The translations under genes and the position numbers were made by a program. Shown here one piece after another: positions 1-40,077 of a stretch of 40,077 nt of DNA. How positions within the stretch are numbered: the stretch's first letter is position 1; every line of letters starts with the position of its first letter. Source of the stretch: Bacteroidales bacterium Barb4 (GTDB lineage Bacteria > Bacteroidota > Bacteroidia > Bacteroidales > Tannerellaceae); the NCBI GenBank assembly GCA_001657575.1, contig LBCX01000004.1:1-40077 (forward strand), read 5' to 3'. The notes under the pieces are model-generated. The model was not told the origin of the DNA, did no database searches, and saw nothing but the letters and a program-made list of their open reading frames with translations.

Positions 1-2
1 TT

Positions 3-389
3 CTCAATGAATGTATGAACAGGGATATTCAGGTTTGGACTATCAAAGACAATTATCGGTTGGGGAGTGACATTAATTCCAAAGTTCTTGCTTTTGCTTT
101 TGGTCTTTCTGCTGAAATAGAACGCAATCTTATTTCTCAACGAACCAAGGAGGCTCTTGCCCGCAAGCGTGCCGAGGGAGTTGTTTTAGGTCGCCCCAAG
201 GGGAGTAAATCAAAAATAAAGAAACTCACGGGAAAGGATGCGGAGATAAAAGAGTTGCTGAGTAAAAAGGTGTCCAAGAGTGCTATTGCACGTATATTAG
301 GAGTTCATCGGCTTACGGTAACCGGATTTATAAAAGAAAACGGCTGGGTTTTTTCTTTACTTTTGTCGGGTTTTACAGGTTTCGTATAA
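3..389 (+). CDS. Mpi-type serine recombinase (DNA invertase), C-terminal part, cut by window edge
   Basis: The reading frame is open to the left edge, so this is the 3' part of a longer gene; the first ATG in the window, at 15, is internal. The visible protein matches the end of the resolvase/invertase catalytic domain and its long E helix (YRLG, SKVLAFAFGLSAEIERNLIS, QRTKEALARKRAEG, LGRPKGSKSK), followed by a helix-turn-helix (SKSAIARILGVHRLTV). This pattern is characteristic of the Bacteroides Mpi master invertase, which flips promoter segments by site-specific serine recombination. The catalytic serine lies upstream of the window. The last residues (VFSLLLSGFTGFV) look unlike the normal end and may reflect a small frameshift or divergence. 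The family call is firm. The role is inferred from the family and fits the inverted-repeat-flanked promoter near 25.3-25.7 kb. Confidence 0.85.
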   Translation, partial: LNECMNRDIQVWTIKDNYRLGSDINSKVLAFAFGLSAEIERNLISQRTKEALARKRAEGVVLGRPKGSKSKIKKLTGKDAEIKELLSKKVSKSAIARILGVHRLTVTGFIKENGWVFSLLLSGFTGFV

Positions 390-410
390 ACACACAAAAC
401 ATCTACCCCT

Positions 411-1691
411 ATGCTAAATCAGCCGTTGGCGGAACGTATGCGCCCGAAGTCACTGGACGATTATATCGGACAGCGGCATTTGGTGGGAGAGGGTGCCGTG
501 CTGCGGAAAATGATTGATGCGGGGCGGGTGCCTTCCTTTATATTGTGGGGACCGCCGGGGGTGGGGAAGACTACGCTGGCACAGATTATTGCCGACCGCT
601 TGGAGGCTCCTTTTTATATGCTGAGTGCCGTTAATTCGGGGGTGAAGGATGTGCGTGAGGTGATTGAGAAGGCGAAGAGTAACCGTTTTTTCAATGCCGT
701 GTCGCCCGTGCTGTTTATTGATGAGATTCACCGATTCAGCAAGTCGCAACAGGATTCGCTGCTGAATGCGGTGGAGAAGGGGGTGGTGACGTTGTTCGGG
801 GCGACTACGGAAAATCCCTCTTTTGAGGTGATCCGTCCCTTGTTGTCGCGCTGTCAGGTGTACGTGCTCAAATCGCTGGGCAAGGATGATTTGCTTGCTT
901 TGCTGCATAAGGCAGTGGAGGAGGACATTGTGCTGAAAGAGAAGAACATTAAGCTGACGGAGACGGATGCCGTGCTTCGTTATTCCGGTGGGGATGCGAG
1001 GAAGCTGCTTAACATACTGGATTTGGTTGTTTCGGCGGAAGAGGGTGATACGGTGGAGATTACGGACGCGAAGGTGGTCGAGCGTTTGCAGGAGAATCCG
1101 GCGGCTTACGACAAGGGGGGAGAGATGCACTATGATATTATTTCCGCTTTTATTAAGTCTGTTCGGGGGAGCGACCCTGATGCCGCCGTTTATTGGCTGG
1201 CGCGCATGGTGGCAGGCGGGGAGGATCCTGAGTTTATCGCCCGCCGCCTGCTTATTTCGGCTGCCGAAGACATCGGTCTGGCAAATCCCAATGCGCTTTT
1301 GCTGGCAAACGCCTGTTTCGATGCGTTGCGGAAGATTGGCTGGCCTGAGGGTCGGATTATTTTGGCGGAAACAACGGTCTATCTGGCAACAAGTCCCAAA
1401 AGCAATTCAGCTTATCTGTCGATAGACGAGGCTCTTGCTTTTGTTGAGCGGACGGGAAACCTGCCCGTGCCTTTGCACCTCCGGAACGCCCCCACCAAGC
1501 TGATGGCGGAACTTGATTACGGCAAAGAATACAAATATGCCCATGATTACGAGAACCATTTTATCAAACAGGACTATCTGCCTCTCGAAGCCCGGCACGA
1601 GCATTTTTGGAAAGCCCAGCCCAATCCTGCTGAAAGCAAATTACTCGAACACATGAAACGCCTTTGGGGCGACAGGCACAGTGAGTCATAA
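411..1691 (+). CDS. rarA: Replication-associated recombination protein A (AAA+ ATPase RarA/MgsA)
   Basis: This is a cytoplasmic AAA+ ATPase of the clamp-loader-like RarA/MgsA/WRNIP1 family, which acts at stalled replication forks. Residues 1-15 hold the family's N-terminal pattern (PLAERMRPKSLDDYIGQ). The Walker A motif GPPGVGKTT is at residues 47-55 and Walker B LFIDEIH at 101-107. A sensor-1-like stretch (LFGATTENPSFE) and the C-terminal tetramerisation region (ARRLLISAAEDIGLANP) follow. The length of 426 residues is normal for the family. The gene starts 21 bases after the recombinase stop, with no clear promoter in the gap. A long antisense frame within it is a codon-composition shadow. 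Confidence 0.96.
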   Translation: MLNQPLAERMRPKSLDDYIGQRHLVGEGAVLRKMIDAGRVPSFILWGPPGVGKTTLAQIIADRLEAPFYMLSAVNSGVKDVREVIEKAKSNRFFNAVSPVLFIDEIHRFSKSQQDSLLNAVEKGVVTLFGATTENPSFEVIRPLLSRCQVYVLKSLGKDDLLALLHKAVEEDIVLKEKNIKLTETDAVLRYSGGDARKLLNILDLVVSAEEGDTVEITDAKVVERLQENPAAYDKGGEMHYDIISAFIKSVRGSDPDAAVYWLARMVAGGEDPEFIARRLLISAAEDIGLANPNALLLANACFDALRKIGWPEGRIILAETTVYLATSPKSNSAYLSIDEALAFVERTGNLPVPLHLRNAPTKLMAELDYGKEYKYAHDYENHFIKQDYLPLEARHEHFWKAQPNPAESKLLEHMKRLWGDRHSES

Positions 1692-1790
1692 AAAAGATTA
1701 AATACGGACGATTGACACCTGCCAAATGAAGAAGTAAGGATAAAACCGTTACCTTTAACCGTTTTTTAAAACTTAAATACATAGTGACTT

Positions 1791-2021
1791 ATGAAAACTT
1801 CAGATTCAAAAGTGTTGTTAGGCCTCGTGGCCGGTATTGCTGTTGGTGCGGCAATAGGTTATCTGGCAGCGTCCGACAAGGGCGAAAAGCTGTTTGATGA
1901 GTTGAAAGACTTGGCAGACAAGGCGAAGGAAGGTTTTGGCAACGCCCTTGCGGCAGCAAAGAAAGGCGGATGTGAAACCTTGAGTGCGGCAAAGGGATGT
2001 CAGGAAGCCAAAAGTGAGTGA
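1791..2021 (+). CDS. YtxH domain small membrane protein
   Basis: This 76-residue protein has one N-terminal transmembrane segment (VLLGLVAGIAVGAAIGYLAAS, about residues 8-28) followed by a basic and acidic amphipathic tail (FDELKDLADKAKEGFGNALAAAKK). That is the usual YtxH-family layout, often linked to envelope stress. It is the first gene of a three-gene run (1791-2711). Its stop codon lies within GTGAGTGA, where the GTG at 2014 is a possible alternative start for the next gene. No specific biochemical activity can be assigned. Confidence 0.8.
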   Translation: MKTSDSKVLLGLVAGIAVGAAIGYLAASDKGEKLFDELKDLADKAKEGFGNALAAAKKGGCETLSAAKGCQEAKSE

Positions 2022-2028
2022 ACGCCGC

Positions 2029-2388
2029 ATGAAAAAGGATTGCGGGCAAATCTTCGACGAACTGAAAGAAGATGTCACGGCTTATGCGGAGTTGAAATTT
2101 GAACTGCTAAAGCTGAATACCTTTGAGAGGGCGGGCAAATTGGCCGCTCTCTTTTCTTACGCCCTGATAATCCTGTTTCTCGCTGTGCCGGCTGCCTTGT
2201 GCATCCTTCTGGCGTGCGGATTATGGCTGGGAAAGGTATTAAATTCGCCAAGCGCAGGATTTGCCATCATCAGCGGCTGCTGCCTGCTTGTCATCGGAAT
2301 AGTCGTATGTTTCAAAAAGAGGCTTAGCACAAAAATCATGAACATAGTCATCAGTGTGCTGAACGAAAACGAGGAGAAAAACGCATGA
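2029..2388 (+). CDS. Phage-holin-superfamily-like membrane protein
   Basis: This is a 119-residue protein from the ATG at 2029; a GTG at 2014 in the same frame overlaps the YtxH stop and could add five residues. It has a soluble N-terminal helix region (QIFDELKEDVTAYAELKFELLKL) and two transmembrane hairpins: ALIILFLAVPAALCILLACGLWLG, and AGFAIISGCCLLVIGIVVCF. This matches the holin-X/YqjE-like families that often follow YtxH genes in Bacteroidetes. Despite the family name, the genomic context gives no sign of a prophage. Its stop overlaps the next start as ATGA at 2385-2388, which suggests translational coupling. Confidence 0.7.
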   Translation: MKKDCGQIFDELKEDVTAYAELKFELLKLNTFERAGKLAALFSYALIILFLAVPAALCILLACGLWLGKVLNSPSAGFAIISGCCLLVIGIVVCFKKRLSTKIMNIVISVLNENEEKNA

Positions 2389-2711
2389 CACAAACATTGG
2401 AAACGAAACCGACACCGCCGCCGACCCCGATGGAGAAGCTGACGGCTGACAAAGAACGCATCAAGGCGGAATGTGCCTTGCGGAAAGAAAAGATAGACGA
2501 AAACTTTCGCTATATGCGCGATTATTCCGGCAGGTTGATATTATCCGGTCTTTCATCCGCCGTGCTTCCCTCGCCAAAGCAGTCGGGGGCTAAGGCGGAA
2601 GGCTTGGGACTTCTCTCTTTGGTGTGGAATATGACACGCCCGCTGCTGTTTTCTTGGGGAATCAAGCGGGTTCAGCGGGTTATTGGCAGAGCAACTGCCC
2701 CTAACGTTTGA
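2385..2711 (+). CDS. Hypothetical protein, third gene of the YtxH cassette
   Basis: This 108-residue protein overlaps the holin-like gene by four bases. The N-terminal half is proline- and lysine-rich and helical (TPPPTPMEKLTADKERIKAECALRK). The C-terminal half contains a weakly hydrophobic stretch (LLSLVWNMTRPLLFSWGIKR) that could associate with the membrane. I do not recognise a named family. The tight coupling suggests that it works with the two membrane proteins before it. Confidence 0.65.
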   Translation: MTQTLETKPTPPPTPMEKLTADKERIKAECALRKEKIDENFRYMRDYSGRLILSGLSSAVLPSPKQSGAKAEGLGLLSLVWNMTRPLLFSWGIKRVQRVIGRATAPNV

Positions 2712-2828
2712 GAAAATCCCTATATCACTGCCCCAAAAAGGAATATTGGTGTTCCGAAGGAACAAAATATTTCAGCCTCACATTTCGCTTCGCTTCATGT
2801 GGGGTTTCAGGGAAAGGGTGACCCGCCG

Positions 2829-2856
2829 GTAGAGCCGCAAAATTTTGCGGCTCTAC
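2829..2856. repeat. 28-bp perfect palindrome (GTAGAGNCGCAA family)
   Basis: The sequence begins GTAGAGCCGCAA and is exactly self-complementary over 28 bases. Relatives lie at 3050-3075 and 10761-10788. All lie in spacers just after genes or repeat blocks. It may end transcription of the YtxH cassette by forming a hairpin, but no T-run follows. Confidence 0.8.
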
Positions 2857-2862
2857 ATAACG

Positions 2863-3016
2863 ACCGGATATTATATGTTACATTTTGTATTTGTATCGTC
2901 CTTGCAGGGCTCCACCGTGTCGCCCTTTCGTAAACCCCACATTCCGCTGCGCTTCATGTGGGGCTGAAATCTTCCATTCCTTCGGAATGTGCGTAATATC
3001 CTTATAGTTACGACTA
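2863..3016. repeat. Dispersed palindromic repeat element, copy 1
   Basis: This element of roughly 150 bp runs from ACCGGATATTA to TTATAGTTACGAC. Inside it are a TTTGTATCGTCC stretch, a core hairpin CCCCACAT...ATGTGGGG, and a tail hairpin ending GGAATGTGCGTAATAT. A diverged copy with the same ends is at 8881-9020, and pieces occur at 2780-2812, 25517-25550, 31205-31232, 35125-35605 and 37697-37824. The spacer 2712-3239 holds this element, two palindromes and the gapA promoter, but no supported gene other than the small ORF starting at 3240. Confidence 0.75.
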
Positions 3017-3049
3017 TTTTTATATCGAACTCGTGTTATTTCAGGACGA

Positions 3050-3084
3050 CAGAGGCGCAAAACGTTGCGTCTCTGCTGTTTTTT
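3050..3084 (+). terminator. Hairpin with T-run, probable terminator
   Basis: An 11-bp stem (CAGAGGCGCAA / TTGCGTCTCTG, one G-T pair) with an AACG loop is followed by CTGTTTTTTT. It is a member of the GTAGAGNCGC palindrome family placed in front of a T-run. It would stop read-through from the upstream cassette before the gapA promoter. Confidence 0.6.
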
Positions 3085-3202
3085 TGCAGCAAAATGCAGT
3101 AAAGAAAGCCTTGCATGATTGGCGTTTTTTCGGGGAAATGGCTAATTTATGTTATGGAGCATATTTTTCTTTGGTGATTAAAGGAACTTTCCAAAACATG
3201 GC

Positions 3203-3210
3203 TACCTTTG
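3203..3210 (+). promoter_or_regulatory. Bacteroides-type -7 box of the sORF-gapA transcript
   Basis: TACCTTTG matches the TAnnTTTG -7 consensus. No good TTG -33 box lies at the usual 18-20 base spacing; the nearest TTTG, at 3170-3173, is too far upstream. Transcription would start near 3217, giving a leader of about 165 bases before gapA that contains the small ORF at 3240. Confidence 0.6.
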
Positions 3211-3239
3211 CGCGCGTGAAAAAACAGTGACAAACTAAG

Positions 3240-3323
3240 ATGAAACATTATACACGGCTTTTGGCAGCCAGTTTGCTTCTGCTTGCACTGACCGCTTCGT
3301 GCGCTGCTCCTTGCGGCTGTTAA
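3240..3323 (+). CDS. 27-residue lipoprotein-like small ORF upstream of gapA
   Basis: An ATG at 3240 opens a 27-codon frame ending in TAA at 3321-3323. The peptide has a basic start (MKHYTR), a leucine-rich hydrophobic core (LLAASLLLLALT) and a lipobox-like ASC. After processing it would leave only CAAPCGC, three cysteines in seven residues. It starts about 23 bases after the predicted transcription start and ends 58 bases before gapA. It could be a tiny lipoprotein or a regulatory leader peptide. The signal-peptide shape argues that it is really translated, but a short ORF can arise by chance. Confidence 0.5.
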   Translation: MKHYTRLLAASLLLLALTASCAAPCGC

Positions 3324-3330
3324 GGTTTGA

Positions 3331-4386
<1,056 letters not shown>

Positions 4387-4426
4387 TTTCTTTATTCATA
4401 TAGCTTCACAGCATTTTGCTACTATT

Positions 4427-4480
4427 GTCAATCCTCTTGTTGTGTCTGATTAGCACAATATAGAGGATTGACTCTTTTTT
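4427..4480 (+). terminator. Strong intrinsic terminator of gapA
   Basis: An 11-bp perfect stem (GTCAATCCTCT / AGAGGATTGAC) with further inner pairing TTGTG/CACAA is followed directly by TCTTTTTT. It separates gapA from the AT-rich cassette that follows. Confidence 0.9.
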
Positions 4481-4547
4481 CACAATGAATTGAATATCAC
4501 TTTTTATCACCGGCAACTTGAATTATTCACTTAGATAATAGCATATT

Positions 4548-6251
4548 ATGAATAATACGGATTATGATTCCTATCTCAAGCAACTTGATGATATGGATAT
4601 TTTTTTAACACAAGAAGAAGAAAATGATTTGGCTGAGATTGCCCGACTGAGCGAGAGCGTTCATTCTCAAGATAACTTGGGTAAGGAGATTTTTGATACA
4701 ATAGAGAAAGCAGCCATTGACTCAATAGCGCAAATTGTTAATTTGTCAGATATAGGCGATTGGCGTCCCGACCAAGGGGCAGTGGTAACAACCCCTTTAA
4801 ATTTCGAGAACGAGGTGTTCGCTTGCGAAGCTGATAAGAAGCGTTTTGAGATGTGGGAAGACCGTACTGATGGTAGATGGGATGTAAATGAATATAGGAA
4901 GCGTGCTCCGTTTAACAATGCATATAATCAAGCAAAACAAGTCCACCTAAATTCAACAAAAAGAAATGACGGTTCTTATCAAGATGCGTATACCAGTAAA
5001 ACATTGTATTGCACAAGCGATGAACGGAATTGGCATATAGATGAAAATGAACAACAAAAGCACGATACAACCACCACCATCAATGTAGATCATATATATT
5101 CGGTAGCAGGACTTTCAAGAGATCCCAAATTGGCTTTATATAGTTCAGACACTCAAGAAGGATTTGAAAAAGATCTTTCAAAAGTGGCAAACAATAAAAA
5201 TAACTTTGCTAATACAAGTGAGCATATAAACAAGTCTATGCGAGATAAGGACACACTGGAATATGCGAAGGAACATCCCGATAAAGAAATGGATCTACAA
5301 AAAGTGAGAGAAGAAACGCATAAAGCAAACCAAGCGAAAACTGTTGAAACTGTAAAAATGGCAGTAAAGAATCAAAGTGTTCCGTTTGTGAAAGGCATGG
5401 CTAAATCAGCTGTAGCGGCTACCGGAAAAAAATTAGTTGGAGAGACTCTTACTATTAGTGTGCAAGAGTTTTTTGTGGAGTTTCGCGGCAAAAAAGTTTC
5501 TGATGATGGTTCTCTGCTTGATAGAATAAAACGTGTATTTAGCAATATCTGGAGGCGTGTAAAAGAAGAGCTATCGCATATATGGAAGACCATTGCTGAA
5601 TTTGCTACAAACAATGCTGCTTCAGAAATAGCAAATCTTGTGGTAAATTTTTTCTTCTCGACAGCTAAAAATATTTTCAAGTTGATTCGTTGCATGATGG
5701 GATCAATCCTTCGGGCATTCAAGATTATTGCAGATAGTAAAAGGCCGATGAAAGAACGTATTTTTGAAGCCTTGAAGGTGATTTCCTCCGGACTCGCTTT
5801 TGCAGCGGGTGCAGCATTAAATGAGGTGCTGGATAAGGCAATCACAACAAATTTACCATTCCTCGCACCTATATCCTCAGAGATATCGGCTGTTATTTCC
5901 GGATTGGTAAGCAGTATTCTGTCTGCTTTGGTGTTGATGGCTTTTGACAAACATAAAGACAAAATGAAGTTTAGAGCAGAACAAGATGCTTACAACAATT
6001 TACTAGTAAAGAGTGCCGCAAGAGAATTGACACGAACAGCAATATCAGACCAAAAAACAGCTATTACGATGTTTCAGACGGTAAAGTTTATTGAAGAGGG
6101 GATAGCGTATATGGCTGTAAAGCGTGACCAGATTTTGGACAATTTCGTTCAAATAGAGGATACTAATTTAGAAATAAAAGAATTGGCTTTAGAAGTGGAC
6201 ACTTCACAGGCAGAGACTTGTTTATTACTTAAACAGCTTAAAAAGTTATGA
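4548..6251 (+). CDS. Predicted HNH-like nuclease with hydrophobic C-terminal half, unknown system
   Basis: The protein has 567 residues and belongs to no family I can name. Residues 1-60 are acidic and helical. Residues 140-240 contain an HNH-like arrangement: INVDHIYSV with Asp181-His182, then NNFANTSEHINKSMRDKD with Asn219, Asn228 and Lys229, comparable to the 'DH...N...N..K' metal-binding fold. Residues 250-350 are charged and helical. From about 355 to 470 there are several hydrophobic stretches (NLVVNFFFSTA; SSGLAFAAGAALNEV; ISAVISGLVSSILSALVLMAF) that suggest membrane insertion. The C-terminus is helical. The DNA is visibly AT-rich compared with gapA and the DUF4301 gene, a sign of acquisition. 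It overlaps the next gene as ATGA. A nuclease effector is inferred; the HNH call rests on motif reading only. Confidence 0.6.
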   Translation: MNNTDYDSYLKQLDDMDIFLTQEEENDLAEIARLSESVHSQDNLGKEIFDTIEKAAIDSIAQIVNLSDIGDWRPDQGAVVTTPLNFENEVFACEADKKRFEMWEDRTDGRWDVNEYRKRAPFNNAYNQAKQVHLNSTKRNDGSYQDAYTSKTLYCTSDERNWHIDENEQQKHDTTTTINVDHIYSVAGLSRDPKLALYSSDTQEGFEKDLSKVANNKNNFANTSEHINKSMRDKDTLEYAKEHPDKEMDLQKVREETHKANQAKTVETVKMAVKNQSVPFVKGMAKSAVAATGKKLVGETLTISVQEFFVEFRGKKVSDDGSLLDRIKRVFSNIWRRVKEELSHIWKTIAEFATNNAASEIANLVVNFFFSTAKNIFKLIRCMMGSILRAFKIIADSKRPMKERIFEALKVISSGLAFAAGAALNEVLDKAITTNLPFLAPISSEISAVISGLVSSILSALVLMAFDKHKDKMKFRAEQDAYNNLLVKSAARELTRTAISDQKTAITMFQTVKFIEEGIAYMAVKRDQILDNFVQIEDTNLEIKELALEVDTSQAETCLLLKQLKKL

Positions 6252-6841
6252 ACTGTATAAAATTGAGTTTTGAAGAACGTGAAGCAACACTTTTAGAAAG
6301 CAAGTTGTTTGGTTATCCTTATATTCCTGTTGGGGTAGCATTCCCTACGACGGAATCTGGTAAGGAGTTGGTATTCTTGGCGCAGTTCAATTTGGCAGAG
6401 TTACCTGCATTGGATTATCTGCCGAAACAGGGAATGCTCCAATTTTTCATCTTTGATGATGAAGACTATGGTGAAGATGAAAGTTACTTTGCAACGAACA
6501 CTGCACGAATTATCTATTGGCCGACAATAGACAATAATGCACAGGTAGATAAGCCGTTGCGAAATTACAATAGTGACTATCTCATAGGGAACAAGTGCGT
6601 GACCATAAAGGGGCTTCTTTGCCAAGACAATGAGAAAAATCCAATAAGCACCAGTAAAATAGGTGGATATGCGGATTTTATTCAGAATGATTTTCGCATA
6701 GGCGATTTGAATCGCTTCAGATTGTTATTTCAGTTGTCCTCTTCTCGTTATTTAAATTGGGGAGATGGTGGTAATGGGTATTTCTTCACTGATAAAGATA
6801 GCATCTTCACTTCTAATCTGTTTCACTGGGATTGTTTTTAA
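6248..6841 (+). CDS. DUF1963 (YwqG family) protein
   Basis: This 197-residue protein carries DUF1963/YwqG hallmarks: an early GYP block, the strand LVFLAQFNLAELP, GMLQFFIFDDEDYGED, and the C-terminal LLFQLSSS...NWGDGGNGYFF. Its biochemical role is unknown. Members of the family are commonly found as small cytoplasmic proteins, some near toxin genes, so an immunity or modulator role for the preceding nuclease-like protein is possible but inferred. The start overlaps the previous stop (ATGA at 6248-6251), implying coupled expression. Confidence 0.8.
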   Translation: MNCIKLSFEEREATLLESKLFGYPYIPVGVAFPTTESGKELVFLAQFNLAELPALDYLPKQGMLQFFIFDDEDYGEDESYFATNTARIIYWPTIDNNAQVDKPLRNYNSDYLIGNKCVTIKGLLCQDNEKNPISTSKIGGYADFIQNDFRIGDLNRFRLLFQLSSSRYLNWGDGGNGYFFTDKDSIFTSNLFHWDCF

Positions 6842-6850
6842 AAATGAAAT

Positions 6851-7933
6851 ATGAATAATTCAATTAAAAATAATGGAGGTCTTTTAGACTCCGTATCCAG
6901 CCTTGATAGCCTTGCCTCATTGGAACGCAAACTCAGGGATGGAAATGCAAAAATCAATCAGCTTGCTTTTACAATAGAATCATCCGGATCGAAAATAGGT
7001 GAGCTTGAGGGGAACTTTTTTGGTATTGTATCCGCTGAAAAAATAAAGGATCAACTAACAGATCTTAATCAACAAATATCGAAAAGTCTTGGTCAAATAG
7101 CTACATCTTTACGTGAGAATAATGGCAACATGCAATGCATGACTAATTTGATTAAAACGTTAGTTATGGTGCAAGCAGATATTTATAATCAGATTGGAAG
7201 TGCAACGGGTAGCATTGTACAAATAGATGATCTGGTATGTGAATGGTGCAAAAAAGCTCAAATTACGGATGAGAACCTAAAAGAATTTATAAAAATTTCA
7301 ATTTCTCATGCGAATAAAATGAGAACTTTTAATTGTGAAGTTCGTAGTGAGTTTACTCAGCTAACAGGACGATTTAAATATATCGAAAATTTTGTTTTGC
7401 CTTTAGAGAATAATTTAAATAAATATTTAAACGAGGCAAAAAAAGAAACTGAGAAGATATATCTTCAAATACGGGAATATTTTTCTGCGATACAAACAGA
7501 AATGCAAAGATTGGCAGAACAATCGCAAAAAAACATTAATTCGATAAAGGAAAACCTATCTGCAAAAAATGCAGCACTTGAAGCAGAACAACTAAAGATT
7601 TCGGAATTGATTTCCCGTTTGAACGAGCGGCACAGTGTGCTTTTTGCTCAAGTAGAAGAAAAAAACAACCAAATAGATAAAGAGATAATTGTTTTTAATA
7701 CTAAACTACAAGAAACTGAGAATCGTTTGCTTGAAGAACTATCATTCAAAACAGAATCTTTGATGAATGACTTATGTATAAAATTGGGAGAAATGAACCA
7801 AACTTTGATTGAAAAGGCTACGGAATATAATTGTTATAAGAAAAGAGTAAAAAAGTGGGCTATTGGAGGGACAGTTTCCATTATTGGAATTTCTACTATC
7901 ATCAATATGATTTTAAACTTATTGATGCATTAA
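6851..7933 (+). CDS. Coiled-coil protein with single C-terminal membrane anchor
   Basis: The protein has 360 residues and is mostly predicted coiled coil (for example KKETEKIYLQIREYF, EMQRLAEQSQKNINS, EQLKISELISRLNERH). A basic stretch (YKKRVKKW) is followed by one transmembrane helix at about residues 336-358 (AIGGTVSIIGISTIINMILNLL), so it would be tail-anchored with the coiled coil in the cytoplasm. No family is recognised. It starts nine bases after the DUF1963 stop in the same AT-rich block and is the last gene of the cassette. It could be a scaffold or sensor for the membrane-associated HNH-like protein, which is inference. Confidence 0.65.
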   Translation: MNNSIKNNGGLLDSVSSLDSLASLERKLRDGNAKINQLAFTIESSGSKIGELEGNFFGIVSAEKIKDQLTDLNQQISKSLGQIATSLRENNGNMQCMTNLIKTLVMVQADIYNQIGSATGSIVQIDDLVCEWCKKAQITDENLKEFIKISISHANKMRTFNCEVRSEFTQLTGRFKYIENFVLPLENNLNKYLNEAKKETEKIYLQIREYFSAIQTEMQRLAEQSQKNINSIKENLSAKNAALEAEQLKISELISRLNERHSVLFAQVEEKNNQIDKEIIVFNTKLQETENRLLEELSFKTESLMNDLCIKLGEMNQTLIEKATEYNCYKKRVKKWAIGGTVSIIGISTIINMILNLLMH

Positions 7934-7991
7934 TTAATAATTTTCCGGAAATCCAACAAAGAAAAAGGGGTGACATGTTTTTCTCCTCGTT

Positions 7992-8047
7992 AGGCAGAAC
8001 ATTTTTGTATTTGTTCGTGACTGTTTACATTTGTCCGCGTATTTGAG
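7992..8047 (+). repeat. 56-bp direct repeat carrying a promoter, copy 1
   Basis: This stretch is identical to 9124-9179 at 54 of 56 positions. It contains TTTTTG, an 18-base spacer and TACATTTG (8026-8033), a good Bacteroides-type promoter pointing right. In this copy no gene lies downstream on the same strand; the transcript would meet the terminator-like hairpin at 8058-8105 within about 65 bases. Confidence 0.85.
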
Positions 8048-8057
8048 TGATAAAGTT

Positions 8058-8105
8058 GTTGCATCTTATTTTTATTTGATAGAATAAAAATAAGCAACTT
8101 TTTTT
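8058..8105 (+). terminator. AT-rich hairpin followed by T7, probable terminator
   Basis: A perfect 12-bp inverted repeat (CTTATTTTTATT / AATAAAAATAAG, loop TGATAG), with outer GTTG/CAAC pairing across a three-base bulge, is followed by seven T. It could end read-through from the three-gene cassette, or end a very short RNA started by the promoter in the preceding repeat. Confidence 0.65.
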
Positions 8106-8108
8106 ACA

Positions 8109-8136
8109 GTCTCTTCCGGATTCTTTCGGAAGAGAC
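8109..8136. other. Perfect 10-bp stem-loop between convergent transcripts
   Basis: GTCTCTTCCG and CGGAAGAGAC pair across an eight-base loop. No T-run follows on either strand, so it is a weak terminator at best. It lies 83 bases from the thyX stop and could protect the 3' end of the thyX transcript. Confidence 0.5.
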
Positions 8137-8218
8137 CGACTGCTATCAACAACGTTGTGACGCTATACAATTACTTAATCATTTTGAAATCATGTCCGGA
8201 GACAAAGTAATATTCATT

Positions 8219-8830
8219 TTATTCAAGTTCTATATCATCAAACAATACAGGGATTTTCTTTTTAAATTCATGACAGCAAGTTTTCATCAGCTCTCTCATT
8301 TGAGGATGTGCTTTTTTACTGCATCTTAGCTGGAAAATATGCCTCCATTCTCTAATATTTGCAGTTACAACAATTTCTGTTTTTAAGCTGTTGGGAAGTA
8401 CTTCTCTCGCTTTTTCCGGAGTTGTCTTTAATGCTATAAGTTCAGAATATGTTTTTTCTGCATTTTCAATAGATTTTGTCCAAAGATTTTGTTGTTCCAT
8501 ACTCCACTCTTCCCACCAAACGGGTAAAATAAATTCCATTTCCTTATGGTTGTAATTTACGTAGCGAGTGGATTCCTGACTGAATGAACACATACGATGC
8601 CGGACTATTTCATGAGAAACCCCTCTATTGGTAATAAATCTGACAGACACAGACACATGTTCTAAAACAGATTCATGCTGACTGTCCAATAATCTTTTTC
8701 CAAATATCTCAGCCGTTCCCTCTGAAATTTTATCTTCCGATTTATAACAGGTTCTTCCTGCTTTCTCAATTAGCAATAAAGCATTTTCCGGCAGTTGAAT
8801 AATTTCAAAACTTTGTTTGATTACTTTCAT
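8219..8830 (-). CDS. thyX: FAD-dependent thymidylate synthase
   Basis: ThyX makes dTMP from dUMP using methylene-tetrahydrofolate with FAD and NADPH. The diagnostic ThyX motif RHRxxSxxxxSxR is complete (RHRMCSFSQESTR, residues 77-89), with ESVLEHVSVSVRF before it and NIREWRHIFQLRC near the C-terminus. The 203-residue length is at the short end of the family, as in some phage and mobile versions. The gene is AT-rich, stands alone on the minus strand and sits between two 56-bp direct repeats, which together suggest acquisition. No clear TAnnTTTG promoter is seen upstream. Confidence 0.95.
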   Translation of the reverse strand: MKVIKQSFEIIQLPENALLLIEKAGRTCYKSEDKISEGTAEIFGKRLLDSQHESVLEHVSVSVRFITNRGVSHEIVRHRMCSFSQESTRYVNYNHKEMEFILPVWWEEWSMEQQNLWTKSIENAEKTYSELIALKTTPEKAREVLPNSLKTEIVVTANIREWRHIFQLRCSKKAHPQMRELMKTCCHEFKKKIPVLFDDIELE

Positions 8831-8880
8831 TTCTATATGATTAAAATTGTTTGTAAAATTATCGTGAGTCCGATATTAGA

Positions 8881-9020
8881 ACCGGAAATTACAGGTTACA
8901 TTTTGTATTTATATCGTCCTTTCAGGACTTTCCTGACGGCGTTATCCCTTAACCCGACGTGCCGCTGCGCTTTAGCATTCTTTCGGGATGTGCGTAATAA
9001 CCCCTTATAGCTACGGCTTA
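8881..9020. repeat. Dispersed palindromic repeat element, copy 2 (diverged)
   Basis: It has the same left end (ACCGGAAATTA...TTACATTTTGTATTTATATCGTCC) and right end (GGGATGTGCGTAATAACC...TTATAGCTACGG) as the element at 2863-3016, but the CCCCACAT/ATGTGGGG core is degraded. Besides this element and the 56-bp repeat, the spacer 8831-9215 shows nothing else. Confidence 0.7.
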
Positions 9021-9123
9021 TTATCTCATAAATAGCGTGCGAACATAACTCAATTTACTTCTTCTACAGCCATTTCCTTTCTTTTTTGTTGCAGGCAACT
9101 ATTTTTGAGTTCTCCGTTTGAAC

Positions 9124-9179
9124 AGGCAGAACCTTTTTGTATTTGTTCGTGATTGTTTACATTTGTCCGCGTATTTGAG
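9124..9179 (+). promoter_or_regulatory. 56-bp direct repeat copy 2: promoter of the DUF4301 gene
   Basis: This contains TTTTTG, an 18-base spacer and TACATTTG at 9158-9165. The transcript would start near 9172, about 45 bases before the ATG at 9216. It is the second copy of the repeat at 7992-8047, and here it has a real gene to drive, so this is probably the original copy. Confidence 0.75.
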
Positions 9180-9215
9180 AGGTAAATCGTTATACTTTAT
9201 AATATCATTAATAAC

Positions 9216-10739
9216 ATGTTTGGAAAAGAAGACTGCGAATTGCTGGCTGCCAAGGGCATATCCGGGCAGCAGATAGAAGACCAGCTGTCATCCTTCAGGA
9301 AAGGTTTTCCCTTTCTTGATATTATGGATTCCGCCGCCGTGGGGAAAGGTATCACGGCTGTTCCCAACGACCGGCAGACCGCTTACATGCAGGTTTGGGA
9401 AGAGTGGCTGACCGATGACACCAAGAAGGCGGTTAAGTTTGTTCCTGCTTCTGGAGCGGCAAGCCGTATGTTTAAGGACTTGTTCGCTTTCCTTTCTTCG
9501 GAAGGCAAAGAGCCTTTAACGCCCTTTATGCGTGAGTTTTTCGACGGTCTTCCCCGCTTTGCCTTCTACGATGCGCTGAACGAGAAATGCAAGCAGAACG
9601 AAAAGCAGACTGCCGCCGCTCTCATCGCTGCGGGAAATTATAAAGCCGTTGTGTCCAATCTGCTTGAACCCCGCGGACTGAATTACGGAAATCTCCCCAA
9701 AGGTCTGCTCCTTTTCCACACTTATCCCGACAAAGCCCGCACCGCGATGGAAGAACATCTGGTGGAAGGCGCACGCTATACAAAGAACCATTCGGGCGAA
9801 GTAAAGCTCCATTTCACCGTATCTCCCGAACACCGTGCTCTGTTTGAAACACTTGTAGCCGACAAACAGTCTGCCTACGAAGATGAACTTTCCGTGCGCT
9901 ACGACATCACATTCAGTACACAGAAACAGCATACCGATACCATTGCTGTAGATAAGGAAAACCATCCGTTCCGCAACGCGGACGGCTCGCTGCTCTTCCG
10001 CCCCGGCGGTCACGGTGCACTGATTGAAAATCTGAACGATATTGATGCCGACATTGTCTTTATCAAAAATATAGACAATGTTGTTCCCGACAGCTACAAA
10101 AGCTCAACCATCATCTTCAAGAAGGTCATAGCCGGTCTGTTAGTCACCCTTCAAAAGCGTATCTTCGATTATCTCCGGCTGACAGAAGGCGGCAAATACA
10201 CCCGCGACCAGATACAGGAAATGCTGCACTTCCTGCAAAACGACCTCTGTATCCGTAATCCTGAAACCAAATACTTGGAAGACGCCGACCTTATCCTTTA
10301 TATAAAGAATAAACTGAACCGTCCCTTGCGGGTATGCGGCATGGTGCGCAACGTAGGCGAACCGGGCGGCGGTCCCTTTCTGGCGGTAAACGCCGACGGC
10401 ACAAACTCCCCCCAAATCCTTGAAAGTTCTCAAATTGATATGAGCGACCCAGCAAAGAAAGCCTTTTTTGAACAAGGCACTCACTTTAATCCCGTTGATC
10501 TTGTCTGCTCACTGAAAAACCATCGGGGCAAAAAATACAACCTCCTTGATTACACGGATAAAAACACGGGCTTCATCTCTTCAAAAAGCAAAGACGGTCG
10601 TGAATTAAAAGCATTGGAACTTCCCGGATTGTGGAACGGGGCGATGAGCGATTGGAACACTGTATTTGTTGAAGTTCCCGTTGAAACATTCAATCCTGTC
10701 AAAACGGTTAATGACCTTCTGCGGACTGAACATCAGTAG
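9216..10739 (+). CDS. DUF4301 family protein
   Basis: This 507-residue cytoplasmic protein matches the DUF4301 family of Bacteroidetes along its whole length. Recognisable blocks are KFVPASGAASRMFK near the N-terminus, LLFHTYPDKARTAMEEHLVEGA, FRPGGHGALIENLNDIDADIVFIKNIDN in the middle and VRNVGEPGGGPF. The glycine-rich and Asp-containing blocks resemble a nucleotidyltransferase-like fold, but the activity is not known. It has its own promoter (9136-9165) and faces the minus-strand operon tail to tail, with a palindrome between them. Confidence 0.88.
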   Translation: MFGKEDCELLAAKGISGQQIEDQLSSFRKGFPFLDIMDSAAVGKGITAVPNDRQTAYMQVWEEWLTDDTKKAVKFVPASGAASRMFKDLFAFLSSEGKEPLTPFMREFFDGLPRFAFYDALNEKCKQNEKQTAAALIAAGNYKAVVSNLLEPRGLNYGNLPKGLLLFHTYPDKARTAMEEHLVEGARYTKNHSGEVKLHFTVSPEHRALFETLVADKQSAYEDELSVRYDITFSTQKQHTDTIAVDKENHPFRNADGSLLFRPGGHGALIENLNDIDADIVFIKNIDNVVPDSYKSSTIIFKKVIAGLLVTLQKRIFDYLRLTEGGKYTRDQIQEMLHFLQNDLCIRNPETKYLEDADLILYIKNKLNRPLRVCGMVRNVGEPGGGPFLAVNADGTNSPQILESSQIDMSDPAKKAFFEQGTHFNPVDLVCSLKNHRGKKYNLLDYTDKNTGFISSKSKDGRELKALELPGLWNGAMSDWNTVFVEVPVETFNPVKTVNDLLRTEHQ

Positions 10740-10760
10740 AGATGCAATATTAAGACGCAA

Positions 10761-10788
10761 GTAGAGACGCAAAATCTTGTGTCTCTAC
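10761..10788. repeat. Palindromic GTAGAGACGC repeat between convergent genes
   Basis: A 12-bp stem (GTAGAGACGCAA / TTGTGTCTCTAC, one G-T pair) with loop AATC. It belongs to the same family as 2829-2856 and 3050-3075. Its place between two convergent gene ends suggests that it works as a two-way terminator, though no long T-run follows. Confidence 0.7.
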
Positions 10789-10794
10789 ACCGCC

Positions 10795-11148
10795 TTATAC
10801 ATCGGCATAAAAATCTGAGAAGAGGCAGGTTTTGGTTGTTTTTTCAATATGGTCTTTCAGTTGTTTTTCTTTTTTTCGGATTTCAATGTCATTGTCAGCT
10901 TCCAAGTATTTATTCATTAGTAAACGGAGCTGATATAGTAATTCTGTATTGGGATATTTCGAAATAATATCCTCAATATTATTTTCTTTCAATTTTTGTA
11001 TTGAAAATTTTAGAATGCCTAATCCTTCATCAACAGATGCAATTATTTTTTCTTTTTCTTCAATGGCATTCTTTTTCAAAATAAAGGCGACTATTTTTTG
11101 AAGTTGGTCGATAAGCGACAATATATAATCTTCTTCTTGGCGTATCAT
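10795..11148 (-). CDS. Small helical protein, possibly DUF6483-like
   Basis: This 117-residue protein is counted from the ATG at 11148, two bases after the protease stop; an upstream ATG at 11193 would overlap the protease gene by 44 bases. The sequence is all-helical and charged (MIRQEEDYILSLIDQLQKIVAFILKKN). The opening pattern resembles DUF6483 proteins, but this is recalled, not tested. It is the last gene of the minus-strand envelope operon and is more AT-rich than its neighbours. No function is assigned. Confidence 0.65.
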   Translation of the reverse strand: MIRQEEDYILSLIDQLQKIVAFILKKNAIEEKEKIIASVDEGLGILKFSIQKLKENNIEDIISKYPNTELLYQLRLLMNKYLEADNDIEIRKKEKQLKDHIEKTTKTCLFSDFYADV

Positions 11149-11149
11149 T

Positions 11150-12172
11150 TTAATAAACTTGTTGAGAAAGGATGTGTAGGATGGCAGCTTCAATGATGGG
11201 ATCCTTGCCGTCGGAAAGATCTTGAGTGTTGATATTCACTCGTATGTCCGGGTCAATGCCGAACTCCGTATGCTGCTTGTCGGCATCAAGCATGGGAGCT
11301 GCCGAGAAACGGATGCTCCACCCGTTGGGCAGTTCGGAACTAAGCGGGAGACCGCTCCCGCCTCCCGTCCTGTCACCGATAACGGTCACCTGCGGCATCA
11401 TGCGCATCTTCTGCACAAAGTCATTGGCGGCACTGAAACAATGTCGGTTGGTCAGCACCGCGACGGGGCGAAGCCAGCGTGTGCGGGCAGAGGGAGCGAG
11501 GTAAACAGGATAAGGCTCCGAGAAGTCATTATGCCCTTTCCCGAGTTTATGCTGTATGTATCCCGTCAACAGTTTCTCCTCAATGAAGCGGGAAGCAATC
11601 AGGTCGGCGTTGGCAAGCGAACCTCCTCCGTTGTCGCGAATGTCGATAATCAAGCCTTTACAATCCTTGAAATAATCAAATATGTAGTCAAGCCCGAGGT
11701 CGCTCACACTGCCGGAAAAGCTGCTGTAGTGCATATAGCCGATACTGTTGCCGGACAAGCGTTTGTATTTAACACTCCCTGCTATCAGATAATCGGCGGA
11801 TTTCCCCAGATAATGTTCCTGCAACTCTTTGTAAAAGTTAGGAAGGTAATCCTCATACCAAGCCAAGTAACGGGAAACGTTGAACGGCGAAACCAGATTG
11901 GTATGCCCGTCCTTCAACTCCGCCAGCATACTGCCCAGCAAATCGAATAGGGCAAACTGCCCCATCGTATCCGCCACCTGCTGCCCGTACCGCTCATGCA
12001 CCTCCTCCCAATCCACCTGCTTGTATTCAAAGAAGCAATAATGCTCATCCATTATTTTCCACAACGCCTCAAAGTTCTCGCGCGGCATACTCGAATACCT
12101 GTCCTCCTTTTCGCAAGCGGCAAAGAAGAGCGCAGGCATCAGTAATAATACATAAGGAAGACATCGTTTCAT
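11150..12172 (-). CDS. S41 family peptidase, lipoprotein
   Basis: A 340-residue tail-specific (C-terminal processing) protease relative. The lipobox FFAAC puts the acylated cysteine at residue 20, so it should sit in the outer or inner membrane facing the periplasm. The S41 core is visible: GYMHYSSFSGS, IDIRDNGGGS (178-185), the putative nucleophile in TNRHCFSAAND at Ser247, and VIGDRTGGGSGLP (264-276). No PDZ domain is obvious, consistent with the short Bacteroidetes type. Substrates are unknown. It lies between the DUF3316 gene and the small helical protein. Confidence 0.9.
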   Translation of the reverse strand: MKRCLPYVLLLMPALFFAACEKEDRYSSMPRENFEALWKIMDEHYCFFEYKQVDWEEVHERYGQQVADTMGQFALFDLLGSMLAELKDGHTNLVSPFNVSRYLAWYEDYLPNFYKELQEHYLGKSADYLIAGSVKYKRLSGNSIGYMHYSSFSGSVSDLGLDYIFDYFKDCKGLIIDIRDNGGGSLANADLIASRFIEEKLLTGYIQHKLGKGHNDFSEPYPVYLAPSARTRWLRPVAVLTNRHCFSAANDFVQKMRMMPQVTVIGDRTGGGSGLPLSSELPNGWSIRFSAAPMLDADKQHTEFGIDPDIRVNINTQDLSDGKDPIIEAAILHILSQQVY

Positions 12173-12184
12173 TTCCTGTTTGTT

Positions 12185-13039
12185 TCAATAGTATGCACTC
12201 CTGTATTTCCGGTTATCCTTCAGCCGCCTGCCGCCAAAGGAAACAAACTCTTTCACAAGTCCGAGCAAGAAAGTATGCGAAATAATGTGACTCCGGATAT
12301 TGTTTACATCCGTATAGTAATAACTGTGCAGATACCCCGCACGCACCGTAAAGACACCGGCAGGGAAATCAACCGTCAGGTAATTCTTCATCGCAAACTT
12401 ATTATGGAAGGTATTAAACTGCACCACCCCGTCATCATTCCCCAAATCGAATATCTCATAATAGGACTGACTGTAATGCGGCGAGAAAAATACACCGGCA
12501 AACGGCATTTCCGCCTGATAGCGAAATGTCAGCAGATAATTCTTAATCCTCCACCCGTAAATCGCCGCTACCGACAGATTCAAATCTGCATCTGCCTTGA
12601 CAGAGGCAGGATTATTCCCGTTCCGCGTATTATAAATAAAACCGAGCAAGCCGCGGGCAGATGCTCCCGCAAGCACTTTCAAATTGTCGGCAGGACGGAA
12701 GCGGTAATGCCAGCCCAGACTGTAATCAATAAACCCCACGACGTCCGTTGCCGTCATCGCCGGGTTATAGGTGGAAGCGAGGTCAAGGTGCAGAAGCTGC
12801 TGCCGTGAAACGGTATAATCCGCCAAGTGCGTCATCTTCATCCGCTCGTTGAGAATACGGAAGCCCGTCCCTGTATAATTCACTCCCTTTCCGGGCGACA
12901 GATACGTATCTTCCAGATTATATCCGCCCATGCCAAACATCGTAGCCTCATTTATTGACCACGGCGCATCTTTTTTCGTCTGAGCCGTTAAAGGAAAAAC
13001 GAGGGCAAGGAAGACAGAGAGGAAGAAGAGGTGTTTCAT
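12185..13039 (-). CDS. DUF3316 family outer-membrane-type protein
   Basis: I take the ATG at 13039 as the start because it gives a clean signal peptide (MKHLFFLSVFLALVFPLTAQ); an ATG at 13069 would add ten residues before it. The 284-residue product has alternating beta-strand patterns rich in Tyr, Phe and Gly (LGWHYRFRPADNLKVLAGASARG, YLLTFRYQAEMPFAGVFF, LHSYYYTDV), typical of DUF3316, probably a small beta-barrel or periplasmic beta protein. The function is unknown. It follows murE closely in the same operon. Confidence 0.8.
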   Translation of the reverse strand: MKHLFFLSVFLALVFPLTAQTKKDAPWSINEATMFGMGGYNLEDTYLSPGKGVNYTGTGFRILNERMKMTHLADYTVSRQQLLHLDLASTYNPAMTATDVVGFIDYSLGWHYRFRPADNLKVLAGASARGLLGFIYNTRNGNNPASVKADADLNLSVAAIYGWRIKNYLLTFRYQAEMPFAGVFFSPHYSQSYYEIFDLGNDDGVVQFNTFHNKFAMKNYLTVDFPAGVFTVRAGYLHSYYYTDVNNIRSHIISHTFLLGLVKEFVSFGGRRLKDNRKYRSAYY

Positions 13040-13072
13040 AAGTGCCGGACACTCCGTAATTGATTTCATTCT

Positions 13073-14563
13073 TCAAGCAAAATTTGTGTTTTCCTGCCGA
13101 AATATCTCCCGCAATTTTTCCCTGTCGTCGAAATGATGCTTTATGCCTTGTATCTCTTGATAGTCTTCGTGTCCTTTGCCGGCAACGAGGATGACATCGC
13201 CCTTGCGGGCAAGAGCGGCAGCAGTCTTTATGGCTTGTGTGCGGTCGGTGATGCAGAGCGTGCGGGAGAGGTCGGCGGAGGAAAGTCCGGCGGCCATGTC
13301 GCGGACGATGGTGTCGGGGTCTTCAAAGCGGGGGTTGTCGGAGGTGAGGATGACTTGATCACTCAGTCTGGCGGCTTCTTTTGCCATGATCGGGCGTTTG
13401 CCTTTGTCGCGGTTGCCGCCGGCACCGACCACGGTGATGATGCGCCCTTTGCCGTCCGACACTTCGCGGATGGCGTTCAATACGTTTGTCAGGGCATCGG
13501 GGGTGTGGGCGTAATCCACGATGGCGGTGTATCCGGCTGGGGAAGGGATGGTTTCAAAGCGTCCCGACACGGGGCGGAGGGTGCTTAACACCAGCAAGAC
13601 TTCTTCGGACGGCTTGCCCAAAAGCACTGCCGCACCGTACACGGCAAGCAGGTTGTAGGCGTTGAAGCGACCTGTGAAATGCACCGACACTTCTTTGCCG
13701 TTTATTTGCAATTCGGTGCCCTCGAAGTAGGATTCCATTATTTTTCCCCTGAAATCCGTCAAGGTGCGGCAGGAGTAAGCGTATTTGCGGGCGGCGGTGT
13801 TTTGCAGCATCACAGTGCCGTTCTTGTCGTCCGCGTTAGTGAGGGTGAAGGCGGTTGCGGGGAGATTGTCGAAGAATGTTTTCTTGGCTTTGAGGTAGTT
13901 TTCGGTGGTTTGATGATAATCCAAGTGGTCGCGCGTGAGGTTGGTGAAGATGCCGCCGTCAACCGACAAGCCGCTGATGCGCTTCTGAGCAACGGAGTGA
14001 GAGCTGACTTCCATAAAGACATGGGTGCAGCCGGCTTCAACCATGCGTGCCAGCAGGGATTGCAGGGTGTGAGGGTCGGGGGTGGTATGTTCGGTGGGAA
14101 CGGCTTCGCCGTCAATATAATTGCAGACGGTGGACAGCAAACCGGTCTTATGCCCCATTGCACGGAAAGTATCATAGAGCAGGGTGGCAACAGTAGTCTT
14201 TCCGTTGGTGCCGGTCACACCGACCAATGTCAGCTTCTCCGACGGATTGTCATACCATTGCGAAAGCAATTTGCCCAAGGCTTCCGCTGAATCCTTTACC
14301 TTGATAAATACGACATTGTTGCTTTCCTCCGGCAAAAGTTCAGGAATCGCTTCGCAAACGACGGCGACGGCACCTTGCCGTATGGCTGTCCTTATATAGG
14401 TATGCCCGTCCGCCGATGTGCCTTTGATGGCGACAAACAAGGTGCCTGTCGATACTTTGCGCGAGTCTGAACAGATATTTGTGATTTCCATGCCGGTTTC
14501 ATTTCCTGAAAGGGAGAAGGTGGGCAGGGCTTTTAATAAGTCTTTTAATTGCATGGTTTGCAC
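13073..14563 (-). CDS. murE: UDP-MurNAc-tripeptide synthetase (meso-DAP ligase)
   Basis: A cytoplasmic Mur ligase that adds the third residue to the peptidoglycan stem. The ATP loop [15 protein letters not shown] is at residues 116-130, the family pattern [14 protein letters not shown] at 206-219, the carbamylated-lysine region [10 protein letters not shown] at 225-234, and DNPR at 409-412. DNPR is the signature of enzymes that use meso-diaminopimelate, so the wall should be DAP-type. The length of 496 residues is normal. In most bacteria murE follows ftsI directly; here an Rpn nuclease gene lies between the two. Confidence 0.97.
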
Positions 14564-14564
14564 T

Positions 14565-15419
14565 TTATTGCAGACTGTTTATTTCTTCGGCGGACAAGCC
14601 GGTACATTCCATTATTACGTCAACAGGAAAATTTTTGGTGAGCATTTTCTTGGCAATTTCTATCTTTCCTTTGACTATTCCTTTTTTTAGTCCTTCCTCT
14701 TCGGCTGTATCCATTGAATTTTTCAAATCACGGTAAATTTTCAAGCTGTCTTCATAATAGGTTCTTTCAACAGATGTGAATTGTGCTATTTCTGCAGTCT
14801 TAAAGAGGCTTTCAAATACTTTCTCCTGCAATTTGAGCGGACGTTTTTCCAATATCGGCAGGTTCTTCAATACATACATCCACTTGTCAAAGCGAGTTTC
14901 AAGTTCATCTTCGGTCTTGTCAAACTTCGGCATTTCCAAATAGATGAATGTCAGTTTATCATAGAACACCTGATGTTTCTTTGTATCCCTCAATTTGATT
15001 TCGTGATGGTAATACGACAGATCGTCTTTGTCCTCGTCAAATACAAAGTCGAGGACTTCTATCAGATAAACCGCCTTTAAGGAGAAATTCCACTCGCCTT
15101 GAATGCCTTGCTCCTGTATCGGGAAGGTCGAATAGAAAATGCTGCGATCCTTAAAATAGTTTTGCTTGACTTTTTGCATCTCCACGATGAACTTCTCGCC
15201 GCGCTCGTTCTCGCAGTAAATGTCAAAAATAGCCCGACGGTTCACTATGCCGGCTCCTAATTGTTCCGATTTCAAATAGTGTATGTTGGTAATTGTCCCT
15301 TGTTCGCGGATTACTTCATTCAGGAAGTCTATCAGCAAGTCCTTGTTGGCTTCGGAGCCGAACAGTTTCTTGAAACCGAAATCGGTAAAAGGATTGAGGT
15401 ATTTCGGAGGTGTCAGCAT
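14565..15419 (-). CDS. Rpn-family PD-(D/E)XK nuclease (transposase-like), inserted between ftsI and murE
   Basis: This 284-residue protein opens with the family signature [15 protein letters not shown]. The PD-(D/E)XK core is visible as IFDIYCEN (Asp66) and KFIVEMQK (Glu80, Gln82), matching the D...ExQ form of Rpn recombination-promoting nucleases. The C-terminal part has the usual [19 protein letters not shown] and a short helix-turn-helix-like end ([14 protein letters not shown]). It has only 3 bases to ftsI and 1 base to murE, so it is co-transcribed with division genes. It is somewhat more AT-rich than both neighbours, consistent with later insertion. Confidence 0.92.
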
Positions 15420-15422
15420 GGC

Positions 15423-17579
15423 TTATCTTAGATTTATTACAATGGTTTGTCCTTTCGTTACGTGCTGTCCGGGCGGGATGCTTTGAGATACGACGGTGCC
15501 TGCGCCGGACAGGGAGACTCGCAAGCCGGCTTTTTCCAAGAGGTAAATGGCTTCCTTCGCTCCCAAGCCGATGACATGAGGCACTAAATCTTCCCGAATA
15601 GGTAGGTCTTTCAGTTTCATCTTGCCGTCTTCCGACGAGGCGGATGCCCATTTTGTCTCAGCGTCTTCGGTTTCCGTTTTGACAGACAGGCGTTTCAATA
15701 CATTCGCTACGGCTTTCCTATCGCCTCCCTTCACGCGGGGGAGAGGGACTGCCGTAGAGTCTGCCGCTATATGTCGCACATCAAAGAAGGTTTTGCCGGC
15801 ATAAACCTTCTCGGCTATATTCTTTACCACCGCGCCGGACATCGCCCCTCCCGAAGGATAACCGATGCGCGGGCGGCGGATGACAACGATGCAGGTGTAT
15901 CGCGGAGCATCGGCAGGGAAGTATCCGCAAAATGCAACCTGATGCCCGCCTGAGCCATACGCGCCGCCGCTGGCTATCTGCGCCGTGCCTGTCTTGCCGG
16001 CGATGCGGATGAGGTTCGACTTTACTGCCGCCCCCGTTCCCTTTTCTACGACATTTATCAACATGCCCTGTATGATTTTCAGCGTCTGCTCCGAACAGAT
16101 GGAGGGAATTATGACTTCGGGGGAGAAGTGTTGCACAGTCTTGCCGTTGTCCGTTATTTCTTGGGTGAAGAGCGGGCGCATCATTTTCCCGTTGTTGGCA
16201 ATGGCGTTGAAGAATGCCAGTGTATTGATGGGAGGGATTTGTGTTTCATAGCCGAAAGCCATCCACGGGAGAGCTGTTTTCGACCAGTTTGTTTTGTCCG
16301 GCATACGAATTTTTGCGCGTCCCGAACCGGGTATTTCGAGTTTCAGGTCGGCATTCATGCCGATGCGGTGCAAGCCTTCCACATACTTTTTCGGGTCTTT
16401 GGCATAGCCTTTCAGGATAATCTTCGCCATGCCGATGTTGGAGGAATACCAGATAACCTGTTCGGCGGTGATGCGTCCGTAGCCTCCGCGATTGCTGTTG
16501 TGGTCAGTCATGCGGGCGTTGGCATACATGAAAACGCCGTTTCCCACGTCCACCACGTCTTCGGGCGTACACACGCTGTCATCCAAGGCAACCATCATGG
16601 AAGCGACCTTGAAGGTTGAGCCTGGCTCTGTTTCATCGGCTACGGCATGGTTTTTCGTTTCCGCATACCGTCCCGGAGCGATACGCGCCATGTTGGTAAT
16701 CGCCTTAATCTCGCCGGTGGACACCTCCATCACGACGGCAGTGCCCGATTCGGCATCAATATCTTTCAGTTTGTCCGTCAGTTGTTTCTCGGTAATGTCC
16801 TGTATGACGATGTCAATGGTGGTGCGGACATCCATGCCGTTTTGTGGTTCTATCTCCGTGACGTTCGTCCACGTTCCCCCGACCCTGCGGATGGCATTCA
16901 ATCCCGGCAAGCCGCGCAAAAGGGAGTCGTATTGCAATTCCAAACCGTTCTTGCCTTTGGATATTCCCCCTTCCTCTATTTCCCCGTAAATATCCCCGAT
17001 GGAGCGGGAAGCCAGAGAGCCGAAGGGCTTTTCGCGTTCCACCATCTCCTTAGTGTAGAAGCCGTTCTTCATACGCCCCAGCCGCAGGAAAGGGAATGTC
17101 CGTATCTCCTTCAAGTCGGCATAAGAAACGCGCCGCCCGTAAACGGGATACTGCCGACTGTTGCTCTTCAAACCGCTCAGCAGATGCGCCCTGTATTCAT
17201 TTGGGGTTTTATCCCTCAACTTGCGGGAAAGATATATGGCGAGCGAATCCACGCCGTCCCGCGTTGAATGAAGGAACGTATCCGGCAGGAAGCCGTCCGC
17301 GCGAAAATCCATATAGAGATAATAACGCGGCACGCTTGTAGCCATCAGCTTGCCGTCATACGAATAAATATTCCCCCGTTCGGGATACACCAGACGATCC
17401 GGACGCTTCTGACTTTCCGACACCTTCTCCCATTTCTCCTTCTCCACAAACGCCGTATTGAAAGCACGAACGGAAATGGCAACTGCCAACGCCCCCAAAG
17501 CCAACACCACAACAAAATAACAGAGCAACGTCCTGTTATTGCCCGGCACCTTCCCTTGTGATTGCGATTCGTTGCTCAC
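15423..17579 (-). CDS. ftsI: Peptidoglycan transpeptidase FtsI/PBP3 with C-terminal PASTA domain
   Basis: A class B penicillin-binding protein of the divisome that crosslinks septal peptidoglycan. It has one N-terminal membrane anchor (LLCYFVVVLALGALAVAISV, about 18-37) and a dimerisation domain with the RGNIYSYDG motif. The three penicillin-binding motifs are STFK (321-324), SSN (379-381) and KTG (529-531). A PASTA domain fills 658-718 (VPHVIGLGAKEAIYLLEKAGL). The length of 718 residues fits the Bacteroidetes form. MraZ, MraW and FtsL, its usual upstream partners, are absent; the acyltransferase gene ends one base before this start. Confidence 0.96.
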   Translation of the reverse strand: MSNESQSQGKVPGNNRTLLCYFVVVLALGALAVAISVRAFNTAFVEKEKWEKVSESQKRPDRLVYPERGNIYSYDGKLMATSVPRYYLYMDFRADGFLPDTFLHSTRDGVDSLAIYLSRKLRDKTPNEYRAHLLSGLKSNSRQYPVYGRRVSYADLKEIRTFPFLRLGRMKNGFYTKEMVEREKPFGSLASRSIGDIYGEIEEGGISKGKNGLELQYDSLLRGLPGLNAIRRVGGTWTNVTEIEPQNGMDVRTTIDIVIQDITEKQLTDKLKDIDAESGTAVVMEVSTGEIKAITNMARIAPGRYAETKNHAVADETEPGSTFKVASMMVALDDSVCTPEDVVDVGNGVFMYANARMTDHNSNRGGYGRITAEQVIWYSSNIGMAKIILKGYAKDPKKYVEGLHRIGMNADLKLEIPGSGRAKIRMPDKTNWSKTALPWMAFGYETQIPPINTLAFFNAIANNGKMMRPLFTQEITDNGKTVQHFSPEVIIPSICSEQTLKIIQGMLINVVEKGTGAAVKSNLIRIAGKTGTAQIASGGAYGSGGHQVAFCGYFPADAPRYTCIVVIRRPRIGYPSGGAMSGAVVKNIAEKVYAGKTFFDVRHIAADSTAVPLPRVKGGDRKAVANVLKRLSVKTETEDAETKWASASSEDGKMKLKDLPIREDLVPHVIGLGAKEAIYLLEKAGLRVSLSGAGTVVSQSIPPGQHVTKGQTIVINLR

Positions 17580-17580
17580 C

Positions 17581-18744
17581 TTATTCTTTGGTATCCCAAT
17601 GGTTTTTCAGCGGGTTCGTGTACATCTCAAGGATTTTCATACGGAGGAATGCCTCGTCTTTGTTGGGGATAAGGATTTTATCCAATTGAGCTTGCAGGTA
17701 AGTCTCAAACTGCTGCTTGTCTTTCAGGCTGTACATTTCCGCAAAACGCTTGGTGCCTGTCAGCAGGTCATACGCCACATAGTTGCGGGGATAGAAGCGG
17801 TAGTGTTTGTAGATTTCCCTGTCAATAAGGTTGGCGATGGCAGTGTAAGTTTCCGTCCTGCCCATGTCGCGGGGGAGGGCGGCAAGGCTTTCGTTTATGG
17901 GAGAGCCGAGGGTGATGTGTATGCGCCCCTTGTCGTTGAGGATGCCCGTTTCCATGTTGAAAAGGTCATCGCGTTCGCTTTTCACGAAGTCGGGATTGTC
18001 CCGTTTCTGCTGGTACTCCTTTGCTTTGAGGTAGTCGCAGGGGTCAATTTCGTAGGAAATGGCAACGGGCACGATGTTGACAGCTGTGATATTGCTGATA
18101 ATATCCCCTTCACCTCCCATGTTGAGCATTTTGAGAACACCGAGCTGGGTGCGGTCGTCAGAGTCCTTGCAACGTCCCTCGCGCTGGGCAATCCAAACGG
18201 ATTCCTTGAGTTCCTTGATGCTGAAATGAATGTATTGAGACAGCAGAGTACTCGCTTCCAACTGTTTCCGGATGGGCAGCCCGCGATGAACGATGAAACT
18301 GTTGTTGAGGCGCATAAGAGTATATATCCACGGCCATATCAGGAGATTGTTTCCGATGGCAATCTGCGTCATCCCGTAGCCCACGTCGTAGAGCATCACG
18401 TTGAGGAAGGCGGCATCAAGTATAATATCCCTGTGGTTGGAGATGAACGTGCAGGGCGGATTGCCTTTGGGCAACCGGCTTCGTCCGGAGATGTCAAGCG
18501 AGAAGGCACTTTGCCGCGCTATCGTCATCACGGCATCGTAGGAAAGGATGTGCTTGAAGTCTTCCTTCGTTTTGCACGTGCGCATGAAAGCGGAGAACTT
18601 CTCCCTGTCTTCATTGGGCTTGATGTAACGGAGCGCACGAAAAAATTCTTCGTCGCTTAACAACTTTTCTATAGCCTCTTCCACTTCGTCGTTGCAGAAA
18701 GGGCGGATGTCGTCAAATTGGCTGAGCCGGGCTTTTATATCCAT
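17581..18744 (-). CDS. PlsC-like 1-acyltransferase family protein
   Basis: This 387-residue protein is counted from the ATG at 18744; a GTG at 18765, overlapping the ddl stop (TAGTG), would add seven residues. The acyltransferase domain is in the middle: catalytic block FISNHRDIILDA (NHxxxxD), then NNSFIVHRG, and WIAQREGRCKDS in place of the usual EGTRS block. It lacks obvious transmembrane helices and has extra helical regions at both ends, as in a Bacteroidetes subgroup. It probably acylates a lipid precursor at the membrane surface; the acceptor is unknown. It is embedded in the peptidoglycan operon. Confidence 0.85.
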   Translation of the reverse strand: MDIKARLSQFDDIRPFCNDEVEEAIEKLLSDEEFFRALRYIKPNEDREKFSAFMRTCKTKEDFKHILSYDAVMTIARQSAFSLDISGRSRLPKGNPPCTFISNHRDIILDAAFLNVMLYDVGYGMTQIAIGNNLLIWPWIYTLMRLNNSFIVHRGLPIRKQLEASTLLSQYIHFSIKELKESVWIAQREGRCKDSDDRTQLGVLKMLNMGGEGDIISNITAVNIVPVAISYEIDPCDYLKAKEYQQKRDNPDFVKSERDDLFNMETGILNDKGRIHITLGSPINESLAALPRDMGRTETYTAIANLIDREIYKHYRFYPRNYVAYDLLTGTKRFAEMYSLKDKQQFETYLQAQLDKILIPNKDEAFLRMKILEMYTNPLKNHWDTKE

Positions 18745-18764
18745 TGTTTTCTGTTGTTTTTCCA

Positions 18765-19754
18765 CTAATTGAACTCATTCTCGATTATCTCGGTTAACAC
18801 GTCTTTGATGTCCAACCCTGCGGCACGAACCTGCTGGGGAATGAAGCTGGTGGCGGTCATTCCGGGCGTGGTATTTACTTCGAGCATGTAGGGGTCGGTG
18901 GGGGTATCGGTATTTGCAGGGATGATATAGTCTGTGCGGATAATGCCTTTGGCTCCCAAGAGGTCGTAGATGCGGGAGGTGCGGTTGCGGATGATTTCTG
19001 CAAGCTCATCCGGCAGGCGGGCGGGGGTGATTTCCTTTACCTGCCCGTTGTATTTGGCATCGTAATCAAAGAACTCGTTGTCGGTCACTACTTCGGTCAG
19101 CGGGAAGACAACTTCCTTGCCTTTTACTTTGTAGCATCCGCAAGTCACTTCCGTTCCTTCGATGTAACTTTCCATCAGCACTTCCCTACCTTCCGCAAGG
19201 GCTTTCCGTATGGCGGGCTGGATTTCTCCCGCCGTCTTTACTTTGGCGGCTCCGAAACTGCTTCCGCCTTCGTTAGGCTTTACGAACAAAGGGAGACCCA
19301 AACGGGTGACAGCTTCCTCGTCTGTGATGGTCTGCCCTTTCAAGAGGCGGACGGATTCGGCGGTGCGTATGCCGAAACTACGCAGGTAGCGGTTGCACAT
19401 ATATTTATTAAAGGTAAGGGCACTTGCCAATACACCGCAGGATGAGTAGGGGATGCCCATCAGGTCGAAATAGCCTTGCAGCCTGCCGTTCTCGCCCGGC
19501 GTGCCGTGGATGGTGATGTAGGCAAAGTCCGCCTGCACAGTCTTTCCTCCGGCTTGGAAGTTGAAAGTGTTTTTGTCAATGGGCGACTTCCCGCCGCCCG
19601 ACAAGTTTACCTGCCATCCCTCTTTCGTGACAAGGGCGATATATACATTATATCTTTCCTTGTCCAGAAACGAATAGATGCCGTCGGCACTTTTCAGGGA
19701 AACGCCGTACTCCGACGAGTCCCCTCCGGCAATGATTACTACATTCCTTTTCAT
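18765..19754 (-). CDS. ddl: D-alanine-D-alanine ligase
   Basis: An ATP-grasp enzyme that makes the D-Ala-D-Ala dipeptide for peptidoglycan. The start is the ATG at 19754, giving MKRNVVIIAGGDSSEYGVS and an ATGA overlap with the previous stop; a longer frame upstream has no support. Visible blocks are ITIHGTPGENGRLQGYFDL, LPLFVKPNEGGSSFGAAKV (ATP-grasp, lysine and Gly-rich loop), GIIRTDYIIP and the Mg-binding MLEVNTTPGMTATSFIPQQ. The 329-residue length is normal. It lies between the pseudouridine synthase and acyltransferase genes. Confidence 0.97.
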   Translation of the reverse strand: MKRNVVIIAGGDSSEYGVSLKSADGIYSFLDKERYNVYIALVTKEGWQVNLSGGGKSPIDKNTFNFQAGGKTVQADFAYITIHGTPGENGRLQGYFDLMGIPYSSCGVLASALTFNKYMCNRYLRSFGIRTAESVRLLKGQTITDEEAVTRLGLPLFVKPNEGGSSFGAAKVKTAGEIQPAIRKALAEGREVLMESYIEGTEVTCGCYKVKGKEVVFPLTEVVTDNEFFDYDAKYNGQVKEITPARLPDELAEIIRNRTSRIYDLLGAKGIIRTDYIIPANTDTPTDPYMLEVNTTPGMTATSFIPQQVRAAGLDIKDVLTEIIENEFN

Positions 19755-20800
19755 TCTTCGGTTGCTTCTTTTGCGTTGGCGTACACACGCCATTTCTGTA
19801 TCAGTTGTTCCATATCCGGCGGCAGTTCCGAGTCAAAAAACAGGTCTTCGCCGGTAACGGGGTGTTTGAATCCCAAGGTTTTTGCGTGCAATGCCTGCCG
19901 CGGGCAGACGGCGAAACAGTTTTGCACAAACTGCTTGTATTTGGAAAAGGTATTCCCTTTCAATATCTCATGCCCGCCGTATCGTTCATCATTGAAAAGG
20001 GTATGCCCGATATGCTTCATGTGGACACGTATCTGATGCGTGCGCCCTGTTTCCAGACAACATTCGACAAGCGTGACATAACCCAACCGCTCCAATACGG
20101 AATAATGGGTGACGGCAGGCTTGCCCTGATCGCTTTCAGCGAAAAAAGCCATTTGCATACGGTCACGGGGGTCGCGCCCAATGTTGCCTTCTATGCGCCC
20201 TTCTTCTTCGCGGACGTATCCCCAAACGAGGGCGTTATACTTCCGTTGGGTTGTCTTATTGAAGAATTGCAGGCTGAGGTGAGTCTTCGCCTCCGGCTTT
20301 TTGGCGATAACGAGGAGACCGGATGTGTCTTTATCAATGCGGTGCACCAGACCCAGACGCGGGTCGGCAGGGTCATAATAAGGATCATCTTTCAGGTAAT
20401 AGGCTAAGGCATTCACCAGCGTTCCGGTGTAATTGCCGTGACCGGGATGTACAACTAAGCCGGCGGGCTTATTGACCACCATTAAATCGTTGTCCTCATA
20501 GATAACAGCAAGCGGAATGTCTTCGGGAATAATTTCAAACTCGCGGCGCGGGCGGTCAAGCACTACGGTCACAATGTCCAACGGCTTTATCCGGTAGTTA
20601 CTCTTCACCGGATTGTCGTTTACGCGGATACAACCGGCATCGGCTGCCAGCTGAATACGGTTTCGCGTGGCATTCGTCATACGGTCAACCAGAAACTTAT
20701 CGACCCGCAAAAGGGCTTGCCCCTTGTCCGCCGTAAAGCGGAAATGTTCGTACAGAAGTTCCCCGCCGGAGTCTATGGTATCATCGTACAACTCATCCAT
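19751..20800 (-). CDS. RluD-family rRNA pseudouridine synthase
   Basis: This 349-residue protein has an N-terminal S4 RNA-binding domain (QALLRVDKFLVDRMTNATRNRIQ, about 28-50, then AGCIRVNDNPV). A pseudouridine synthase domain follows, with the catalytic-aspartate motif LVHRIDKDTSGLLVIAK and a later ETGRTHQIRVHM. This is the RluA/RluC/RluD group; RluD itself modifies the helix 69 loop of 23S rRNA, and in Bacteroidetes this genomic partner of ddl is usually labelled RluD-like. It is coupled to ddl by the ATGA overlap and follows the PASTA gene by three bases. Confidence 0.94.
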   Translation of the reverse strand: MDELYDDTIDSGGELLYEHFRFTADKGQALLRVDKFLVDRMTNATRNRIQLAADAGCIRVNDNPVKSNYRIKPLDIVTVVLDRPRREFEIIPEDIPLAVIYEDNDLMVVNKPAGLVVHPGHGNYTGTLVNALAYYLKDDPYYDPADPRLGLVHRIDKDTSGLLVIAKKPEAKTHLSLQFFNKTTQRKYNALVWGYVREEEGRIEGNIGRDPRDRMQMAFFAESDQGKPAVTHYSVLERLGYVTLVECCLETGRTHQIRVHMKHIGHTLFNDERYGGHEILKGNTFSKYKQFVQNCFAVCPRQALHAKTLGFKHPVTGEDLFFDSELPPDMEQLIQKWRVYANAKEATEE

Positions 20801-20803
20801 ACG

Positions 20804-21427
20804 TCAAAACCAAGTTTCCTCATTATTCAACAGCTCAACAGGCGGGTCTGACAGATCCGTCGAGTCAATGGCAACCCCGCCCTGCCCGTCACTCACAATT
20901 AACAGCAACGGAGCATTCAACGCCACCCGTTCTCCCGCATAAAGCATACGCCCGTACAGTTCCACCCCGATAGCCAAATCCCTGTAATTCCCCGGCACAT
21001 ACTTCGTCTGAACAGCATTGAAGCCAAGCGTCTTCAGCAAAGCATACGCCTGGCGGACAGAAAGGTCTTCCACCGCTGGTATCCCTGCCTGCTGAGAAGT
21101 AAAGGCATTAATCGCCACAAAAATGATACGCCCCTCCTTCACCTTCGACCCTGCATGAGGCACAATCTCCACAATGGCACCGGGAGCCACATCCTTAGAC
21201 GAAACCGAATCAATCAGATTATACCGCAACCCGCTCTTTTGGAAAAGAACAGCCGCTTCATCCACCGACAACCCTTTCACATCCGGCACTTCAACCGCTT
21301 CATTATGATGCGTATAAATATCCAGCCATTTCAGTACGCCGAACACAACGGCACACGAAACTACCGCCATCAAAAACAAATGAATGATAAACGGATTCTT
21401 CGGCAACTTATGAGCAAAGTTTTTCAT
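20804..21427 (-). CDS. Membrane-anchored PASTA domain protein
   Basis: This 207-residue protein has a short cytoplasmic start (MKNFAHKLPKNPF), one membrane helix (IIHLFLMAVVSCAVVFGVL), then PASTA-type repeats outside: VEVPDVKGLSVDEAAVLFQKSGL, IPAVEDLSVRQAYALLKTLGF and a third partial unit. PASTA domains bind peptidoglycan or muropeptides. There is no kinase domain, unlike the Firmicutes PASTA kinases. It is the first gene of the long minus-strand envelope operon, and the PASTA domain reappears at the end of FtsI in the same operon, which hints at a shared wall-sensing role. Confidence 0.88.
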   Translation of the reverse strand: MKNFAHKLPKNPFIIHLFLMAVVSCAVVFGVLKWLDIYTHHNEAVEVPDVKGLSVDEAAVLFQKSGLRYNLIDSVSSKDVAPGAIVEIVPHAGSKVKEGRIIFVAINAFTSQQAGIPAVEDLSVRQAYALLKTLGFNAVQTKYVPGNYRDLAIGVELYGRMLYAGERVALNAPLLLIVSDGQGGVAIDSTDLSDPPVELLNNEETWF

Positions 21428-21474
21428 ATCTATTTACAACAGCGGGACAACGATAAGCAAAACCTCTCCAAAAC

Positions 21475-21517
21475 GAAGAAAGTAAAGGCTTTTCAGTTAA
21501 AAACCTTTACTTTCTTC
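21475..21517 (-). terminator. Long hairpin after rpmH, probable terminator
   Basis: GAAGAAAGTAAAGG pairs with CCTTTACTTTCTTC (14 bp) around an inner TTTT/AAAA pairing. On the minus strand it is followed by GTTTTGG, a short T-run. It lies between the rpmH stop and the PASTA gene start, so it would separate or attenuate read-through. Confidence 0.65.
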
Positions 21518-21536
21518 ATAAGTGAAACAGACCCTC

Positions 21537-21689
21537 TTATCCGTTGTATTCGTGGGATACAGTCAATTTAGCTCTTCCTTTTGCACGGCGTGCAGCCAGC
21601 ACCCTGCGACCGTTTGCTGATTCCATTCTGGTGCGAAACCCATGCTTATTCTTTCTTTTCCTGTTTGAAGGTTGAAATGTACGTTTCAT
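21537..21689 (-). CDS. rpmH: 50S ribosomal protein L34
   Basis: This 50-residue ORF starts at the ATG read from 21689 and begins [18 protein letters not shown], followed by [26 protein letters not shown]. This is the near-invariant L34 sequence, highly basic and of standard length apart from a short C-terminal tail (SHEYNG). It has its own promoter (21728-21757). The usual chromosomal partners rnpA and dnaA are not seen here. Confidence 0.97.
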
Positions 21690-21727
21690 TTTCCTATGAA
21701 TTATGATTGTTTTCCAATTACGGCTGG

Positions 21728-21757
21728 CAAAGATAAATCCTTTTTTATAAAAAACAA
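21728..21757 (-). promoter_or_regulatory. Promoter of rpmH
   Basis: On the minus strand this reads TTG (21757-21755), a 19-base spacer and TATCTTTG (21735-21728), an exact match to the Bacteroides consensus. Transcription should start near 21722, about 33 bases before the L34 start codon. Confidence 0.8.
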
Positions 21758-21800
21758 TACGGGTGCCCTTTTTGCTTGCGAAAGAAATTGCCCGAATATC

Positions 21801-21830
21801 TTTGAGGATATGAAATAAGTCCTACCTTTG
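21801..21830 (+). promoter_or_regulatory. Promoter of tRNA-Pro
   Basis: TTTG (21801-21804), an 18-base spacer and TACCTTTG (21823-21830) point to a start just before the mature 5' end at 21848. A second TATCTTTG at 21797-21804, with TTG at 21776-21778, may be a tandem promoter. Both are transcribed away from rpmH. Confidence 0.75.
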
Positions 21831-21847
21831 CGCCCGTATTGGAAAAA

Positions 21848-21924
21848 CGGGATGTAGCACAGTTGGCTAGCGCGCCACGTTCGGGACGTGGAGGTCGGAA
21901 GTTCGAGTCTTCTCATCCCGACCA
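21848..21924 (+). tRNA. tRNA-Pro (anticodon CGG)
   Basis: This 77-base cloverleaf has acceptor CGGGATG pairing with CATCCCG, D arm GCAC...GCGC, and an anticodon stem CCACG/CGTGG around loop TTCGGGA, which gives anticodon CGG for codon CCG. The T arm is GGAAG-TTCGAGT-CTTCT, followed by discriminator A and an encoded CCA end. It lies between the divergent rpmH and the convergent argF' gene. Confidence 0.97.
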
Positions 21925-21929
21925 AACAC

Positions 21930-21972
21930 CGCCTGATTATTTATTTACCCAAATAAATAGTCAGGCGTTTCT
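21930..21972. terminator. Two-way terminator between tRNA-Pro and argF'
   Basis: A long inverted repeat pairs CGCCTGA with TCAGGCG and TATTTATTT with AAATAAATA around an ACCC loop, followed on the plus strand by TTTCTT. It lies 5 bases past the tRNA and abuts the end of the minus-strand argF' gene. Confidence 0.8.
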
Positions 21973-22928
21973 TATTGCAAACCTTGCAGGATTTTCTTCA
22001 GCACAACTTGTGCGGCAATCTCACGGTTGGCGGCTTCGGGAATAACAATGCTTTGCGGGCTTTCAATCACGTCGTCGGTTACAATCATGTTGCGGCGGAC
22101 GGGCAGGCAGTGCATGAAATAAGCATTGTCGGTCAGTGCCATCTTTTCGGCATCAACCGTCCATCGGCGGTCTTTGCTGACCACTTCCCCGTAATGAGGG
22201 TCGGCGTATGCCGCCCAATTCTTGGCATAGATGAAGTCCGCGCCCTCAAAGGCTTTCCGTTGGTCGTATTCCACGCGGGCATTGCCGACAAAGGACGGAT
22301 CCAGTTCGTACCCTTCGGGATGCGTAATCACAAACTCGTAGCCTGCCGCGTTCATCCATTCGGCAAAGCTGTTGGGAACGGCTTGCGGGAGAGCTTTCGG
22401 ATGCGGTGCCCAAGTCATTACCACTTTGGGACGAGCAGTTTTCTTGTACTCCTCAATGGTAATCAGGTCGGCATAGCTTTGTAGCGGATGACGGGTTGCC
22501 GCCTCCATGCTAAACACCGGACGACCCGAATAGCGGATAAACTGGCTCAATATCTTCTCCGTATAATCATCCTCCTTGCTTTCAAAACGAGCAAACGACC
22601 GCACGCCGATTATGTCGCAATAGCAGCCCATCACGGGAATGGCTTCAAGCAGATGCTCCGGCTTGTCGCCGTCCATGACCGCGCCGCGCTCGGTTTCCAA
22701 CTTCCACGCACCCTGATTGATGTCCAGCACAATCGTATTCATTCCCAGATTCATCGCCGCTTTCTGTGTACTCAGGCGGGTACGCAGGCTGGAATTGAAG
22801 AACAGCATCATCAGCGTCTTGTTCTTCCCCAGCCCGGAAAACTGAAACCGGTCTTTCTTTATCTCAAACGCATCGGTCAAAGCCTGTTTCAGGTCGCCGA
22901 TGTCCTGTACACACGTAAAATGTCTCAT
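21972..22928 (-). CDS. argF': N-succinylornithine carbamoyltransferase (ArgF' type)
   Basis: This 318-residue enzyme resembles the Bacteroides fragilis ArgF' transcarbamylase, which carbamoylates N-succinyl-ornithine in a variant arginine pathway. The carbamoyl-phosphate motif FFNSSLRTRLST is at residues 43-54, and the C-terminal block FMHCLPVRRN is present. Residue 90 is proline (GDKPEHLLEA); from memory, proline here marks succinyl- rather than acetyl-ornithine use. No other arginine gene is adjacent, so it stands alone here. Confidence 0.93.
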   Translation of the reverse strand: MRHFTCVQDIGDLKQALTDAFEIKKDRFQFSGLGKNKTLMMLFFNSSLRTRLSTQKAAMNLGMNTIVLDINQGAWKLETERGAVMDGDKPEHLLEAIPVMGCYCDIIGVRSFARFESKEDDYTEKILSQFIRYSGRPVFSMEAATRHPLQSYADLITIEEYKKTARPKVVMTWAPHPKALPQAVPNSFAEWMNAAGYEFVITHPEGYELDPSFVGNARVEYDQRKAFEGADFIYAKNWAAYADPHYGEVVSKDRRWTVDAEKMALTDNAYFMHCLPVRRNMIVTDDVIESPQSIVIPEAANREIAAQVVLKKILQGLQ

Positions 22929-22977
22929 TATTATGTTTCGTTATTATATCGTAAAATAAAATCCTGACTTACCCCTA

Positions 22978-22996
22978 ACAGGGTTTCAAACCCTGT
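22978..22996. repeat. Inverted repeat ACAGGGTTT-C-AAACCCTGT
   Basis: A 9-bp perfect inverted repeat around a single C. A diverged relative (CCCCTAACAGGATTTGAAACCC) begins at 23385, so the pair brackets the 21-bp tandem repeat block. The function is unknown. Confidence 0.65.
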
Positions 22997-23035
22997 CAGA
23001 GGGTTAATTTCATTCTTTAGAGACGAAAGTCATAC

Positions 23036-23349
23036 ACTCATTAACGAAGCTATGCGTCTCGCTGACGAAGCCGTGAGTCTTATTGACGAAGCCTTAATCC
23101 TCTTTGACGAAGCTCTGTTCCTCTTTGCAACGGTCAAAACCCTCTTGTTTGTGACCCTAATCCATGCCTGAAAACGCCGTTTTAAGTGGAGTAGCACTTA
23201 CTCCTCTCTGACGGAAGCCTTCGTCACACTGACGGATGCTTTCGTCTCACTGACGAAGCGTTACTCCTCTTCGCGTATGCTCTGCGTCACTAAGGTTGAT
23301 GCCTGCGTCAGCAAATCTTGATACTGCGTCAGAGAAACCGGTACCATCC
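23036..23349. repeat. Degenerate 21-bp tandem repeat block
   Basis: The phase of 21 bp is kept over about 15 units, with best-preserved starts at 23057, 23078, 23099, 23203, 23224, 23245, 23266, 23287 and 23308. The core of a unit is CTGACGAAGCCTT, often followed by CG at the junction, so neighbouring units form TGACGAAG...CTTCGTCA dyads. The middle units (23120-23202) are heavily decayed. Both strands contain stops or lack starts, so it is not an evident gene. It fills most of the 572-base spacer 22929-23500; the rest is pyrimidine-rich DNA without recognisable genes. Confidence 0.75.
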
Positions 23350-23437
23350 CTTTATCCCTTTGCCCCTTTACTTCTTTCCCTTTACCCCTAACAGGATTTG
23401 AAACCCTTGAAATCTCCTGTTCCTTCGGGATTTCTGC

Positions 23438-23467
23438 AAAAAAGAAGGTGTTTGAAAAAACACCTTC
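23438..23467 (-). terminator. Intrinsic terminator of ald
   Basis: A 10-bp perfect stem (GAAGGTGTTT / AAACACCTTC, loop of four) is followed on the minus strand by TTTTTTGC. It lies 34 bases after the ald stop codon. Confidence 0.9.
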
Positions 23468-23500
23468 CTTATATATATCCCTCGTGCCGATTATGGAATG

Positions 23501-24583
23501 TTATTGAAACAGCTCGGCAACGGCGGGATAAACAAACTTGCCGTTTATGATATTCAGCCCTTCCTTGAGACCGGCATCTTCGGCAGTTGCCTTTTCCCAG
23601 CCCTTATCCGCCAGCTTGACAGCATACGGAAGCGTGGCATTGGTCAGGGCAAGCGTTGAAGTCTGCGCTACGGCTCCCGGTATGTTGGCTACGCAATAGT
23701 GAACGATGCCGTCCACTTCATACACCGGTTCGCTGTGCGTTGTCGGATGGGCAGTCTCGAAGCACCCCCCTTGGTCAATGGCAACGTCCACCAGCACGCT
23801 GCCTTTTTTGAGCAGTTTCAGCATGTCGCGCGTAATGAGGTGCGGCGTTTTGGCTCCCGGTATCAGGACAGAGCCGATCACCAAATCGGTATGCGGCAGT
23901 TCCTGCTCAATGTTGTATTTGGAAGAATACAACGTTTTTACGTTTGCCGGCATCACTTCGCTCAGGTAGCGCAAACGCGGAAGGGATATGTCGGTGATGG
24001 TTACGTCGGCACCTGCTCCGGCGGCTATCAGGGCTGCATGGTAGCCTACGATGCCTCCGCCCAACACCAGCACCTTCGCCGGTTTCACACCCGGCACGCC
24101 GCCCAGCAGGACGCCTTTCCCGCCTTGCGGCTTTTCCAGAAAACGCGCGCCTTCCTGCACAGCCATACGCCCCGCTATCTCACTCATGGGAATCAGAAGG
24201 GGCAGTTTGCCGCCCTTGTCCGTCACCGTTTCGTAAGCCAGACAGACCGCCTTGCTCTTCTGCATCGCCCTTGCCAGCTTTTCGTTGGAAGCAAAATGGA
24301 AATAAGTGAAAAGAAGCTGCCCTTCGCGAATCAGCGAATATTCAGACTCGACAGGCTCTTTCACCTTGATAATCATTTCGGCAATTTTGTAAACATCTTC
24401 AATAGTCGGAAGAATCTTTGCGCCTGCCGTTTCATAAGCCTTGTCGGAGAAGCCGCTGCCCTCACCCGCCGTATGCTGCACATACACGGTATGCCCTCTT
24501 TCCGCCAGCTCGCTTGCACCCGCCGGGGTCAATGCCACCCGGTTCTCATTGTTCTTGATTTCTTTTGGAACTCCGATAATCAT
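23501..24583 (-). CDS. ald: Alanine dehydrogenase
   Basis: An NAD-dependent enzyme converting alanine to pyruvate and ammonium, or the reverse. The family N-terminus IGVPKEIKNNENRVALTPAG is present, with active-site ENRVALTP, VKEPVESEY and FTYFHFA. The Rossmann glycine motif VLVLGGGIVGYHAA and the C-terminal HYCVANIPGAVAQTSTLALTNATLPY follow. The length of 360 residues is slightly short but complete. It is a single-gene unit with its own terminator. Upstream lies a decayed IS1-like transposase gene. Confidence 0.96.
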   Translation of the reverse strand: MIIGVPKEIKNNENRVALTPAGASELAERGHTVYVQHTAGEGSGFSDKAYETAGAKILPTIEDVYKIAEMIIKVKEPVESEYSLIREGQLLFTYFHFASNEKLARAMQKSKAVCLAYETVTDKGGKLPLLIPMSEIAGRMAVQEGARFLEKPQGGKGVLLGGVPGVKPAKVLVLGGGIVGYHAALIAAGAGADVTITDISLPRLRYLSEVMPANVKTLYSSKYNIEQELPHTDLVIGSVLIPGAKTPHLITRDMLKLLKKGSVLVDVAIDQGGCFETAHPTTHSEPVYEVDGIVHYCVANIPGAVAQTSTLALTNATLPYAVKLADKGWEKATAEDAGLKEGLNIINGKFVYPAVAELFQ

Positions 24584-24671
24584 TTCATTTCAATTTTATG
24601 ATTTAACATCAGATACAGTAACGCAGGTATCAGCCTGTTTATTATCTGACGGTATGTAAATCCCAAAAGGA

Positions 24672-25121
24672 ATGCAGGATTTATTGTCCCAAATGCCGCA
24701 GCGGGAAAAAATAAAAGCGGGTTTCTCCAAAGGCAGAGAACGTTATAAGTGCAAAGACTGCGGTTGCAATTATACGGTTGAATTAAAGTCAACGGCTAAA
24801 CCCGAATCAATGAAAAAGCAGGTTCTTCGTTTGTATCTTGAATACTCAGGCTTTTGTTCAATCGGAAGACTGCCGGGAGTAAGCAACGTTTCAGTCTTGA
24901 ATCGGATCAGAAAATATGGAAAAGAGGCGGGGACACTTCATTTGGAAAGTATCGGAACAGAGAGGGCAGAAGCGGATGAAATGCACACTTATGCCGGTTC
25001 AAAAAACTGTTGCCGGATTTGGATTGCCGTTGACGGGCATGGAAAAAGATTCCTCGATTTTGTCAGCGGCTCTTGCGTTTCATCAATCACCGTTCCCGAA
25101 ACGGTCTTCGTCTGTGCATAA
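24672..25121 (+). pseudogene. Decayed IS1-family transposase gene, 3' part missing
   Basis: The N-terminal zinc ribbon is split: the CPKCRSGK codons (from 24685) lie in a different frame from the rest, so a one-base change in the A-rich run near 24706-24716 broke the gene. The main frame continues with KAGFSKGRERYKCKDCGCNYTVE, then a helix-turn-helix region and EADEMHTYAGSKNCCRIWIAVDG, which matches the start of the IS1 InsB catalytic domain. After FVSGSC the frame drifts and the C-terminal catalytic part is absent. A related fragment lacking the middle lies at 30817-31194 on the other side of susCD. No intact terminal repeats were found here. Confidence 0.75.
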
Positions 25122-25387
25122 ATACCCGTAACCGCCTGCAAATAATAAGCAGGCAAAGGCTGTCAGACACTTTTGGAGACAAGTGCATGAATACCCTGAT
25201 AGAAAGCCTCTTCGTTGTCTGTTTTTCATAACATTATTTTTTAATAGATTAACGTAAATCAATCATATATCTGTTCGGATTAACGTCCGTCAGGCATGAG
25301 TTCCGTGAGAACTATGGTGAAACCTTTCCGAAACAACGCTGATCGTGAAAGGCGGCTTTTCGATTTAACATTCTTTGATGACACTAT

Positions 25388-25502
25388 GCATCCCATACGG
25401 ATGTATAGTAGCATCCGTATGGGATGCATAGTAGCATCCGTATGGGATGCATAGTGTCATCCGTATGGGATGTATATACACATCTGTGCCGGATGTATAT
25501 TC
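25388..25502. repeat. Five tandem 23-bp dyad repeats inside the inverton
   Basis: Units start at 25388, 25411, 25434, 25457 and 25480. The core is GCATCCGTATGGGATGC, arms GCATCC/GGATGC around a five-base centre GTATG. The first unit has the centre reversed (CATAC), so it points opposite to the next three. The fifth is diverged (ACATCTGTGCCGGATGT). They could be binding sites for a regulator or recombinase. Confidence 0.85.
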
Positions 25503-25580
25503 CAGAGTAGTCAAGTCCCGAAAGGGCATCTGCGTAACATCAGTCAGTTACTAATATTGAAAAGGAAATAGAAAAACAGA

Positions 25581-25610
25581 TTGTTTAACAAAAAGCAATC
25601 AATATCTTTG
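25581..25610 (+). promoter_or_regulatory. Promoter of susC inside the invertible segment
   Basis: TTG at 25581-25583, a 19-base spacer and TATCTTTG at 25603-25610 give an exact Bacteroides-type promoter. The expected start is near 25617, leaving a leader of about 125 bases that includes a small hairpin (TCCCCT/AGGGGA, 25621-25639) and the right inverted repeat before the ATG at 25743. No TAnnTTTG box was found on the opposite strand of the segment. Confidence 0.8.
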
Positions 25611-25742
25611 GCAACGTCTTTCCCCTCAGGAGCAGGGGATAGATCAACTAAGTTCTCACGGAACTATACCACAAGTTCCGCAATGAATACTATTTATTAA
25701 ATCACAGATAATCTACTATTTATAAATTTAAATCTATCATTT

Positions 25743-28700
25743 ATGAGAGAAATGTGTAAAACATTTTCATTACGCGGATTGCCGGTGAAGATCGCGAAAG
25801 CGTTATTCGTGGCGGCTGTTCTGTTTATGAATGGTGTGCCTGCTTTGGCACAGTCCGGTGTGAAGATACGGGGCGTTGTGACGTCGGCTGCCGACGGCGA
25901 ACTGCTCATCGGGGTGAATGTTGTCCAAGCAGGGGCAACGACTAACGGTACGATTACCGACTTTGACGGTAAGTATGAACTGACTGTGCCCGCCGGTGCA
26001 GAGGTGGACTTTTCTTACATCGGTTACCTGAACCAAAAGATTAAGGCAGAGGCAGGGAAGACCGAATACAATGTAAGTTTGCGGGAAGATTCCCAATCGC
26101 TGGACGAAGTGGTGGTTGTGGGATACGGTGTGCAGAAGAAGAAGCTGGTGACCGGTGCAACGGTGCAGGTTGGCGGCGACGATTTGCAAAAACTGAGTTC
26201 AACCAGTGCCTTGGGTGCCTTGCAAAGCCAGACGCCGGGTGTGAACATTACGCAGCAGTCGGGCAAGCCGGGTGACGGTTTCAAAGTAACCATCCGCGGA
26301 TTGGGTACTATCGGCGACTCCAAACCGCTGTACGTCATCGATGGTATTGCCGGCGGCGACATCAATGCGCTGAACCCTTCGGACATTGAGACGATTGATG
26401 TATTGAAGGATGCCGCTTCGGCTGCTATCTACGGGGCGCGTGCCGCCAACGGTGTTATCTTGGTTACGACCAAGCAGGGTAAATCAGGGAAGATACAGGT
26501 CACTTATGACGGTTTTGCCGGTGTACAGAATGTGTACAAGATGCCCGCTTTGCTGAATGCCAAAGAATACATGGACATTCTGGATAAAATCAGTGCCAGC
26601 GGCAATGGCGGAGTATCCACCTATAATTGGGCGGAAAACGAAGTTCCCGCATACCTGATGAAGCGGATAAATGACGATACTTGGAAGGGTACCAACTGGC
26701 TGGAAGAATCCCTCAACAAAAATGCCTTTACACAGAATCATGCAATCAACCTGTTAGGCGGTAGCGATGTATCCAAATTCTCAATGGGCTTTTCCTATTC
26801 CGGACAGGAAGGTATTATCGGCAAGCAGATAGATCCTTCTTACGAGCGATATACCGCCCGTATCAATTCCGACCATGTCATATTGAAAGGCAAGGGATTT
26901 GATGCAGTCAAGATTGGCGAAAACGTTACTTTCTCGCATCGTTCCAACCATAACAGCGTTTCTACCGGCAACCGTTTCAGCAGTACGGTGGGCAGCTTGA
27001 TTAAAACAAGCCCGCTGATACCGATGTACAATGCCGACGGAGGCTGGTATGACCAAACCGATAAGGAAAGAGACGGCAGTTGGAAATCGTTTCAGCAAAT
27101 CGGCAACCCGCTTGCCCTCCTGTCCCTGACCGGTTCAGGCAACAACTTCTCGCGGAACTATTCGCTGAATGCCAGTGCCTATTTGGAAATACAGCCTGTC
27201 AAGGATTTGAAATACCGCTCGGTATTCGGTTACAAACAAACGGCATACCAGTCACGGAGTTATGATGCTGCCTATAATTTGTCCCTGAACGACAAGAGAC
27301 CGACCGATTATGTTACCCAAAGCGGGGATGCCGGTTACAGTGTCACGTGGGACAATACGATAAGCTACAGCTTCAAGGTGGCACAGCAGCATAGTTTCGA
27401 TGCCGTACTCGGGCAGTCTATTGAGAAATGGGGTATGGGGCAAAGTATGGAATCCAAAGTAGCCAACAGTATTTTTCCCGGTTCCTTCGATCATGCGTAC
27501 ATCATCAATGCCAAACCGTCTTCCCTGACGGATGTAACCACTATTACAGGTGCGCCGTGGGATTCGGGAGCCTTGGCTTCTTTCTTCGGGCGTGTGAACT
27601 ATAACTTCAAGGAAACCTATATGGCATCTGCCGTATTGCGTGCAGACGGTTCATCCAACTTTGCCAGCGGGCATCGCTGGGGTTATTTCCCGTCCTTGTC
27701 GGCAGGCTGGGTCATCACAAATGAGGACTTTATGGAAACGGCACGCAATAACGGGCTTGATTTCTTGAAGATCCGAGCAAGCTGGGGGCAGAACGGTAAT
27801 GCCAGCATCTCCAACTACCAGTATCTGGCTACGATTGCAATGGACGACAAGAACTCCTACTATTTCGGAGACAGCAAAGAGTCGCCTACGACCGGTGCCT
27901 ACGCCGATATTCTGCCCAATCCCGATGTCTCTTGGGAAACCTCTGAACAGTTGGACTTGGGGCTTGACGCACGGGTGTTAAACTCACGTCTCGGCATTAA
28001 TTTTGACTGGTACAGCAAAACGACCAAAGACTGGTTGGTTCAAGCCCCCCAGTTGGCAACATTCGGGACAGGTGCTCCTTATATAAACGGAGGCGATATC
28101 AAGAACTCAGGGGTTGAGCTTGGTTTGAACTGGAGCGACAAAGCGGGAGACTTCACGTATGGTGTAAACTTTAATGTTTCCTATAACAGGAATGAAGTAA
28201 CCCGTATCGCCAACTCGGAAGGGATCATTCACGGTCCGGCAGACGTGTTGAGCCAGCAAACGACGGAAATGTTCCGCGTGGAAGTGGGCAAGCCTGCCGG
28301 TTTCTTCTGGGGATATAAAACGAACGGTATTTTCCAGAATCAGGCACAAATTGATGCGCACCGCAGTGCCGGCAATGGCGTAGTGGACGAGAATGTGCAA
28401 CCGGGTGATGTGATTTTTGTTGATAACAACAAAGACGGCAGTATCACCGATGCGGATAAAGTAATGATTGGCAACCCGCATCCGGATTTTACCGGCGGTC
28501 TTTCGCTCTCTCTCGGTTATAAAGGCATAGACCTTGCTGTGACGGCATACGGTGCATTTGGTATGCAAATAGCCAAATCCTACCGTTCCTTTATGGACTA
28601 TCCCGAACAGAACTACACCTCGGAAGTTTTCAACTATTGGCATGGGGAAGGCACATCCAACACATCGCCCCGCCTGACAATCGGAACCCATTCAAACAAG

Positions 28701-28988
28701 GCGAACATATCTGACCTTTATGTTGAGAATGCCGACTACGTGAAAATATCCAATATAACCCTTGGTTACGACTTGAAGAAACTGTGCCCCAAGTTGCCGT
28801 TCGGGCAAACACGCCTGTATGTGACGGCTCAGAACCTGTTCACCTTTACCGGTTACAGCGGCATGGATCCGGAAGTAGGATATAATTACAGCGACAACGA
28901 CGGTGATTATACATGGTCAAGCGGTATTGACTTGGGCTTCTATCCGAGTGCCCGTACCTATTTGATAGGTCTTAATCTTAAATTTTAA
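25743..28988 (+). CDS. SusC/RagA family TonB-linked outer membrane transporter
   Basis: A 1081-residue TonB-dependent transporter for large nutrients such as glycans or peptides. It has an extended signal peptide ending near ALAQ (residue 37), a CarboxypepD-regulatory-like domain (IRGVVTSAADGELLIGVNVVQAGATTNGTITD and following), and the SusC signature SLDEVVVVGYGVQKKK. The plug domain (TPGVNITQQSG, IDGIAGGDINALNPSDIETIDVLKDAASAAIYGARAANGVI) is followed by a long beta barrel ending in YLIGLNLKF with a terminal aromatic. There is no N-terminal anti-sigma-binding extension and no sigma/anti-sigma pair nearby. It is paired with susD 15 bases downstream. The substrate cannot be inferred because no degradative enzymes are present. 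Confidence 0.97.
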   Translation: MREMCKTFSLRGLPVKIAKALFVAAVLFMNGVPALAQSGVKIRGVVTSAADGELLIGVNVVQAGATTNGTITDFDGKYELTVPAGAEVDFSYIGYLNQKIKAEAGKTEYNVSLREDSQSLDEVVVVGYGVQKKKLVTGATVQVGGDDLQKLSSTSALGALQSQTPGVNITQQSGKPGDGFKVTIRGLGTIGDSKPLYVIDGIAGGDINALNPSDIETIDVLKDAASAAIYGARAANGVILVTTKQGKSGKIQVTYDGFAGVQNVYKMPALLNAKEYMDILDKISASGNGGVSTYNWAENEVPAYLMKRINDDTWKGTNWLEESLNKNAFTQNHAINLLGGSDVSKFSMGFSYSGQEGIIGKQIDPSYERYTARINSDHVILKGKGFDAVKIGENVTFSHRSNHNSVSTGNRFSSTVGSLIKTSPLIPMYNADGGWYDQTDKERDGSWKSFQQIGNPLALLSLTGSGNNFSRNYSLNASAYLEIQPVKDLKYRSVFGYKQTAYQSRSYDAAYNLSLNDKRPTDYVTQSGDAGYSVTWDNTISYSFKVAQQHSFDAVLGQSIEKWGMGQSMESKVANSIFPGSFDHAYIINAKPSSLTDVTTITGAPWDSGALASFFGRVNYNFKETYMASAVLRADGSSNFASGHRWGYFPSLSAGWVITNEDFMETARNNGLDFLKIRASWGQNGNASISNYQYLATIAMDDKNSYYFGDSKESPTTGAYADILPNPDVSWETSEQLDLGLDARVLNSRLGINFDWYSKTTKDWLVQAPQLATFGTGAPYINGGDIKNSGVELGLNWSDKAGDFTYGVNFNVSYNRNEVTRIANSEGIIHGPADVLSQQTTEMFRVEVGKPAGFFWGYKTNGIFQNQAQIDAHRSAGNGVVDENVQPGDVIFVDNNKDGSITDADKVMIGNPHPDFTGGLSLSLGYKGIDLAVTAYGAFGMQIAKSYRSFMDYPEQNYTSEVFNYWHGEGTSNTSPRLTIGTHSNKANISDLYVENADYVKISNITLGYDLKKLCPKLPFGQTRLYVTAQNLFTFTGYSGMDPEVGYNYSDNDGDYTWSSGIDLGFYPSARTYLIGLNLKF

Positions 28989-29003
28989 CAGAGAGGAGCA
29001 TAT

Positions 29004-30716
29004 ATGAAAAAGACAATATATTTAGCGGCAATCGCATTATTATGTATGAGTTGCGAAAGTTTTCTGGATACGGAAAACCTGACAAAAAAGGATACGACAA
29101 CCTTTCCCGTAGCGGAAACCGATGCCGACCAAATGGTAACAGGGGTGTATGCGACTTTGAGCATGGCGGTATCCAGCCCGCAAACCTCCTATTTCTATGC
29201 GGCGGAATTAGCATCTGATGAACGTTTCGGGGGCGGCGGTCATAATGACAAGGCTTTTACATCGCTGGATCACTTGATGACCGTAGGCCCTGATGCACAC
29301 CGTCCGTTTTGGGAAGCCCGTTATAAAGGTATATTCCGTGCCAATACGGCTTTGAGTACATTGGATAACTGCGAAGCGGGAGAAGCCTTGTTGAACCGTT
29401 ACAAGGGAGAAAGCCATTTCCTGCGAGCCTTCTTCTACCATGAATTGGCTGAAATGTTCGGCGAAGTGCCTTTAGTGCTTACCACACTGCCTGCCAACCA
29501 GCCGAGAGCGGCTGCCGACCTTATTTACGGGCAGATAGCCTACGACTTGAAGCAGGCTATCAACCTGCTGCCGGCTGACAGATACAATAATGTGGAATCC
29601 GGTCATGCCACGAAGTGGGCTGCCGAAGCCTTGATGGCACGGGTGTTCTTGTTTTACACCGGCTTCTACGGGAAAACTGAACTTCCTTTGGGCAACGGGG
29701 AAGGCGAAAACGCCAGTTCGGTTTCCAAATCGGAAGTCACCTCGTGGATAGACGACTGTATAAATAACAGCGGACATAAACTGTTGGATGATTTCCGCAG
29801 CTTGTGGCCTTATTCCAACCCGTACACTGCCGCTGAATACGACTATGTAAAGGATTTGTATGACTCTGGTCAGACATGGAAAGACGGTTCCGAAAACACT
29901 GAACACGTATTTGTAGTGAAAGCCTCCAACATGGCAAACTGGGGAACAATCATCGGATTCTCCAACCAATACGTTCTTCACTTCGGTCTGCGCGGCTCCA
30001 GTTCCAACGGTAATGAAGACACATTCCCGTTTGGCAGGGGTTGGGGAGCAGGGCCTGTCAATTCCACCCTCTGGACGGAATGGGGACAAGCCGAACCGGA
30101 AGACATGCGCTGCAAGGCTTCCATTCTGAATGTGGACACGGATGTGACGAAGTTTGAATACGGCGCGGACAACCAGATAGAAGAAACGGGCTTCTGGCAA
30201 AAGAAATACATCAGCATCCGTGCACACGACCCCGAGGGCAATCTGAGAACCTCTTTCTCCTCATTGATGTGGAAAAACAACGATGACTTCCAGCTAAGGC
30301 AGGTGCAGGACTTGATTGTAATCCGCTTTGCCGATGTATTGCTGATGCAGTCCGAATTGAAGGAAAACGCGGAAGGACTCAACAAGGTACGTGCCCGTGC
30401 CAAATTACCTTCTGCGGTCTATTCATTGGAGACCTTGAAAAAGGAACGCCGGTTTGAGTTGGCGTTTGAGGGTCGCCGCTGGGCGGACATTCGCCGCTGG
30501 GGAGATGCTCCCGCTTTATTAGGCAAGCAGGTAGGCGTGGATATTTACAACCGTGGAGTGCGGGATAAAATGAAGAACTTCGGCACGGGATACACAGCCC
30601 GTTACAACGAAACTCAAGGATTCTTCCCTATTCCCCAGTCCGAAATAGACTTGTCGGACGGAGTGTTGCAGCAATCACCGGGATGGGGAACAGAAGCCCA
30701 ATTCCAAGGCTGGTAA
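29004..30716 (+). CDS. RagB/SusD family nutrient-binding outer membrane lipoprotein
   Basis: This 570-residue surface lipoprotein, with lipobox LLCMSC and acylated Cys17, forms the lid of the SusC transporter. SusD features are visible: ESFLDTENLTKKDTTTFPV at the start, the TPR-like part (YKGIFRANTALSTLDNCE, GESHFLRAFFYHELAEMFGEVPLV) and the C-terminal family block LKKERRFELAFEGRRWADIRRWGDA, followed by GFFPIPQSEIDLS. The length is typical. It is co-transcribed with susC and ends at a strong terminator. No glycoside hydrolase, protease or sulfatase follows, so this is a bare SusCD pair. Confidence 0.97.
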   Translation: MKKTIYLAAIALLCMSCESFLDTENLTKKDTTTFPVAETDADQMVTGVYATLSMAVSSPQTSYFYAAELASDERFGGGGHNDKAFTSLDHLMTVGPDAHRPFWEARYKGIFRANTALSTLDNCEAGEALLNRYKGESHFLRAFFYHELAEMFGEVPLVLTTLPANQPRAAADLIYGQIAYDLKQAINLLPADRYNNVESGHATKWAAEALMARVFLFYTGFYGKTELPLGNGEGENASSVSKSEVTSWIDDCINNSGHKLLDDFRSLWPYSNPYTAAEYDYVKDLYDSGQTWKDGSENTEHVFVVKASNMANWGTIIGFSNQYVLHFGLRGSSSNGNEDTFPFGRGWGAGPVNSTLWTEWGQAEPEDMRCKASILNVDTDVTKFEYGADNQIEETGFWQKKYISIRAHDPEGNLRTSFSSLMWKNNDDFQLRQVQDLIVIRFADVLLMQSELKENAEGLNKVRARAKLPSAVYSLETLKKERRFELAFEGRRWADIRRWGDAPALLGKQVGVDIYNRGVRDKMKNFGTGYTARYNETQGFFPIPQSEIDLSDGVLQQSPGWGTEAQFQGW

Positions 30717-30740
30717 AACCAACTACAAGAAGTATTATAA

Positions 30741-30778
30741 AAGAGAGACCGGCTGCCTTCCAGCCTGTCTCTTTTAAT
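30741..30778 (+). terminator. Terminator of the susCD operon
   Basis: A 9-bp outer stem (AAGAGAGAC / GTCTCTTTT, one G-T pair) and a 5-bp inner stem (GGCTG/CAGCC) around CCTTC end in TTTT. It lies 24 bases past the susD stop. Confidence 0.85.
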
Positions 30779-30783
30779 TTAAT

Positions 30784-30806
30784 GGTATTGTTAAATTAAC
30801 AATACC
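30784..30806. repeat. 23-bp palindrome before the IS1-like remnant
   Basis: GGTATTGTTAA and TTAACAATACC pair perfectly around a single A. ATTGTTA also occurs at the tip of the adjacent element end (CATTGTTAG), so it may be a remnant of an older element end. Confidence 0.6.
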
Positions 30807-30816
30807 GGACACTCGG

Positions 30817-31194
30817 CATTGTTAGATAAATATAGATTTGTATATTTGTCCCAAAAAAAATGATATGAATTGTCCCAAATGCTCAAGTGAGAAACGTGTA
30901 AAATCAGGTATTCTTAAAGGTCGTCAGCGTTATAAATGTAAAGAATTTTGAAATGAATGTAATCGCTACAGATTATTGGAAATCTTATGACCATTTTATT
31001 CCGGAAGAAAAACATGCCGGAACAAAAGCCGAGACCTTCACGGTAGAAGGATGTAGCAGTCTGTTCAGGCATTTTCTTGCTCGGATGAGGAGAAAGTCAA
31101 AATGTTATTCCAAAAACAAGGAAATGCTTGAGCTTTCTTTTTTATTATTAATGAAATACAGAAATAAGGAATTGTCTATATTCCCCTAACAATG
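30817..31194 (+). mobile_element. Internally deleted IS1-like element with terminal inverted repeats
   Basis: The ends CATTGTTAGATAAATATAG (30817-30835) and CTATATTCCCCTAACAATG (31176-31194) are inverted repeats matching at 15 of 19 positions. GACACTC flanks both sides (30808-30814 and 31198-31204), possibly a target duplication. Inside, an ATG at 30867 starts MNCPKCSSEKRVKSGILKGRQRYKCKEF, the IS1 zinc ribbon. The frame then stops and jumps to NVIATDYWKSYDHFIPEEKHAGTKAETFTVEG and MRRKSKCYSKNKEMLELS, the C-terminal end of InsB. The middle, including the first catalytic aspartate, is gone, so it cannot move by itself but might be moved in trans. The spacer 30717-31255 holds only this, the terminator and a repeat tail. 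Confidence 0.75.
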
Positions 31195-31255
31195 ATAGAC
31201 ACTCTACCCGAAGGGGCATTTGCATAACATCAATGAATAATGAAAGACGGAAGGA

Positions 31256-33274
31256 ATGATTGATCAGCCTACGATAGACCGAATTATAGATGCTGCCAAC
31301 ATTGTGGACGTGGTGTCTGAATTTGTCACTCTTCGCCGCAGGGGGGTAAACTATGTGGGGTTGTGTCCGTTCCACACTGACAAGTCGCCGTCGTTCTACG
31401 TTTCTCCCGCCAAAAACATCTGCAAGTGCTTTGCCTGCGGGGAAGGAGGGTCGGCTGTTCACTTCATTATGAAGCATGAGCAGCTGACTTATTTCGATTC
31501 TCTCCGTTTCCTTGCCAAAAAATACAACATTGACATACAGGAGCGGGAACTGACCGAGCAGGAAAAGCAGCTCCGCGGCGACCGCGAAAGTATGCTCATC
31601 GTAAACGCATGGGCGCAAAAGTATTTTACGACCCTGCTCTACGAACACGAGGAGGGGCAGAACATCGGTCTCCGCTATTTTCAGGAACGCGGGTTCAGGG
31701 AAGACATTATCCGCAAATTCCAACTGGGTTACAGTTTGGAACAGCGCGATGCCCTTTACAAGGAAGCCGTTAAGAGCGGCTACCGCAAGGAGTATCTGGA
31801 AAAGACGGGGCTGATTGTCGCCTACGAGGACGGGCGGGCGAACGACCGCTTTCGGGGGCGTGTCATGTTTCCCGTCCACACCCTCAGCGGGAAGGTTGTC
31901 GCTTTCGGCGGGCGCGTACTCAAAAAAGACGAGAAGACTGCCAAGTACGTCAATTCCCCTGAAAGTGAGATTTATCACAAAAGCAACGAACTCTACGGTA
32001 TTTTCTTTGCCAAACAGCCCATTGTCAAGGCTGACCGCTGCTTTCTGGTGGAAGGATACACCGATGTTATTTCCATGCATCAGGCGGGGATTGAGAACGT
32101 GGTTGCTTCTTCGGGTACGGCATTGACATCGGGACAGATACGGCTCATCCACCGCTTTACCAACAATATTACCGTCCTCTATGACGGCGATGCGGCGGGC
32201 ATCAAGGCTGCCATTCGCGGAATTGACATGCTGCTGGAAGAGGGTATGAACATCAAGGTTGTTCTCCTTCCCGACGGCGAAGACCCCGACTCTTTCGCCC
32301 GCCAGCACAATGCAACAGAGTTTACGGAGTTTATCAGCCGCAGCGAGACGGACTTTATCCGCTTCAAAACCAAACTGCTGCTGGACGAGGCGGGGGAAGA
32401 CCCTCTCAAACGTTCCACCCTGATAAGCGACATTCTCCGCTCGGTGTCCGTCATTCCCGACAACATTGCCCGCACGGTTTATATCCGCGAGTGCAGCCGG
32501 ATGTTGGAAGTTGATGAGCGTGTGCTGTTGGACGAGGTCAATAAGATACGCCTGAGCGGCGGCAAGAAGCCTGTCGTTCAGGCTCCCTTTGCAGGCGACC
32601 CTACCGCCGCTGCTCCTGCCTCTCTGCCGCCGCCTTACCCGGAAAGCCCTGAGCCGACAGCCAGAGCGGAACAATCCCTCCCCTCTCCTGCTGTTCCCAA
32701 GCATTCCCTCTTCGAGACCCATGAAACAGCCTTGCTGCGTTACATCGTCCGCTACGGGGAACATGCCTTGTACAAATACACGCAGGAAGGATCGGAAACC
32801 GAAATCGCCCTGTCGGTAACGGAATACATCAGTCAGGAACTGGACGCGGACGGCATGACTTTCCAAACTCCTTTATTTAAGGAAATGCTGGACGATGCCC
32901 TTTCCCGCTGCAAAGACAAAGACAAGGATTTTGCCGCCAGCCGCCACTTTCTGCACCATCCCGATCCGGCAGTCAGTCGTTTGGCAGCCGACCTGATAAG
33001 CGAAAAATACCAGCTCAGCAAAGTCCACTTCAAATTCCGCGAAGAGGAACGCGAGGAAGATCAGCTGCAATACTTGATTCCCAAAGATGTTCTCGCCCTG
33101 AAAGATGCCCATATCTCCCACCGCATCAAAGAGGTGCACCTGCAACTCAAAGAGGCGCAGACAGCCGGCGACACCGAGTGTATGCTGACCCTGATGCAAC
33201 AGCTGACCGCCCTGAACAAGCTCAAGGGGCATATCAGCAAGGAATTGGGGGAGCGGATTATATTGAGGATTTAA
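31256..33274 (+). CDS. dnaG: DNA primase
   Basis: Makes RNA primers at the replication fork. The N-terminal zinc-binding domain is complete (Cys37, His40, Cys58, Cys61 in GLCPFH ... CKCFACGEGG). The RNA-polymerase domain carries the TOPRIM motifs VEGYTDVISMHQAG and LYDGDAAGIKAA, plus LLPDGEDPDSFAR. A proline-rich linker (PAAAPASLPPPYPESPEP-like) precedes the C-terminal helicase-binding part. The 672-residue length is typical of Bacteroidetes. A long antisense frame over this gene is only a shadow. No clear promoter was seen in the repeat-rich spacer upstream. Confidence 0.97.
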   Translation: MIDQPTIDRIIDAANIVDVVSEFVTLRRRGVNYVGLCPFHTDKSPSFYVSPAKNICKCFACGEGGSAVHFIMKHEQLTYFDSLRFLAKKYNIDIQERELTEQEKQLRGDRESMLIVNAWAQKYFTTLLYEHEEGQNIGLRYFQERGFREDIIRKFQLGYSLEQRDALYKEAVKSGYRKEYLEKTGLIVAYEDGRANDRFRGRVMFPVHTLSGKVVAFGGRVLKKDEKTAKYVNSPESEIYHKSNELYGIFFAKQPIVKADRCFLVEGYTDVISMHQAGIENVVASSGTALTSGQIRLIHRFTNNITVLYDGDAAGIKAAIRGIDMLLEEGMNIKVVLLPDGEDPDSFARQHNATEFTEFISRSETDFIRFKTKLLLDEAGEDPLKRSTLISDILRSVSVIPDNIARTVYIRECSRMLEVDERVLLDEVNKIRLSGGKKPVVQAPFAGDPTAAAPASLPPPYPESPEPTARAEQSLPSPAVPKHSLFETHETALLRYIVRYGEHALYKYTQEGSETEIALSVTEYISQELDADGMTFQTPLFKEMLDDALSRCKDKDKDFAASRHFLHHPDPAVSRLAADLISEKYQLSKVHFKFREEEREEDQLQYLIPKDVLALKDAHISHRIKEVHLQLKEAQTAGDTECMLTLMQQLTALNKLKGHISKELGERIILRI

Positions 33275-33285
33275 TTTCTTGTTTG

Positions 33286-33315
33286 TTGTATAGTTCCCAA
33301 AAAGGTATATCTTTG
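33286..33315 (+). promoter_or_regulatory. Promoter of rplY
   Basis: TTG at 33286-33288, a 19-base spacer and TATCTTTG at 33308-33315 match the consensus exactly. The start would be near 33322, giving a leader of about 73 bases before the ATG at 33395. Confidence 0.8.
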
Positions 33316-33394
33316 CCCCGCTTTTTAGCCCGTGCGTGTGATGGGAAATAAGGAAGCATATCCTTTAATTTTGAGTAACACAAAAAGTTTAGAA

Positions 33395-33988
33395 ATGAAA
33401 ACATTTTCATTGGAAGGCAAGGAAAGAGCCGTTGCCGCTGTCTCTGCCGACAGGAAAAGAGCCTTGAAGGCTTTGCGTAAGGAAAAGATGATTCCCGCTG
33501 TGATGTACGGGGGCGAAGAAGTGATTCACCTCGGCGTTTCTGTTGAAGCCGTTCGCGGACTGGTGTACACGCCGGAAGTGTTTCTGGTGGAATTGTCCGT
33601 TAACGGGAAGAAAAAGATGGCAGTCGTAAAGGACATACAGTTTCAGCCCGTCACCGACGAGATTCTTCACATTGACTTTTTGGAGATATTCTCCGACAAG
33701 CCCATCATTATTGAAATCCCCGTTGTGCTGGAAGGATATGCCGAAGGGGTGAAATCCGGCGGTAAGTTGATTCTGCAAATGAGGAAGCTGAAAGTGAAGG
33801 CCCGCTACGACAATCTTCCCGAAAAGCTGGTTATCAATGTAGAACATTTAGGTTTGGGCAAGACCATGCAGATAGGCGACATCCATATCGAAGGATTGGA
33901 GCTGATGAATGCCAAGAATGCTGTAGTTTGTGCCGTTCAGCTGACACGTGCCGCACGCGGTGCGCAGGCTGTTGCCGCTACCAAGTAA
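33395..33988 (+). CDS. rplY: 50S ribosomal protein L25/general stress protein Ctc
   Basis: The start is taken at the ATG at 33395 (MKTFSLEGKERAVAA); a frame opening at 33332 begins too close to the predicted transcription start. The 197-residue product has the N-terminal L25 5S-rRNA-binding domain (ALRKEKMIPAVMYGGEEVIHL, VVKDIQFQPVTDEILHIDFLEI) and the C-terminal TL5/Ctc domain (EIPVVLEGYAEGVKSGGKL). It ends in an Ala-rich tail. It is followed by pth, a common L25-Pth pairing. Confidence 0.95.
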   Translation: MKTFSLEGKERAVAAVSADRKRALKALRKEKMIPAVMYGGEEVIHLGVSVEAVRGLVYTPEVFLVELSVNGKKKMAVVKDIQFQPVTDEILHIDFLEIFSDKPIIIEIPVVLEGYAEGVKSGGKLILQMRKLKVKARYDNLPEKLVINVEHLGLGKTMQIGDIHIEGLELMNAKNAVVCAVQLTRAARGAQAVAATK

Positions 33989-34023
33989 AGAATATAGTTC
34001 CGGTTAAAACATGTTTTGGTGTA

Positions 34024-34058
34024 AGAGGGTTTATTCGCAAGAATAGCCCTCTTATCTT
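34024..34058 (+). terminator. Hairpin between rplY and pth
   Basis: AAGAGGG pairs with CCCTCTT and TATTC with GAATA around GCAA, followed by ATCTTGTTT. The T-run is interrupted, so it may only reduce expression of pth relative to rplY. Confidence 0.6.
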
Positions 34059-34087
34059 GTTTGGAAAACCCAACGAATTGACAGAAG

Positions 34088-34669
34088 ATGAAATACCTTA
34101 TAGCCGGATTGGGAAATATAGGTGCGCAGTATATCGGTACGCGGCATAACGTCGGTTTCCGCATCGTAAACAGGCTGGTGGAAGATGCCGGTGCTTCGTT
34201 TGTTGAACAGCGGTACGGCTCTGTGGCGCAGATGCGGGTGAAGAACAAGGAGCTTGTTGTTCTCAAACCCAATACGTTTATGAACCTTAGCGGGAATGCC
34301 GTCCGTTATTGGTTGCAGAAAGAGAATGTGCCATTGGAAAACCTGCTTGTCATAGCGGACGACATCGCCCTTCCTTTCGGTATCCTGCGCCTCAAGCCGC
34401 GGGGACGTGATGCGGGGCACAATGGTTTGCGCAATATACAGGAACTGCTCGGCACACAGGAATATGCCCGTCTCCGCTTCGGCATCGGCAGTTATTTCCC
34501 GCGCGGGGGGCAGATTGAGTATGTGCTGGGAGCGTTCGACCCCGAAGAGCGGGAAGCCATGCCACCCGTGATTGACCGTGCCGTTGAAATCATCCAGAGC
34601 TTCTGCCTCGCCGGCATACAAACTGCCATGAACCAATTCAACAACAAAGATTCCTGCCCCGAACAATGA
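34088..34669 (+). CDS. pth: Peptidyl-tRNA hydrolase
   Basis: Releases peptides from tRNAs that drop off ribosomes. The family N-terminus [21 protein letters not shown] carries the catalytic histidine in [21 protein letters not shown] and [30 protein letters not shown] are intact, and the length of 193 residues is normal. The stop overlaps the next start as ATGA (34666-34669), so translation of the S4 gene is probably coupled. Confidence 0.97.
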
Positions 34670-35085
34670 ACGAAGTACGCATAGACAAATGGATGTGGGC
34701 TGTCCGCCTCTTCAAGAGCCGCACGATAGCGGTGGAGGCTTGCAAGAAGAATCGCGTGGCGATGAACGGTGTAAACGTGAAGCCTTCCCGCATGGTGAAA
34801 GCCGGCGATGTGATACAAGTCCGCAAGCCTCCCGTGACCTACTCGTTTGAAATCCTCGCTCTGACCGAGCGACGGATGAGTGCCAAGTTAGTGCCCGAAT
34901 ACCTTAAAAACGTTACCCCGCCCGAACAATACGAACTCTTGGAAATGAACCGCATCGCCGGCTTTGTCGATCGTGCCAAAGGCTTAGGACGACCCACCAA
35001 GAAAGACCGCCGCGAGTTGGAACAGTTTTCCGATGATGCTCCTGAGGGCGATGATTTCGACTTTGACTTTGATTTCAACACATAA
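34666..35085 (+). CDS. S4-domain RNA-binding protein (Hsp15/HslR-like)
   Basis: A 139-residue protein starting with an S4 domain ([31 protein letters not shown]), like Hsp15, which binds 50S subunits carrying stalled nascent chains. A conserved C-terminal stretch ([19 protein letters not shown]) precedes a very acidic tail ([17 protein letters not shown]). Its overlap with pth fits: both deal with stalled peptidyl-tRNA. An RqcP-like role is possible; the exact subfamily is not certain. Confidence 0.88.
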
Positions 35086-35124
35086 GTATGTGGTAAAAAT
35101 TAGTTTATAATTAATGTTTCCGGT

Positions 35125-35605
35125 AGTCCCGGAGGGACGGGATATTTCAGCCCCACATGCAGCGTAGCGGAATGTGGGGTTAATGGGGATGGCAGCAGTA
35201 AGGAAGTTCTGAAAGAACGATACAAATACAAACGGTGTTACAATGCAATATCTATTATTCGGTCGTCCTTTCAGGACTTCCTTATCGGCATCACCATTAA
35301 CCCCATATTCCGCTTCGCTACATGTGGGGCTGAAATCCTGTATCCTTTCAGGATGCCCCTGACGATATCGCCCGTAAACCCCACATTCCGCTGCGCTGCA
35401 TGTGAGGCTGAAATCCTGTATCCTTTCAGGATACCCCTGACGATATTGCCTGTAAAACCCACATTCCGCTGCGCTGCATGTGGGGCTGAAATCCTGTATC
35501 CTTTCAGGATACCCCTGACGATATTGCCCGTAAACCCCACATTCCGCTTCGCTGCATGTAGGGCTGAAATCTCTTGCCCCTTCGGGGCATCTGCGTAATA
35601 TCAGA
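35125..35605. repeat. Array of the dispersed palindromic repeat with four 78-bp tandem units
   Basis: The core (CCCCACATTCCG...GCATGTGGGG, then CTGAAATCCTGTATCCTTTCAGGAT) repeats at exactly 78-base steps; the CATTCCG part begins near 35306, 35384, 35462 and 35540. An inverted partial copy lies at 35129-35250 and the tail (CCTTCGGGGCATCTGCGTAATATC) at 35578-35602. Because 78 is a multiple of three, the repeats stay open in several frames and give false ORFs on both strands. The spacer 35086-35637 holds nothing else. Confidence 0.85.
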
Positions 35606-35637
35606 TAATCGTTCATCATTAACCGTTCATCATTAAA

Positions 35638-36651
35638 ATGCTACTCCCCGAATGGTATCCGCAAAGCGGCGTACAAATCACATGGCCTGACAGTCAAACC
35701 GATTGGGCACCTATCCTCGACGAAGTCATTCCCTGCTATGCCGCCATCGCCCGTGAAATACTCAAACACGAGAAACTGCTTGTCGTCTGCCGCAATGAAA
35801 CCCTTGCCCGCCGGCAATCAGGTTGCTTTGACAACTCCTGCGCCCTCTTTTTCCAAACTCCCATAAATGACACATGGGCACGCGACTATGCTCCTCTTTC
35901 CGTGCTCGAAGACGGTCGGCTCGTACTGCTTGATTTCCAATTCAACGGCTGGGGACTCAAATACCCTGCCTGCCACGACAACCAAATAACCGCCCGCTTC
36001 TTCGCCGGCGGCACCGTATTCTCCCCCGCCGTAACCTGCCGTGACCTGCGCCCTCTTGTCCTCGAAGGCGGCGGTATCGAAACTGACGGACAGGGCACTA
36101 TCCTCACAACCTCCTGCTGCCTCCTCTCCGTCAACCGCAACGGGTTCTCCTCAAAAGCTCAAGCGGAACAATCCCTCGCCGCAGCTCTCGGTGCCAAACG
36201 TTTCCTGTGGCTTGACCACGGGCATCTTATCGGCGACGACACCGACGGACACATTGATACTCTCGCCCGCTTCTGCAACGAGCATACCATTGCCTACGTC
36301 CGATGCACCGACAGCACCGACCCGCATTATTCTGACTTATGTTTGATGGAACAACAACTCCAATCCTTCACCCGCTCCAACGGGCAACCCTACGATCTTA
36401 TCCCGCTACCCATGCCCGACAAGGTCGAGTACAATGGTGAACGGCTTCCTGCCACTTACGCCAACTTCCTGATTATAAACGGTGCTGTCCTTCTCCCTTT
36501 CTACAACTGTCCGCAAGACCTTGTCGCCAGGGATGCTCTTCAATGCGCTTTTCCTGACCGCGAAATAACGGGGATTGACTGTCGCCCTCTTGTCAAACAG
36601 CACGGGTCGCTGCACTGCATCACCATGCAATATCCCGAAGGGGGGCTTTAA
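35638..36651 (+). CDS. Agmatine deiminase / peptidylarginine deiminase family protein
   Basis: This 337-residue guanidino-modifying enzyme has MLLPEWYPQSGVQITWPD at the start, NDTWARDYAPL and FNGWGLKY (substrate binding), LVLEGGGIETDGQGTILTT, and DDTDGHIDTLARF with the catalytic His/Asp. Near the end is HGSLHCITMQ with the nucleophile Cys327. This matches AguA, which turns agmatine into N-carbamoylputrescine. The expected partner, N-carbamoylputrescine amidase, is not adjacent, so the substrate is not proven. Its stop overlaps the stop of hisC on the other strand. Confidence 0.92.
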   Translation: MLLPEWYPQSGVQITWPDSQTDWAPILDEVIPCYAAIAREILKHEKLLVVCRNETLARRQSGCFDNSCALFFQTPINDTWARDYAPLSVLEDGRLVLLDFQFNGWGLKYPACHDNQITARFFAGGTVFSPAVTCRDLRPLVLEGGGIETDGQGTILTTSCCLLSVNRNGFSSKAQAEQSLAAALGAKRFLWLDHGHLIGDDTDGHIDTLARFCNEHTIAYVRCTDSTDPHYSDLCLMEQQLQSFTRSNGQPYDLIPLPMPDKVEYNGERLPATYANFLIINGAVLLPFYNCPQDLVARDALQCAFPDREITGIDCRPLVKQHGSLHCITMQYPEGGL

Positions 36652-37676
36652 CTGCTTAAAGCAGCCAGCAACGCATCATTCTCTTCCGGGGTTCCGATGG
36701 TTATGCGGATGCAGCCTTGGCAGAGGGTGATGCTGTTGCGGTTGCGGACAACGATACCCTGCTTGACGAGTTTGGCGTACAGTTTATTGGCATCTCCGAC
36801 TTCCGTCAGGATAAAGTTGCTGTCCGAAGGATAGACTTTGTAGGAAAGGGGAGGACGGCTGAGTGCATCGGCAACCCGTTCCCGCTCGCTTCGTATCAGT
36901 TTCAGTTGCCGCTGCATTTCCTCAACGTTGGAAAGTACTTTCAGGGCGTACTCTTGTGTCAAGCGGCTTACGTTGTAGGGATATTTCATTTTATTCAGCA
37001 CGGCGATAATCTCCGGCGAAGCAAAAGCCATGCCCAAACGGATAGCCGCCGCACCCCAAGCCTTCGACAAGGTCTGAAAGACTATCAGATTGGGGAAACC
37101 GACCAATCCATCAAGCAGCGAGGGAGAAGTGGCGAAGTCAATATACGCTTCATCCACTACCACGAGTCCGCGAAAGTATTTCAATATCCTGTATATCTCT
37201 TCCCTATTCAATACGTTGCCGGACGGGTTGTTCGGCGAACAGAGATAAACAGCCTTCGTATGCTCGTCAACGGTGTTCAATATGGCATCGGCGTTCAGCT
37301 TGAAGCCGGGGTCTAATTCTACCTTTACGCATTTCACATTGTTCATTTCCGCCGCCACTTCATACATGCCGTAAGAGGGCGTGATGGTTACGATGTTGTC
37401 AATGCTCGGCTCGCAAAAGGCACGGATCACCAAGTCTATCGCTTCATCACTGCCGTTGCCGATAAAGATGTGTTCGGGGGAAATATCCTTCAACTCGGAA
37501 ATACGTCCCTTCAACTCGCGCTGCAAAGGGTCGGGGTAACGGTTGTAAGGGGGATTCCAAGGGTTCTCATTGGCATCCAAAAAAATAGACGCCTCTCCGT
37601 GAAACTCGTTGCGGGCGGAAGAATAAGGCTTCATCGCGCGGATGCTTGACCTTATTAAATCGTTTATATTAAGCAT
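36648..37676 (-). CDS. hisC: Histidinol-phosphate aminotransferase
   Basis: This 342-residue PLP enzyme of histidine synthesis belongs to the class II aminotransferase fold. Visible are LDANENPWNPPYNRYPDP near the start, FIGNGSDEAIDL, YLCSPNNPSGNVL, VVDEAYIDF and the PLP lysine in TLSKAWGAA at Lys205, then the C-terminal RITIGTPEENDAL. No other his gene is beside it. It converges on the deiminase gene, sharing TTAA (36648-36651) between the two stop codons. Upstream lies a dispersed repeat. Confidence 0.95.
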   Translation of the reverse strand: MLNINDLIRSSIRAMKPYSSARNEFHGEASIFLDANENPWNPPYNRYPDPLQRELKGRISELKDISPEHIFIGNGSDEAIDLVIRAFCEPSIDNIVTITPSYGMYEVAAEMNNVKCVKVELDPGFKLNADAILNTVDEHTKAVYLCSPNNPSGNVLNREEIYRILKYFRGLVVVDEAYIDFATSPSLLDGLVGFPNLIVFQTLSKAWGAAAIRLGMAFASPEIIAVLNKMKYPYNVSRLTQEYALKVLSNVEEMQRQLKLIRSERERVADALSRPPLSYKVYPSDSNFILTEVGDANKLYAKLVKQGIVVRNRNSITLCQGCIRITIGTPEENDALLAALSS

Positions 37677-37696
37677 ATTGTTTTATGGTAGTTATA

Positions 37697-37824
37697 GGAG
37701 TTAATTGTAAACCATCGTTTGTATTTGTATTGTTCTTTCAGAACTCTCTTGACGGTACCATCCTTATGACCCCCACATTCCGCTGCGCTTCATGTGGGGC
37801 TGAAATCTTCTATCTTTTCAGGGC
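37697..37824. repeat. Dispersed palindromic repeat element, copy near rfbC
   Basis: It has the left part TTTGTATTTGTATTGTTCTTTC, the core CCCCCACATTCCGCTGCG...CATGTGGGG and the tail TATCTTTTCAGGGCA. The tail runs into the 3' end of rfbC and supplies its stop codon. It separates divergently placed hisC and the end of rfbC. Confidence 0.7.
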
Positions 37825-38372
37825 AAGGGTACTATGGTTGCTTTGCTTAGTAAAGGCAAGGCTTTGTCTTTGTCGGAAAGGAGGAGGGGGGATGTATCTG
37901 CGCCCCAATCAATGCCTAAGGCAGGGTCGTTGTAAAGGATACCGGCTTCATGGTCGGGTTTATAGGCATTATCCACCTTATATTGGAAAATAACCGTTTC
38001 ACTGGTTACCTTAAAGCCGTGCGCAAAGCCGCGCGGGATGAACAACTGCCGCTTGTTATCGCCGGAGAGAACTACCGCCACATGCTTCCCGAACGAGGGC
38101 AAACCGGCACGTATATCAACCGCCACGTCCAACACTTCGCCCTGTATCACACGAACCAGTTTCGCCTGTCCGTAAGGTGCCTGCTGATAGTGCAACCCCC
38201 GAAGCACACCCTTGCACGAAAATGATTCATTCTCCTGCATGAAAGGGACGCTGCCAATGTGCGCCTCAAACTCTGCCTGCTTGAATGACTCCATAAAATA
38301 GCCCCGCCCGTCCTTGAATACATCAGGCTCTATTATCCAAATGCCGGGAATGTCCAACTCTGTAAACAACAT
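37818..38372 (-). CDS. rfbC: dTDP-4-dehydrorhamnose 3,5-epimerase
   Basis: This 184-residue cupin enzyme of dTDP-L-rhamnose synthesis begins GIWIIEPDVFKDGRGYFMESF and carries VLRGLHYQQAPYGQAKLVRVIQGEVLDVAVDIR (catalytic His in the GLHYQ motif), FIPRGFAHGF and DPALGIDWG. The rmlA, rmlB and rmlD genes are not in the window. The last codon and stop lie within a dispersed repeat, so the natural C-terminus may have been changed by the insertion. It follows the MetY-type gene by nine bases on the same strand. Confidence 0.95.
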   Translation of the reverse strand: MLFTELDIPGIWIIEPDVFKDGRGYFMESFKQAEFEAHIGSVPFMQENESFSCKGVLRGLHYQQAPYGQAKLVRVIQGEVLDVAVDIRAGLPSFGKHVAVVLSGDNKRQLFIPRGFAHGFKVTSETVIFQYKVDNAYKPDHEAGILYNDPALGIDWGADTSPLLLSDKDKALPLLSKATIVPLP

Positions 38373-38381
38373 ATCATCAGA

Positions 38382-39617
38382 TTATTTCAATGCCTGCCGA
38401 ATATCTTCCAACAAATCATCCGCCGTTTCCAAACCGACGGAGAGGCGGATGGTCTTTTGGGAAACATCCATGCTCTGCCGCTGCTCTTCGGTGAAAATGC
38501 CGTAGATGGTGCTGGCGGGGTGAATGGCAAGTGTTTTATTGTCAAACAGATTGGTAGCGCGGCGTATCAGTTGCAGGCGATTCATAAAGGAAAAGCAAGC
38601 CTCGCGCGTGGCAAGGTCGAAAGTGAGCATTGCCCCCGGATAGTCGCCAAACTGGGCTTTGCTTATGGCGTGGTACGGGTTATCCTCCAAGCCCGTATGG
38701 TTCACGGAGACAATCCCTTCCACTTCCCGCAAGCGTCCGGCAAGTTCCTTGCAAACCGCCGCATGTCTTGCAAAGCGTATGTTGAGCGTTTCCAAGCCCA
38801 GCGACTGCATGTAAGCCGCCTGCGGAGTCATATACGCCCCCATGTTCCGGTGAATTTCCCTGCGGAGACGGGCGGTAAAGGCGTTTTGCGTACCGAAATC
38901 CGCCGCCCACGATTCCAAGATGGGGGAACGGCTCCAGTCGAACGTGCCGTAATCAAGTATCAATCCGCCCAAGCTCGTAGCACCGCCGGATATGTATTTC
39001 GTGGAAGAAACTATCTCGATATGCACCCCGAAGTCTTTCGCGCGGAAGGTGGTGAACGGGACAATCGTGGTATCGGCAATCAGCGGGACGCCCCTCTCCT
39101 CCCCTATCGCCGCCAAAGCCGGCAAATCGGCAACCTCCTGCTGCGGATTGGTTATTATTTCCAGAAAAATGCCGCAAGTCTTGTTGTCAACCGCTTTTCG
39201 GACAGCCAAAAGGTCGGTAAGGTCACAAAAGCGGACTTCCACGCCGAAGCCCGCCAATGTGCGGTTCAAAAAGGAATAGGTATTCCCGAAAAGATGCGGC
39301 GAAGTAACAATGTTGGCACTCTGTCCGGCTATATTTATCAGCGTATTGGCAATAGCCGCCATGCCCGAATTGAGAGCGGTCACGCCCTGCGCGCCCGTCA
39401 TCACCTGCACCCGCTTTTCAAAATACTGCACCGTCGGGTTCGTAATGCGGGAGTAGGCATGATCCGTCGTCCGTCCGCAAAAAGCCTCCTCCATTGCTTC
39501 CGCCGTGTCAAACTCAAAAGCCACATTATTATAAACAGGCATCGCCAGTGCGCTGTACGCATCCTTTTTTTCGAAAGGGGTATGAAGCAAACAGGCTTCC
39601 GGGCTTATTTCTTTCAT
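38382..39617 (-). CDS. Trans-sulfuration family PLP enzyme (O-acetylhomoserine sulfhydrylase, MetY-like)
   Basis: The enzyme would make homocysteine or methionine precursors from O-acetylhomoserine. I take the ATG at 39617 (MKEISPEACLLHTPF) as the start because the in-frame ATG at 39638 lies almost on the predicted transcription start. The 411-residue protein has the Cys/Met PLP fold: PVYNNVAFEFDT, YSRITNPTVQYFEKRV, GVTALNSGMAAIANTL and the PLP lysine in SSTKYISGG. The C-terminal RLSVGLETADDLLEDIRQAL is typical. MetY and cystathionine synthases are close, so the exact activity is likely but not certain. Confidence 0.9.
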   Translation of the reverse strand: MKEISPEACLLHTPFEKKDAYSALAMPVYNNVAFEFDTAEAMEEAFCGRTTDHAYSRITNPTVQYFEKRVQVMTGAQGVTALNSGMAAIANTLINIAGQSANIVTSPHLFGNTYSFLNRTLAGFGVEVRFCDLTDLLAVRKAVDNKTCGIFLEIITNPQQEVADLPALAAIGEERGVPLIADTTIVPFTTFRAKDFGVHIEIVSSTKYISGGATSLGGLILDYGTFDWSRSPILESWAADFGTQNAFTARLRREIHRNMGAYMTPQAAYMQSLGLETLNIRFARHAAVCKELAGRLREVEGIVSVNHTGLEDNPYHAISKAQFGDYPGAMLTFDLATREACFSFMNRLQLIRRATNLFDNKTLAIHPASTIYGIFTEEQRQSMDVSQKTIRLSVGLETADDLLEDIRQALK

Positions 39618-39645
39618 CAACTGTATTTTTTTAACCAAAACGCCG

Positions 39646-39653
39646 CAAAGGTA
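39646..39653 (-). promoter_or_regulatory. -7 box of the MetY-like gene
   Basis: On the minus strand this reads TACCTTTG. No TTG is found at the usual spacing, so only the -7 element is supported. Transcription would start near 39640. Confidence 0.5.
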
Positions 39654-39716
39654 ACATAATATTCATCTGCCGACGGCTTGGCTTCAGGGTAAACCAGGGC
39701 AAACGCACGAAATTGC

Positions 39717-39724
39717 TATCTTTG
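39717..39724 (+). promoter_or_regulatory. -7-like box just before the ISAs1-type gene
   Basis: TATCTTTG lies only five bases before the ATG at 39729, so a transcript from here would be almost leaderless. No matching TTG is at the expected distance upstream. It may be coincidental. Confidence 0.35.
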
Positions 39725-39728
39725 ATTT

Positions 39729-40077
39729 ATGGACTCAATATATAGTTATCCAAGTTCCATAGAGGACTTTCGCATGGAGAAAAAATGTTTTCACAAGCTC
39801 TCGGACATCCTGCCAACAGATCTTTTAACTTGTTTGAGTCATGGTGAAGATTATGAAGACATGGTTTTGTCTGGCAATACCCGCGAGCGGTTTTTGAAAG
39901 AAATGATCCCTCTGGCGAATGGTATTCCCTCCCATGACACCTTCAACCGTGTATTCTCCAGCCTGGAGCCGGATTTGCTGCGTGAGTGCCTGACGAATCA
40001 TGGCAGGGATTTAATCGGACTTCTGTCAGAAAAACAGATTTGTCTTGACGGCAGGAAGTTAAGGGGTGTCAGTCCCG
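39729..40077 (+). CDS. ISAs1-family (DDE) transposase, 5' part, cut by window edge
   Basis: An open frame of 116 codons runs from ATG at 39729 off the right edge. It begins MDSIYSYPSSIEDFRMEKKC, then HKLSDIL, CLSHGEDYEDMVLSG, ANGIPSHDTFNRVFSSLEP and ICLDGRKLRGV, the first catalytic aspartate block of ISAs1/H-repeat transposases. The start matches the usual ISAs1 beginning. The rest of the element is outside the window; the left terminal repeat was not identified. The frame is intact as far as visible, so it may be active. Confidence 0.88.
   Translation, partial: MDSIYSYPSSIEDFRMEKKCFHKLSDILPTDLLTCLSHGEDYEDMVLSGNTRERFLKEMIPLANGIPSHDTFNRVFSSLEPDLLRECLTNHGRDLIGLLSEKQICLDGRKLRGVSP

Follow-up and report, generated by a model that had tools for sequence, protein, structure and literature searches.

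Does the short segment upstream of a susC/susD pair in Bacteroidales bacterium Barb4, a gut-type organism, carry a promoter that can be turned around, as a first-pass annotation of the locus had proposed? We addressed this question in the window, by which we mean the whole 40,077-nucleotide stretch of DNA analysed (contig C371 of the source genome, here G000; 3.33 Mb in 553 contigs), and in the genomes of related bacteria. The reading that we favour, with a probability of roughly 0.85, is that positions 25299-25665 form an invertible promoter cassette that is flipped by a tyrosine recombinase acting in trans.

Anatomy of the susC promoter cassette

The features of the locus are as follows.

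24672..25121, + strand: IS1-family transposase remnant, on the side that the promoter would face if flipped
25299..25313, + strand: left recombination site AGTTC-CGTGA-GAACT (AGTTCCGTGAGAACT)
25314..25650, no strand: putative invertible segment of 337 bp between the two sites
25388..25500, no strand: 23-bp imperfect palindromic tandem repeats behind the promoter
25581..25610, + strand: promoter TTG-N19-TATCTTTG (TAnnTTTG consensus; TTG at 25581, TATCTTTG at 25603-25610), aimed at susC and thus predicted ON as assembled
25651..25665, - strand: right recombination site AGTTCTCACGGAACT, exact reverse complement of the left site
25666..25742, + strand: leader from the right site to the susC start, lacking a promoter consensus of its own
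25743..28988, + strand: susC, TonB-dependent receptor (TIGR04056, 884 bits)
29004..30716, + strand: susD (SusD_RagB, SusD-like_3; PF07980/PF14322)

The first-pass annotation had described an exact 15-bp inverted repeat around 337 bp, with the central five bases of each arm fixing its orientation, and both points hold. The arms are perfect reverse complements, and each is a dyad (AGTTC/GAACT) around an asymmetric core that reads CGTGA on the left and TCACG on the right. At the left site ATGGT continues inward, as in the family consensus described below, and at the right site ATACC lies on the outward side. Both arms also match AGTYYYN4GDACT, which Nakayama-Imaohji reportedly gave in 2009 as the site consensus of the Bacteroides fragilis recombinase Tsr0667. 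This pattern has four matches over both strands of the window, corresponding to the two sites (0.22 expected), and no match in the window beyond the two cassette arms.

Judged by the Bacteroidota promoter consensus TAnnTTTG (PMC4747536, PMC8748976), the segment has one complete promoter toward susC on its + strand, as had been claimed, and none on its - strand. A full + strand promoter occurs in 0.4% of dinucleotide shuffles of the segment. TANNTTTG is absent from the stretch that separates the right arm from the ATG of susC, and likewise from 24600-25298. The arrangement is that by which invertons are recognised, namely a promoter between inverted repeats that is oriented at the downstream gene. 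The identification of the downstream genes as a susC/susD pair was likewise borne out by the profile matches listed above, and the "dead IS remnant" was rightly so called: the IS1 transposase match spans model positions 8-135 of 199 at 87 bits, which is below the curated cut-off, and the remnant is truncated at about model position 135.

If the cassette works as we suppose, a tyrosine site-specific recombinase supplied in trans would exchange strands within the 5-nt cores of both inverted sites, and this exchange would reverse the 337-bp segment. In the assembled orientation the locus would be ON, its promoter reading across the right site into susC-susD. After reversal it would be OFF, as the promoter would face the IS1 remnant and susC-susD would have no recognisable promoter.

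Behind the promoter, positions 25377-25387 together with the repeats to 25500 are predicted to fold, as RNA, into a hairpin of very high stability (-73.7 kcal/mol, z -9.95). Arrays resembling these repeats occur on contigs C328, C112, C108, C266 and C418 of the same genome, and GGCATCTGCGTAACATCAGTCA, at window positions 25523-25544, is part of a repeat with more than 10 further genome copies. At the protein level the closest named relatives of the window susC belong to Parabacteroides sp. PH5-46 and PF5-6 and to a Tannerellaceae MAG (64-56% identity). No inverton is present at the corresponding place of the orthologous susC loci (59-64% identity) of named relatives, and a plasmid search returned no match to the cassette.

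A genome-wide family of core-matched inverted sites

The window sites belong to a large family, which the first-pass annotation had overlooked, as it had the tandem repeats inside the segment. AGTTCN5GAACT occurs at 81 sites in G000, as against 2 for a reversed-pattern control, and a symmetrised logo of the sites extends the arms to roughly ACCATAGTTC N5 GAACTATGGT. All ten close same-core pairs that bound a short cassette, the window cassette included, are inverted; the sole close direct copies are two 35-bp doublets on C38 and C73. Most cassettes differ from one another in their cores. Since the cores are mostly locus-specific, a cassette is expected to pair mainly with itself, and from the way tyrosine recombinases work these differences would fit a need for core identity in recombination that limits cross-talk. 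The fragmented assembly hides many cassettes in G000. In two relatives, G003 and G010 (31 sites, and 61 sites in 1.6 Mb, respectively), almost every site belongs to a core-matched inverted pair; the two members are mostly 100-500 bp apart, and several of the pairs lie next to susC.

The sites are strongly associated with susC. Defining adjacency as a site at most 700 bp upstream of a gene or just inside it, we found that 18 of the 36 full susC genes of G000 adjoin a site, where 0.8 would be expected (P about 1e-20; this P value, like that for contig ends below, assumes uniform placement and ignores site pairing and intergenic clustering). That each arm is itself a dyad, like the binding sites of regulators, would suit an inverted repeat that arose by chance, or a duplicated operator dyad in front of susC. 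We regard this explanation as highly improbable given the excess of core-matched, inverted copies over the control, the presence of sites inside susC coding sequence as well, and the co-occurrence of the sites with a recombinase.

Several other sites were noted. One cassette, at C338 6653-6977 (L107), lies between a susC and a susD gene and would separate the pair. Sites at C472 9 (L120) and C38 119-168 (L073) lie upstream of genes for a tRNA synthetase (class I, W/Y type) and a class-V aminotransferase; these would be unusual targets of phase variation, and the sites could have no regulatory role or be read from the opposite side. The genome G020, with 12 sites and no close ortholog of the candidate recombinase described below, at first appears to be a counter-example to the association of enzyme and sites. 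Seven of its sites, though, are AGTTCGTAGGGAACT, with one fixed core and none paired, and these dispersed copies (among L205-L216) are not part of the AGTTC-N5-GAACT inversion family.

Cassette contents and probable susC shufflons

In G003 exactly one TANNTTTG is present in 9 of 11 cassettes, a number that averaged 3.7 over 500 shuffles and reached 9 at most, and the susC genes beside cassettes are seen in both ON and OFF arrangements. In G010 the figure is 12 of 28, as against 4.7 in shuffles. A three-site cassette of G003 (C6 3059-3283, L180) lies between two divergent susC genes, and its flipping could choose between them. Among the 15 intact cassettes of G000 that we examined, the TANNTTTG promoter is present in 2, slightly below shuffles: the window cassette, which is ON, and C3:9892-10060, whose promoter faces away from susC. 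Because only these two hold such a promoter, we cannot take it that the family in general consists of promoter switches. The other G000 cassettes carry dispersed palindromic repeats, and they may have promoters missed by the consensus or another mode of action.

The predominance in G000 of cassettes with dispersed palindromic repeats and no canonical promoter, the homologous ends of some of them, and the placement of some sites upstream of housekeeping-type genes such as the tRNA synthetase would also be explained if what the sites bound were a non-autonomous mobile or repeat-carrying element that contains the susC promoter only incidentally. Yet cores that match within pairs and differ between pairs are expected of inversion and not of transposition, half of the susC genes adjoin a site, and the G003 cassettes carry single promoters, and we consider this explanation quite unlikely. 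It is also unlikely, in our estimate, that a single recombinase flips a mixed set made up of a few promoters, susC shufflons and a majority of promoterless palindromic cassettes acting as possible invertible terminators or insulators. Were that so, the 124-nt hairpin array of the window cassette would shield susC from upstream read-through in either orientation.

The same site is also found within susC genes. At C9:9906 (L067) it lies inside the N-terminal coding region of a susC gene (FELNVPSSSRTLVISYVGM), where it follows a 248-bp head comprising the promoter side, the signal peptide and the start of the mature protein. This head recurs on C252 (L093, 265), identical at 247 of 248 positions, and there a different sequence is attached to it at the site; C316 (L104, 4807) has a headless susC body that starts at the site. 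Together these loci form a probable susC shufflon that uses the same site as the promoter cassette. In the relative G019 (C4, L150), a tyrosine recombinase gene is flanked by two inverted sites, at 1481 and at 3032, both of them within susC-like coding sequence.

Signs of inversion activity

An assembler breaks where the segment beyond a site occurs in both orientations, and contigs would for this reason stop at active sites. Nine of the 81 sites of G000 are at most 5 bp from a contig end, where 0.13 would be expected (P about 4e-14). Six of the nine make up three left/right flank pairs (C54/C180, C331/C447 and C111/C343), in which each contig extends exactly one base beyond the site and stops where a common 16-bp repeat ends. 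These matching flanks suggest that the population from which the DNA was sequenced contained both orientations. Less weight attaches to contig ends that lie 200-350 bp beyond a site, since the segments contain dispersed repeats as well. Two further sites, at C367 3988 (L112) and C422 3138 (L116), have 200 identical bases beyond the site and different flanks; they represent either a single cassette seen both ways round or the result of a recent duplication, and the genes that flank the shared stretch are not neighbours in relatives.

At the window cassette the contig runs through in the ON orientation only, in this single assembly. As it is unbroken there, the locus gives no sign of mixed orientation, and we infer its activity from that of the family. 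One could therefore argue that the cassette is a genuine family member now locked ON, its sites remaining while inversion here has become rare or been lost. Many other sites coincide with contig ends, while the contig here is unbroken, and each window site has one good extended arm (ATGGT on the left, ATACC on the right), which is weaker than the family consensus. An exact 15-bp repeat that includes the 5-nt core, however, would drift without selection or recombination, and the assembly also runs unbroken through at least nine other intact pairs with matching cores, so that continuity of this kind is common. We think a locked state improbable. The phase-variable promoter proposed in the first-pass annotation is thus supported by the local anatomy, the core-matched inverted family, the enrichment at susC and the contig breaks elsewhere, and the window cassette is a real and probably working example.

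A candidate recombinase

Matches to PF00589 were found at ten places in G000. The best candidate for the enzyme is a 323-aa protein (C23:4331-5299, - strand) with PF13102 and PF00589 domains, in which the catalytic residues R171, K198, H260, R263, H286 and Y295 are all invariant. Close orthologs of this protein (E below 1e-50) are present in 17 of 48 same-family relatives, and the genomes that have one contain a median of 9 sites, as against 3 in those without (P = 5e-5). Counts of the reversed-pattern control did not differ between the two groups (P = 0.65). The association is retained at genus level (P = 5e-4), an analysis that allows in part for shared ancestry, and its strongest cases are G010 and G003. 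The G019 recombinase that lies between two inverted sites is 58% identical to the C23 protein. No AGTTC-N5-GAACT site lies near the C23 gene itself in G000. The assignment is correlational, and we infer the catalytic role of this protein from the co-occurrence of enzyme and sites.

Three other tyrosine recombinases of G000 were set aside. Two are XerC/XerD-like. The third, a 254-aa protein (C1:24003-24764), has a distribution limited to 5 of 81 genomes, one that shows no relation to the number of sites. Of the ten PF00589 matches, the C23 and C1 proteins were the two compared with site number in this way.

Comparison with known inversion systems

The 23-bp tandem repeats recall the BrickBuilt MITEs of Porphyromonas gingivalis, intergenic elements that have tandem repeats of the same length, for which promoter activity has been reported and whose terminal repeats are of IS5 type, GAGACCTTTGCA / TGCAAAGGTCTC (PMC4596501). 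We rejected the cassette as an element of this kind, as its ends are AGTTC-N5-GAACT and unrelated to the IS5-type repeats. The locus resembles the invertons found by PhaseFinder-type analyses, in which short inverted repeats likewise surround a Bacteroidota promoter near surface genes, including susC/susD (PMC11892184, PMC10939037). In read-based surveys susC/susD is a common target (PMC10939037). Those invertons are confirmed by reads in both orientations, whereas the window cassette is known from one assembly. Global promoter inversion by one trans-acting master invertase is also known from Mpi of B. fragilis, a serine recombinase for which polysaccharide promoters make up 7 of 13 regions (PMC4747536, PMC5903667). 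The candidate here, in contrast, is a tyrosine recombinase, and its main targets would be susC genes.

In both anatomy and behaviour our system matches the one by which Tsr0667 inverts susC/susD regions in B. fragilis. According to the summary in PMC4747536 of the 2009 work of Nakayama-Imaohji, Tsr0667 (BF0667) of strain YCH46 is a tyrosine recombinase that acts on three susC/susD shufflons and inverts nine further regions as well. Both systems have susC/susD targets and many dispersed regions, mostly at susC/susD genes (here 81 sites, with 18 of 36 susC genes adjoining one), and in both, promoter inversion and susC shufflons share one kind of site. Both window sites fit the Tsr0667 consensus given above, and one unlinked master enzyme is likely here too, the enzymes being likened by class, as tyrosine recombinases. 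The differences are of scale and host, with 81 exact sites here against twelve regions in B. fragilis and a host from another family, Tannerellaceae-like.

The suggestion in the first-pass annotation that this copy may be new therefore stands for the member and not for the mechanism, which is already known from Bacteroides; what is new is the member, the host lineage and the unusually large size of the family. Our analysis extends inversion of the B. fragilis susC/susD type to another Bacteroidales family, and names a candidate recombinase together with relatives suited to testing the idea. It also suggests that such a system can extend to about 80 sites in a genome and involve half of its susC genes, and the expression of nutrient receptors would therefore be broadly randomised by one enzyme.
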